NCBI GenBank assembly: GCA_014804605.1
Contig: JAAUZM010000005.1
Location: 127,619-173,128 of the forward strand
Source: Lachnospiraceae bacterium
Lineage (GTDB): Bacteria > Bacillota > Clostridia > Lachnospirales > Lachnospiraceae
Direction: 5' to 3'
DNA length: 45,510 nucleotides
Shown here: in pieces, positions 1 to 45,510 of the stretch
Layout: every line of letters begins with the position of its first letter
Numbering within the stretch: position 1 is the first letter of the stretch
The notes under the pieces: model-generated
Seen by the model: only the letters and a program-made list of their open reading frames with translations
The model's database searches: none
What the model was told of the DNA's origin: nothing
Position numbers and translations under genes: made by a program

Positions 1-72
1 ATTCAATTCTTAAAAGCAAGTAATAATTAGCTGGGGCATTTGAGTACCATTCATAGGCCAGCCAATACACCG

Positions 73-224
73 GCTCGGACGAAAGTGAATATCTTAAGGA
101 GCCCCTTAAAATGCGTCGGCACTTAGCGAGGTCATGAGTTGCAAAGCAACTCACGAGCTTAGTGTCCGTTACGCATTTTACGGAGCGAAAGCGCGGCTCC
201 GTAGATATTCACTTCCGTCCGAGC
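73..224 (+). repeat. Structured dispersed repeat, copy A (152 bp core, 22-bp terminal inverted arms, internal hairpins)
   Basis: Arms gctcggacgaaagtgaatatct / agatattcacttccgtccgagc (21/22 paired); internal ttaagg-agcc-ccttaa, aaaatgcgt...acgcatttt, gagttgc-aaa-gcaactc, cggagc...gctccg; same layout in three other copies. Confidence 0.93.
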
Positions 225-247
225 GGCAACCTTAGCCAATGTGAGTT

Positions 248-2089
248 CTATTTCTTACTCGCCGCCGAAATAGCCGCCCTCTTTCTAAGCGTCGGATCCA
301 AAATCTTCTTACGTATTCTGATCGTCTTCGGAGTCACCTCCAACAGCTCATCCGTATCAATAAACTCCAAAGCCTGCTCCAGACTCAAAACCTTCGGCGG
401 CGTGAGCCGCAACGCCTCGTCCGCGCTGGAGGAACGGGTGTTGGTGAGCTGCTTCTTCTTGCAAACATTCAGCTCGATGTCCTCGCCCCGTCCGTTCTGC
501 CCCACGACCATGCCGGAATATACCTTAGTGCCAGGACCGATGAAGAGCGTGCCACGCTCCTGTGCGTTGAAGAGACCGTAAGTGATCGCTTCGCCTGCCT
601 CGAAAGCGATGAGAGACCCCTGTTTGCGGTACTGGATATCTCCCTTGTAGGGACCGTAGCCGTCGAAAATGCTGTTCATAATGCCGTTGCCCTTGGTGTC
701 CGTCATGAACTCGCCGCGATAGCCGATCAGGCCGCGGGAGGGAATGGAGAACTCCAAGCGGCTGTATCCGCCGGAGGCAAGTCCCATGTTCAGAAGTTCA
801 CCTTTACGCTGACTTAATTTTTCAATGACAGTTCCGGAGAATTCTTCCGGCACATCTATATAACACAGTTCCATAGGTTCCAGTTTCTTGCCGTTTTCAT
901 CTGTCTTGTATAATACTTCCGCCTTGCTGACCGCAAATTCATACCCTTCACGGCGCATGTTTTCGATCAGAACGGATAGATGCAGCTCACCCCGTCCGGA
1001 GACCTTGAAGGCTTCCGTAGTCTCTGTTTCTTCCACCCGGAGGGAAACATCGGTATTTAACTCCTTAAACAGTCTGTCGCGCAGATGGCGGCTGGTCACA
1101 TACTTGCCTTCCTGCCCGGCAAGAGGAGAGTCGTTGACGATAAAATGCATAGCGATGGTTGGCTCGGAAATCTTCTGGAACGGAATCGGCTGCGGATGAT
1201 CGGGAGAACAGAGGGTGTCTCCGATATGGATATCCGAGATGCCGGAGATCGCCACGATGGAACCAATTCCGGCTTCCTCGACGTCTACTTTATTTAAACC
1301 GTCATATTCATATAATTTACTGACTTTGACTTTGCGCATCTTGTCGGGGTCGTGATGATTGACAATGACCACTTCCTGATTAACCTTGACGGAACCGTTG
1401 TCCACTTTGCCTACCCCGATACGTCCCACGTACTCGTTGTAGTCTATGGTACTGATCAGCACCTGTGTGCCGGCATCAGGATCGCCCGTGGGTGCCGGGA
1501 TATGCTTTAGGATCGTGTCGAAAAGGGGAGTCATGTCGCCGCCCTTCACGGTGAGCTGTGTGCTGGCGGTTCCCGCCTTGGCGGAGGCGTAGACGAAGGG
1601 ACAGTCTAACTGTTCGTCGTTGGCATCTAAGTCCATGAAGAGCTCCAGTACTTCATCTACCACCTGAATGGGTCTTGCTTCCGGACGGTCGCATTTATTG
1701 ATACATACGATTACGGATAAGTCCAGCTCCAGCGCTTTCTTCAGAACGAATTTCGTCTGGGGCATGGGACCTTCGAAAGCGTCCACGACGAGGATGACAC
1801 CGTTCACCATTTTGAGCACACGTTCCACCTCGCCGCCGAAGTCAGCATGTCCGGGAGTGTCGATGATGTTGATTTTTACACCCTTATACATAACGGCAGT
1901 GTTCTTGGACAGGATCGTGATACCGCGCTCTTTCTCGATATCATTGGAGTCCATGACACGTTCCGCAACTTCCTGATTTTCCCTGAAAACACCGCTCTGT
2001 TTTAACAGCTCGTCCACCAGCGTCGTCTTGCCGTGGTCAACGTGAGCAATGATCGCTATATTTCTTACATCTTCTCTTGTCTGGTTCAT
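248..2089 (-). CDS. typA: Translational GTPase TypA/BipA
   Basis: 613 aa; [42 protein letters not shown]-terminal BipA region. Confidence 0.97.
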
Positions 2090-2251
2090 GATTGATCTTG
2101 CCTTTCTTATTTTTATGAACTTTTACAAAACCTATTAATTATATCACCTCGATTCTGAACTTGCAAGCACTGCATTATTCCGGATTTCGCGACCCCGGAT
2201 TTCGCGATTTCGCGATTTGCAATTGCTTTTCATACCCACGCCACAGCCTAA

Positions 2252-2388
2252 GCTCAGAGGGGAGTTAATATCTGAAGGAACCCCTCAAAAAGCGTCGGCA
2301 CTTGACGAGGTACCTCACGAGTCTAGTGTCCGCTACGCTTTTTGCGGAGCGAGAGCGCGGTGACGCAGATATTAACTTCCCTCTGAGC
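2252..2388 (+). repeat. Structured dispersed repeat, copy B (137 bp; lacks 15 bp of the apical hairpin)
   Basis: Arms gctcagaggggagttaatatct / agatattaacttccctctgagc; core aligns to copies A, C and D. Confidence 0.92.
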
Positions 2389-2623
2389 GAACGGGTTGGC
2401 CAATGTATGAATGGTACCTCTGTTATAGTTGTCTGTGGCGGTATATCTATCCCGGGACATGTTTTTAGTCGCATAAAATCCGTAAACCTTCGGTTTTTCG
2501 ACGATGACCGCACAATTCCGCGACACTTAACAGTTCTATTCGGGTCGATTTTCTTATATATTGATAGTACAATACAAAAAGGAATTTCTATGAGCAATTC
2601 CACAGTGTAGAAGGGAGAAAAAC

Positions 2624-3256
2624 ATGACAGATAAGGTTATTGAAAACAACCAGGTGGCAATTATGGGGGAGATCGTAAGCGATTTTACCTTCAGCCACGA
2701 GATTTTCGGAGAGGGATTCTATATGGTAGATATCAGTGTGGACCGCCTCAGCGACTCCACGGATATCATTCCGGTGATGGTTTCGGAGAGACTCCTTGAC
2801 GTAGGCGAGGACTACAAGGGGATGAAGATTTGTATCACAGGGCAGTTCCGCTCCTACAACAGACATGAAGAGAGAAAGAACAGGCTTGTTTTGTCTGTGT
2901 TTGCAAGAGAAATTGAGTTCGTGGAGGATATCGGGGAGAGCGCCAAGACGAATCAGATCTTTCTGGACGGCTATATCTGTAAGGCACCGATCTACAGGAA
3001 GACGCCGCTTGGACGAGAGATCGCCGATCTGCTGCTGGCGGTAAACAGACCTTACGGTAAATCCGATTACATACCCTGTATCTGCTGGGGGAGGAATGCA
3101 AGATTTGCGAGCAGCTTCGAGGTGGGAAGCCGCTGTGCGATCTGGGGCAGGATTCAGAGCAGAGAATATATGAAGAAATTATCCGAGGACCAGCTGGAGA
3201 GAAGAGTCGCTTATGAAGTGTCTGTGAGCAAGCTGGAAATGGTGGAGGAAGAATAA
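2624..3256 (+). CDS. SSB-like protein with apparently two OB-fold segments
   Basis: 210 aa; NQIFLDGYICKAPIYRKTPLGREIADLLLAVNRPYGKSDYIPCICWGRNA resembles SSB/PriB OB-fold; RBS gaaggGAGaaaaac. Confidence 0.75.
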   Translation: MTDKVIENNQVAIMGEIVSDFTFSHEIFGEGFYMVDISVDRLSDSTDIIPVMVSERLLDVGEDYKGMKICITGQFRSYNRHEERKNRLVLSVFAREIEFVEDIGESAKTNQIFLDGYICKAPIYRKTPLGREIADLLLAVNRPYGKSDYIPCICWGRNARFASSFEVGSRCAIWGRIQSREYMKKLSEDQLERRVAYEVSVSKLEMVEEE

Positions 3257-3333
3257 AACGGAATAAACCTGATATGGAACAAACAGTTGCACGAAAATCC
3301 CGATTGTGCTATGATAGGCAAACATAGTATAGT

Positions 3334-3384
3334 AAAATCATACGTAACTGTGAAGAACAGGGGTCTTAACAGTTAAAATCATAC
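3334..3384 (+). repeat. 31-bp hairpin flanked by perfect 10-bp direct repeats (aaaatcatac)
   Basis: aaaatcatac 3334-3343 and 3375-3384 flank gtaactgtgaagaacaggggtcttaacagtt, which matches the 3' part of the 8032-8187 element. Confidence 0.7.
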
Positions 3385-3417
3385 AGGAAATGTGCGGGAA
3401 ATAGTGAGGGATACAAT

Positions 3418-3918
3418 ATGAGAAACGGCATGATTCAGATCTATAGCGGAGACGGGCATGGTAAATCTCCGGCAGCACTCGGCAGAGCGGTGCAGTCTGC
3501 ATGCAATGGCGAATATATAGTCATCATCCAGTTTTTGAAGGGAAGAGGATTGGCAGAGTCAGAGTTTGTGAAGCGGCTGGAGCCGGAGATCAAGATATTC
3601 CGTTTTGAAAAATCTAACGAGGATTTTATGGATCTTACGGAGGAGCATAAAGCGGAAGAGTGCCAGAACATCCGTAACGGACTCAATTTCGCCAAGAAAG
3701 TGATGAACACGGGAGAGTGTTCGCTGCTGATTCTGGATGAAGTGCTGGGCCTGATCGACAACGGGATCATCACGGTAGAGGAGCTGCAGACGCTTCTGGC
3801 ATCGAAACCGGACGAGATGGACATCATCATGACAGGGATTACGCTGAATGATGAGGTCTGTATGCTGGCGGACGAGGTGACTAAGGTTGAGACCATGCGC
3901 TTTAAGAAATGGGATTAA
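3418..3918 (+). CDS. Cob(I)yrinic acid a,c-diamide adenosyltransferase (CobO/BtuR family)
   Basis: 166 aa; IQIYSGDGHGKSPAALGRAVQSA P-loop, FLKGR, LLILDEVLGLIDNGII. Confidence 0.9.
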   Translation: MRNGMIQIYSGDGHGKSPAALGRAVQSACNGEYIVIIQFLKGRGLAESEFVKRLEPEIKIFRFEKSNEDFMDLTEEHKAEECQNIRNGLNFAKKVMNTGECSLLILDEVLGLIDNGIITVEELQTLLASKPDEMDIIMTGITLNDEVCMLADEVTKVETMRFKKWD

Positions 3919-3942
3919 ACGGGTTCTTCATCGAAGAATCTG

Positions 3943-3971
3943 TTGACATCCCTATGGCATGGTGCTATGAT
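3943..3971 (+). promoter_or_regulatory. Putative sigma-A promoter of the lysine riboswitch/dapA transcript
   Basis: TTGACA (3943-3948), 17-nt spacer, TATGAT (3966-3971). Confidence 0.75.
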
Positions 3972-3995
3972 AATTTCAACAATAAAAATGGAGAT

Positions 3996-4215
3996 TGATA
4001 GAGGTTGCGTTTTTCATCAGTAGGAGTTTGGATGTTGCAGACACAGGTGAAGAGTTTCGAAAGGGGAAGACGCCGAAAGTGAGAGTTATCTGCGGATTCT
4101 CATCTTGGGCATACAGTTAAGAGCTGTATGACTGTCATCGAATCGATGGGGCGCTATCAGGTAAGTTAGAGTTAAAGCTGGCCCTGTGCGGTCAGTTTTC
4201 TTTTTGCGTAAGCGG
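3996..4215 (+). promoter_or_regulatory. Lysine riboswitch (L box) with downstream terminator-like expression platform
   Basis: gaggttgcg...catcagta...cgaaaggggaagacgccgaa...cttgggcatacagttaagagctgtatgactgtca; then aaagctggcc-ctgtgc-ggtcagttttctttttg; lies upstream of dapA. Confidence 0.9.
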
Positions 4216-4276
4216 GAAGTGTACGGACGCACAGCGCCGATCAGCCGGACAAAGCGACCAGAAAGGCAGGGTATGT

Positions 4277-5161
4277 ATGGCAATTTTTAAAGGAGCCGGA
4301 GTGGCGATCGTCACGCCGTTTCATGAAGATGGAAGCATTCATTATGAGAAATTTGAGGAACTGGTGGAGGAACAGATCGCGGGCGGCTCAGATGCAATCA
4401 TCGTGTGCGGCACGACAGGAGAGGCTTCCACACTGACGCATGAGGAGCATCTGGATCTGATCAGGTTCTGTGCCGAGAAGGTGAATGGCAGAGTGCCGGT
4501 TATCGCGGGTACAGGTTCTAACTGTACGAAGACGGCAGTATATCTGTCTACGGAGGCCGAGAAATACGGAGTGGACGGATTGCTTGTCGTGACACCTTAC
4601 TACAATAAAGCTACCCAGAAGGGATTATACGAGCATTTTAAAACCATTGCGGATTCCGTGAAACTACCCATTATTCTGTATAATGTACCAAGCAGGACGG
4701 GATGCAATATTCTCCCCCAGACAGTAGTGAAGTTATGCACGGAGGTCAGCAATATCGTGGCGATTAAAGAGGCCAGCGGAAATATTTCTCAGGTGGTGAA
4801 GCTGATGGCTTTAGCGGGCGGTAAGCTTGATCTGTATTCCGGCAATGACGATCAGGTAGTACCTCTGTTGTCACTGGGCGGCAAGGGCGTGATTTCTGTT
4901 GTGTCCAACGTAGCGCCGAGGCAGATGCATGACCTCTGTCAGAAATTTTTCGACGGTGATATAGAGGGCAGTATGAAGGAGCAGCTTCGTGTCATTGAAT
5001 TGTTTGACGCGTTGTTTTGTGAGGTGAACCCGATTCCGGTGAAAACGGCGATGAATCTGATGGGCAAGAATGTGGGACCGCTGCATATGCCGCTGTCCGA
5101 GATGGAGCCCGGGAATGTGGAGACGCTTAAAACCGCACTTGTCAATTACGGCATTTTATAG
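4277..5161 (+). CDS. dapA: 4-hydroxy-tetrahydrodipicolinate synthase
   Basis: 294 aa; GTTGEASTLTHEEH, TPYYNKATQKGLYEHF, YNVPSRTG, KEASGN. Confidence 0.97.
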   Translation: MAIFKGAGVAIVTPFHEDGSIHYEKFEELVEEQIAGGSDAIIVCGTTGEASTLTHEEHLDLIRFCAEKVNGRVPVIAGTGSNCTKTAVYLSTEAEKYGVDGLLVVTPYYNKATQKGLYEHFKTIADSVKLPIILYNVPSRTGCNILPQTVVKLCTEVSNIVAIKEASGNISQVVKLMALAGGKLDLYSGNDDQVVPLLSLGGKGVISVVSNVAPRQMHDLCQKFFDGDIEGSMKEQLRVIELFDALFCEVNPIPVKTAMNLMGKNVGPLHMPLSEMEPGNVETLKTALVNYGIL

Positions 5162-5233
5162 AAACAGTTTACAGTGTCTGTCATTATCTGTGGCAGACAC
5201 TTACCAATTAGAGCAGAGGGAGGAGTACACAAC

Positions 5234-5992
5234 ATGACCAGAGTAATTATGCATGGCTGCAACGGCAAGATGGGACAGACCATATCGGGATTGATTGCGG
5301 CGGATGAAGAGATAGAGATCGTGGCGGGAGTAGATGCTTACGATGAGGGCAAGAATTCGTACCCCGTTTTTTCCTTGATTGCGGATTGTGACGTGGCAGC
5401 GGACGCGGTCATTGATTTCAGTGCGGCAGCAGCAGTGGACGGACTGCTTAATTATTGTGTGGAGAAGCAGGTGCCCTGCGTGCTCTGTACCACGGGGCTG
5501 TCGGAAGCGCAGCTTGCTAAGGTGCAGGAGGCATCGAAGAAGGTGGCAGTCTTAAAATCAGCGAATATGTCTCTGGGGATCAACATGCTTCTCAAGCTGC
5601 TGAAGGAGGCGGCAGGGATTCTTGCACCAGCGGGATTCGATATTGAGATTGTGGAGAAGCATCACAACCAGAAAGTGGACGCGCCCAGCGGAACCGCGCT
5701 TGCGCTTGCGGATTCCATTAATGAGGAGCTAAGTAATGCTTATAATTATGTATATGACAGAAGTCAGACGAGAGAGAAGCGGGCACAGAAAGAGATCGGA
5801 ATCAGCGCGGTCAGAGGCGGTACCATCGTAGGAGATCATGATGTGATCTTTGCGGGTGCGGACGAGGTCGTGACCTTCTCTCACAGAGCATATTCCAAGG
5901 CGGTATTCGGCAAGGGTGCGATTCAGGCTGCCAAGTTTATTGCGGGCAAGCCGGCAGGAATGTATGATATGAGTGATGTAATTAATGAATAA
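5234..5992 (+). CDS. dapB: 4-hydroxy-tetrahydrodipicolinate reductase
   Basis: MTRVIMHGCNGKMGQTISG, EIVEKHHNQKVDAPSGTAL, GDHDVIFAGADEVVTFSHRAYS; ATG at 5234 after ggaggag. Confidence 0.97.
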   Translation: MTRVIMHGCNGKMGQTISGLIAADEEIEIVAGVDAYDEGKNSYPVFSLIADCDVAADAVIDFSAAAAVDGLLNYCVEKQVPCVLCTTGLSEAQLAKVQEASKKVAVLKSANMSLGINMLLKLLKEAAGILAPAGFDIEIVEKHHNQKVDAPSGTALALADSINEELSNAYNYVYDRSQTREKRAQKEIGISAVRGGTIVGDHDVIFAGADEVVTFSHRAYSKAVFGKGAIQAAKFIAGKPAGMYDMSDVINE

Positions 5993-6073
5993 AAACGGGA
6001 AATACAGTATGGAAGCCACAACTCTGCCATAATGGGATAGTTGCGGTGGAAAGGCAGTAATACGGAGGCATTT

Positions 6074-8032
6074 ATGGACGATTTAGAGCTACGATATTTG
6101 AAAAGTTTATCCAAACAGTATCCGACGATCGCGGCAGCATCGACAGAGATTATTAATCTGCAGGCAATCTTAAATCTTCCCAAAGGCACAGAGCATTTCA
6201 TGACGGATATTCACGGTGAATATGAGCAGTTCAATCATATTCTGAAGAACGGATCGGGTTCCATCAGACGCACCATAGATGAGGAGTTCGGTAATACGCT
6301 GAGCATCAAGGACAAGAAGAGTCTGGCAACACTGATCTACTACCCGAGAGAGAAGCTTGATCTGGTGCTGCGGGAGGAAGACGAAAGCACGATTGAAGAT
6401 TGGTATAAGATCACCCTGCACAGGCTTGTGCAGATTACGAAGAGGGTTTCTTCCAAGTATACCCGCTCCAAGGTGCGTAAGGCTCTTCCGCAGGATTTCT
6501 CCTATATCATAGAAGAACTGATTACGGAGAAAGCAGAGATACAGGATAAAGAAGCTTATTATAATGAGATCATTCACACGATCATACGTATCGGGCGGGC
6601 ACAGGAGTTCATCATTGCCCTAAGTTATCTGATCCAGCGTCTGGTCATCGACCATCTTCACATCGTGGGAGATATCTATGACAGAGGACCGGGACCGCAT
6701 ATTATTCTCGATACACTGTGTGCCTATCATTCCGTGGATGTACAGTGGGGCAATCATGATATTGTGTGGATGGGAGCTGCCAGCGGACATCTGGCGTGTA
6801 TCGCCAATGTAATCAGAATGGCTGCCAGATACGGCAATCTGGATACGCTGGAGGAAGGATACGGCATCAATCTGATCCCTCTTGCAACCTTTGCACTGGA
6901 CGCATACAAAGAGACGGACTGCAGCGCTTTTGCCATCAAATATAATACCGACTACGACACGAAGGATCTGAGTCTGGACATGAAGATGCATAAGGCGATT
7001 GCCATCATCCAGTTTAAACTGGAGGGGCAGTTGATCATGCGCAGACCTGAGTTCGGCATGCAGGACAGACTGCTGCTTGACAAGATCGATTATGAGAATA
7101 AGACTCTGGTGCTCGACGGGGTCTCTTACGCCATGAAAGATGTGGATTTCCCCACGGTCAACAGGGAGCGGCCGTATGAGCTGACATCGGAGGAAGAACA
7201 GGTCATGGAGCGTCTCAGACAGGGGTTTGTCAAATGTGAGAAGCTGCAGAAGCATGTAAGATTCCTTTTTTCCAAAGGCGGATTGTACAAGGTGTACAAT
7301 TCCAATCTGCTCTATCACGGGTGTGTGCCCATGGATGAAAGAGGAGATTTTAGAAAGGTCACTGTGTACGGAGAGGAGTACAGCGGCAAGGCACTCTATG
7401 ATGTGTTGGAGCATTATGCCAGAAAGGGATACTATGCCGATAACAATCTGAAAGAAAAACTGAAAGGGCAGGACATTATCTGGTATATATGGGCGGGACC
7501 TAATTCGCCGGTGTTCGGTAAGGATAAGATGGCGACTTTTGAACGGTATTTTCTGGAAGATAAGGAGATGCACAAGGAGACAAAGAACAGCTACTACAGA
7601 CTGCTTGATAACGAAATAGTGATCGACCGGATCTTCTGGGAATTCGGATTAGATGAAAAAGTTTCCCACATTGTCAACGGGCATGTGCCGGTGGAGCGTA
7701 AGAAAGGAGAGTCCCCGATTAAGTGCGGCGGCAAACTGCTTATCATAGACGGCGGTTTCTCCAAAGCGTATCAGGATAAGACGGGAATCGCAGGATATAC
7801 GCTGGTAGTCAATTCCCACGGCATGCGGCTGGTTGCCCATGAACCCTTCGAGTCTACGGAGGCGGCGATCCTGCACGAGTCGGATATCTTCTCGGATTCC
7901 GTGATCTTAGAGACCAGCAGTATGCGGCAGAAGATTGCGGATACCGATATCGGCGCGGAACTGCGGGAGAGCATACACCAGTTGGAGGAGCTTCTGCAGG
8001 CATACAGAGATGGTATTATTATAGAAAAATAG
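6074..8032 (+). CDS. fbp: Fructose-1,6-bisphosphatase, class III
   Basis: About 652 aa; HIVGDIYDRGPGPHIILD, QWGNHDIVWMGAASG; RBS ggagg before ATG 6074. Confidence 0.95.
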   Translation: MDDLELRYLKSLSKQYPTIAAASTEIINLQAILNLPKGTEHFMTDIHGEYEQFNHILKNGSGSIRRTIDEEFGNTLSIKDKKSLATLIYYPREKLDLVLREEDESTIEDWYKITLHRLVQITKRVSSKYTRSKVRKALPQDFSYIIEELITEKAEIQDKEAYYNEIIHTIIRIGRAQEFIIALSYLIQRLVIDHLHIVGDIYDRGPGPHIILDTLCAYHSVDVQWGNHDIVWMGAASGHLACIANVIRMAARYGNLDTLEEGYGINLIPLATFALDAYKETDCSAFAIKYNTDYDTKDLSLDMKMHKAIAIIQFKLEGQLIMRRPEFGMQDRLLLDKIDYENKTLVLDGVSYAMKDVDFPTVNRERPYELTSEEEQVMERLRQGFVKCEKLQKHVRFLFSKGGLYKVYNSNLLYHGCVPMDERGDFRKVTVYGEEYSGKALYDVLEHYARKGYYADNNLKEKLKGQDIIWYIWAGPNSPVFGKDKMATFERYFLEDKEMHKETKNSYYRLLDNEIVIDRIFWEFGLDEKVSHIVNGHVPVERKKGESPIKCGGKLLIIDGGFSKAYQDKTGIAGYTLVVNSHGMRLVAHEPFESTEAAILHESDIFSDSVILETSSMRQKIADTDIGAELRESIHQLEELLQAYRDGIIIEK

Positions 8033-8187
8033 TAACTGTTCAGAAGGCGCTTCCGCGAGGTGTTTTTTGTGAGTGAAGCGTAAGCGGAAGTCACAGAAAA
8101 CCCGAGACAGACATGAGCGAAATTATGCAGAATGCATAATTTCTGTGCATCTTCGTAACTGTGAAGAACATGGTTCTGAACAGTTAC
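8032..8187 (+). repeat. 156-bp structured element bounded by a perfect 14-bp inverted repeat
   Basis: gtaactgttcagaa (8032-8045) / ttctgaacagttac (8174-8187); internal gcttccgc...gcggaag, aattatgcagaatgcataatt, and a second copy of gtaactgt at 8155. Confidence 0.75.
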
Positions 8188-8204
8188 GAAAAATAAAAAA
8201 GAGA

Positions 8205-8240
8205 AAATCCGTCCCATATACTGCAAGGGACGGATTTCTT
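8205..8240. terminator. Bidirectional intrinsic terminator between fbp and the convergent lipoprotein gene
   Basis: aaatccgtccc-atatactgcaa-gggacggatttctttt. Confidence 0.8.
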
Positions 8241-8267
8241 TTAGAGCCGAGTTCGCGAAGCGAATCT

Positions 8268-8747
8268 CTACCTTCTTGTTCCGCGTGTTGACATGTTGGA
8301 AGCGGTATTGTTGTTCGTGCTGCCGGTACCTGTCACGTCGTCTACCATATTCTCCACGCCGTTGGCGGCATCGTCAATTACATCGGAAACTGCGTTGCCA
8401 GCGTCACCGACTGCGTCGCCTACGTTATCGAGCATGGTGTCGCCAGTTGTGTCTCCGGCGGTTACGTCGTTGACATTGTCATTTTTGCCTGTGTTGCCTG
8501 TGGCTGTATCGTTTGCCGTGTTGTTCGCGGTGCCGTTAGCAGTACCGTTGTCCGTAATGTCTTGGGATGTCCCTGTGCCGCCTGTAGTTCCCGTATTCGC
8601 GTTGGTATCATTACCCGTACCGGAATCGGCAGCGGTGGAATTGTTGTTGCCATTGCCTGTCGCGTTGTCGTTTGTGCCGCAGGCTGTCAGCATGGTCATG
8701 GACAGCGCCATGAGAGAAACAAGTAACAATGCTTTTACCTTTTTCAT
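8268..8747 (-). CDS. Low-complexity (Asn/Thr/Gly/Ala/Asp-rich) lipoprotein
   Basis: MKKVKALLLVSLMALSMTMLTACG lipobox then low-complexity tail; RBS ggagg. Confidence 0.75.
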   Translation of the reverse strand: MKKVKALLLVSLMALSMTMLTACGTNDNATGNGNNNSTAADSGTGNDTNANTGTTGGTGTSQDITDNGTANGTANNTANDTATGNTGKNDNVNDVTAGDTTGDTMLDNVGDAVGDAGNAVSDVIDDAANGVENMVDDVTGTGSTNNNTASNMSTRGTRR

Positions 8748-8972
8748 ATTTTCCTCCATTCCGAAGCATAATCGGGCATATCGTGTCGCCCGGGCTTGTG
8801 CTGCTTCTGCATTCATTTGAAACAGTAGGGCTCTTGGCCGGCTACTGTTGTACATAAATTCCGAAAGACAGGATGTTTTAGTGTAAAAACACCTGCTCCT
8901 ATGTTATTATGTCTGTTAGAAAATAAAATATGCACGGCAGACGGCCGGCAATTTGAACCATGGAGGTTAATA

Positions 8973-9779
8973 ATGGAATTTCGACCTTGTATAGATATTC
9001 ACAACGGAAGCGTCAAACAGATTGTAGGCAGCAGCCTGAGCGATCAGGGTGATACGGCGCAGGAAAATTATGTGTCCGGTCAGGATGCGGCATTTTATGC
9101 CGGACTGTATCGTGAATATAACATCACAAACGGGCATATTATAATGTTGAATCCGGTTACGTCACCTTACTACGAGGCGACGAAAAAGCAGGCGCTTAGC
9201 GCGCTTTATGCATATCCGGGCGGTTTGCAGGTGGGCGGCGGTATCACACCTGAGAATGCCGGTGAGTTTCTGTCCGCCGGAGCAAGTCATGTGATCGTTA
9301 CATCTTATGTTTTTAAAAACGGACAGATCCGGTACGATCATATAGAGAATATGGTGCGGGAAGTGGGCAGAGAACGACTTGTTTTGGATTTAAGCGCGAG
9401 GAAGAAGGAGAACCGCTACTTTATTGTAACCGACAGATGGCAGAAATATACCGATGTGGAATTGACGGAGCGTACGTTAGATGAGCTGTCGGATTACTGC
9501 GATGAATTTCTGGTTCATGCTGTGGACGTGGAGGGAAAGGCAGAAGGCATTGAGGAAGAACTGGCACGTCTGTTAGGCGACTGGGGTAAGCTGCCGGTCA
9601 CTTACGCCGGCGGTGTGCACAGCATGGAGGATCTGCGTCTGTTAAAGAGCATCGGCAGGGACAGAGTGAATGTAACTGTGGGAAGTGCATTGGATCTGTT
9701 CGGCGGCAGCATGAAATTTGAGGAAGTGCTTCGGGAATGCCAAGGAATTTCTTATACAATAAAAAAACCTGCCGAATGA
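8973..9779 (+). CDS. hisA: Phosphoribosylformimino-5-aminoimidazole carboxamide ribotide isomerase, eukaryotic-type HisA
   Basis: MEFRPCIDIHNGSVKQIVG, GGLQVGGGITPENA, VTYAGGVHSMEDL; RBS tggagg. Confidence 0.88.
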   Translation: MEFRPCIDIHNGSVKQIVGSSLSDQGDTAQENYVSGQDAAFYAGLYREYNITNGHIIMLNPVTSPYYEATKKQALSALYAYPGGLQVGGGITPENAGEFLSAGASHVIVTSYVFKNGQIRYDHIENMVREVGRERLVLDLSARKKENRYFIVTDRWQKYTDVELTERTLDELSDYCDEFLVHAVDVEGKAEGIEEELARLLGDWGKLPVTYAGGVHSMEDLRLLKSIGRDRVNVTVGSALDLFGGSMKFEEVLRECQGISYTIKKPAE

Positions 9780-9789
9780 CAGGTTTTTT
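9762..9789. terminator. Intrinsic terminator overlapping the 3' end of hisA
   Basis: aaaaaacctg-ccgaatga-caggtttttt; the hisA stop codon lies in the loop. Confidence 0.9.
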
Positions 9790-9894
9790 CTAATCTGTTA
9801 CAATAATATCGCTGATTCTAAATAAAAATTATCATTTATATTTAAGAACAGGTACATCGTAATAGAGATTATGGTGTTACAAGAACGATGTTTC

Positions 9895-10095
9895 TTATAA
9901 CTTTGTTACGTTTACGGCCTGAGGTCCCTTTTCGCCATTAACTACTTCGTACTCAACTGCAGCGCCCTCTTCGAGAGACTTGAAGCCTTCCATGTTGAGT
10001 CCTGAGTAATGAACGAATACATCGTTACCCTGCTCATCAGAGATGAAGCCGTAACCCTTTTGGTTGTTAAACCATTTAACTGTACCTTTGTTCAT
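9895..10095 (-). CDS. Cold shock protein, CspA family
   Basis: [33 protein letters not shown]. Confidence 0.97.
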
Positions 10096-10334
10096 CGTAC
10101 ATACCTCCAAAAAATAAAAAATAAATTGTTGTGTCAACATTCATAGAATAGCACATGTCTTTATAAATGTAAAGCATTGTTTTTGCGAATCTTTATCAGA
10201 CATGGGTTTTGTGTTTTTCTTGTACGGTGAATCAACATATGGTATAGTTTCTGTAGTGAAATACCGTGCATTGATTCGTATTCTGATGTAAGAGTTGTTA
10301 CGGTGTGATCATATAGATGGAGTGAGCGGAAAGA

Positions 10335-10856
10335 ATGAAGAGTGAAGCGAGGAGACAAGAGATCATAGAAATCTTAAGCGGAGCGAAGGAGGCAGTATCC
10401 GGAACCGAGCTTGCGAGGCGGCTGGGCGTCAGCCGCCAGGTGATTGTACAGGACATGGCGCTGCTGCGGACTTCCTATCGCAATATTATCTCCACCAACA
10501 GGGGATATCTTCTATATGAAGAATCCCCGAAACGGGAGTGGTTCAGAAGAGAGGTCAGGGTCAGACACGGCAGGGAGGATATTGTACGGGAGCTGGACTG
10601 TATCGTGGACGCAGGCGGCTGGGTGGTGGACGTGATTGTGGAGCACGAGATCTATGGGCGGTTGTCCGGTGATCTGGTGATCCGCAGCCGCGCCGATGTG
10701 CGGGAATTTATGCGCAGAGTGGAGGAACATCGGACGAAACCGCTTACCGAGCTAACTGAGGGCATACATTTACACACCATCGAGGCAGAGCGTAAGGAGA
10801 CGCTCGATGCAGTCGAGAAAGCGCTGGCGGAAGCTGGTTTTTTGTGCGGAGAATAG
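10335..10856 (+). CDS. NiaR-like transcriptional repressor (HTH_11 + 3H domain)
   Basis: 173 aa; N-terminal HTH GTELARRLGVSRQVIVQDMALLR and 3H-type C-terminus. Confidence 0.88.
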   Translation: MKSEARRQEIIEILSGAKEAVSGTELARRLGVSRQVIVQDMALLRTSYRNIISTNRGYLLYEESPKREWFRREVRVRHGREDIVRELDCIVDAGGWVVDVIVEHEIYGRLSGDLVIRSRADVREFMRRVEEHRTKPLTELTEGIHLHTIEAERKETLDAVEKALAEAGFLCGE

Positions 10857-10936
10857 TTTTTATGTAAACAAAAGATTGTATTATACATAGTACTTGTGGT
10901 ACAATAGTACTATATACGGGCTGGAGGTGATTTTCG

Positions 10937-11659
10937 TTGAGCGATACAGAAGGCAGCAGGAGAAAGAGAAAGTTTAATTATACATTGATGCTTTTTGCGG
11001 ATTCCAAGGACGGGAGCATTCGGCAGATGGGGATCGGACCGAAGTTAATAGAGGTGTTGGCAGTGATCGTGCTGGCAGCAATCATAATTCTGTCGATTAT
11101 ATGTTACAGATATGCGGAGAGGATAGAGGCTCTGGAGGCGGAGACCGTCAGGCAGCAGGAAGAGATCACGCAGCTGACTGAGGAGAATGCAGACTTGGTT
11201 GCTCTCAGGGAAGAACTGACGGATAAGGTTATTATCTTAAGCGATACGATCAATCAGAAGGTGGAAGAAGAAGAGGCCATGGAGCAGATCAGGGCGCAGG
11301 CGCATATGCCGGTGGGGTTCCCCATGTCTTCATCGGCTTCACTGGAGGAAGCAGATGGTGAGAATCCGATGGTTAAGTTAAACGGCGCTGAGGGCAACAG
11401 TATCATCGCGGCGGCGGACGGCACGGTGGCATCGATTACGACGGACAGCGGTTATCTTCATTGTATCAGGATAGATCATGGGAACGGATACAACAGTATC
11501 TACCGCAATGACGGAGAGGCAATGGTCAAAGAAGGCGATGAAGTAGTCAGAGGAGCGATCCTGTATGTGATCGGCGAAGACAATACGGAGTTGGGATATC
11601 AGATTACCTATGATGAGAAATACATCGATCCCATGGATCTGATTAATATTGACGGATAA
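10937..11659 (+). CDS. M23 family peptidase (membrane anchor, coiled coil, LytM domain); TTG start
   Basis: TM helix near N-terminus, coiled coil, IIAAADGTVASITTDSGYLHCIRIDHGNGYNSIYRN. Confidence 0.8.
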   Translation: MSDTEGSRRKRKFNYTLMLFADSKDGSIRQMGIGPKLIEVLAVIVLAAIIILSIICYRYAERIEALEAETVRQQEEITQLTEENADLVALREELTDKVIILSDTINQKVEEEEAMEQIRAQAHMPVGFPMSSSASLEEADGENPMVKLNGAEGNSIIAAADGTVASITTDSGYLHCIRIDHGNGYNSIYRNDGEAMVKEGDEVVRGAILYVIGEDNTELGYQITYDEKYIDPMDLINIDG

Positions 11660-11663
11660 TGAC

Positions 11664-11696
11664 AGAAGAGCCGGCAGGTCAGCCGGTTCTTCTTTG
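11664..11696. terminator. Intrinsic terminator between convergent genes
   Basis: agaagagccggc-aggtca-gccggttcttcttt. Confidence 0.85.
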
Positions 11697-11710
11697 ATAA
11701 GGCGCACGTT

Positions 11711-12004
11711 TCAGGAATTGGAATTCAGGCGCTCGAAGATCATCTCATATCCGTCATTGCCATAGTTGAGGGAACGGTTGACACGGCTGATCGTGGCAGT
11801 TGACGCGCCGGTTTTATCAGCGATTTCCAGATAAGTGCGCTTGTCCTTGAGCATGGAGGCAACCTCGAAACGCTGGGATAAGGACAGCAGTTCATTGACC
11901 GTACACAGATCCTCGAAAAAATTGTAACATTCTTCTCTTGTGTTCAGACACAGTACGGCATCGAATAATCGGTCAACTGCCTCGGTCTTTATTTTTTGAT
12001 TCAT
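11711..12004 (-). CDS. TrpR-related protein YerC/YecD
   Basis: 97 aa; LCTVNELLSLSQRFEVASMLKDKRTYLEIADKTGASTATISRVNRSLNYG. Confidence 0.92.
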   Translation of the reverse strand: MNQKIKTEAVDRLFDAVLCLNTREECYNFFEDLCTVNELLSLSQRFEVASMLKDKRTYLEIADKTGASTATISRVNRSLNYGNDGYEMIFERLNSNS

Positions 12005-12284
12005 AGTATAAATCCTCCTATTACGCTATCTATTCGGGGAAAGAAAGCTTGCTTTCGCACGTTAAAACTTTAGCACTTTTGTGTATGAATATACCATGAT
12101 TATGATGTGTTGTAAATAAAATTGTCGGAACAAAATTGTTGCGGCTAATAAAAGACTTGTCATGTAGTAATAAAAACTATATAATAAAACATGTATATTA
12201 AATAAGGGAATCAGCTCCGGCATATGATTCCGCCGGTATCATATAGAGAACGAGGCGGTGTGTCGGAAATGGAAGGTGCACAAG

Positions 12285-12938
12285 ATGACGATCAATAATG
12301 AGAATCTGCTGGAGAGCATACTGGAAAGTCTGGACAGAATCGAATATATCAAATCAGAGGATATTCCGGATATTGATCTGTATATGGATCAGGTCACGAC
12401 CTTTATGGAATCACATCTGCGAAGTACTACCAGAGATCCTGCGGAGGATAAGATTCTGACTAAGACAATGATCAATAACTATGCCAAAAATAATCTGCTT
12501 CCGCCGCCAGTGAAGAAGAAATATTCCAAGGAGCATGTGCTGCTGCTTATTTTTATCTACTATTACAAGGGAATACTGTCGATCAGCGATATACAGGAGC
12601 TGTTAGCGCCGATTACGGAAAAGTTTTTTCACGCTTCGGGCGGATTTGATCTGGAGCAGGTCTATGAAGAAGTATTCGGGCTGGAGAGAGAACAGACAGA
12701 TGTGTTGAAAGCGGATCTCGTAGATAAATTCAAGATTGCAGGGCAGACTTTTCAGGATGCGCCGCAGGAGGATCAAGAATTTCTGCAGTTGTTTTCGATG
12801 ATCTGCATGTTAAGCTTTGATGTGTATGTGAAAAAGCTGATCATTGAGAAGATGATAGACGGTCTTACGGAAGGTAAGGAGAAGAAAGAACGAAAAAAAC
12901 CAAAAAAGCAAGAAGACAGTAGCCAAACCGACATCTGA
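12285..12938 (+). CDS. DUF1836 domain-containing protein
   Basis: MINNYAKNNLLPPPVKKKYSKEHVLLLIFIYYYKGILSISDIQELL. Confidence 0.82.
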   Translation: MTINNENLLESILESLDRIEYIKSEDIPDIDLYMDQVTTFMESHLRSTTRDPAEDKILTKTMINNYAKNNLLPPPVKKKYSKEHVLLLIFIYYYKGILSISDIQELLAPITEKFFHASGGFDLEQVYEEVFGLEREQTDVLKADLVDKFKIAGQTFQDAPQEDQEFLQLFSMICMLSFDVYVKKLIIEKMIDGLTEGKEKKERKKPKKQEDSSQTDI

Positions 12939-13002
12939 TGTGATATTATTATAACAATGCTTTTAAATATTTATGATGATCATGACAGAATGGAGGGTGA
13001 GA

Positions 13003-13380
13003 ATGGAACCGGTTCGTACCATTAACGATTTAGAAAAAAGGGGATTCGATGTCGAAGAAGGAATTGTGATGTGTGCCGGGGATGAGGAGATTTACTTAGA
13101 AGTTTTGGATGCTGCTCTGGAGGAAGGCAGGGAGAAACTGCCGTTAATCAGAGAGTGTTATGAACGAAAAGATTACGAACGGTATTGTATAGAGATGCAC
13201 GGACTGAAGAACGCCATGAAATCAATCGGTGCAAGTAGGTTGTCCGAGGCGGCCAGAGAGCAGGAGCTGGCTGTCAAAGAGAATCGTTTGAATCTGGTAG
13301 AAGAGAAGGCGGAAGAGGTTCTTGAACAGTACCGGGATGTCATAGATGTGCTGGATGAACTAATGACTAATCTCAAGTAG
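13003..13380 (+). CDS. Hpt (histidine phosphotransfer) domain protein
   Basis: ERYCIEMHGLKNAMKSIGASRLSEAAREQELA, typical Hpt helix with phosphoacceptor His. Confidence 0.82.
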   Translation: MEPVRTINDLEKRGFDVEEGIVMCAGDEEIYLEVLDAALEEGREKLPLIRECYERKDYERYCIEMHGLKNAMKSIGASRLSEAAREQELAVKENRLNLVEEKAEEVLEQYRDVIDVLDELMTNLK

Positions 13381-13385
13381 AATAT

Positions 13386-13432
13386 AAATACGGGTGCTTC
13401 CGAGCTGACGGCTTGCGGGGCACCCGTATTTT
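13386..13432. terminator. Intrinsic terminator
   Basis: aaatacgggtgc ... gcacccgtatttt. Confidence 0.88.
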
Positions 13433-13447
13433 AGTCTGAATATTCGG

Positions 13448-14467
13448 TCAGTGTGCTGCAGCTTTTGCGTAGGAGGTATCTACCAGATCAGCATAGGGGA
13501 CACGTTCGTCCAATTCACCGGCTTCCTCCAGAATGTTCTGCAAGAGTGTGAAACTGTCCTCCTCGAAGATCAGATCGCTCTTCCATGTTTTTTGGGAAGC
13601 ATAACGATCCACGATGGTGGTGATGGTATCGATATCTGTTCCGTCAAACTGCGGTGCGATGATCTGTGCAATTTCGGCGGAGGAATGGGTCTGCACATAG
13701 TCCATGCCTTTTTGCAGGGCATTGGTGAAGGAAGTAATTATCTCCGGATTTGCCGCAATATAACTCTTCTTGGCTGAGAAGGCAGTGTAGGGAACGTAGC
13801 CGGAGTCCTCGCCAAGTGAAGCTACGACATAACCGTCGCCTTTGGCTTCCAAGGAGGTGGCGTGGGGCTCGAATTCTACCGTGAATTCTGCCTGACCGCC
13901 GGAGAAGGCCGCTGCCGTGGAACCGAAGTCGATGCTTTGGTCAATGGAGAGGTCATTTGCGGGATCGATGCCGTTTTTCTTCAGAATATATTCGAAGACC
14001 ATCTCGGGCATACCGCCGGCTCTGCCGCCGAGTACATCTTTGCCGATCAGCATATCCCAACTAAAATTATCGATCGGTTCTCTGGAAACTAAGAAGTTGC
14101 CGGCCCGCTGAGTCAACTGTGCGAAGTTGACGGCATAGTCGGAAGCTCCTTCCTTATAAGTATAGATCGTACTTTCACTGCCCATGAAACCGATGTCGGC
14201 TTCGCCGGTCAACAGGGCGGTCATGGTCTTGTCGGCACCGAAACCGGTTACCAGCGTCAGATCAATGCCTTCGTCTGCAAAATATCCTTCCTCTATTGCC
14301 ACATACATCGGCGCGTAGAAGATAGAATGGGCTACCTCGTTTAATACGACCGGGGTATTGCCGGAAGCGCCTTTAGAGTCTTTGGCCGTGCCGGCCTGAC
14401 TGCCGCATCCGCTAAGCGCGCCGATCATGAGGAATGTTGTAAGAAGTAAACACAATATTTTTTTCAT
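13448..14467 (-). CDS. ABC transporter substrate-binding protein, NMT1/SsuA-like lipoprotein
   Basis: Signal MKKILCLLLTTFLMIGALSGCG; VVLNEVAHSIFYAPMYVAIEEGYFADEGIDLTLVTGFGADKTMTALLTGEADIGFMG. Confidence 0.9.
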   Translation of the reverse strand: MKKILCLLLTTFLMIGALSGCGSQAGTAKDSKGASGNTPVVLNEVAHSIFYAPMYVAIEEGYFADEGIDLTLVTGFGADKTMTALLTGEADIGFMGSESTIYTYKEGASDYAVNFAQLTQRAGNFLVSREPIDNFSWDMLIGKDVLGGRAGGMPEMVFEYILKKNGIDPANDLSIDQSIDFGSTAAAFSGGQAEFTVEFEPHATSLEAKGDGYVVASLGEDSGYVPYTAFSAKKSYIAANPEIITSFTNALQKGMDYVQTHSSAEIAQIIAPQFDGTDIDTITTIVDRYASQKTWKSDLIFEEDSFTLLQNILEEAGELDERVPYADLVDTSYAKAAAH

Positions 14468-14577
14468 AATTTGCTACAAATCCTGTAAGCGCATTTTATT
14501 ATAGACTATGCGGCGGATCGCAATATGTGATTGTTTGAGGGGATACTTCTTATTTTTCAAATTCAGAATTCAGTATC

Positions 14578-14616
14578 AAAAAAGCTATGAAATGCTTTAG
14601 TTAAGCGCCTCATAGC
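14578..14616 (-). terminator. Intrinsic terminator downstream of tRNA-Gly
   Basis: On minus strand gctatga ... tcatagcttttttg. Confidence 0.85.
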
Positions 14617-14624
14617 CCGTTTGC

Positions 14625-14695
14625 AGCGGATAACGGGAATCGAACCCGCCTCTCCAGCTTGGGAAGCTGGCGTTCTACCGATGAACTATATCCGC
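14625..14695 (-). tRNA. tRNA-Gly, anticodon CCC
   Basis: GCGGATATAGTTCATCGGTAGAACGCCAGCTTCCCAAGCTGGAGAGGCGGGTTCGATTCCCGTTATCCGCT folds as cloverleaf; anticodon loop TTCCCAA. Confidence 0.96.
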
Positions 14696-14895
14696 ATGAA
14701 ACTAGTATAACAGCAAATGAGGAAAAAGAAAAGCAGAAATTTATAATACTGCAATCACCGCAGCGGGACATGAAAATATAACCGCTGAAAATCCAATGAA
14801 AATATTGCAGTGAAAGAGAAAGCGCGGTAAGGTAAAGATAAAAGCATATCGAAGCAAATATACAAAAGTAATGAGGCCTGATAAGGTCGAAAGGT

Positions 14896-15768
14896 ATGGG
14901 TATAGAAATGATGTGGATACCGTTAGTACTATTATACGGCGTGTTGAAAGGCGTCAGAGAAATTGTCAAAAAGAAGGCATTGGAGAAAAACTCTACCATA
15001 GAGGTATTGTTTATGTATACTTTCCTGTCTTTCCTGTTTGTTTTGCCTGAGGTGAAAGAGGCGGTGGAAATGGAGACAAGGTTTTATCTCTATGTGGCGC
15101 TTAAATCTTTCGTGATCTTTCTGGCGTGGATGTTCAGTTTCAAAGCAATTAAGAAAATGCCCATCAGTCTGTACGGTGTGCTGGATCTGTCCAGAGTGCT
15201 CTTTGCCACGCTGCTTGGGGTATTCGTACTGCAGGAAGTGTTAAATGGTTATCAGGTGGTCGGTCTGCTGTTCGTATCGGCAGGGCTGCTTTTGCTCAAA
15301 TATCAACCGCGCGCCGGGCGGCAGGGAGAAACGGCAGCGCAGAGCGTGGAAATGAAATATGTGATTATGGCGTTTGCCTCCTGTGTGCTCAACGCCGTGT
15401 CCGGGCTTCTGGATAAGCTGTTAATGAAACAGATCAGTAGTGCACAGCTGCAGTTCTGGTATATGTTCTTTCTGGTGACGATGTACCTTGCCTTTATTCT
15501 GTGCACACGTACGCCCGTTAATATACGCAGTATGGCGCGCAATCAGTGGGTGTGGATACTGAGCATATTGTTTGTGATTGCTGATCGGGCGCTCTTTATT
15601 GCAAACGGTATGCCGGGGAGCCGTGTTACGGTGATGACGCTGCTCAAGCAGGCGGGGTGCGTCGTGACGATCTTGGCGGGGCGGTATCTTTTCAAGGAAA
15701 AGAATACGACGCATAAGATGTTTTGTGCGGGGATTATTATTGCGGGAATTGTGATTGCGGTATTATAG
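14896..15768 (+). CDS. EamA/DMT-family transporter
   Basis: 290 aa, about 10 TM; two-fold repeat typical of DMT. Confidence 0.85.
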   Translation: MGIEMMWIPLVLLYGVLKGVREIVKKKALEKNSTIEVLFMYTFLSFLFVLPEVKEAVEMETRFYLYVALKSFVIFLAWMFSFKAIKKMPISLYGVLDLSRVLFATLLGVFVLQEVLNGYQVVGLLFVSAGLLLLKYQPRAGRQGETAAQSVEMKYVIMAFASCVLNAVSGLLDKLLMKQISSAQLQFWYMFFLVTMYLAFILCTRTPVNIRSMARNQWVWILSILFVIADRALFIANGMPGSRVTVMTLLKQAGCVVTILAGRYLFKEKNTTHKMFCAGIIIAGIVIAVL

Positions 15769-15871
15769 AGAGAAATATACCAGATGGTACATATGATACA
15801 TATATGAAAATCCTTGTGGGAAGATTGCAGTTTATGGTATACTGTGACTTAGATTAACAATAGAGAAAGGT

Positions 15872-17374
15872 ATGGTTACGGATATGGGAACAAAGGCGAA
15901 TGATGCGGTGTTTAGCGAGGCGAGGGCGACAAATAAGGTGGCGCTTGCCTGTCACATTGTATTGGCGGCAGTGCTGGAGGCTTCTTATTTTCTGGAAGTT
16001 GTCAAAGGAGCCAGAACCGTCCCGTATTATTTGGTTTTTTCAGTGCTGGCGCTGGGACCGGTGATCTGGGAGATATTAGTGTATAGCAAGAACTCAGAAA
16101 GTCCGAGACTGAAATATTATATTGGTACGTTCTATACAATATTCTACATATTTGTTGTGTTTACTACGGTCAACCCGATTGCATTTACTTTTATTATTCC
16201 GATCTATATGGTATTGATTCTGTTTTCTGACCTCAGGTTATGTGTTGCGGTGTCGGGCGGAGGATTCCTGATCAATGTAATATTCCTTGTATATCAGGGA
16301 GTGGGCGGCAATCTGAGTAAAGCGGATATGGCGACTTATGAGATCAGGATGGCGCTCCTGCTTATTATAGCGATTTTTATCTGTCTGGCGACACAGACGC
16401 TTGCACGGGTCAATCAGGCGAAGCTGTCGGAATTAAATAAGGAAAAAGAAAATGTGTCCGATCTTCTGAACAACGTAATGGCGGTATCGGGGCAGATGTC
16501 GGAAGGAATCATAGACGTGACCGGTCATATGTCGGAGCTCGGCAATGCAGTGTCGGAGACGCGTAATGCCATGCAGGAGGTATCCGAGGGAACGAATGAC
16601 ACCGCGGAATCCATACAGAATCAGCTCAGTAAGACAGAAGAGATCCAGAACTATATCGAGCAGATGGCGAAGGTCGTGGAGAGCATCAGCGGGAACGTGG
16701 AGCAGACCAATGACAGCGTAAGAAACGGTAAGCAAAACATAGATGTGCTGATGAAGCAGATGACTGCATCCGAGAAGATCGGTAAAGAAGCCGTGGAAGA
16801 TATGAAAGCTCTGGAAGAGTACACGACGAATATGCAGTCGATCATAGATCTGATTACCAGTGTGGCGAGTCAGACCAGTCTGCTGGCACTCAACGCCAGC
16901 ATTGAGGCTGCCCGCGCGGGCGAGGCGGGAAGAGGTTTCGCAGTGGTGGCAACGGAGATATCCAATCTGGCGAATCAGACACAGACGGCAACGGTTAATA
17001 TCACCGAGGTGATACAGAATGTTTCCTCCAAACTGTCCATTGCGGCAGAGGCGGTAGGTCAGTTGATGGAAAGCAACAGAAAACAGAGTGAATCCGCCGC
17101 ACAGGCATCAGAGAACTTCGGAGTGATTGCGGAGGGCACGGAACATGTGAACGAACAAAGCACTTATCTGAGTGACGCGGTTGCAAGGCTGTCGGACGCA
17201 AACAGCGGTATTGTGGAGAGTATCCAGACGATCTCGGCCATCGTGCAGGAGGTGTCCGCACATGCGCAGGAGACATATACGGTCAGCGACAAGAATACCG
17301 GTATTGTGCAGGAGGTATCCAGACTGGTGGAGAACTTAAACGAACAGGCAGAGCGGCTTAACAGGAGCATGTAA
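15872..17374 (+). CDS. Methyl-accepting chemotaxis protein with multi-TM N-terminus
   Basis: [48 protein letters not shown] hairpin tip; about six hydrophobic segments at N-terminus. Confidence 0.93.
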
Positions 17375-17415
17375 TATTAAGAGCAAATAATATAGAAAAC
17401 ATGGAGGATGAGACT

Positions 17416-18102
17416 ATGGGAATTATGACAAGATTTAAAGACATTATGACGGCGAATGTGAACGCACTTTTGGATAAGGCTGAGGATCCGGAGAAGATGA
17501 TCGATCAGTATCTGAGAAATCTGGAATCCGATTTCGCCAAAGTGAAGGCTGAGACGGCCTCCATCATGGCGGAGGAGAAGAGCGCCAAGAGGAAGCTGGG
17601 AGAGTGCGATGAAGAGATTGCCAAGATGGGCGATTATGCGAAGAAAGCCGTAGCGGCAGGCAATGATAACGATGCACGTCAGTTCCTGACAAAGAAGAGT
17701 GAACTGACACAGAAACGGGAAGTGCTTGTGAAGAACTACGAGATGGCACGGGATAATGCCGAAAAAATGCGTCAGATGCATGATAAATTGGAAGCGGATA
17801 TCTCTGAGATGAAGAGTAAAAGGGATATGCTGAAAGCAAAGGCAAAAGCGGCACAAACCCAGAGAAAGATCAACGAGATGGGTGCCGGGCTTGAGAGTGC
17901 GGGCAACAACGCCGCTGCTTTTAACAGAATGGAAGAGAAGGTTAATAAGATGTTAGACGAAGCGGATGCCATCGGCGAATTGAATAAGTCCGCCTCCGGC
18001 AATGATATCGACGATCTGACAAGCAAATATGATACGGCTGATACCGGGTCCGATGTGGATGACGAGCTGGCGGCGCTGAAAGCGGAGATGGGAATGAATT
18101 AA
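17416..18102 (+). CDS. PspA/IM30 family protein
   Basis: MGIMTRFKDIMTANVNALLDKAEDPEKMIDQYLRNLESDFAKVK. Confidence 0.93.
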   Translation: MGIMTRFKDIMTANVNALLDKAEDPEKMIDQYLRNLESDFAKVKAETASIMAEEKSAKRKLGECDEEIAKMGDYAKKAVAAGNDNDARQFLTKKSELTQKREVLVKNYEMARDNAEKMRQMHDKLEADISEMKSKRDMLKAKAKAAQTQRKINEMGAGLESAGNNAAAFNRMEEKVNKMLDEADAIGELNKSASGNDIDDLTSKYDTADTGSDVDDELAALKAEMGMN

Positions 18103-18172
18103 AGCAGACAGAATCCGGCCGGCGGGCTGTATGTAGATTTGTAGAAAATGACATTGCAGTAGGAGGAAGACA

Positions 18173-19144
18173 ATGGGATTTCTGAAAAATCAGTTTTCTA
18201 ATTTGGTGGAATGGAATGAGAACAGTGCGGGCGTATTGTTCTATAAATGGCAGAATCAGGAGATCAAGAAAGGCTCCAGACTGATCATCCGTCCGGGGCA
18301 GGATGCTATATTCCTGTATAACGGCAGAGTGGAGGGAATCTTCGAGGATGACGGCGATTACGACATTGAGTCGGATATCATTCCTTTCCTGACTACATTA
18401 AAAAGTTTTAAGTTCGGTTTTAACACGCCTCTTCGTGCCGAGGTACTTTTCATCAATACGAAGGAGCAGTTGGTGAAATGGGGAACGAAGAATGCGATTA
18501 ACTTACAGGCGCCGGGACTGCCGGGCGGTATGCCGATCCGGGCTTTCGGCACTTTCAACTGCCGGGTCGTGGAGCATGATGTGGTGATTGAGAAGCTGGC
18601 GGGCATCCGGCAGCGCTATACGGTAGATGACGTTAAGGAGCGTATCATCGCGAGTCTTGACCAGTTATTGATGAGCTGGATCAGCAAAGAGGGCAGGGAT
18701 ATGTTTAACCTGCAGGCGGATGCGCGAAGCATCGCTAAGGGCATTGAAGCGGATCTGGATATGGATATGCGTAAGCTGGGCATCGGCATCTCCGATTTTA
18801 CGATCGAGAGCTTCTCCTATCCGGAGGAGATCAAGAAGATGCAGGAGAAGGCGGCGGCACAGTCCATGGTTGGCGATATGGGCAAATATACACAGATGGC
18901 GGCAGCAGACGGTATGGCGAAGGGAGGCCGCAGCGGCAGCGCAGTTGCCTCCGACATGGTCGGTTTACAGATGGGCATGGCTATGGGGCAGCAACTGGTG
19001 AACCAGATGAATATGGGTGGTAACGCCGGAGCGCAGGTGCAGCAAGGGGCACAGTCCGGAGCAGGACCGAAATTCTGTCCGAACTGCGGCACGCCCACTA
19101 CGGGATCGAAGTTCTGCGGAAACTGCGGAAATCAGCTTTTCTGA
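18173..19144 (+). CDS. SPFH-domain / YdjI-like protein with C-terminal zinc ribbon
   Basis: 323 aa; SRLIIRPGQDAIFLYNGRVEGIFEDDGDYDIES; KFCPNCGTPTTGSKFCGNCGNQLF. Confidence 0.9.
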   Translation: MGFLKNQFSNLVEWNENSAGVLFYKWQNQEIKKGSRLIIRPGQDAIFLYNGRVEGIFEDDGDYDIESDIIPFLTTLKSFKFGFNTPLRAEVLFINTKEQLVKWGTKNAINLQAPGLPGGMPIRAFGTFNCRVVEHDVVIEKLAGIRQRYTVDDVKERIIASLDQLLMSWISKEGRDMFNLQADARSIAKGIEADLDMDMRKLGIGISDFTIESFSYPEEIKKMQEKAAAQSMVGDMGKYTQMAAADGMAKGGRSGSAVASDMVGLQMGMAMGQQLVNQMNMGGNAGAQVQQGAQSGAGPKFCPNCGTPTTGSKFCGNCGNQLF

Positions 19145-19153
19145 GTTAATGGT

Positions 19154-19194
19154 AAAAGCCAATACCATGAGGAAAACTCATGATTGGCTTTTTT
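19154..19194 (+). terminator. Intrinsic terminator
   Basis: aaaagccaataccatgag-gaaa-actcatgattggctttttt. Confidence 0.88.
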
Positions 19195-19245
19195 CTTGAC
19201 AGGAAGCATGGGACAGAAACGGATAATAAAGGAATCAGAAGAAAT

Positions 19246-21621
19246 ATGAGTATATATGATACGTTAAATGACAGACAGAAACAGGCGGTCATGCAGACGG
19301 AAGGACCGGTGCTCATTCTGGCTGGAGCCGGATCGGGGAAGACCAGAGTGCTTACCCACAGAGTGGCATATCTGATCGATAAGGAAGGGGTTAACCCCTA
19401 TCAGATCATGGCAATCACTTTTACCAACAAGGCGGCGGGAGAGATGCGGGAGCGTGTGGATCAGATCGTGGGCTTCGGTTCCGAGCAGATCTGGGTGTCC
19501 ACTTTTCACTCTACCTGTGTGAGAATCCTGCGCAGATATATAGACCGGCTGGGATATGATAATAATTTCACGATCTATGATACGGATGACCAGAAGGGTG
19601 TCATGAAGGAGATCTGTAAGAAATTGCAGATCGATACGAAGACACTGAAAGAGCGGACGATCCTGAGTGCCATTTCCTCGGCGAAAGATGAGCTGATCGA
19701 CCCGGTGCAGTATGAAATGCAGAATGGGTTTGACTATAACGGCGGAAAGATCGCTAAAGCGTACAAGGAATATCAGGCTGTTCTGCATAAGAATAATGCG
19801 CTGGATTTCGATGATCTGATCATGAAGACAGTGGAGCTCTTTAAGGCGGATGCACAGGTATTGCATAATTATCAGGAGCGGTTCCGCTATATCATGGTAG
19901 ATGAGTATCAGGATACCAACACGGCGCAGTTTGAACTGATCAGACTGCTTGCGGACCGGTATCGGAATTTGTGTGTTGTAGGAGATGACGACCAGTCTAT
20001 CTATAAATTCAGGGGCGCTAATATACGGAATATTCTTGACTTCGAGAAGGTATATCCGGAGGCGTGCGTGATCAAGCTGGAGCAGAATTATCGTTCTACC
20101 CAGATCGTACTGGATGCGGCGAACGCCGTTATTAAGAATAACAGGGGGCGTAAGGATAAAGCACTCTGGACAGAGAAGACAGAAGGAAACCGCATCCATC
20201 TCAGACAGTTTGACACTGCTTATGAGGAAGCGGAGTATATCGCAGGTGACGTGGCGAAGAAGAAGCGTGAGGGGGCAGCGGAGTACGGAGAATGTGCCGT
20301 GCTGTACCGTACCAACGCACAGGCGCGTCTCTTGGAAGAGCGTTTTATTATGGAAGGAGTTCCCTATGATGTCATCGGCGGGACGAACTTTTATGCCAGA
20401 CGGGAGATCAAAGATGTTCTGGCGTATCTTAAGACGATTGACAACGGACGGGATGACGTGGCGGTAAAACGTATCATCAATGTTCCCAAACGGGGAATCG
20501 GTATGACGACCATCGTGCGCGTGCAGGAATATGCAGATGCCAGACAGATCAGCTTCTACGACGCGCTGCGTGAGGCGGATCAGATCATGACCATCGGCAG
20601 GAGCGCTTCTAAGCTGAAACCCTTCGTCAACATGATACAGGCTTTCCGCAGCAAGCAGGAGTTCTACAGTCTGTCAGAGCTTGTGAAGGATATTCTGGAG
20701 ACGACCGGGTATGTGAAAGAGCTGGAGGAGTCGGATGAGGAGGATGCAGCTGACCGTATTGAAAATATTGACGAGCTGATTAGTAAGGTGACAGCTTATG
20801 AGGAGACCCACGACGAACCGACCTTAAGTGAATTTCTGGAGGAAGTGGCGCTGGTCGCCGATATTGACCGGGTGGACGGGGAGGACAACAGGGTGCTTCT
20901 GATGACGCTTCACTCCGCAAAAGGACTGGAATTTCCGCATGTCTATCTGGCAGGTCTGGAGGACGGTATCTTCCCCAGCTATATGACGATCATGTCCGAT
21001 GATCCGATGGAAGTGGAAGAGGAGAGAAGGCTTGCCTATGTGGGGATCACGCGGGCGAAGGATGATCTGACCATCACCTATGCCAAGCAGCGTATGATCA
21101 GGGGCGAGACGCAGTATAATCCGGTGAGCCGTTTTATCAGAGAGATTCCGGCGGAGCTGATGGATGACAAGCCGCCGGTGCAGAAACGACGGGATTATCC
21201 GGAATATGATGAGGATTCCCGGGAAAGAAGCTTTTTCAAGGATACGCCATACAGACGGATAGCGGATACTGAGTTTGATAAACCCATATCGAAGCCGTCC
21301 TTCGGGAAAGCGCTTGGCGGACAGCCGACAGCGACCGTACAGGCGAAGCCTAAGGCGATCGTTCGTCCGAAGCGTACGGCCATAGAGAATCAGCCTTATA
21401 TCTCAAGGGCGGCGCAGGGCATCGGGGCGGTAACCTTGGAACCAGTGGGAAATAAGACACTTGCATACGGTGTGGGTGACAGAGTACGGCACATGCGCTA
21501 TGGAGAAGGCACGGTGCTAAAAATCGAGGCGGGACCGAGAGATTCGCAGGTGACGGTGGTGTTTGATGAGGCGGGGCAGAAGATCATGTATGCCGGATTC
21601 GCCAAGCTGACGAAAGTGTAG
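19246..21621 (+). CDS. pcrA: ATP-dependent DNA helicase PcrA/UvrD
   Basis: LNDRQKQAVMQTEGPVLILAGAGSGKTRVLTHR, MVDEYQDTNTAQFELI, VVGDDDQSIYKFRGA, TLHSAKGLEFPHV. Confidence 0.96.
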   Translation: MSIYDTLNDRQKQAVMQTEGPVLILAGAGSGKTRVLTHRVAYLIDKEGVNPYQIMAITFTNKAAGEMRERVDQIVGFGSEQIWVSTFHSTCVRILRRYIDRLGYDNNFTIYDTDDQKGVMKEICKKLQIDTKTLKERTILSAISSAKDELIDPVQYEMQNGFDYNGGKIAKAYKEYQAVLHKNNALDFDDLIMKTVELFKADAQVLHNYQERFRYIMVDEYQDTNTAQFELIRLLADRYRNLCVVGDDDQSIYKFRGANIRNILDFEKVYPEACVIKLEQNYRSTQIVLDAANAVIKNNRGRKDKALWTEKTEGNRIHLRQFDTAYEEAEYIAGDVAKKKREGAAEYGECAVLYRTNAQARLLEERFIMEGVPYDVIGGTNFYARREIKDVLAYLKTIDNGRDDVAVKRIINVPKRGIGMTTIVRVQEYADARQISFYDALREADQIMTIGRSASKLKPFVNMIQAFRSKQEFYSLSELVKDILETTGYVKELEESDEEDAADRIENIDELISKVTAYEETHDEPTLSEFLEEVALVADIDRVDGEDNRVLLMTLHSAKGLEFPHVYLAGLEDGIFPSYMTIMSDDPMEVEEERRLAYVGITRAKDDLTITYAKQRMIRGETQYNPVSRFIREIPAELMDDKPPVQKRRDYPEYDEDSRERSFFKDTPYRRIADTEFDKPISKPSFGKALGGQPTATVQAKPKAIVRPKRTAIENQPYISRAAQGIGAVTLEPVGNKTLAYGVGDRVRHMRYGEGTVLKIEAGPRDSQVTVVFDEAGQKIMYAGFAKLTKV

Positions 21622-21684
21622 GACGGTATATTTTGCCGTGAAAGGGCGGCAACATGGGATGATGAGGACAGGAGGAAGAACCAT

Positions 21685-22206
21685 ATGCCGCTTACGGCTG
21701 TACAGAATCTGCAACTGCATAATCAGATCGAGCGGGTGCTTCATGTGCCGGGCAATTATCGGGGCGGCATTCTGGAGATGGCTGTGGTGATCGACCGCAC
21801 TTATGAGAAAGGGGCAGTACAGAGCCTGTGTGCGGATATCATCGCATCCTGTAAGAAGCAGAGCGAGGTTTTCCGCAACGTGCGGTTGAATATGGTTATG
21901 TGGGGTGCGGAACAAATACGGTCGGAAGTTGTGGCATCTGCATATGTGCAGATGGGAACCTACTTTGACAATTACGAGAGGGATGACGACACCGCGCATA
22001 TGCAGCCGGAAGAGATCATGGAGTATCTCAAGAAATTCCATGCCAGAAGTAAGCTGATCCTGCTGCTTACGCCGGATCGGGAGAGAATGCGCAGGAATGC
22101 ACAGCAGGATCGGTTATGGCAGGCGATGAATCCGTTCCTGAAACAGAAGCTGGTATTGATTTACCCTGATCAGATGGAATCCGGAACGGAATTCCTTATG
22201 CGATAA
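21685..22206 (+). CDS. Hypothetical protein (possibly vWA-like)
   Basis: 173 aa ORF downstream of pcrA; no confident family. Confidence 0.65.
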   Translation: MPLTAVQNLQLHNQIERVLHVPGNYRGGILEMAVVIDRTYEKGAVQSLCADIIASCKKQSEVFRNVRLNMVMWGAEQIRSEVVASAYVQMGTYFDNYERDDDTAHMQPEEIMEYLKKFHARSKLILLLTPDRERMRRNAQQDRLWQAMNPFLKQKLVLIYPDQMESGTEFLMR

Positions 22207-22369
22207 GAAAAAATATTAAAATATTATAGTAAAAATTACCTGAAAGTGGTATATTATTAATAATAATAGTTCAGATATTGGGACAAAAGCGGCAAGAATG
22301 CCGTCTCATACGGAAATTACGATGGTTTCCGATTAAAGAAAGAATAGGAAAGAAAGAGAGGATTACATG

Positions 22370-22660
22370 ATGAGCAAGAAGGAGATTATAAATAAATTGG
22401 ATGATATTCTGGAGAATGCCGGTGTGAATGAGATGCTTGGCAGGAAGAAAGAAGAAGAGAAGAAGTGCAACACACTGTTGTGGGTGCTGGCGATCATAGG
22501 TGCGGTTGCGGCGGTTGCAGCGATTGCGTATGCAGTATATCGTTATCTGACACCGGATTACCTCGAGGATTTCGAGGATGACTTCGACGACGATTTTGAT
22601 GATGATTTCTTCGAGGATGAAGAAGACGACGAGATACTCGGAACGAAGGAATCCAAATAA
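22370..22660 (+). CDS. Small single-TM protein with strongly acidic C-terminal tail
   Basis: TLLWVLAIIGAVAAVAAIAYAVYRYL then DYLEDFEDDFDDDFDDDFFEDEEDDE; RBS gagagg. Confidence 0.7.
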   Translation: MSKKEIINKLDDILENAGVNEMLGRKKEEEKKCNTLLWVLAIIGAVAAVAAIAYAVYRYLTPDYLEDFEDDFDDDFDDDFFEDEEDDEILGTKESK

Positions 22661-22724
22661 GAGAGGGCTCTCTTTACGTAAATAGTAGTAGTTTGTGATG
22701 AAAAAGATATTATGTAAACTAAAG

Positions 22725-22757
22725 GCGGGATGTGTATTTATGCATCCCGTTCTTTGT
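22725..22757 (+). terminator. Intrinsic terminator upstream of rlmD
   Basis: gcgggatg-tgtatttatg-catcccgttcttt. Confidence 0.7.
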
Positions 22758-22828
22758 TCTATAGAATTCATGTGTCAAAAGGTGCTTGTGAAAGGCTGAG
22801 AGGGCAGATTGCACAAGAGAGGAGCAGT

Positions 22829-24325
22829 ATGAAAAAAGGACAGGTTATCGAGGGAATTGTCAAGAGGGTTGATTTTCCGAATAAAGGGATCGTGGAAACC
22901 GAAGACGGGATATGTGTTGTGAAGAATGCACTGCCGGGACAGAAAGTGCAGTGCAGTGTGAATAAAGTGCGTAAAGGGAAGGCGGAGGGATGCTTGCTGC
23001 GGATACTGGAGCCCTCCACGCTGGAATGCGGCAGTCCTTGTCCGCATTTCGGGATCTGCGGCGGATGTACTTATCTGTCACTGCCATATGAAGAACAGTT
23101 GAGGATCAAGGAAGAGCAGGTCAAGAAGCTGCTGGATAGTGTGTTAGATCAACAGGATTCATGGCAGTTTGAGGGGATCAAGGAGAGTCCGGTCTGCTTC
23201 GGTTATCGCAATAAGATGGAGTTTTCTTTCGGTGACGAGGTGAAAGACGGTCCCCTTGCGCTGGGTATGCATAAGCGGGGCAGCTTCTATGATATCGTGT
23301 CGGTGACGGAGTGCCGGATCGTGGATGAGGATTATCGTAGTATCTTAAGGTGTGTCAGGGACTATTTCGCCGGTCTGCAGGAGGAAGGGGTGGAGGTTCC
23401 TTTTTATCACCGACTGCGGCATACCGGATATCTGCGCCATCTGCTCGTGCGTAAGGCATCTAAGACAGGCGAGATACTGATTGCGCTTGTGACAACGACG
23501 CAGACAGTCGGGCGGCTGACGGGAGACGGAGAAGAAGCCGTGCTGGAGCAGGAGATTCTTGACGGATTGAAACAGAAGCTGCTGGAACTTACCCTGCTGG
23601 GGTCGATTGTCGGGGTATTGCACATCAAAAATGATGCGGTGGCGGACGTGGTGCGAAGCGATGAGACGCGGATACTCTACGGGCAGGACTTTTTCTATGA
23701 GGAATTGCTGGGACTTAAGTTTAAGGTTTCGCCCTTTTCCTTTTTCCAGACGAACAGCCGTGGCGCGGAGGTGCTCTATCAGACTGCTCGGGAGTATATA
23801 GCGGAATATATCGCTTCCGCCGGTTCGGGGGAAGGAAGTGAAGCGGTAAAGGATAAGATTGTATATGATCTCTACAGCGGCACCGGTACGATCGCGCAGT
23901 TGATGGCACCGGTGGCTAAGAAAGTGGTCGGCGTGGAGATCGTGGAGGAGGCTGTGGAAGCGGCAAAAATGAATGTGGAACTTAATGGTTTACATAACTG
24001 TGAGTTTGTCGCAGGAGATGTCCTGAAAGTGTTGGATGAGATAGGAGAGAAGCCGGATATCATCATTTTAGATCCGCCCCGTGACGGTATTCATCCGAAG
24101 GCGCTGGATAAGATCATACGATATGGCGTGGAGCATATTCTGTATATTTCCTGCAAGCCGACGAGTCTGGTGAGAGATCTGGAGGTCTTCCTGGCGCGGG
24201 GGTATGAGGTGAAACGGGCTGTGGCGGTGGATCAGTTTCCTTGGACGGCGAATGTGGAGACAGTGTGCCTCTTGCGACGTTCGAGAAGTTCCTTTTCAGG
24301 ACATTCGCTGCAACGCTTGGTGTAA
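22829..24325 (+). CDS. rlmD: 23S rRNA (uracil-5-)-methyltransferase RlmD/RumA family, atypical C-terminal tail
   Basis: TRAM N-terminus; CPHFGICGGCTYLSLPYEEQL; YDLYSGTGTIAQLMA; ILDPPRDGIHPKAL; YISCKPTSLVRDL; VETVCLL then unrelated tail. Confidence 0.92.
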   Translation: MKKGQVIEGIVKRVDFPNKGIVETEDGICVVKNALPGQKVQCSVNKVRKGKAEGCLLRILEPSTLECGSPCPHFGICGGCTYLSLPYEEQLRIKEEQVKKLLDSVLDQQDSWQFEGIKESPVCFGYRNKMEFSFGDEVKDGPLALGMHKRGSFYDIVSVTECRIVDEDYRSILRCVRDYFAGLQEEGVEVPFYHRLRHTGYLRHLLVRKASKTGEILIALVTTTQTVGRLTGDGEEAVLEQEILDGLKQKLLELTLLGSIVGVLHIKNDAVADVVRSDETRILYGQDFFYEELLGLKFKVSPFSFFQTNSRGAEVLYQTAREYIAEYIASAGSGEGSEAVKDKIVYDLYSGTGTIAQLMAPVAKKVVGVEIVEEAVEAAKMNVELNGLHNCEFVAGDVLKVLDEIGEKPDIIILDPPRDGIHPKALDKIIRYGVEHILYISCKPTSLVRDLEVFLARGYEVKRAVAVDQFPWTANVETVCLLRRSRSSFSGHSLQRLV

Positions 24326-24380
24326 GGACAAAGCTTGTCATATCGACCGGCTTATGATCCACCCACACTGGTTGTAGCGC

Positions 24381-24568
24381 CTAAAAAAGCTTATCCACAT
24401 TGATACATCAAAGGTTAAGGCAGACGTTCTTGTAAAGCATAAGGTATTTGGCGTCGGTGAAGTAAAAGGAATTGGCAGTTAAGAATCGTTGTAAGTTTCA
24501 AGGCAAAAGATAAAACATTCTAGTTCTTAGGTGTCTTTGAACAGGGATTTTTGGTACTTGAAGAATAA
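24381..24568 (+). pseudogene. Decayed C-terminal gene remnant (frameshift plus internal stop)
   Basis: Frame 24381: LKKLIHIDTSKVKADVLVKHKVFGVGEVKGIGS*; frame 24482: RIVVSFKAKDKTF*FLGVFEQGFLVLEE*; the two read as one broken domain. Confidence 0.65.
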
Positions 24569-24600
24569 TTAATAAATTATAGGATTGGAAGGAGAAGCGC

Positions 24601-27444
24601 ATGATTGATTTAGAAAAACTGAATCCCATACTGGAAGGTTACAAAGCGTACTTTCCAAACCATTGGAATGATGAAAAGTACAAATGGGAAGCCGTCAAAC
24701 ATTTTCAGGATCACTGGAACATAGATGCTGAGAATTTTGGCGAGATGTTTAAGCTGGCAACAGATAAGACCTTTAATCTTCTGGCATCCGGCTATGCTTA
24801 TCCACGAGGAATGATCATGAACTTTGCTAAAGCAGATGATGAAGCTACCAGAGCGATGTTCTGGCACCTTTATGATGAATCAAAGGATCTGGCTGAAAGA
24901 GTGGATGCATTCCAGACCGCATCAGAAGAGCTTCGAGTAAAATATGATGACGGTACCTGGAGAAATCATTATCAGAATACCAATGCGATAAGCACATATC
25001 TTTGGCTCAGGTATCCGGACAAATATTATATCTACAAGTATGAGCTGCTCCGCGCTGCTGCAAGGGAATTAGAATCGGAATATATGCCTAAGAAAAATGG
25101 AGCTGTTGAGAGTCTGACGGGTGGCTTTCAGATGTATGATGAAATCTGCAATGCCATTAAAGCAGATCCTGATATCAGGGATATGATTCAGACTGCTATG
25201 ACAGCGAGCTGTTATCCGGATCCGGAAATGAAGACAGCAACAATTGATGTGGGATTCTATCTGGGGAGATTTTATCTGAGCGAACAGGATGCCGATAAGG
25301 AAGAAGATGAATGGTTTCCTAAAGATTATTCTCCGGAATTGGGTGTTGATGACTGGATCGAGCTTTTGAATGACAGTTCGATATTTACTATAAGCAGTCT
25401 TCAGATTATGAAGCGAATGAAGGATTATGGTGGAGCGGCAACATGCAAACAGCTTTCGGTTAAGTATGGTGGGAAACCTCATTTTTATAATGGCGAATCA
25501 TGGTCTTTGGCGCAGAGAGTAGCAAAGAAAACCGGCTGTCCGGTTATGATCAGAGATACAGATGATTCTAAATGGATGCCGATTCTGTATGTCAGCAGAA
25601 AAGCAGACAAGGCACCTAATGGTGCATACATCTGGAAACTTAGAGACGAACTTGCAGAAGCTTTGGATAAGGTGGATTTAAATGAGATTGATTTATATGT
25701 CGATAATTCACCGGCAATATGGAAAATAAGTCATGGTTCTATATCGGATAATAACAAAATTATATTTGAAGGCAGACAGGTTGTTACAGTACGTAGCACA
25801 ACAAAAGCAAAAGCGACGGCTAAAGTATCCCAAGGCGAGAATTTCATGGACGGTATAAAGAAAGGGGATTACTTCTATCTTTGCTATGGAAACAGCATTA
25901 GGCTATTGGGACAGTTCGTTGCCGACAAGGCTGTTTTAAATCCTGAAATGGCAGATGGATGGTATGAGAGAGAATATCGTCTCATAAAAGAATCCAAAGA
26001 TACATCTGCATACAAGGGCATTCAGAAATGGTGGACACCAAATGATAATTCAACTTGTATAAAAGTAGAGTCTGAGGATAAGCCTTTGTTTGAAGACTCT
26101 ATCTTGAAGCCTTATTTTGAAATGACTTTGGATGAATTGCTTGGCGATGAAAGCCAGAATCAGGGATACTGGTGGCTGACAGCCAATCCTAAGATTTGGA
26201 GCTTTTCTGATATTAAGATAGGCGAAGAACAGAGCTATACGCTGTATAACGAGAACGGAAATAAGCGAAGAATATTCCAGAACTTCCTGAATGCGAAGGT
26301 TGGAGATATTGTCATTGGATACGAGGCAAATCCTGTAAAGAAGGTTGTAGCTATCGCAAGGATTACACAGGCGAATGACGGGAAAGCAATATATTTTGAA
26401 AAGGTCGAAGGCCTGACAACACCTATCGAATATCTGGCTCTTAAGGAGTGTCCGGAGTTGGAAAAGATGGAATTTTTCAAGCAGCCGAATGGCAGTCTCT
26501 TTAAACTGACAAAAGGCGAATATGCTTTCATCATGGATATTATTCGTGATGAGAATCCACTGCAGAAACCGGATGCTATTATTCAGAAATATACAAAGGA
26601 AGATTTCCTCAGCAAGGTATATATGACGAAGGAACGGTTTGATGTTCTGGAGGCGCTTCTTAGAAATAAGATGAATGTGATCCTGCAAGGTGCTCCGGGA
26701 GTTGGTAAGACCTTTACGGCCAAGAAACTTGCGTATGCAATGATGGGAGAGGTTGATGATTCCAGAATTGAAATGGTTCAGTTCCATCAGAATTATTCCT
26801 ATGAGGATTTTATCATGGGATATCGACCGGATGGAGCTGACTTTAAGCTGACTGATGGCATTTTCTATAAGTTCTGTCAGACGGCTGCGAATCATCCTGA
26901 TAAGGAATATTTCTTCATTATTGATGAGATTAACCGTGGAAATATGAGCAAGAATTTTGGCGAATTGCTCATGCTTATTGAGAAGGATTACAGAGGGACA
27001 AAAGCAACTCTGGCATACAATGGAATGCCGTTCTCTGTTCCAGAGAATCTGTTCATTATAGGTATGATGAATACGGCAGATCGAAGCCTTGCGATGATTG
27101 ATTATGCGCTTCGAAGAAGATTTAGTTTCTTTGAGATGGAGCCCGGATTCAATTCGGAAGGATTCACAAATTATCAGAAGGCGCTTGGAAATGAGACCTT
27201 TAATGCCCTTATTGATCAGATTAAGCTTTTAAATAAAAAAATTGCTGAAGATAAATCACTGGGACGCGGTTTCCAGATTGGGCATAGCTATTTCTGTGGC
27301 AGAGAGGAACTGGGATGTATCGATGAGTGGATGCGGTCTGTAGTTGAGTTTGATATTCTGCCGATGCTGGGTGAATATTGGTTTGATGAGCCGGATAAGC
27401 TAACACGATGGGAAAAGAATTTACGTGGGGTGTTTGATGACTAA
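24601..27444 (+). CDS. mcrB: McrB-type AAA+ GTPase with EVE domain and long N-terminal specificity region (type IV restriction)
   Basis: 947 aa; WWLTANPKIWSF...VGDIVIGYEANPVKKVVAIARI (EVE); ILQGAPGVGKTFTAKKLA; FFIIDEINRGNMSKNFGELL; MMNTADRSLAMIDYALRRRFSF. Confidence 0.92.
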   Translation: MIDLEKLNPILEGYKAYFPNHWNDEKYKWEAVKHFQDHWNIDAENFGEMFKLATDKTFNLLASGYAYPRGMIMNFAKADDEATRAMFWHLYDESKDLAERVDAFQTASEELRVKYDDGTWRNHYQNTNAISTYLWLRYPDKYYIYKYELLRAAARELESEYMPKKNGAVESLTGGFQMYDEICNAIKADPDIRDMIQTAMTASCYPDPEMKTATIDVGFYLGRFYLSEQDADKEEDEWFPKDYSPELGVDDWIELLNDSSIFTISSLQIMKRMKDYGGAATCKQLSVKYGGKPHFYNGESWSLAQRVAKKTGCPVMIRDTDDSKWMPILYVSRKADKAPNGAYIWKLRDELAEALDKVDLNEIDLYVDNSPAIWKISHGSISDNNKIIFEGRQVVTVRSTTKAKATAKVSQGENFMDGIKKGDYFYLCYGNSIRLLGQFVADKAVLNPEMADGWYEREYRLIKESKDTSAYKGIQKWWTPNDNSTCIKVESEDKPLFEDSILKPYFEMTLDELLGDESQNQGYWWLTANPKIWSFSDIKIGEEQSYTLYNENGNKRRIFQNFLNAKVGDIVIGYEANPVKKVVAIARITQANDGKAIYFEKVEGLTTPIEYLALKECPELEKMEFFKQPNGSLFKLTKGEYAFIMDIIRDENPLQKPDAIIQKYTKEDFLSKVYMTKERFDVLEALLRNKMNVILQGAPGVGKTFTAKKLAYAMMGEVDDSRIEMVQFHQNYSYEDFIMGYRPDGADFKLTDGIFYKFCQTAANHPDKEYFFIIDEINRGNMSKNFGELLMLIEKDYRGTKATLAYNGMPFSVPENLFIIGMMNTADRSLAMIDYALRRRFSFFEMEPGFNSEGFTNYQKALGNETFNALIDQIKLLNKKIAEDKSLGRGFQIGHSYFCGREELGCIDEWMRSVVEFDILPMLGEYWFDEPDKLTRWEKNLRGVFDD

Positions 27445-28561
27445 GGATAAAAGCATATTTATAAAAAATATATATTATATGCTTTCCTATGCTTTTCAGA
27501 TTCTGAAGCAATCGAATTATGATGAGGTTGCTTCAGAAAAATTTGACAAAGCACAGGATCTTTTTGCGGCAATTCTTAGCAAGGGTATAGCTCAGCAGCT
27601 GAAGCAGGGGCTGTTTCGTGAGTATGTTACCAAGAATGAAACACTGCCTGTGATGCGTGGAAAGCTGGATATGCCGAATACGATACGTAACCAGATTCAG
27701 AGAAAACAGAAGCTGGCATGTGAATTTGATGAGCTGTCTGAGGATAACCTGTTTAATCAGATTCTTAAGGCCACAATTCATTTTCTGATTATAGATGATG
27801 GTGTAGATTCAAAACGTAAGAGTACGCTTAAAAAACTTCTGGTTTTCTTTGATGGCATACAACAGCTGGAACCGTCAGAGATTCAGTGGAGCCGACTGCA
27901 TTATCAGAGAAATAATAAGAACTATGAGCTGTTGATGAATATCTGTTATTTTGTACTGGACGGGATGCTTCAGACAACAGAGAAAGGCGAATACAAAATG
28001 ACGGCTTTCTCTGATGACCATATGGCTAGGCTTTATGAGAAATTCATTTTGGAATATTATCATCAGCATCATACATATTTTTCTGAGGTTAAGGCAGGAC
28101 AGGTCAAATGGAATCTGGTCGGTGATAACAGTGAGTCTATGATGCGATTTCTTCCGGTTATGCAGACAGACATTATGCTCCGATTGAATGAACGGATCCT
28201 TATTATAGATGCAAAGTATTATGGGCGAACATTGCAGACGCGGTTCGATAAGTATTCACTGCATTCCGGTAACATATATCAGATATTTACCTATGTGAAA
28301 AATCAGGATAAGGATAATACCGGAAACGTGGCGGGGCTTCTGCTATATGCAAAGACAGACGAAGAAATCACGCCGGATTGCACTTTAAATATGGGCGGTA
28401 ATCAGATAGGTGCAAAGACGTTGGACTTGAATAAAGAGTTTTCATTGATAGCTGCTCAGTTGGATAAGATTGCTGATGATTTTTTTCAACCGCAATTACC
28501 AAAAGCAAGCTATAGGGAGAATGAGATGGCACAAATCATTGTTTTAGGGCAACAATATTGA
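27437..28561 (+). CDS. mcrC: McrC-type nuclease subunit
   Basis: FIKNIYYMLSYAFQIL; TDIMLRLNERILIIDAKYYGR PD-(D/E)XK-like motif; start overlaps mcrB stop. Confidence 0.9.
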   Translation: MTKDKSIFIKNIYYMLSYAFQILKQSNYDEVASEKFDKAQDLFAAILSKGIAQQLKQGLFREYVTKNETLPVMRGKLDMPNTIRNQIQRKQKLACEFDELSEDNLFNQILKATIHFLIIDDGVDSKRKSTLKKLLVFFDGIQQLEPSEIQWSRLHYQRNNKNYELLMNICYFVLDGMLQTTEKGEYKMTAFSDDHMARLYEKFILEYYHQHHTYFSEVKAGQVKWNLVGDNSESMMRFLPVMQTDIMLRLNERILIIDAKYYGRTLQTRFDKYSLHSGNIYQIFTYVKNQDKDNTGNVAGLLLYAKTDEEITPDCTLNMGGNQIGAKTLDLNKEFSLIAAQLDKIADDFFQPQLPKASYRENEMAQIIVLGQQY

Positions 28562-28776
28562 TCAGGCATTCTGCACAAGGAAAAAGTATCTGTATGATAT
28601 TCTGGACATAAAGAAAGAAACGAGCAACTCTTTCAACTCATAATGAGCCTACCAGACACAAAACCCATTTCTCTTTGACAGAAACATAACATAGAAGATA
28701 CCGTTTTGTCAACTGAACTTTTTCAAGTGAGAGAATGAATAATGGCATCATAAACATAAAAAAGAGGAAAATCAAT

Positions 28777-28884
28777 ATGGATATAGCAAAAAGAGTAATG
28801 GAACTTCGTGACAGATTATTTTGCTTCCTGTCAATTTGGATAATAATTTTTAGCAGCTTCTTCAAGCAACTTGAAATCGCATGA
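28777..28884 (+). pseudogene. Possible truncated 5' end of a regulator gene
   Basis: RBS agagga then MDIAKRVMELRD followed by sequence antisense to the toxN end; looks like a junction. Confidence 0.35.
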
Positions 28885-29331
28885 AGATTTAACAAGTCCA
28901 TGGTCTATGCCGGCAATAACCGTGTTATATGTATCTTCGGCCATTTTTCGTATATCGCTTTCAATGGAATTACAGTATACCCATTGGCGACGGAGGAATT
29001 CCCTGCGGCTGGGCGTTTCTTTCGAAAAATCGCGACGTGTAATGTATTTGTCATCAACCGGAAACATATAGTTAAATCTAAGCGAACCTTTGATAGGATT
29101 GAACTTATCATCATTTAATTGAATTAATAAATTGTTATCTTGCTTAGTTTTGTAAGAAGATATAGGTACATAGTATTTAAAACTATTGATTTCCATAACC
29201 ACGCCACAGACCATCTTCTTCTCATTTTGGTATTCTATGTCAGGTACGCGTGTAAAACCACGATTTGCGATTTCTGACGTTTTTAGATATCTTACATAGT
29301 CTACATCTACATCGTAAAAGAATAGATTCAT
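28831..29331 (-). CDS. toxN: Type III toxin-antitoxin endoribonuclease, ToxN/AbiQ/CptN family
   Basis: 166 aa; NLFFYDVDVDYVRYLK, VCGVVMEINSFKYYVPISSYK, LRFNYMFPVDDKYI, CDFKLLEEAAKNY match the family pattern; RBS aggag; preceded by tandem RNA repeats and a terminator. Confidence 0.82.
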   Translation of the reverse strand: MNLFFYDVDVDYVRYLKTSEIANRGFTRVPDIEYQNEKKMVCGVVMEINSFKYYVPISSYKTKQDNNLLIQLNDDKFNPIKGSLRFNYMFPVDDKYITRRDFSKETPSRREFLRRQWVYCNSIESDIRKMAEDTYNTVIAGIDHGLVKSSCDFKLLEEAAKNYYPN

Positions 29332-29343
29332 AAATTTCTCCTA

Positions 29344-29379
29344 AAAAGTAATGAGTAAGGAAGAATATCCTTACTCATT
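29344..29379 (-). terminator. Terminator between antitoxin repeats and toxN
   Basis: Minus strand aatgagtaagga-tattct-tccttactcattactttttag, just before the toxN RBS. Confidence 0.8.
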
Positions 29380-29381
29380 CA

Positions 29382-29446
29382 TCATAATTCGCCCTTCATG
29401 GTGGCGGAACACCAGTCATAATTCACCTTTAAGGTAGTGGAACACC
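29382..29446 (-). ncRNA. toxI: Type III antitoxin RNA, two imperfect ~33-34-nt tandem repeats
   Basis: Minus strand ggtgttccactaccttaaaggtgaattatga(ct) / ggtgttccgccaccatgaagggcgaattatga(tg). Confidence 0.8.
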
Positions 29447-29470
29447 TAGGAAGCTTTTTCCTACTTATAT

Positions 29471-29498
29471 ATTATGTGTAATTTTCCGTTTTTGTCAA
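29471..29498 (-). promoter_or_regulatory. Sigma-A promoter of the toxIN locus
   Basis: Minus strand TTGACA (29498-29493), 16-nt spacer, CATAAT (29476-29471). Confidence 0.78.
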
Positions 29499-29617
29499 GG
29501 AAAATTACTGCATTCAGCAAGAAAATTGTAATCACATCAAATACACCGAAACCATTTTATAATGATGACGGTATATTGATGATGAATGTATACGACTTTG
29601 CATGTCACTCCCGTCCA

Positions 29618-30475
29618 TCACCCTTTCCGAAACTTAGAAGGCGTTATCCCTTCCATTTTTTTAAATACCTGAATGAAATAAACGGAATCGGAGAATCCCG
29701 TCTGATGGCTTATTTCTTCGATGGATAGTTCTGTTGCCTTCAGAAGATACTTGGCGTTGTAGATACGGAGCCTTGTGATATATTCATGCGGTGCAAAACC
29801 TGTGTACTCCTTAAAGCATCTGGACATATGGGTACGGCTTAAGCCGAAATGGTGCGATAGGTCATCTAATGAGAGATTTTTCATATAGTTTGCCTGCATG
29901 TAAGAAACTATTTTCTCAACAATGTCAGAAGTTGTACTGCGCGTTTTGCTCCGGACGATCAGGAGATTTGTCAGGAGCAGATAAAAGGTGGCGGAAATTT
30001 CATATTCCATATATGAGGCAGCCTTTTGCGTGCATTGCAATATGTGTGTCTGGAATGGCTCAAAGTTTAAAAACTCGGTATTGGAAAATTTGACATTACC
30101 GGATTGCAGATAGGATTGTACTAACGGAGCAGCCGGCGTACCATCGAAATACAGAGAGGTACTGACCCAGTGGTAGCTGCTGGTCTGGTAATAATATTTC
30201 TGGCGGCAGTCGATCAGGCAGCCGTCTCCTTTTTTCAGCAGATAGCTCTTTCCGTTATATTTTAAATAGCCTTCTCCTTCTAATATATATCGAATTTCAT
30301 AGAATTCCTGATTGTTGCCTTCCGTGTAGTAGTCGTAAGCTGTTTTCAACAAGCTGAAAGATTTCGGATAGATCAACGTTTCTTTTGCTTTGCTGCTGAT
30401 GATAAATTCAGGGATGATATGTTCCGTTCCGTAAGCGAAAGAGTGTTTAATCAGTGGTAAGAAATCATATCTCAT
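29618..30475 (-). CDS. AraC family transcriptional regulator
   Basis: LSLDDLSHHFGLSRTHMSRCFKEYTGFAPHEYITRLRIYNAKYLLKATELSIEEISHQTGFSDSVYFIQVFKKMEGITPSKFR. Confidence 0.93.
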   Translation of the reverse strand: MRYDFLPLIKHSFAYGTEHIIPEFIISSKAKETLIYPKSFSLLKTAYDYYTEGNNQEFYEIRYILEGEGYLKYNGKSYLLKKGDGCLIDCRQKYYYQTSSYHWVSTSLYFDGTPAAPLVQSYLQSGNVKFSNTEFLNFEPFQTHILQCTQKAASYMEYEISATFYLLLTNLLIVRSKTRSTTSDIVEKIVSYMQANYMKNLSLDDLSHHFGLSRTHMSRCFKEYTGFAPHEYITRLRIYNAKYLLKATELSIEEISHQTGFSDSVYFIQVFKKMEGITPSKFRKG

Positions 30476-30646
30476 AATGATCATTTCCTTGCGTGGTTCA
30501 AAATTCATGTTTTATGCTTCTTTTTTCTATATAAGTATAGAATGAAATATTGTACAATTCAAGCATGAAAACCCAATTCGAAGATTGTATACAAAAGTGT
30601 AAAATTAATGTTTTGGGGAACGAGTAACCAAACAGAGGGGAAAATT

Positions 30647-31684
30647 ATGAGAGTAAAAGAGTTTCTGAGAAAAAAAGATATTGTTATTTCACCGAAACGA
30701 TACGGCATCGACGCATTGTCTCAAATGGCGCAGGCGGTATTTGCCTCTTTACTGATCGGCTTAATATTTAAGACGGTCGGGGAGCAGGGGCAGAATCTTT
30801 TGGGAGAATATAGAATCTTTACTTATTTTACACAATTGGGCAGCTTTGCCATGAAACAGGTTGGAGCAGCGATCGGTGTTGCAGTTGTATGGGCATTGAA
30901 AGCGCCACCGCTTGTTTTATTTACAAGTGCGGTGACAGGAGCGTTTGGTGCCGGTATCGGCGGGGAAGCGGCGGCACTTGTTTCTGCAATCGTAGGGGCG
31001 GAATTTGGTAAGGCGGTATCGAAAGAAACAAAGGTTGATATTCTAGTAACCCCGGGAGTTACTCTTCTGGTAGGAGGGCTTACAGCCACATTCATTGGAC
31101 CTGGGGTGAAAATGTTAATGAGTGGGATAGGTTTGATTATCATGAAAGCGACGGAATTACAGCCATTTTTTATGGGAATCATTGTGTCGGTGATTGTAGG
31201 TCTTGTCCTAACCTCGCCGCTTTCCAGTACGGCTTTATGCATCATGCTGAATTTGTCAGGAATATCGGCGGGCGCGGCCGCGGTTGGATGCTGTGCGCAG
31301 ATGGTAGGATTTGCTGCAACAGGTTACCGGGATTGCAGGATGGGCGGGGTAATGGCAATGGGACTGGGTTCTTCCATGTTTCAGTTTCCTAATATTCTAA
31401 AGAATCCTTGGATTTTATTACCGCCCACTTTATCCTCGATTATCATAGCGCCAATCGCAACATGCATTCTGGAGGCAACCAATACACCTGCGGGAGCCGG
31501 CATGGGAACCTGCGGATTTGTAGGGCAGATATTTACGTTTACGGATATGGGAATTAATACTAAATCCATCGTTTCGGTGGCACTATTGCATTTCATCTTC
31601 CCGGTTTGTTTTTCTCTGTTTTTTGACGGGATTTTAAGAAAAAAAGGAAAAATAAAGAAAGGAGATTATTCTTTTGAAATATAA
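30647..31684 (+). CDS. PTS_EIIC_2-type membrane protein
   Basis: 346 aa, multi-TM; GEAAALVSAIVGAEFGKAVSKETKVDILVTPGVTLLVGGL; RBS gagggg. Confidence 0.82.
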   Translation: MRVKEFLRKKDIVISPKRYGIDALSQMAQAVFASLLIGLIFKTVGEQGQNLLGEYRIFTYFTQLGSFAMKQVGAAIGVAVVWALKAPPLVLFTSAVTGAFGAGIGGEAAALVSAIVGAEFGKAVSKETKVDILVTPGVTLLVGGLTATFIGPGVKMLMSGIGLIIMKATELQPFFMGIIVSVIVGLVLTSPLSSTALCIMLNLSGISAGAAAVGCCAQMVGFAATGYRDCRMGGVMAMGLGSSMFQFPNILKNPWILLPPTLSSIIIAPIATCILEATNTPAGAGMGTCGFVGQIFTFTDMGINTKSIVSVALLHFIFPVCFSLFFDGILRKKGKIKKGDYSFEI

Positions 31685-31689
31685 ATGCG

Positions 31690-33018
31690 TCAGACGGCTT
31701 TCCGCCACGGCCCTCTCCGATAAAAGGTAATCGACAGCCCTGTAGCTAACGTCCAGCCGATGGGCCATGCGCACCAGATGCCGATATAGCCGATCTGCCC
31801 GGACAAAATTTCGGCCAGCACGACCCGCAGGATCAGATCCGTGAAGGTTGCGATCATGAAGTTTTTCATAAGCCCAGCGCCGCGCAGGATGCCATCAGCG
31901 ATCAGTTTGACCGATATAATAAAGTAGAAAGGCGCTACAATATAGAGAAACCGCATACCGGAAGCAAGCGCCAGCTCGGAGGGGTCGTTGATGAAGAAGG
32001 TGACAAGAGCCTTTGCGGCTAGAAGATACAGTGTCACGAGGGGAACGCAGAGCAGCCACACCATCTTAACGCCCGCTTTGAAGCCGTCCTTGATCCGCGG
32101 CAGAATGCCGGCACCTATATTCTGTGCAGTATAGTTGGACAATCCGTTGGCCAGCGTGGTGAAGGAGGTAATGACCAGATTGTTAAGCTTGACCGCCGCG
32201 GCATATCCGGCAGTAACCTCCACCCCGCAGTCGTTGATCACGCTCTGGATAATGATATTGCCGACAGAGATAAAACTCTGTTGTAAGATACTGGGAACCG
32301 CAATCACCGCTATTTTTTTAAACATCTCAAAAGAATATAAGACGACCCTTCCCTCGGTCGGGATACCGGACAGCCGCTTTAATACAACGATTACTGCAAG
32401 CACACAGCTTACACCCTGACAGAGAAAAGTTGCCCATGCCACGCCGGCCACTCCCATGTTGAAAGCGGCTACGAACAGAATATCTACCAGAATATTGGCA
32501 GTCGAGGAGATTGCCAGAAAGATAAACGGCGTCTTGGAATCGCCCAGCGCCGAGAAGATTCCCGTTGCTATATTATAGAAGAAAAGGAAGGGAAGTCCCC
32601 ATATGTAAATGTTCAGATATAATTTAGAGTCGGAGAGAATCTCAGACGGCGTATGGATCAGATCAAGAAGGACATCGCAGCAGACAAGCCCGAAGATCAT
32701 CAGGATCGCACACAAAACAGCGCTGGAGATCATGGTCGTGTAAACCGATGTTTTCATTTCCCCGTATTTTTTAGAACCGAACAGCCGCGACACGATGACC
32801 GAGCAGCCGATATTGCATCCGAAGGCAAAAGCGATAAAGATCAGAGTGATCTCGTAACTGTTTCCCACTGCGGCCAAGGCGTTTTCCCCGATAAATTTGC
32901 CGGCGACCAGACTGTCGGCAATATTGTATAACTGCTGAAAAATAATACTGCCAAACAACGGCAGACAGAACTGCCACAGTACAGTTTCCGGTTTTCCCAC
33001 GGTCAGATCCTTGTTCAT
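31690..33018 (-). CDS. MATE family efflux transporter
   Basis: 442 aa; LPLFGSIIFQQLYNIADSLVAGKFIGENALAAVGNSYEIT. Confidence 0.95.
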   Translation of the reverse strand: MNKDLTVGKPETVLWQFCLPLFGSIIFQQLYNIADSLVAGKFIGENALAAVGNSYEITLIFIAFAFGCNIGCSVIVSRLFGSKKYGEMKTSVYTTMISSAVLCAILMIFGLVCCDVLLDLIHTPSEILSDSKLYLNIYIWGLPFLFFYNIATGIFSALGDSKTPFIFLAISSTANILVDILFVAAFNMGVAGVAWATFLCQGVSCVLAVIVVLKRLSGIPTEGRVVLYSFEMFKKIAVIAVPSILQQSFISVGNIIIQSVINDCGVEVTAGYAAAVKLNNLVITSFTTLANGLSNYTAQNIGAGILPRIKDGFKAGVKMVWLLCVPLVTLYLLAAKALVTFFINDPSELALASGMRFLYIVAPFYFIISVKLIADGILRGAGLMKNFMIATFTDLILRVVLAEILSGQIGYIGIWCAWPIGWTLATGLSITFYRRGPWRKAV

Positions 33019-33206
33019 AATATCACGCCTCCGTTTCCAAATCCCTTATTATACTCTTTTCTTTCTAAAATGCAATCATAAACTGACATTTCTCCATTCT
33101 CATCTGCTTTCCAGTTCCTCGGCATTTCTCCAATTCTTCATTTCTACATCCTACATGACATTTCGGATTTTTCAGCATTTCTGTTTTCAGCAATTTCCAA
33201 TACCCA

Positions 33207-33358
33207 GCACTGATGAAGATTAATATCTTAAGGAACCCCTTAAAAAGCGTCAGCGCTTAACGAGGTTCTGAGTTGCAAAGCAACTCACGAGTTTAGCGTC
33301 TGCTACGCTTTTTACGGAGCGAAAGCGCGGTTCCGTAGATATTAATCTTCATCTGTGC
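33207..33358 (+). repeat. Structured dispersed repeat, copy C
   Basis: Arms gcactgatgaagattaatatct / agatattaatcttcatctgtgc (21/22). Confidence 0.93.
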
Positions 33359-33592
33359 GGACGTCTTAGATAATCCATCAACAATACCGCAATTTCCCGT
33401 CCCCACCCGATTGAAAAAACCCAAATTCAACGCTATAATAAATAAAACGGTGCTTTCCCGGAATTCCTATAAAAATAACACACCTAAATATAAAAAATGA
33501 CACCGTAATTTATGCTCAAAATCTATATGATATTGATAGGAGTAACCCGGTAAAAGTCCGATTACTATATTATAACAGGGGGTAACAACCAT

Positions 33593-36307
33593 ATGCGCAA
33601 TGCAGAAATGAAATCGTACGAATTTATGGATCATCAGGGAACTTTTCGGCTGGAGCAGCCGGAGAACGTAAGCTATCTTTATTTTCCCATAGCGGGGGAG
33701 CAGGGATTAAAAGGAGCCGTCACGCCGAGATTAGGCGGTGACTTGAAACGCAGTCAGAATGAATTTGTTTTACAGCCTGTCAGCGCGGAGGAGCTTCATA
33801 ACAACAAATCAACAAGGAATTTCTGGTGCCGGCTTGCTGACGGTGCATGCTTCTCAGCCACGGGCGTTTCGGCGCAGGCGGAAGCGAAGCGCTTTACGGA
33901 CGCACAGGACAGAAGCGTGTTGACTGCAGGGCCTATGTGGCATCAGATCGAACGGGAGATCGCAGAGTACGGCGTGGCTTCCAAAATCACTTCCTTCGTG
34001 CCGGTATCCGAATATTCTGTGGAGATCATGCATGTGGAGATTATAAACCGAGGGGATGAGGCAGTCACACTGACACCTACGGCGGCGGTTCCGCTCTACG
34101 GCAGGAGTGCGGACAACCTGAGGGATCACAGGCATGTGACTTCCTTACTGCACAGAGCCGAGACGACGAAGAACGGCGTTTTGGTTACACCGACACTTTC
34201 TTTTGATGAGAGAGGGCATCAGAAGAATCGGATCACTTACTATGTATGCGGTATGGAGCAGGATGGGACAGCGCCTGTGGGATTCATGCCCGTTGTGGAG
34301 GATTATATCGGCGAGGGCGGCAGCTACGAAAGACCGGAGAGTGTGCTGGCAGAGCGGCCATATGATCCCGCCGGCAGACAGTATGACGGCTATGAGATCA
34401 TCGGTGCCATGAGGTTTGCCCCGGTTACGCTGCAGGCGAAAGAGAGCAGAAGCTATATCATCTTCATCGGTGCGGAAGAGAACAGAGAGATGATTGACGG
34501 GATGTTAGCGACTTTTTGCGATGACGGTAAGGTACAGGAAGCGCTTCAGAATACGAAACAGTACTGGCTGGACAGGATCAATGTGTCCTATGAAACGGCG
34601 GATTCTAATTTTGATAATTTCATGTTCTGGGTGAATTTCCAGCCCATGCTGCGCAGAATCTACGGCTGTTCGTTCCTGCCTCACCATGATTACGGTAAGG
34701 GCGGCAGAGGCTGGCGTGATCTCTGGCAGGATTGTCTGGCACTGTTGATTATGCAGCCGGATGACGTGCGCCAGATGCTTATCGACAATTACGGCGGCGT
34801 GCGGATCGACGGCAGCAATGCCACGATCATAGGCAGCAGACAGGGCGAGTTCATAGCGGATCGTAACAATATCACAAGAGTCTGGATGGATCATGGCTTG
34901 TGGCCGCTTATGACGACTAAGATGTATATAGACCAGACCGGCGATCTGTCGGTTCTGTTAAAAGAGAATACATATTTTAAAGACAAGCAGGAAGCAAGAG
35001 GCACTGACATCGATCAGGCATGGGAAGCCGACGGATCGCCGGTTTTGAAAGATCAGGAAGGCCGTGAATATCTCGGATCCGTATTAGAGCACATTCTGGT
35101 GCAGAATCTTACGGTATTCTACGAGGTGGGCGAGCACAATCACATGCGGCTGCGCGGCGCAGACTGGAACGATGCGCTTGACATGGCGGCGGACAGAGGA
35201 GAGAGTGTGGCATTTACCGCTGCCTATGCGGATAATCTGGATGTGCTGGCGGAGTTGATCGGTCTGCTGCGTGAACGGCTGCAGATGGAGAGCGTGGAAG
35301 TATTAGCGGAGATAGAGCCGTTGTTAGCTTCCGGCACAGAACTGTATGAGGATGCAGAGCAGAAGAGAGCCCTGCTTGCAGATTACTGTAAGAGCATATT
35401 CCATCAGGTATCGGGCAGGAAGGTACAGCTTGACAGTGAACAGGTTCAGGCAAGCCTGCGGGAGAAGGCACAGTGGATCAGAGAACATATTCGCAGAACC
35501 GAGTGGATCGACGGCAAAGACTGCGGATGGTTTAACAGCTATTATGACAATAGCGGACGTCAATGTGAGGGAATCAAGCCCGAAGGTGTACGGATGATGC
35601 TGACGGGACAGGTATTTACCGTGATGTCCGGCACCGCTACCGATGAACAGACCGCGGAGATTGTTAAGGCGGCGGATAAATATTTATATCAGAAGGAAGT
35701 GGGGGGCTATCGCCTGAATACAGACTTTAAGGAATTGAAGACCGATCTGGGCAGGATGTTCGGTTTCGCATACGGGCATAAGGAGAACGGAGCAGTCTTT
35801 TCACACATGACCACAATGTATGCCAATGCGCTCTACAGACGTGGTTTCGGACGGGAAGGATACCGTGCCCTGTACACACTGTACGAGCAGGTGGCGGATT
35901 TTAATACCAGCATGATCTATCCGGGTATTCCGGAGTATTTTAATGACAGAGGAAGAGGCATGTACCATTATCTGACGGGCGCGGCGAGCTGGATGATGCT
36001 GACGGTGATCACGCAGATGTTCGGTGTCAGAGGAAACTGTGGCGATATGATTCTTGCACCGCAGCTTATGAAGGAACAATTCCAGGATGGCCGCGCGGGT
36101 CTCACCCTGAACTTCGGAGGCAAAAGGTGGCATATTGTCTATGTCAATGCGCAGAATGCGGAAGCCGGAACCTATCGAATCGGCAGTGTTACATTAGACG
36201 GCGGGCAGCTTGCGGTGCAGGATAATGAAGTGAGAATTCCGCTCACCGAGATCGAAAAGCTCAGTGAGGACAGCACCCATGAGATCATTGTGGAGCTGCA
36301 GGCATAG
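33593..36307 (+). CDS. GH94-type glycoside phosphorylase (cellobiose/laminaribiose phosphorylase-like)
   Basis: 904 aa; NFWCRLADGACFSATG, GRGWRDLWQDCLALLI, MRLRGADWNDALDMAADRGESVAFTA. Confidence 0.85.
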   Translation: MRNAEMKSYEFMDHQGTFRLEQPENVSYLYFPIAGEQGLKGAVTPRLGGDLKRSQNEFVLQPVSAEELHNNKSTRNFWCRLADGACFSATGVSAQAEAKRFTDAQDRSVLTAGPMWHQIEREIAEYGVASKITSFVPVSEYSVEIMHVEIINRGDEAVTLTPTAAVPLYGRSADNLRDHRHVTSLLHRAETTKNGVLVTPTLSFDERGHQKNRITYYVCGMEQDGTAPVGFMPVVEDYIGEGGSYERPESVLAERPYDPAGRQYDGYEIIGAMRFAPVTLQAKESRSYIIFIGAEENREMIDGMLATFCDDGKVQEALQNTKQYWLDRINVSYETADSNFDNFMFWVNFQPMLRRIYGCSFLPHHDYGKGGRGWRDLWQDCLALLIMQPDDVRQMLIDNYGGVRIDGSNATIIGSRQGEFIADRNNITRVWMDHGLWPLMTTKMYIDQTGDLSVLLKENTYFKDKQEARGTDIDQAWEADGSPVLKDQEGREYLGSVLEHILVQNLTVFYEVGEHNHMRLRGADWNDALDMAADRGESVAFTAAYADNLDVLAELIGLLRERLQMESVEVLAEIEPLLASGTELYEDAEQKRALLADYCKSIFHQVSGRKVQLDSEQVQASLREKAQWIREHIRRTEWIDGKDCGWFNSYYDNSGRQCEGIKPEGVRMMLTGQVFTVMSGTATDEQTAEIVKAADKYLYQKEVGGYRLNTDFKELKTDLGRMFGFAYGHKENGAVFSHMTTMYANALYRRGFGREGYRALYTLYEQVADFNTSMIYPGIPEYFNDRGRGMYHYLTGAASWMMLTVITQMFGVRGNCGDMILAPQLMKEQFQDGRAGLTLNFGGKRWHIVYVNAQNAEAGTYRIGSVTLDGGQLAVQDNEVRIPLTEIEKLSEDSTHEIIVELQA

Positions 36308-36337
36308 GAAATTCTATTCACCATTGAAAGGAGCATA

Positions 36338-39300
36338 ATGACAGAGATGAAAGAGAATACGGCGGCATACAGAATCGAGAATTACGGGAAACAGTCGGCT
36401 TTTGCCAGTTTCCTGCCGGGAATCAGCGGCGTGAGGGGCATCCCGATCTGGTGCTATTATGTAAACCGTGGACAGGGCGTGGTCAGTTTTGGAGTTGAGA
36501 ATAAGGATCATGCCATCATGGAGTTTTATCCGGCACATCAGGCTTACCAGAATGTAAAAAAGACCGGATTCCGTACTTTTATTAAGAAAGAAGGCAGGGT
36601 ATGGGAGCCTTTCCGGGACGAAAATATCCCGCATAGCATGTGCATCACCATGAACGGTCTGGAGATCGAGGAAAATCATGAGCAGGAAGGAATTGTGACG
36701 AGTGTGTCATATTATACACTGCCGGAAGAAAAGATCGGCGGTCTGGTGCGCAGAGTGTGTGTGAAGAATACCGGCAGTCAGGAGGCGCAGTTGGAGATTC
36801 TGGACGGTATGCCGGCATGCATTCCCTACGGCATCGATCAGGAGAGCCTGAAATTAATGGGACAGACCATGAAGGCGTGGATGCAGGTGGAAGATGTGGG
36901 CGGACATCCCTTTATGCGTGTCCGGGCGAGCACAGTGGATTCCGCAGCGGTGACGGAGATAAACGGCGGTAATTTCTCCATCGGCACACTGGCGGACGGT
37001 ACTATGCTGCAGGCAGTCACCGATCCGGAAGTGATATTTGCATATGATCTGTCTCTGGAGAGACCGGTGGGCTTTATCGAGCATGGATTACAGGAGCTTC
37101 TGGCGATGCCGCAGGTAAATCAGAATCTGGTACCCTGCAGCTTCTACGGAACGCAGGCGAAACTGGCGGCAGGAGAAGAGATCGTGCTCTATGAGCTGAT
37201 CGGGCAAGTGGAAAGTAAGGAACTGCTGGAGGAGTTTGCGGACAGGAAGCCGGATGCGGCATATTTTGAAGAAAAGAAGCAGGTGGCGGACCGTCTGGCG
37301 GAGGATCTGTGCAGACATATCAGAACGAAGACGGCGAATCCTGATTTCGACGCTTACTGTGAGTATACCTATATGGACAATGTACTGCGGGGCGGTTATC
37401 CCATCAAACTGACGGATGACAAGGTCTTCTACGTGTATTCCAGGAAACACGGTGATCTGGAGCGGGATTACAACTATTTCAGTATGCTTCCTGAGTTCTA
37501 TTCTCAGGGCAACGGCAATTTCCGCGATGTGAATCAGAACAGGCGGTGTGATGTGTTCTTTGCGCCTTTTACGGGTCGGGAGAGCATCAAGACCTTCTAC
37601 AGCCTCATTCAGCCTGACGGTTATAATCCGCTGGGAGTGGAGAAAGTCACCTATCGGCTGAATGCTGCGAAGACGGAGGAAATCTTCCGGGATGACAGCG
37701 CACAGGTGAGAGCGAAGCTTTGCGATATGCTCTCTAAGCCTTTTACGCCGGGAGCGCTTTACAGAGAACTGGATAGGTCCGATCGGACGAAAGAGCAGGT
37801 GGAAGAACTCTTTAAGCAGGTTATGACGGAGGCGGAAGGCGTCGTGAACGGTAAGTTCGGTGAGGGCTACTGGTCAGATCACTGGACCTACAACTTAGAT
37901 CTTCTGGAAAGCTACTTGAGTGTTTTCCCGGAGAAAGAGGAAGAACTTCTGTATGAAAAAGTGTACAGTTATTACAGACCTCAGGCAAAAGTAAAGAAAC
38001 GTGCACAGCGCTGTGTGAAAACGGAAAAGGGAATCCGCCAGTACAAGGCGATAGAAGAGCTGGATGTTAAGGATGGGCAGCTGCTTTGTGCGAAGGGAGG
38101 AGAAGGCGATACCATTTACGTTACATTGATGGAGAAGCTTCTGCTTTTGTCAGCGACCAAATTTGCGACGCTGGATGCTTACGGAATGGGCGTGGAGATG
38201 GAGGGCGGCAAGCCCGGCTGGTACGATGCATTAAACGGACTGCCGGCACTGTTCGGCTCCTCTATGGCGGAGAGCTGCGAGCTGGCGAGAAATCTGGAAT
38301 ATACGATACAGGCGTTGAAACGCTATCCGAGAGATGTGGAGGTGCTGGCCGAGCTGGCGGATTTCATAGAACAGATCGATCAGGTCGTAGCGGCGGAGAA
38401 GAAGACGCTGATGACGGAGCAGAAGGTAATGTCCTTCTGGAATCAGATCAATGATGTGAAGGAAGCTTACAGAGATCGGGTCTACGCCGGAGTGAGCGGC
38501 GACGTGAAGAGCCTTTCCGGTGAGAAGCTGGTGCAGATGCTGGGAGAGTGGCATGAGATCGTGCGTAGAGGTATCGAGAAGGCCTGCGAAATGGCAGGCG
38601 GTATCTGCCCCACTTATTTTTCTTATGAAGTGACGGAGTATCGGGAGTGTGAGGATGGCATCATGCCGCTTGATCTTCAGGTAGGAGAGGTGCCGCTGTT
38701 CTTGGAGGGTCCTGTGCGGTATCTGAAATTAGATCAGGCGATGTCCGGAAAACGCAAGCTGTACGAGCATGTGAAAGAGAGCGACCTGTATGACAATAAA
38801 CTGTCCATGTATAAGGTCAATGCCTCTTTGCAGGAGGCTTCCTATGAACTGGGGCGTGCGAGAGCGTTTACGCCGGGATGGCTGGAGAATGAGTCCATCT
38901 GGCTTCATATGGAATATAAATATCTGCTGGAACTGTTAAAATCCGAGATGTATAAGGAGTTCTTCGAAGATTTCGGCAAAGCGGCGATTCCGTTCCTTGA
39001 CAGCAAGGTGTACGGCAGAAGTATCTATGAGAATTCTTCCTTTATTGCCAGCAGTAAGAATCCTAACAGCAGTTATCACGGCAAGGGATTTGTGGCTCGT
39101 TTGAGCGGTTCTACGGTGGAGTTTTTGAACATGTGGATTATTATGATGTTCGGCAGACAGCCTTTTAAGGTATGCGACGGGGAACTTACACTGCAGCTTA
39201 CGCCGGCGCTGCCCGCTTATCTGCTTCAGGAGAACGGCAGTGTGGAAGCGGTATTTATGGGAGAGACGAAGGTGGTCTATCATGTGGGTGAGTGTAAAGA

Positions 39301-39451
39301 TTACATTCCCGATGAGTATCAGATCACGGAGTGCACGCTGGAATATGCGGACGGCAGTAAAGTGAGTGCGCTAAATGGTGTGATAAGCGGCAGTACGGCG
39401 GAAGATGTGCGTGACGGCAAGGTAAGTCGTATTGATGTTACACTCTGCTAG
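36338..39451 (+). CDS. Second large phosphorylase-like protein (GH94/COG3459-type)
   Basis: 1037 aa; [74 protein letters not shown]. Confidence 0.75.
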
Positions 39452-39502
39452 TGCGTGTTCCGGTTTGCGGTAAAGATAACACACCGGGAGGCGTGGAAGA
39501 AC

Positions 39503-40966
39503 ATGAATACATTGTTGATCGTAGAAGATGATAAAATGATCCGTCAGGTGATCAGGACGATCATACGGCGTTCAGATATTGCCGTTTCCAATATTATGGA
39601 GTGCGATGACGGCAGGACGGCATTAGAGATTCTGAAAAAACGCAAAGTGGATGTGATGATCACAGATATCATCATGCCCGGGATGGATGGAATCAGGCTG
39701 GTGCAGGAGATGCAGAAGCTTGCGCATAAGCCGTTTGTGGTGATCGTCAGCGGCTGCGATGATTTTGTCTGTGCGGTACAGCTTCTGCGCATGGGCATCA
39801 GGGATTATATCATGAAACCGATTGAGTCTGAGAGGCTTGTGGAGAGCCTTGGCAGGCTCGATCGGGAGATCAACGAGGACAAACGCAGGGCACGGGAACT
39901 CAGAATGATCGGCTGCCAGCAGCTTAAATATATGATCCTGAATGAGAGTATACCGGAACATGAGGTGCAGACAGTGACCAGCAGCTTTGAGGAACAACTG
40001 CTGGGTCAGGAGTATGTGGTATGTTGTCTGGAGAATATCGCCGGGGAGGACGAGGACAGCGAGAGCTATCTCTGTCTGGGTGAGATCGAAAACAACCGTA
40101 TCTATGTTGTTGGATGGGACAATAAAGACCTTCTGTTAAAAAACGAATTGAGGGACTGTCATGTGGGAGTCAGCAGAGTGCACTGCGGTGTAGTACAGCT
40201 ACGGACTGCGTACCGCGAGGCGAAGTCGGCAAGAAAAGAGGCGTTCCTGTGCGTCAGACACGAAGTGGAATACAGTGGGGAGCAGCCGGAAGATCAAGGC
40301 GGGCCGGATGAAGAGAAGATCCGGCAGATCGCGCAATTGCTCGGAACCGATAAGGGCGTAGCGGCGCTTAAAATGGCAGAGCAGTATTTCGCGAAGATCA
40401 GGCGGGAAGGGTATTCCTGCGATATGCTGTATATGAGTGTCAATATGCTGATCAATGAGATCTGCCGAATCTATCGAAACGTACTGCAGGAAGACGAGAA
40501 GGAGCTGATCGGATTCAGGGATATCTATCGGTTTGCCCACAGCGAAGAACTGATGGAGGAAGTGATCGGATGGATGATCGGGTTTCGGGAGAAGATCAGC
40601 GAGGAATTTGACGACTATAAGAACAGATCTAAAGTGGATATGGCGATTGCCTATATCCGAAACAATTATGATAAAGATTTAAACATGGCAGTGGTATCTA
40701 ACCATGTTTCTATGAATTATTCTCTTTTTTCTTATGCATTCAAACAATATACCGGTCATAATTTCGTGAGCTATTTAAAGGAGCTCAGAGTAGATGAGGC
40801 GAAACGCCTGCTGGCGGAGACTGATATGCGTGTGATCGAAATCAGCCGTCGGGTTGGTTATGAGAATGAGAAGCACTTTATGAAGACTTTTAAGAGTCAA
40901 TGCGGGATTTCTCCTACGGAGTATAGGAGGAATATGCAGTTTGGGGAGAGAGTGCGGAGTGTCTAA
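39503..40966 (+). CDS. Response regulator with AraC-type DNA-binding domain (YesN-like)
   Basis: MNTLLIVEDDKMIRQ...DVMITDIIMPGMDGIRL; C-terminal AraC HTH DEAKRLLAETDMRVIEISRRVGYENEKHFMKTFKSQCGISPTEYRR. Confidence 0.93.
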   Translation: MNTLLIVEDDKMIRQVIRTIIRRSDIAVSNIMECDDGRTALEILKKRKVDVMITDIIMPGMDGIRLVQEMQKLAHKPFVVIVSGCDDFVCAVQLLRMGIRDYIMKPIESERLVESLGRLDREINEDKRRARELRMIGCQQLKYMILNESIPEHEVQTVTSSFEEQLLGQEYVVCCLENIAGEDEDSESYLCLGEIENNRIYVVGWDNKDLLLKNELRDCHVGVSRVHCGVVQLRTAYREAKSARKEAFLCVRHEVEYSGEQPEDQGGPDEEKIRQIAQLLGTDKGVAALKMAEQYFAKIRREGYSCDMLYMSVNMLINEICRIYRNVLQEDEKELIGFRDIYRFAHSEELMEEVIGWMIGFREKISEEFDDYKNRSKVDMAIAYIRNNYDKDLNMAVVSNHVSMNYSLFSYAFKQYTGHNFVSYLKELRVDEAKRLLAETDMRVIEISRRVGYENEKHFMKTFKSQCGISPTEYRRNMQFGERVRSV

Positions 40967-40973
40967 GACGGAC

Positions 40974-41125
40974 GCACAGAGGGAAGCTAATATCTACGGA
41001 ACCGCGCTTTCGCTCCGTAAAAAGCGTAGCAGATGCTAAACTCGTGAGTTGCTTTGCAACTCAGGACCTCGTTAAGCACTGACGCTTTTTAAGGGGTTCC
41101 TTAAGATATTAGCTTCCCTCTGTGC
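40974..41125 (-). repeat. Structured dispersed repeat, copy D (inverted orientation)
   Basis: Perfect 22/22 arms gcacagagggaagctaatatct / agatattagcttccctctgtgc. Confidence 0.94.
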
Positions 41126-41210
41126 TGGGTGCTGGCTATGATTGAATAGGAACAATATGTTATTATCCTCTGAGAAATCGATATTGTAGATTTCCTTTTT
41201 ATATGGTAGT

Positions 41211-41909
41211 ATGTTAAATGCATCAGAGTGTTTGAAGTATCTGAGGATTTTGGCTCATGGTTCGCGGGAATTGAGGAGTATGAGGAAGCAGGTCGTACAA
41301 GGGTTTCACAGTTTTAAGGGAAAAATATATAGGGTTTTCGGACAGGACGGGGAGCGGGAGCAGCAGGAGGAGCTTTCCCGGGCGGAGACCGCAGATCTCG
41401 GGAATCAGGATATGCATGGGACGGGGCAGGATGCATTCGATAAGCTGGTCGAGCGAAGAGACTTCGAGCGGATTGTCGATGAGGAACTGCGCGCCGGGCA
41501 TAGTCAGGGATGTCTTCTTGTGAGCAATGTGGACCGGTTCAGAGAAGTGTGTGAAATCTACGGACAGGATACGGGCAATGCTGTCCTGCGGCGTGTAGTG
41601 GAGGTGCTTTTCTGCTCGTTTGCGGAAGCAGTCTGTATGAGCAGACAGGGCAGAGATACTTTTGCCATATGGCTGTCCGGTGTTTCGGCCGCGAACACGA
41701 CGCTGCTTTATCGGCGGGCTGGAGAGGTCAACGACGTGCTACTGCATCCGGCAGGAGAGCTTCCGCCGGTGACGCTGAGTATCGGCATGGCTTTCGGCGA
41801 TTCGGCGGAGAATTGCAGAGAGCTTGGCAAGAAGGCAGTCAGGGCGTTGAATCATGTCAAAGAGAGCGGAAGGTGCGGCTGTGAGATCTATGACAGGCAC
41901 GGAAGATGA
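41211..41909 (+). CDS. Degenerate GGDEF-domain protein
   Basis: RIVDEELRAGHSQGCLLVSNVDRFREVCEIYGQDTGNAVLRRV; GGDEF position reads RQGRDTFAIWL. Confidence 0.7.
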   Translation: MLNASECLKYLRILAHGSRELRSMRKQVVQGFHSFKGKIYRVFGQDGEREQQEELSRAETADLGNQDMHGTGQDAFDKLVERRDFERIVDEELRAGHSQGCLLVSNVDRFREVCEIYGQDTGNAVLRRVVEVLFCSFAEAVCMSRQGRDTFAIWLSGVSAANTTLLYRRAGEVNDVLLHPAGELPPVTLSIGMAFGDSAENCRELGKKAVRALNHVKESGRCGCEIYDRHGR

Positions 41910-41978
41910 TGATTTGATGATTAAGAGCAGAGAATCTGAGCTGCTTTTGTAAGATAATAAACAGGAGAGGAGAATGTT

Positions 41979-43385
41979 ATGGGCGGATTTTTTGGTGTGG
42001 CTTCTAAACAGGACTGCGTATTTGACTTATTTTTCGGGACGGATTATCATTCGCACCTTGGAACGAGGCGGGCCGGTATGGCGGTATACAGCAAGGAGGA
42101 AGGCTTCGACCGGGCGATCCATAATATCGAGAATGCTCCTTTCCGTACGAAATTTGATAAAGATGCCAATACCATGCACGGTAGTTTCGGCATAGGCTGC
42201 ATATCTGATTATGAACCACAGCCGCTGATCATTCGCTCCCATCACGGAACTTATGCAATCACGACGGTGGGCAAAATCAATAATAAAGACGAGATCGTGA
42301 AGGAACTTTTCAGGAGCGGTCACGCTCATTTTCTGGAGATGAGCGGCGGGGATATTAATGCTACGGAGCTGGTGGCGGCGGTCATAAACCAGAGGGATAA
42401 TCTGATAGAGGGTATCCGCTATGCGCAGGAATTGATCGACGGGTCCATGACCATGCTGCTCATGACGCCGAAGGGAATCTATGCAGCGAGAGACCGATAC
42501 GGGCGCACGCCGGTGACCGTGGGGAAGAAGGAAGATGCATACTGTGTCTCTTTTGAGAGTTTTGCTTATCTGAATCTGGGGTATGAACCGGAACGGGAAC
42601 TGGGACCCGGCGAGATTGCGATTATCACACCGGAAGGCATGAAGTCTCTGGTGGCTCCGGGTAAAGATATGAAGATCTGTACCTTCCTGTGGATCTATTA
42701 CGGCTATCCCTCTTCTTCCTATGAGGGAATAAGCGTGGAACAGATGCGCTACAACTGCGGCGCCATGCTGGCGAAACGGGATGATGCGCATCCGGATATT
42801 GTGGCGGGAGTGCCGGATTCCGGAACCGCACATGCGATCGGCTATGCCAATGAGTCGGGGATTCCTTTTTCCAGACCTTTTATCAAATATACGCCCACAT
42901 GGCCGCGCTCCTTTATGCCTACGATTCAGAGTCAGCGCAATCTGATTGCTAAGATGAAGCTGATTCCCGTGCATGATCTGATCAAGGACAAAAGTCTGCT
43001 GCTGATCGACGATTCCATTGTGCGCGGTACACAGCTTCGGGAGACAACGGAATTCCTCTATCACAGCGGTGCGGGAGAGGTACATATCCGGCCGGCATGC
43101 CCGCCGCTTCTGTTTGGCTGTAAATATTTGAATTTTTCTCGTTCGACTTCGGAGATGGAGCTGATCGCACGCCGTGTAATCAGCGAGATGGAGGGAGAGA
43201 ACAAGTATCCGAATCTGTCGGTCTACGCTGATCCTGACAGCACGGAGTATAGTGAGATGTTAGAAAAAATAAGAGAGAAGCTGAACTTCACTTCTCTCAG
43301 GTATCATCGTCTGGATGATATGATCGCCTCCGTCGGGATAGATAAGTGCAAACTGTGCACCTACTGCTGGGACGGACGTGAATAA
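41979..43385 (+). CDS. Amidophosphoribosyltransferase-like (PurF paralogue lacking the N-terminal Cys nucleophile)
   Basis: MGGFFGVASKQDC...; PRPP-binding motif SLLLIDDSIVRGTQL; C-terminal CKLCTYCW. Confidence 0.88.
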   Translation: MGGFFGVASKQDCVFDLFFGTDYHSHLGTRRAGMAVYSKEEGFDRAIHNIENAPFRTKFDKDANTMHGSFGIGCISDYEPQPLIIRSHHGTYAITTVGKINNKDEIVKELFRSGHAHFLEMSGGDINATELVAAVINQRDNLIEGIRYAQELIDGSMTMLLMTPKGIYAARDRYGRTPVTVGKKEDAYCVSFESFAYLNLGYEPERELGPGEIAIITPEGMKSLVAPGKDMKICTFLWIYYGYPSSSYEGISVEQMRYNCGAMLAKRDDAHPDIVAGVPDSGTAHAIGYANESGIPFSRPFIKYTPTWPRSFMPTIQSQRNLIAKMKLIPVHDLIKDKSLLLIDDSIVRGTQLRETTEFLYHSGAGEVHIRPACPPLLFGCKYLNFSRSTSEMELIARRVISEMEGENKYPNLSVYADPDSTEYSEMLEKIREKLNFTSLRYHRLDDMIASVGIDKCKLCTYCWDGRE

Positions 43386-44188
43386 CTGTTGTTATTTACG
43401 GATTTCGGACGTGCACAGGGATTAATACGCTGCTGGCACAGCCAAAGCTTCATCATGACGCGCTGTGGCAGCAGTTTTGCGCCTATGTGGCAGAAGTTGA
43501 CGTAGAAGCTGTAGATCGAGATATCCCTGCCGCAGTCCGCGTCTGCAACCGCCTTCCTCGCCACTTTATCGGGGGTAGTCATGCCGCAGAACCTTCTGGT
43601 AGCTTTGGCGGCGCCGATGTTTGCCCGATCATATAGGTGGGTTTTCAACCAGCCCGGACAGACTGCGGTAGCGGTTATGCCGCGATCCTTGAGCTCCACG
43701 TTCAGCGCACGCGTGTAATTGCGCACGAAGGCTTTGGTGGAACTGTACAGATTCTGGTAGGGCAGCGGCTGGAATGCAGCCTGAGAGGCAATATTAATAA
43801 TGTGGCTTCCGCGCGGCATGTAGGGAATGCATACAAGCCCCATGGCTACGACACCGCTTATGTTCACATTGATCATGTCAATGGATTCGGTTACGTTTAA
43901 GTCGCCGTAAGAACAGAATTTAGCATAACCAGCGTTATTAATAAGGCATCGAACTTCGATCTCGTTCTCTGCCAGCATTGTGCCGAGCTCTTCAATGCGG
44001 GTGAGGTCGGCAACGTCCATGGAGATCGGACGAATCTTTCTTCCCATCTGTTTCTTCAGTTTATCCAGTTTATCCTGATGTCTGGCAATCGCCCAGATTT
44101 CCTCGATTTCGCTTTTTTCTTTCAGTATCTTTACAAATTCTCTGCCGAATCCGCTGCTTGCTCCGGTAATGATTGCTATTCTTTTCAT
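43361..44188 (-). CDS. SDR family NAD(P)-dependent oxidoreductase
   Basis: IAIITGASSGFGREFVKIL, LINNAGYAKF, YSSTKAFVRNYTRAL. Confidence 0.95.
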   Translation of the reverse strand: MKRIAIITGASSGFGREFVKILKEKSEIEEIWAIARHQDKLDKLKKQMGRKIRPISMDVADLTRIEELGTMLAENEIEVRCLINNAGYAKFCSYGDLNVTESIDMINVNISGVVAMGLVCIPYMPRGSHIINIASQAAFQPLPYQNLYSSTKAFVRNYTRALNVELKDRGITATAVCPGWLKTHLYDRANIGAAKATRRFCGMTTPDKVARKAVADADCGRDISIYSFYVNFCHIGAKLLPQRVMMKLWLCQQRINPCARPKSVNNNSYSRPSQQ

Positions 44189-44324
44189 GGTTGACTCCTT
44201 GACCTTGTTTTGTTATGCTTTATTATATTTCTTTGTATCAGTATAACAAAGAATGTGCCGTAATAAAAGGTTTTATTCCTGCATTATAAATAGTAGGTGT
44301 TATATATAGGAAGGGGAACGGAAT

Positions 44325-45308
44325 ATGTTATTTAAATGTAGAAACTGCGGCGGTAACGTGGTGTATGAACCGGGCAGAGGCAGAATGTACTGTCCCCATT
44401 GTGAGAGCGAGGACAGTGAAGATACGATACAGGGCGGCTCTCTTACACAGTGCGTTAACTGCGGTGCGCCTATGGAGGTGCCGGCTTATGCGTCGGCGGG
44501 CAGATGTGAGCATTGCGGCAGTTATATTGTATATAATGAGCGGGTAGATGGTGCTTTGGAGCCGCATCTGATTCTTCCGTTCTATATCAATAAGGAAAAA
44601 GCCGTGGCATCGATGGAGGCGGAATTTACAAGAAGATTGTTTACGCCATCTGATTTTATGTCGGCGAAGAGTCTGGAGAAAATGGTGGGAATCTATGTGC
44701 CGTTCTGGCTGTACGATTATAACGCTCGTTATGATTTTGCCGGAGAAGGCACTAAGGTCAGGAGCTGGACCAGCGGAAATACAGAATATGTGGAGACTTC
44801 ATACTATGAGGTAGTGCGCAGAATGGAGCTGGATTTCGATAAGATTCCCGTGGATGCTTCATTTGCAATGGATGACGGGATCATGGATCTGATGGAACCT
44901 TACGGCTATCGGCAGCTGCAGGACTTTCAGCCCAAATATATGTCCGGTTTCTACGGGGAGATCTATAATCAGGGAGCGCCGGAACTGGAAGGAAGAGCAC
45001 AGATGAAGGCGCGAGGTGCCTCCGAAGAATTGATGCAGCGGTCTCTTACCGGATACAATACGGTAAAACCCTATCGAAAGGATCTGAATCTACAGAGAAA
45101 CGGTGTCAATTATGCTCTGATGCCGGTATGGCAGTATCTGTACAGTTACCGGGGCAAAACCTATCAATTTCATGTCAACGGGCAGACGGGCAAGGTAATC
45201 GGCACAACGCCGGTCTCGATGGGGAAGGTCTTTGCCTATGGCGCGTCCGTGTTTGCCATCGTGACTGCAATATGCTCTTTGGCGGTCAGAGTACTTGAGA
45301 TTCTGTAA
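44325..45308 (+). CDS. YdjG-like zinc-ribbon membrane-associated protein
   Basis: MLFKCRNCGGNVVYEPGRGRMYCPHCES ... CVNCGAPMEV ... CEHCGSYIVY; C-terminal TM. Confidence 0.8.
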   Translation: MLFKCRNCGGNVVYEPGRGRMYCPHCESEDSEDTIQGGSLTQCVNCGAPMEVPAYASAGRCEHCGSYIVYNERVDGALEPHLILPFYINKEKAVASMEAEFTRRLFTPSDFMSAKSLEKMVGIYVPFWLYDYNARYDFAGEGTKVRSWTSGNTEYVETSYYEVVRRMELDFDKIPVDASFAMDDGIMDLMEPYGYRQLQDFQPKYMSGFYGEIYNQGAPELEGRAQMKARGASEELMQRSLTGYNTVKPYRKDLNLQRNGVNYALMPVWQYLYSYRGKTYQFHVNGQTGKVIGTTPVSMGKVFAYGASVFAIVTAICSLAVRVLEIL

Positions 45309-45451
45309 AATTACGTGATGTAGGCTAGAGCCTTAATATGATTTGATCGTCTTATCGTTGCAGTAAACTTTTTGGTATGGAGTTAAGAGTGAAAGAATCT
45401 GATGATTTTTTTATAGTAGGGTTTGTGCCTTGGAAAGGAATGACGAAAACT

Positions 45452-45510
45452 ATGAAAGAGTATTTTCATTATTTTAAATGGCTATATATTATACTGGGGG
45501 TTCTCCTGAT
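45452..45510 (+). CDS. 5' end of a further CDS running off the window
   Basis: MKEYFHYFKWLYIILGVLL...; open to window end. Confidence 0.4.
   Translation, partial: MKEYFHYFKWLYIILGVLL

Follow-up and report, generated by a model that had tools for sequence, protein, structure and literature searches.

A dispersed repeat of Lachnospiraceae reads as an IS66-type MITE with a covarying interior

The repeat at the locus and its pairing

The window, which is the whole 45,510-nucleotide stretch of Lachnospiraceae DNA analyzed here, contains four copies of a dispersed repeat, A to C on the plus strand and D on the minus strand. Copies A and B belong to different subfamilies, lie in direct orientation about 2.2 kb apart and bracket a 613-aa ORF on the minus strand (248-2089), which, judged from its sequence, we take to be probably TypA/BipA. 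An ordinary lysine riboswitch (3991-4164) is located upstream of the ORFs at 4277-5161 and 5174-5992. The copies and their parts are as follows.

43-250, plus strand: copy A, entire element including its decayed ends (left end AGTACCATTCA at 43-53, right end decayed)
73-94, plus strand: copy A, 5' arm of the outer stem P1, from the 35-copy alignment
203-224, plus strand: copy A, 3' arm of P1, from the 35-copy alignment
98-103 (partner 195-200), plus strand: copy A, 5' strand of P2, alignment columns 26-44
104-116 (partner 171-183), plus strand: copy A, 5' strand of P3a, alignment columns 26-44
117-168, plus strand: copy A, core hairpin P3b, with stem 117-127/157-168
124/160, plus strand: T-T mismatch in the core hairpin of copy A
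165, plus strand: bulged T in the core hairpin of copy A
128-129/155-156, plus strand: tandem G-A in the core hairpin of copy A
135-153, plus strand: terminal hairpin of the core hairpin of copy A
185-192, plus strand: copy A, side hairpin P4 GCGAAAGC, with a GNRA-type loop
2222-2418, plus strand: copy B, short-loop subfamily, with its interior at 2252-2388
2222-2232 and 2408-2418, plus strand: decayed terminal repeats of copy B
33207-33358, plus strand: interior of copy C, P1 to P1'
40974-41125, minus strand: interior of copy D, P1 to P1'

A preliminary description of this DNA had read the internal stem P3 in copies A to D with a bulged T and a T-T mismatch (positions 165 and 124/160 in copy A), five pairs changed on both sides, and a T/A swap in the stem below P3. 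These stems were read correctly, and both the double changes and the swap are real. Copy A alone folds with a z-score of -8.9, and consensus folding by RNAalifold, which had been proposed as a check, recovers the same main stems.

An alignment of 35 copies from the genome of the window extended these observations. P3 (columns 45-58/82-96) forms standard pairs in 35/35 rows, with several pairs changed on both sides. Across the whole structure, 97.8% of pair cells hold standard pairs, as compared with 91.3% in the shuffled alignment, and pairing falls to 33-46% when the partner is slid by 1-3 columns. Changes on both sides occur in 29 of 61 pairs, and the covariation score is 0.212 versus 0.097 in shuffles, a value reached by none of 500 shuffles. 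The repeat thus shows the covariation expected of a structured RNA, above both the shuffles and the slid controls, and the stem observation exceeds chance. The sequence of P1 is wholly different between subfamilies and genera, yet it is paired in each. In three copies (L019, L026 and L032), the P3a stem has an additional inserted hairpin, AAAGTAAATTTCTTCGAAATTAACTTT.

The preliminary description also held that the bulge and the mismatch are both conserved, and a larger set of copies separated the two. The mismatch is T-T in all 128 readable cores (63/63 from the same genome and 65/65 from other Lachnospiraceae), a count in which the regular expression pre-set the 5' T and 18 differently shaped cores were unreadable. 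By contrast, a bulged T or C is found in 53 of the 63 copies read in the genome of the window. Among the 65 copies read from other Lachnospiraceae, 31 show the bulge, 20 are perfectly paired at this place and 14 carry a mismatch, mostly A-C. The bulge, which the preliminary description had used as evidence for a binding site, is a subfamily trait with no conservation beyond that subfamily. The refutation named there, further copies in which these features are not kept, came true for the bulge and not for the mismatch. Two further features had escaped the preliminary description. A tandem G·A (5'-YGAR/5'-YGAR) adjoins the T-T mismatch; it is invariant in 35/35 aligned copies of the genome and its flanking pairs covary, and in some lineages (for example L079 and L081) it is swapped for an ordinary stem. 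The GNRA-capped side hairpin is retained in nearly all copies.

Ends, transposase partner and distribution

The element spans about 200-260 bases and occurs in about 60 dispersed copies in the 4.6-Mb genome of the window, that of a gut-type bacterium (46 BLAST matches and about 62 strong covariance-model matches). Conservation runs outward past P1, and the copies are bounded by terminal inverted repeats GTWACWRTTCA, which take the form GTTACTTTTCACAC or GTTACTGTTCAGAC in this genome and GTAACAGTTCAGCC in several other genera. Target duplications of 8 bp flank copies in this genome (CATTTCGT and GACAAAC[T/C]) and in others (AATTGTTA, GAGCTGTT, AACCGTTG and GACTTCCG). An internally deleted derivative (L270:3098-3181, same genome) still has the two ends, flanked by an exact 8-bp duplication, TTATTTCT; its deletion joins two short CAG repeats.

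A candidate source of the mobilizing activity was found in another genome, G091, which carries an autonomous, divergent IS66-family element with ends GTTACTTTTCACGGGGTGGGGAA and a 581-aa IS66-like transposase. This protein scores 64 bits against PF03050 (cut-off 23.1) and 137 bits against NCBIfam NF033517, which is below the cut-off of 180. The 23-bp ends of the autonomous element are the same as those of the MITE copies in that genome: the 23-mer is found, with no more than 6 mismatches, at one or both ends of 13 of 15 MITE copies, and in 5 of the 15 the two 8-bp duplicates agree at 7-8 positions (chance about 2e-14). Ends of the form GTTACTGTTCA recur in related elements of other Lachnospiraceae, one of which has an exact 8-bp duplication, GCCGGAAT.

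The repeat therefore shares with the IS66 family and its MITEs the 8-bp target duplications, the terminal inverted repeats of 20-odd bp and, in the autonomous partner, a DDE transposase matching PF03050. It differs in that the canonical IS66 end is GTAAGCG (PMC11946415), whereas the ends here are GTTAC/GTAAC and the transposase falls under the NCBIfam IS66 cut-off; given these ends, we call the element IS66-like rather than canonical IS66. It differs further in its conserved interior, which is missing from the autonomous element. Indeed, the fold is absent from every autonomous element examined, so that it is not needed for their transposition, and the idea of an autonomous element carrying the fold was rejected, as none matched. 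Y1/RAYT transposases were likewise rejected as mobilizer: the Y1 gene is present in 26 of 52 genomes with the element and in 62 of 98 without it (p = 0.12), it is not flanked by the element, and cores were found in 2 of 26 Y1 loci.

By its ends and duplications, the repeat reads as a MITE of the IS66 type whose interior covaries, most likely moved in trans by an IS66-like transposase of the same bacterial family. That it is a transposable element goes beyond the interpretation given in the preliminary description. No intact IS66-like transposase partner was found in the genome of the window, which makes present mobility there doubtful.

The covariance model detected the element in 52 of 150 sampled Lachnospiraceae genomes, about one third, often with at least 20 copies, and a DNA search of 16 genomes from other families of the same order gave no match. 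A pattern scan of the GTDB species genomes returned at least 100 records; the named records among the matches listed belong to Lachnospiraceae or to unclassified Clostridia and bacteria. So far, the MITE has been found only in Lachnospiraceae. A model of the core hairpin only matched 11 of 392 genomes of the class, 10 in Lachnospiraceae and 1 outside. The latter, G481 (L323 and L333), belongs to another family of the class; its core hairpins, 12 in number and near-identical, have a long loop and give the impression of a recent burst or transfer.

Rfam 15 has no family matching the element or its interior. In eight loci (L413:1308-1474, L006:2001-2167, L013:1217-1383, L015:1786-1952, L382, L397, L381 and L437), a TwoAYGGAY RNA (RF01731) lies about 66-350 nt from the element, in every case 5' of the element and on the strand opposite to it. 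The TwoAYGGAY RNA is itself repeated, with inverted repeats GGCAGATTGC..GCAATCTGCC at its boundaries, and may be a mobile foldback repeat too. A fixed composite unit of the two was rejected, since the spacers fail to align.

Strand, orientation and the candidate explanations

Wobble pairs in P1 distinguish the two strands. G·T outnumbers A·C by 37:11 in copies of the window's genome and by 47:17 in other genomes (84:28 combined; p about 2e-4 for each set, with cells taken as independent), suggesting that one particular strand, whose core reads CTTARYGAGGT..CGARYTTAG, is under pressure to fold. Hardly any G-U or other wobble pairs are found in P3, a pattern uncommon in RNA and one that DNA would fit.

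The core hairpin also occurs outside the MITE. Lone cores are placed in leaders and between operon genes, and 29 are sense versus 7 antisense to genes (p = 3e-4), while the MITE copies are oriented at random (31 sense versus 34 antisense to both neighboring genes); both counts used genes called by a simple longest-ORF rule, which is crude. Two lone cores start at the stop codon, in atpG-atpD (L314) and pgk-tpiA (L329), with the genes read from sequence. Together with those of L091, L316 and L325, these free-standing cores, from Butyrivibrio-like and other genomes, stand after stop codons or between operon genes, singly or in tandem with a spacing of about 44 nt.

Pairing persists where the ends do not. 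Copies whose ends have decayed retain 18.8 of 20 P1 pairs, as compared with 19.4 of 20 where the ends are intact, indicating that the fold persists after mobility is lost; part of this may come from gene conversion among the copies, which could keep interiors alike while the ends decay. At L023 in the genome of the window and L379 in genome G100, the element lies upstream of the same gene in both species, with P1 unlike and well paired. The flanks have diverged too far for a clean empty site to be recognized in sister genomes, and two separate insertions may account for the pair.

The explanation that we favor, with somewhat better than even confidence, is an IS66-type MITE whose interior folds as RNA and docks a host factor. 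As the sequences show, the repeat is a non-autonomous foldback MITE, most likely mobilized in trans by the IS66-like transposase of Lachnospiraceae. They also show that its interior of about 140-150 nt folds into one long branched hairpin with compensatory changes, whose pairing stays intact even where the ends have decayed. The core strand would fold single-stranded, most likely as RNA in read-through transcripts, a step that the data support. Finally, we infer that the T-T/tandem G-A hairpin is a putative module at which a host ribonuclease or RNA-binding factor docks, and that relatives would also employ this module as free-standing hairpins in leaders and operon gaps. Its presence may make the MITE tolerable within transcripts, for instance through controlled RNA processing or stabilization. 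We thus propose an RNA-level role of the fold. The preliminary description had suggested a protein- or ligand-binding fold rather than a plain terminator. A plain terminator is indeed not what the repeat looks like, with no U-run and with copies randomly oriented to neighboring genes. A protein-binding RNA is the most plausible reading of the inner hairpin, since this hairpin is also found by itself, for the most part in sense orientation close to genes; a small-molecule ligand finds no support in this analysis.

The same IS66-type MITE might instead use its fold as single-stranded DNA, the top strand being extruded, for example on the lagging-strand template, and the extruded hairpin being exploited for transposition or excision by a hairpin-recognizing DNA-binding protein. 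Tandem G-A and GCGAAAGC hairpins are very stable as DNA as well. Along with this stability, the strictly Watson-Crick P3 and the random orientation of the MITE relative to genes fit such a reading. Nevertheless, the fold is missing from autonomous elements that share these ends, the Y1/RAYT transposases, which are known hairpin readers, show no association with the element, and the lone cores favor the sense strand of genes. We consider this reading unlikely.

Less probable still is that the fold has no present function, in which case the copies would be young or gene-converted and the palindrome a by-product of the foldback origin of the MITE. Subfamilies of near-identical copies do exist, and most copies have a P1 that is almost a perfect palindrome. 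However, the T-T mismatch and the tandem G-A persist, although arm-templated repair would erase them, the core is conserved family-wide and found outside MITEs, and the strand asymmetry of the wobble pairs would be left unexplained. A classical cis-regulatory RNA for the neighboring genes (terminator, attenuator or riboswitch), to which the reasoning of the preliminary description would lead, is very improbable: strong covariation, conserved non-canonical positions and the lone cores in leaders and intercistronic gaps are in its favor, but random orientation largely refutes it for the MITE form, where a terminator or leader of the neighboring gene was rejected on this ground, no U-run follows the fold, the terminal repeats and target duplications mark an insertion, and the neighbors share no obvious function and Rfam offers no match.

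Related repeats and significance

MITEs with RNA-like folds are already known from other bacteria. Correia (NEMIS), RUP and BOX elements are non-coding repeats scattered over their genomes, able to fold as RNA and probably mobilized in trans. The element resembles them as a dispersed, RNA-foldable and probably trans-mobilized non-coding repeat (PMC3049150 treats pneumococcal repeats and PMC2229807 small mobile sequences); it differs in its ends, duplications and hosts, and its internal hairpin is common to free-standing, gene-adjacent hairpins. The bcr1-bcr3 repeats of Bacillus cereus, which are MITE-like, are dispersed, 100-400 bp long, present in tens per genome and often located in UTRs or operon gaps (PMC3446304, PMC6542083), and the element is similar in these respects. 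However, bcr mobility is tied to TTTAT motifs in another host group, whereas the element here has IS66-type ends and variable 8-mer duplications, with no TTTAT-associated insertion of the bcr1 kind. The lone core resembles REP/REPIN elements, with their RAYT (TnpAREP), in being a short, imperfect hairpin that occurs in many intergenic copies, some of them in tandem. The element shows no RAYT association, however, and in its MITE form it is bounded by terminal repeats and flanked by 8-bp duplications. By analogy, the element would work like bcr1-type or Correia-type structured repeats, with the ends of an IS66-like MITE. No earlier description of a Lachnospiraceae MITE of this kind appeared in the open literature searched, which took in few subscription papers and no preprints, or in Rfam 15.

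Taken together, the element connects mobile DNA, a likely transposase and a conserved hairpin module near host genes. A broader and more tentative idea, to which we give rather less than even weight, is that Lachnospiraceae possess an RNA hairpin code, in which one host factor would read the T-T/G-A hairpin in leaders and gaps of housekeeping operons and IS66-type MITEs would have hijacked it. If this is true, the MITEs spread the hairpin to dozens of new places per genome. The finding raises the testable question of whether a bacterial MITE carries an RNA fold in order to be tolerated inside transcripts, or whether the fold has been exapted there. Dozens of natural copies and their covarying variants, in cultivable species, provide ready material for binding and decay assays.
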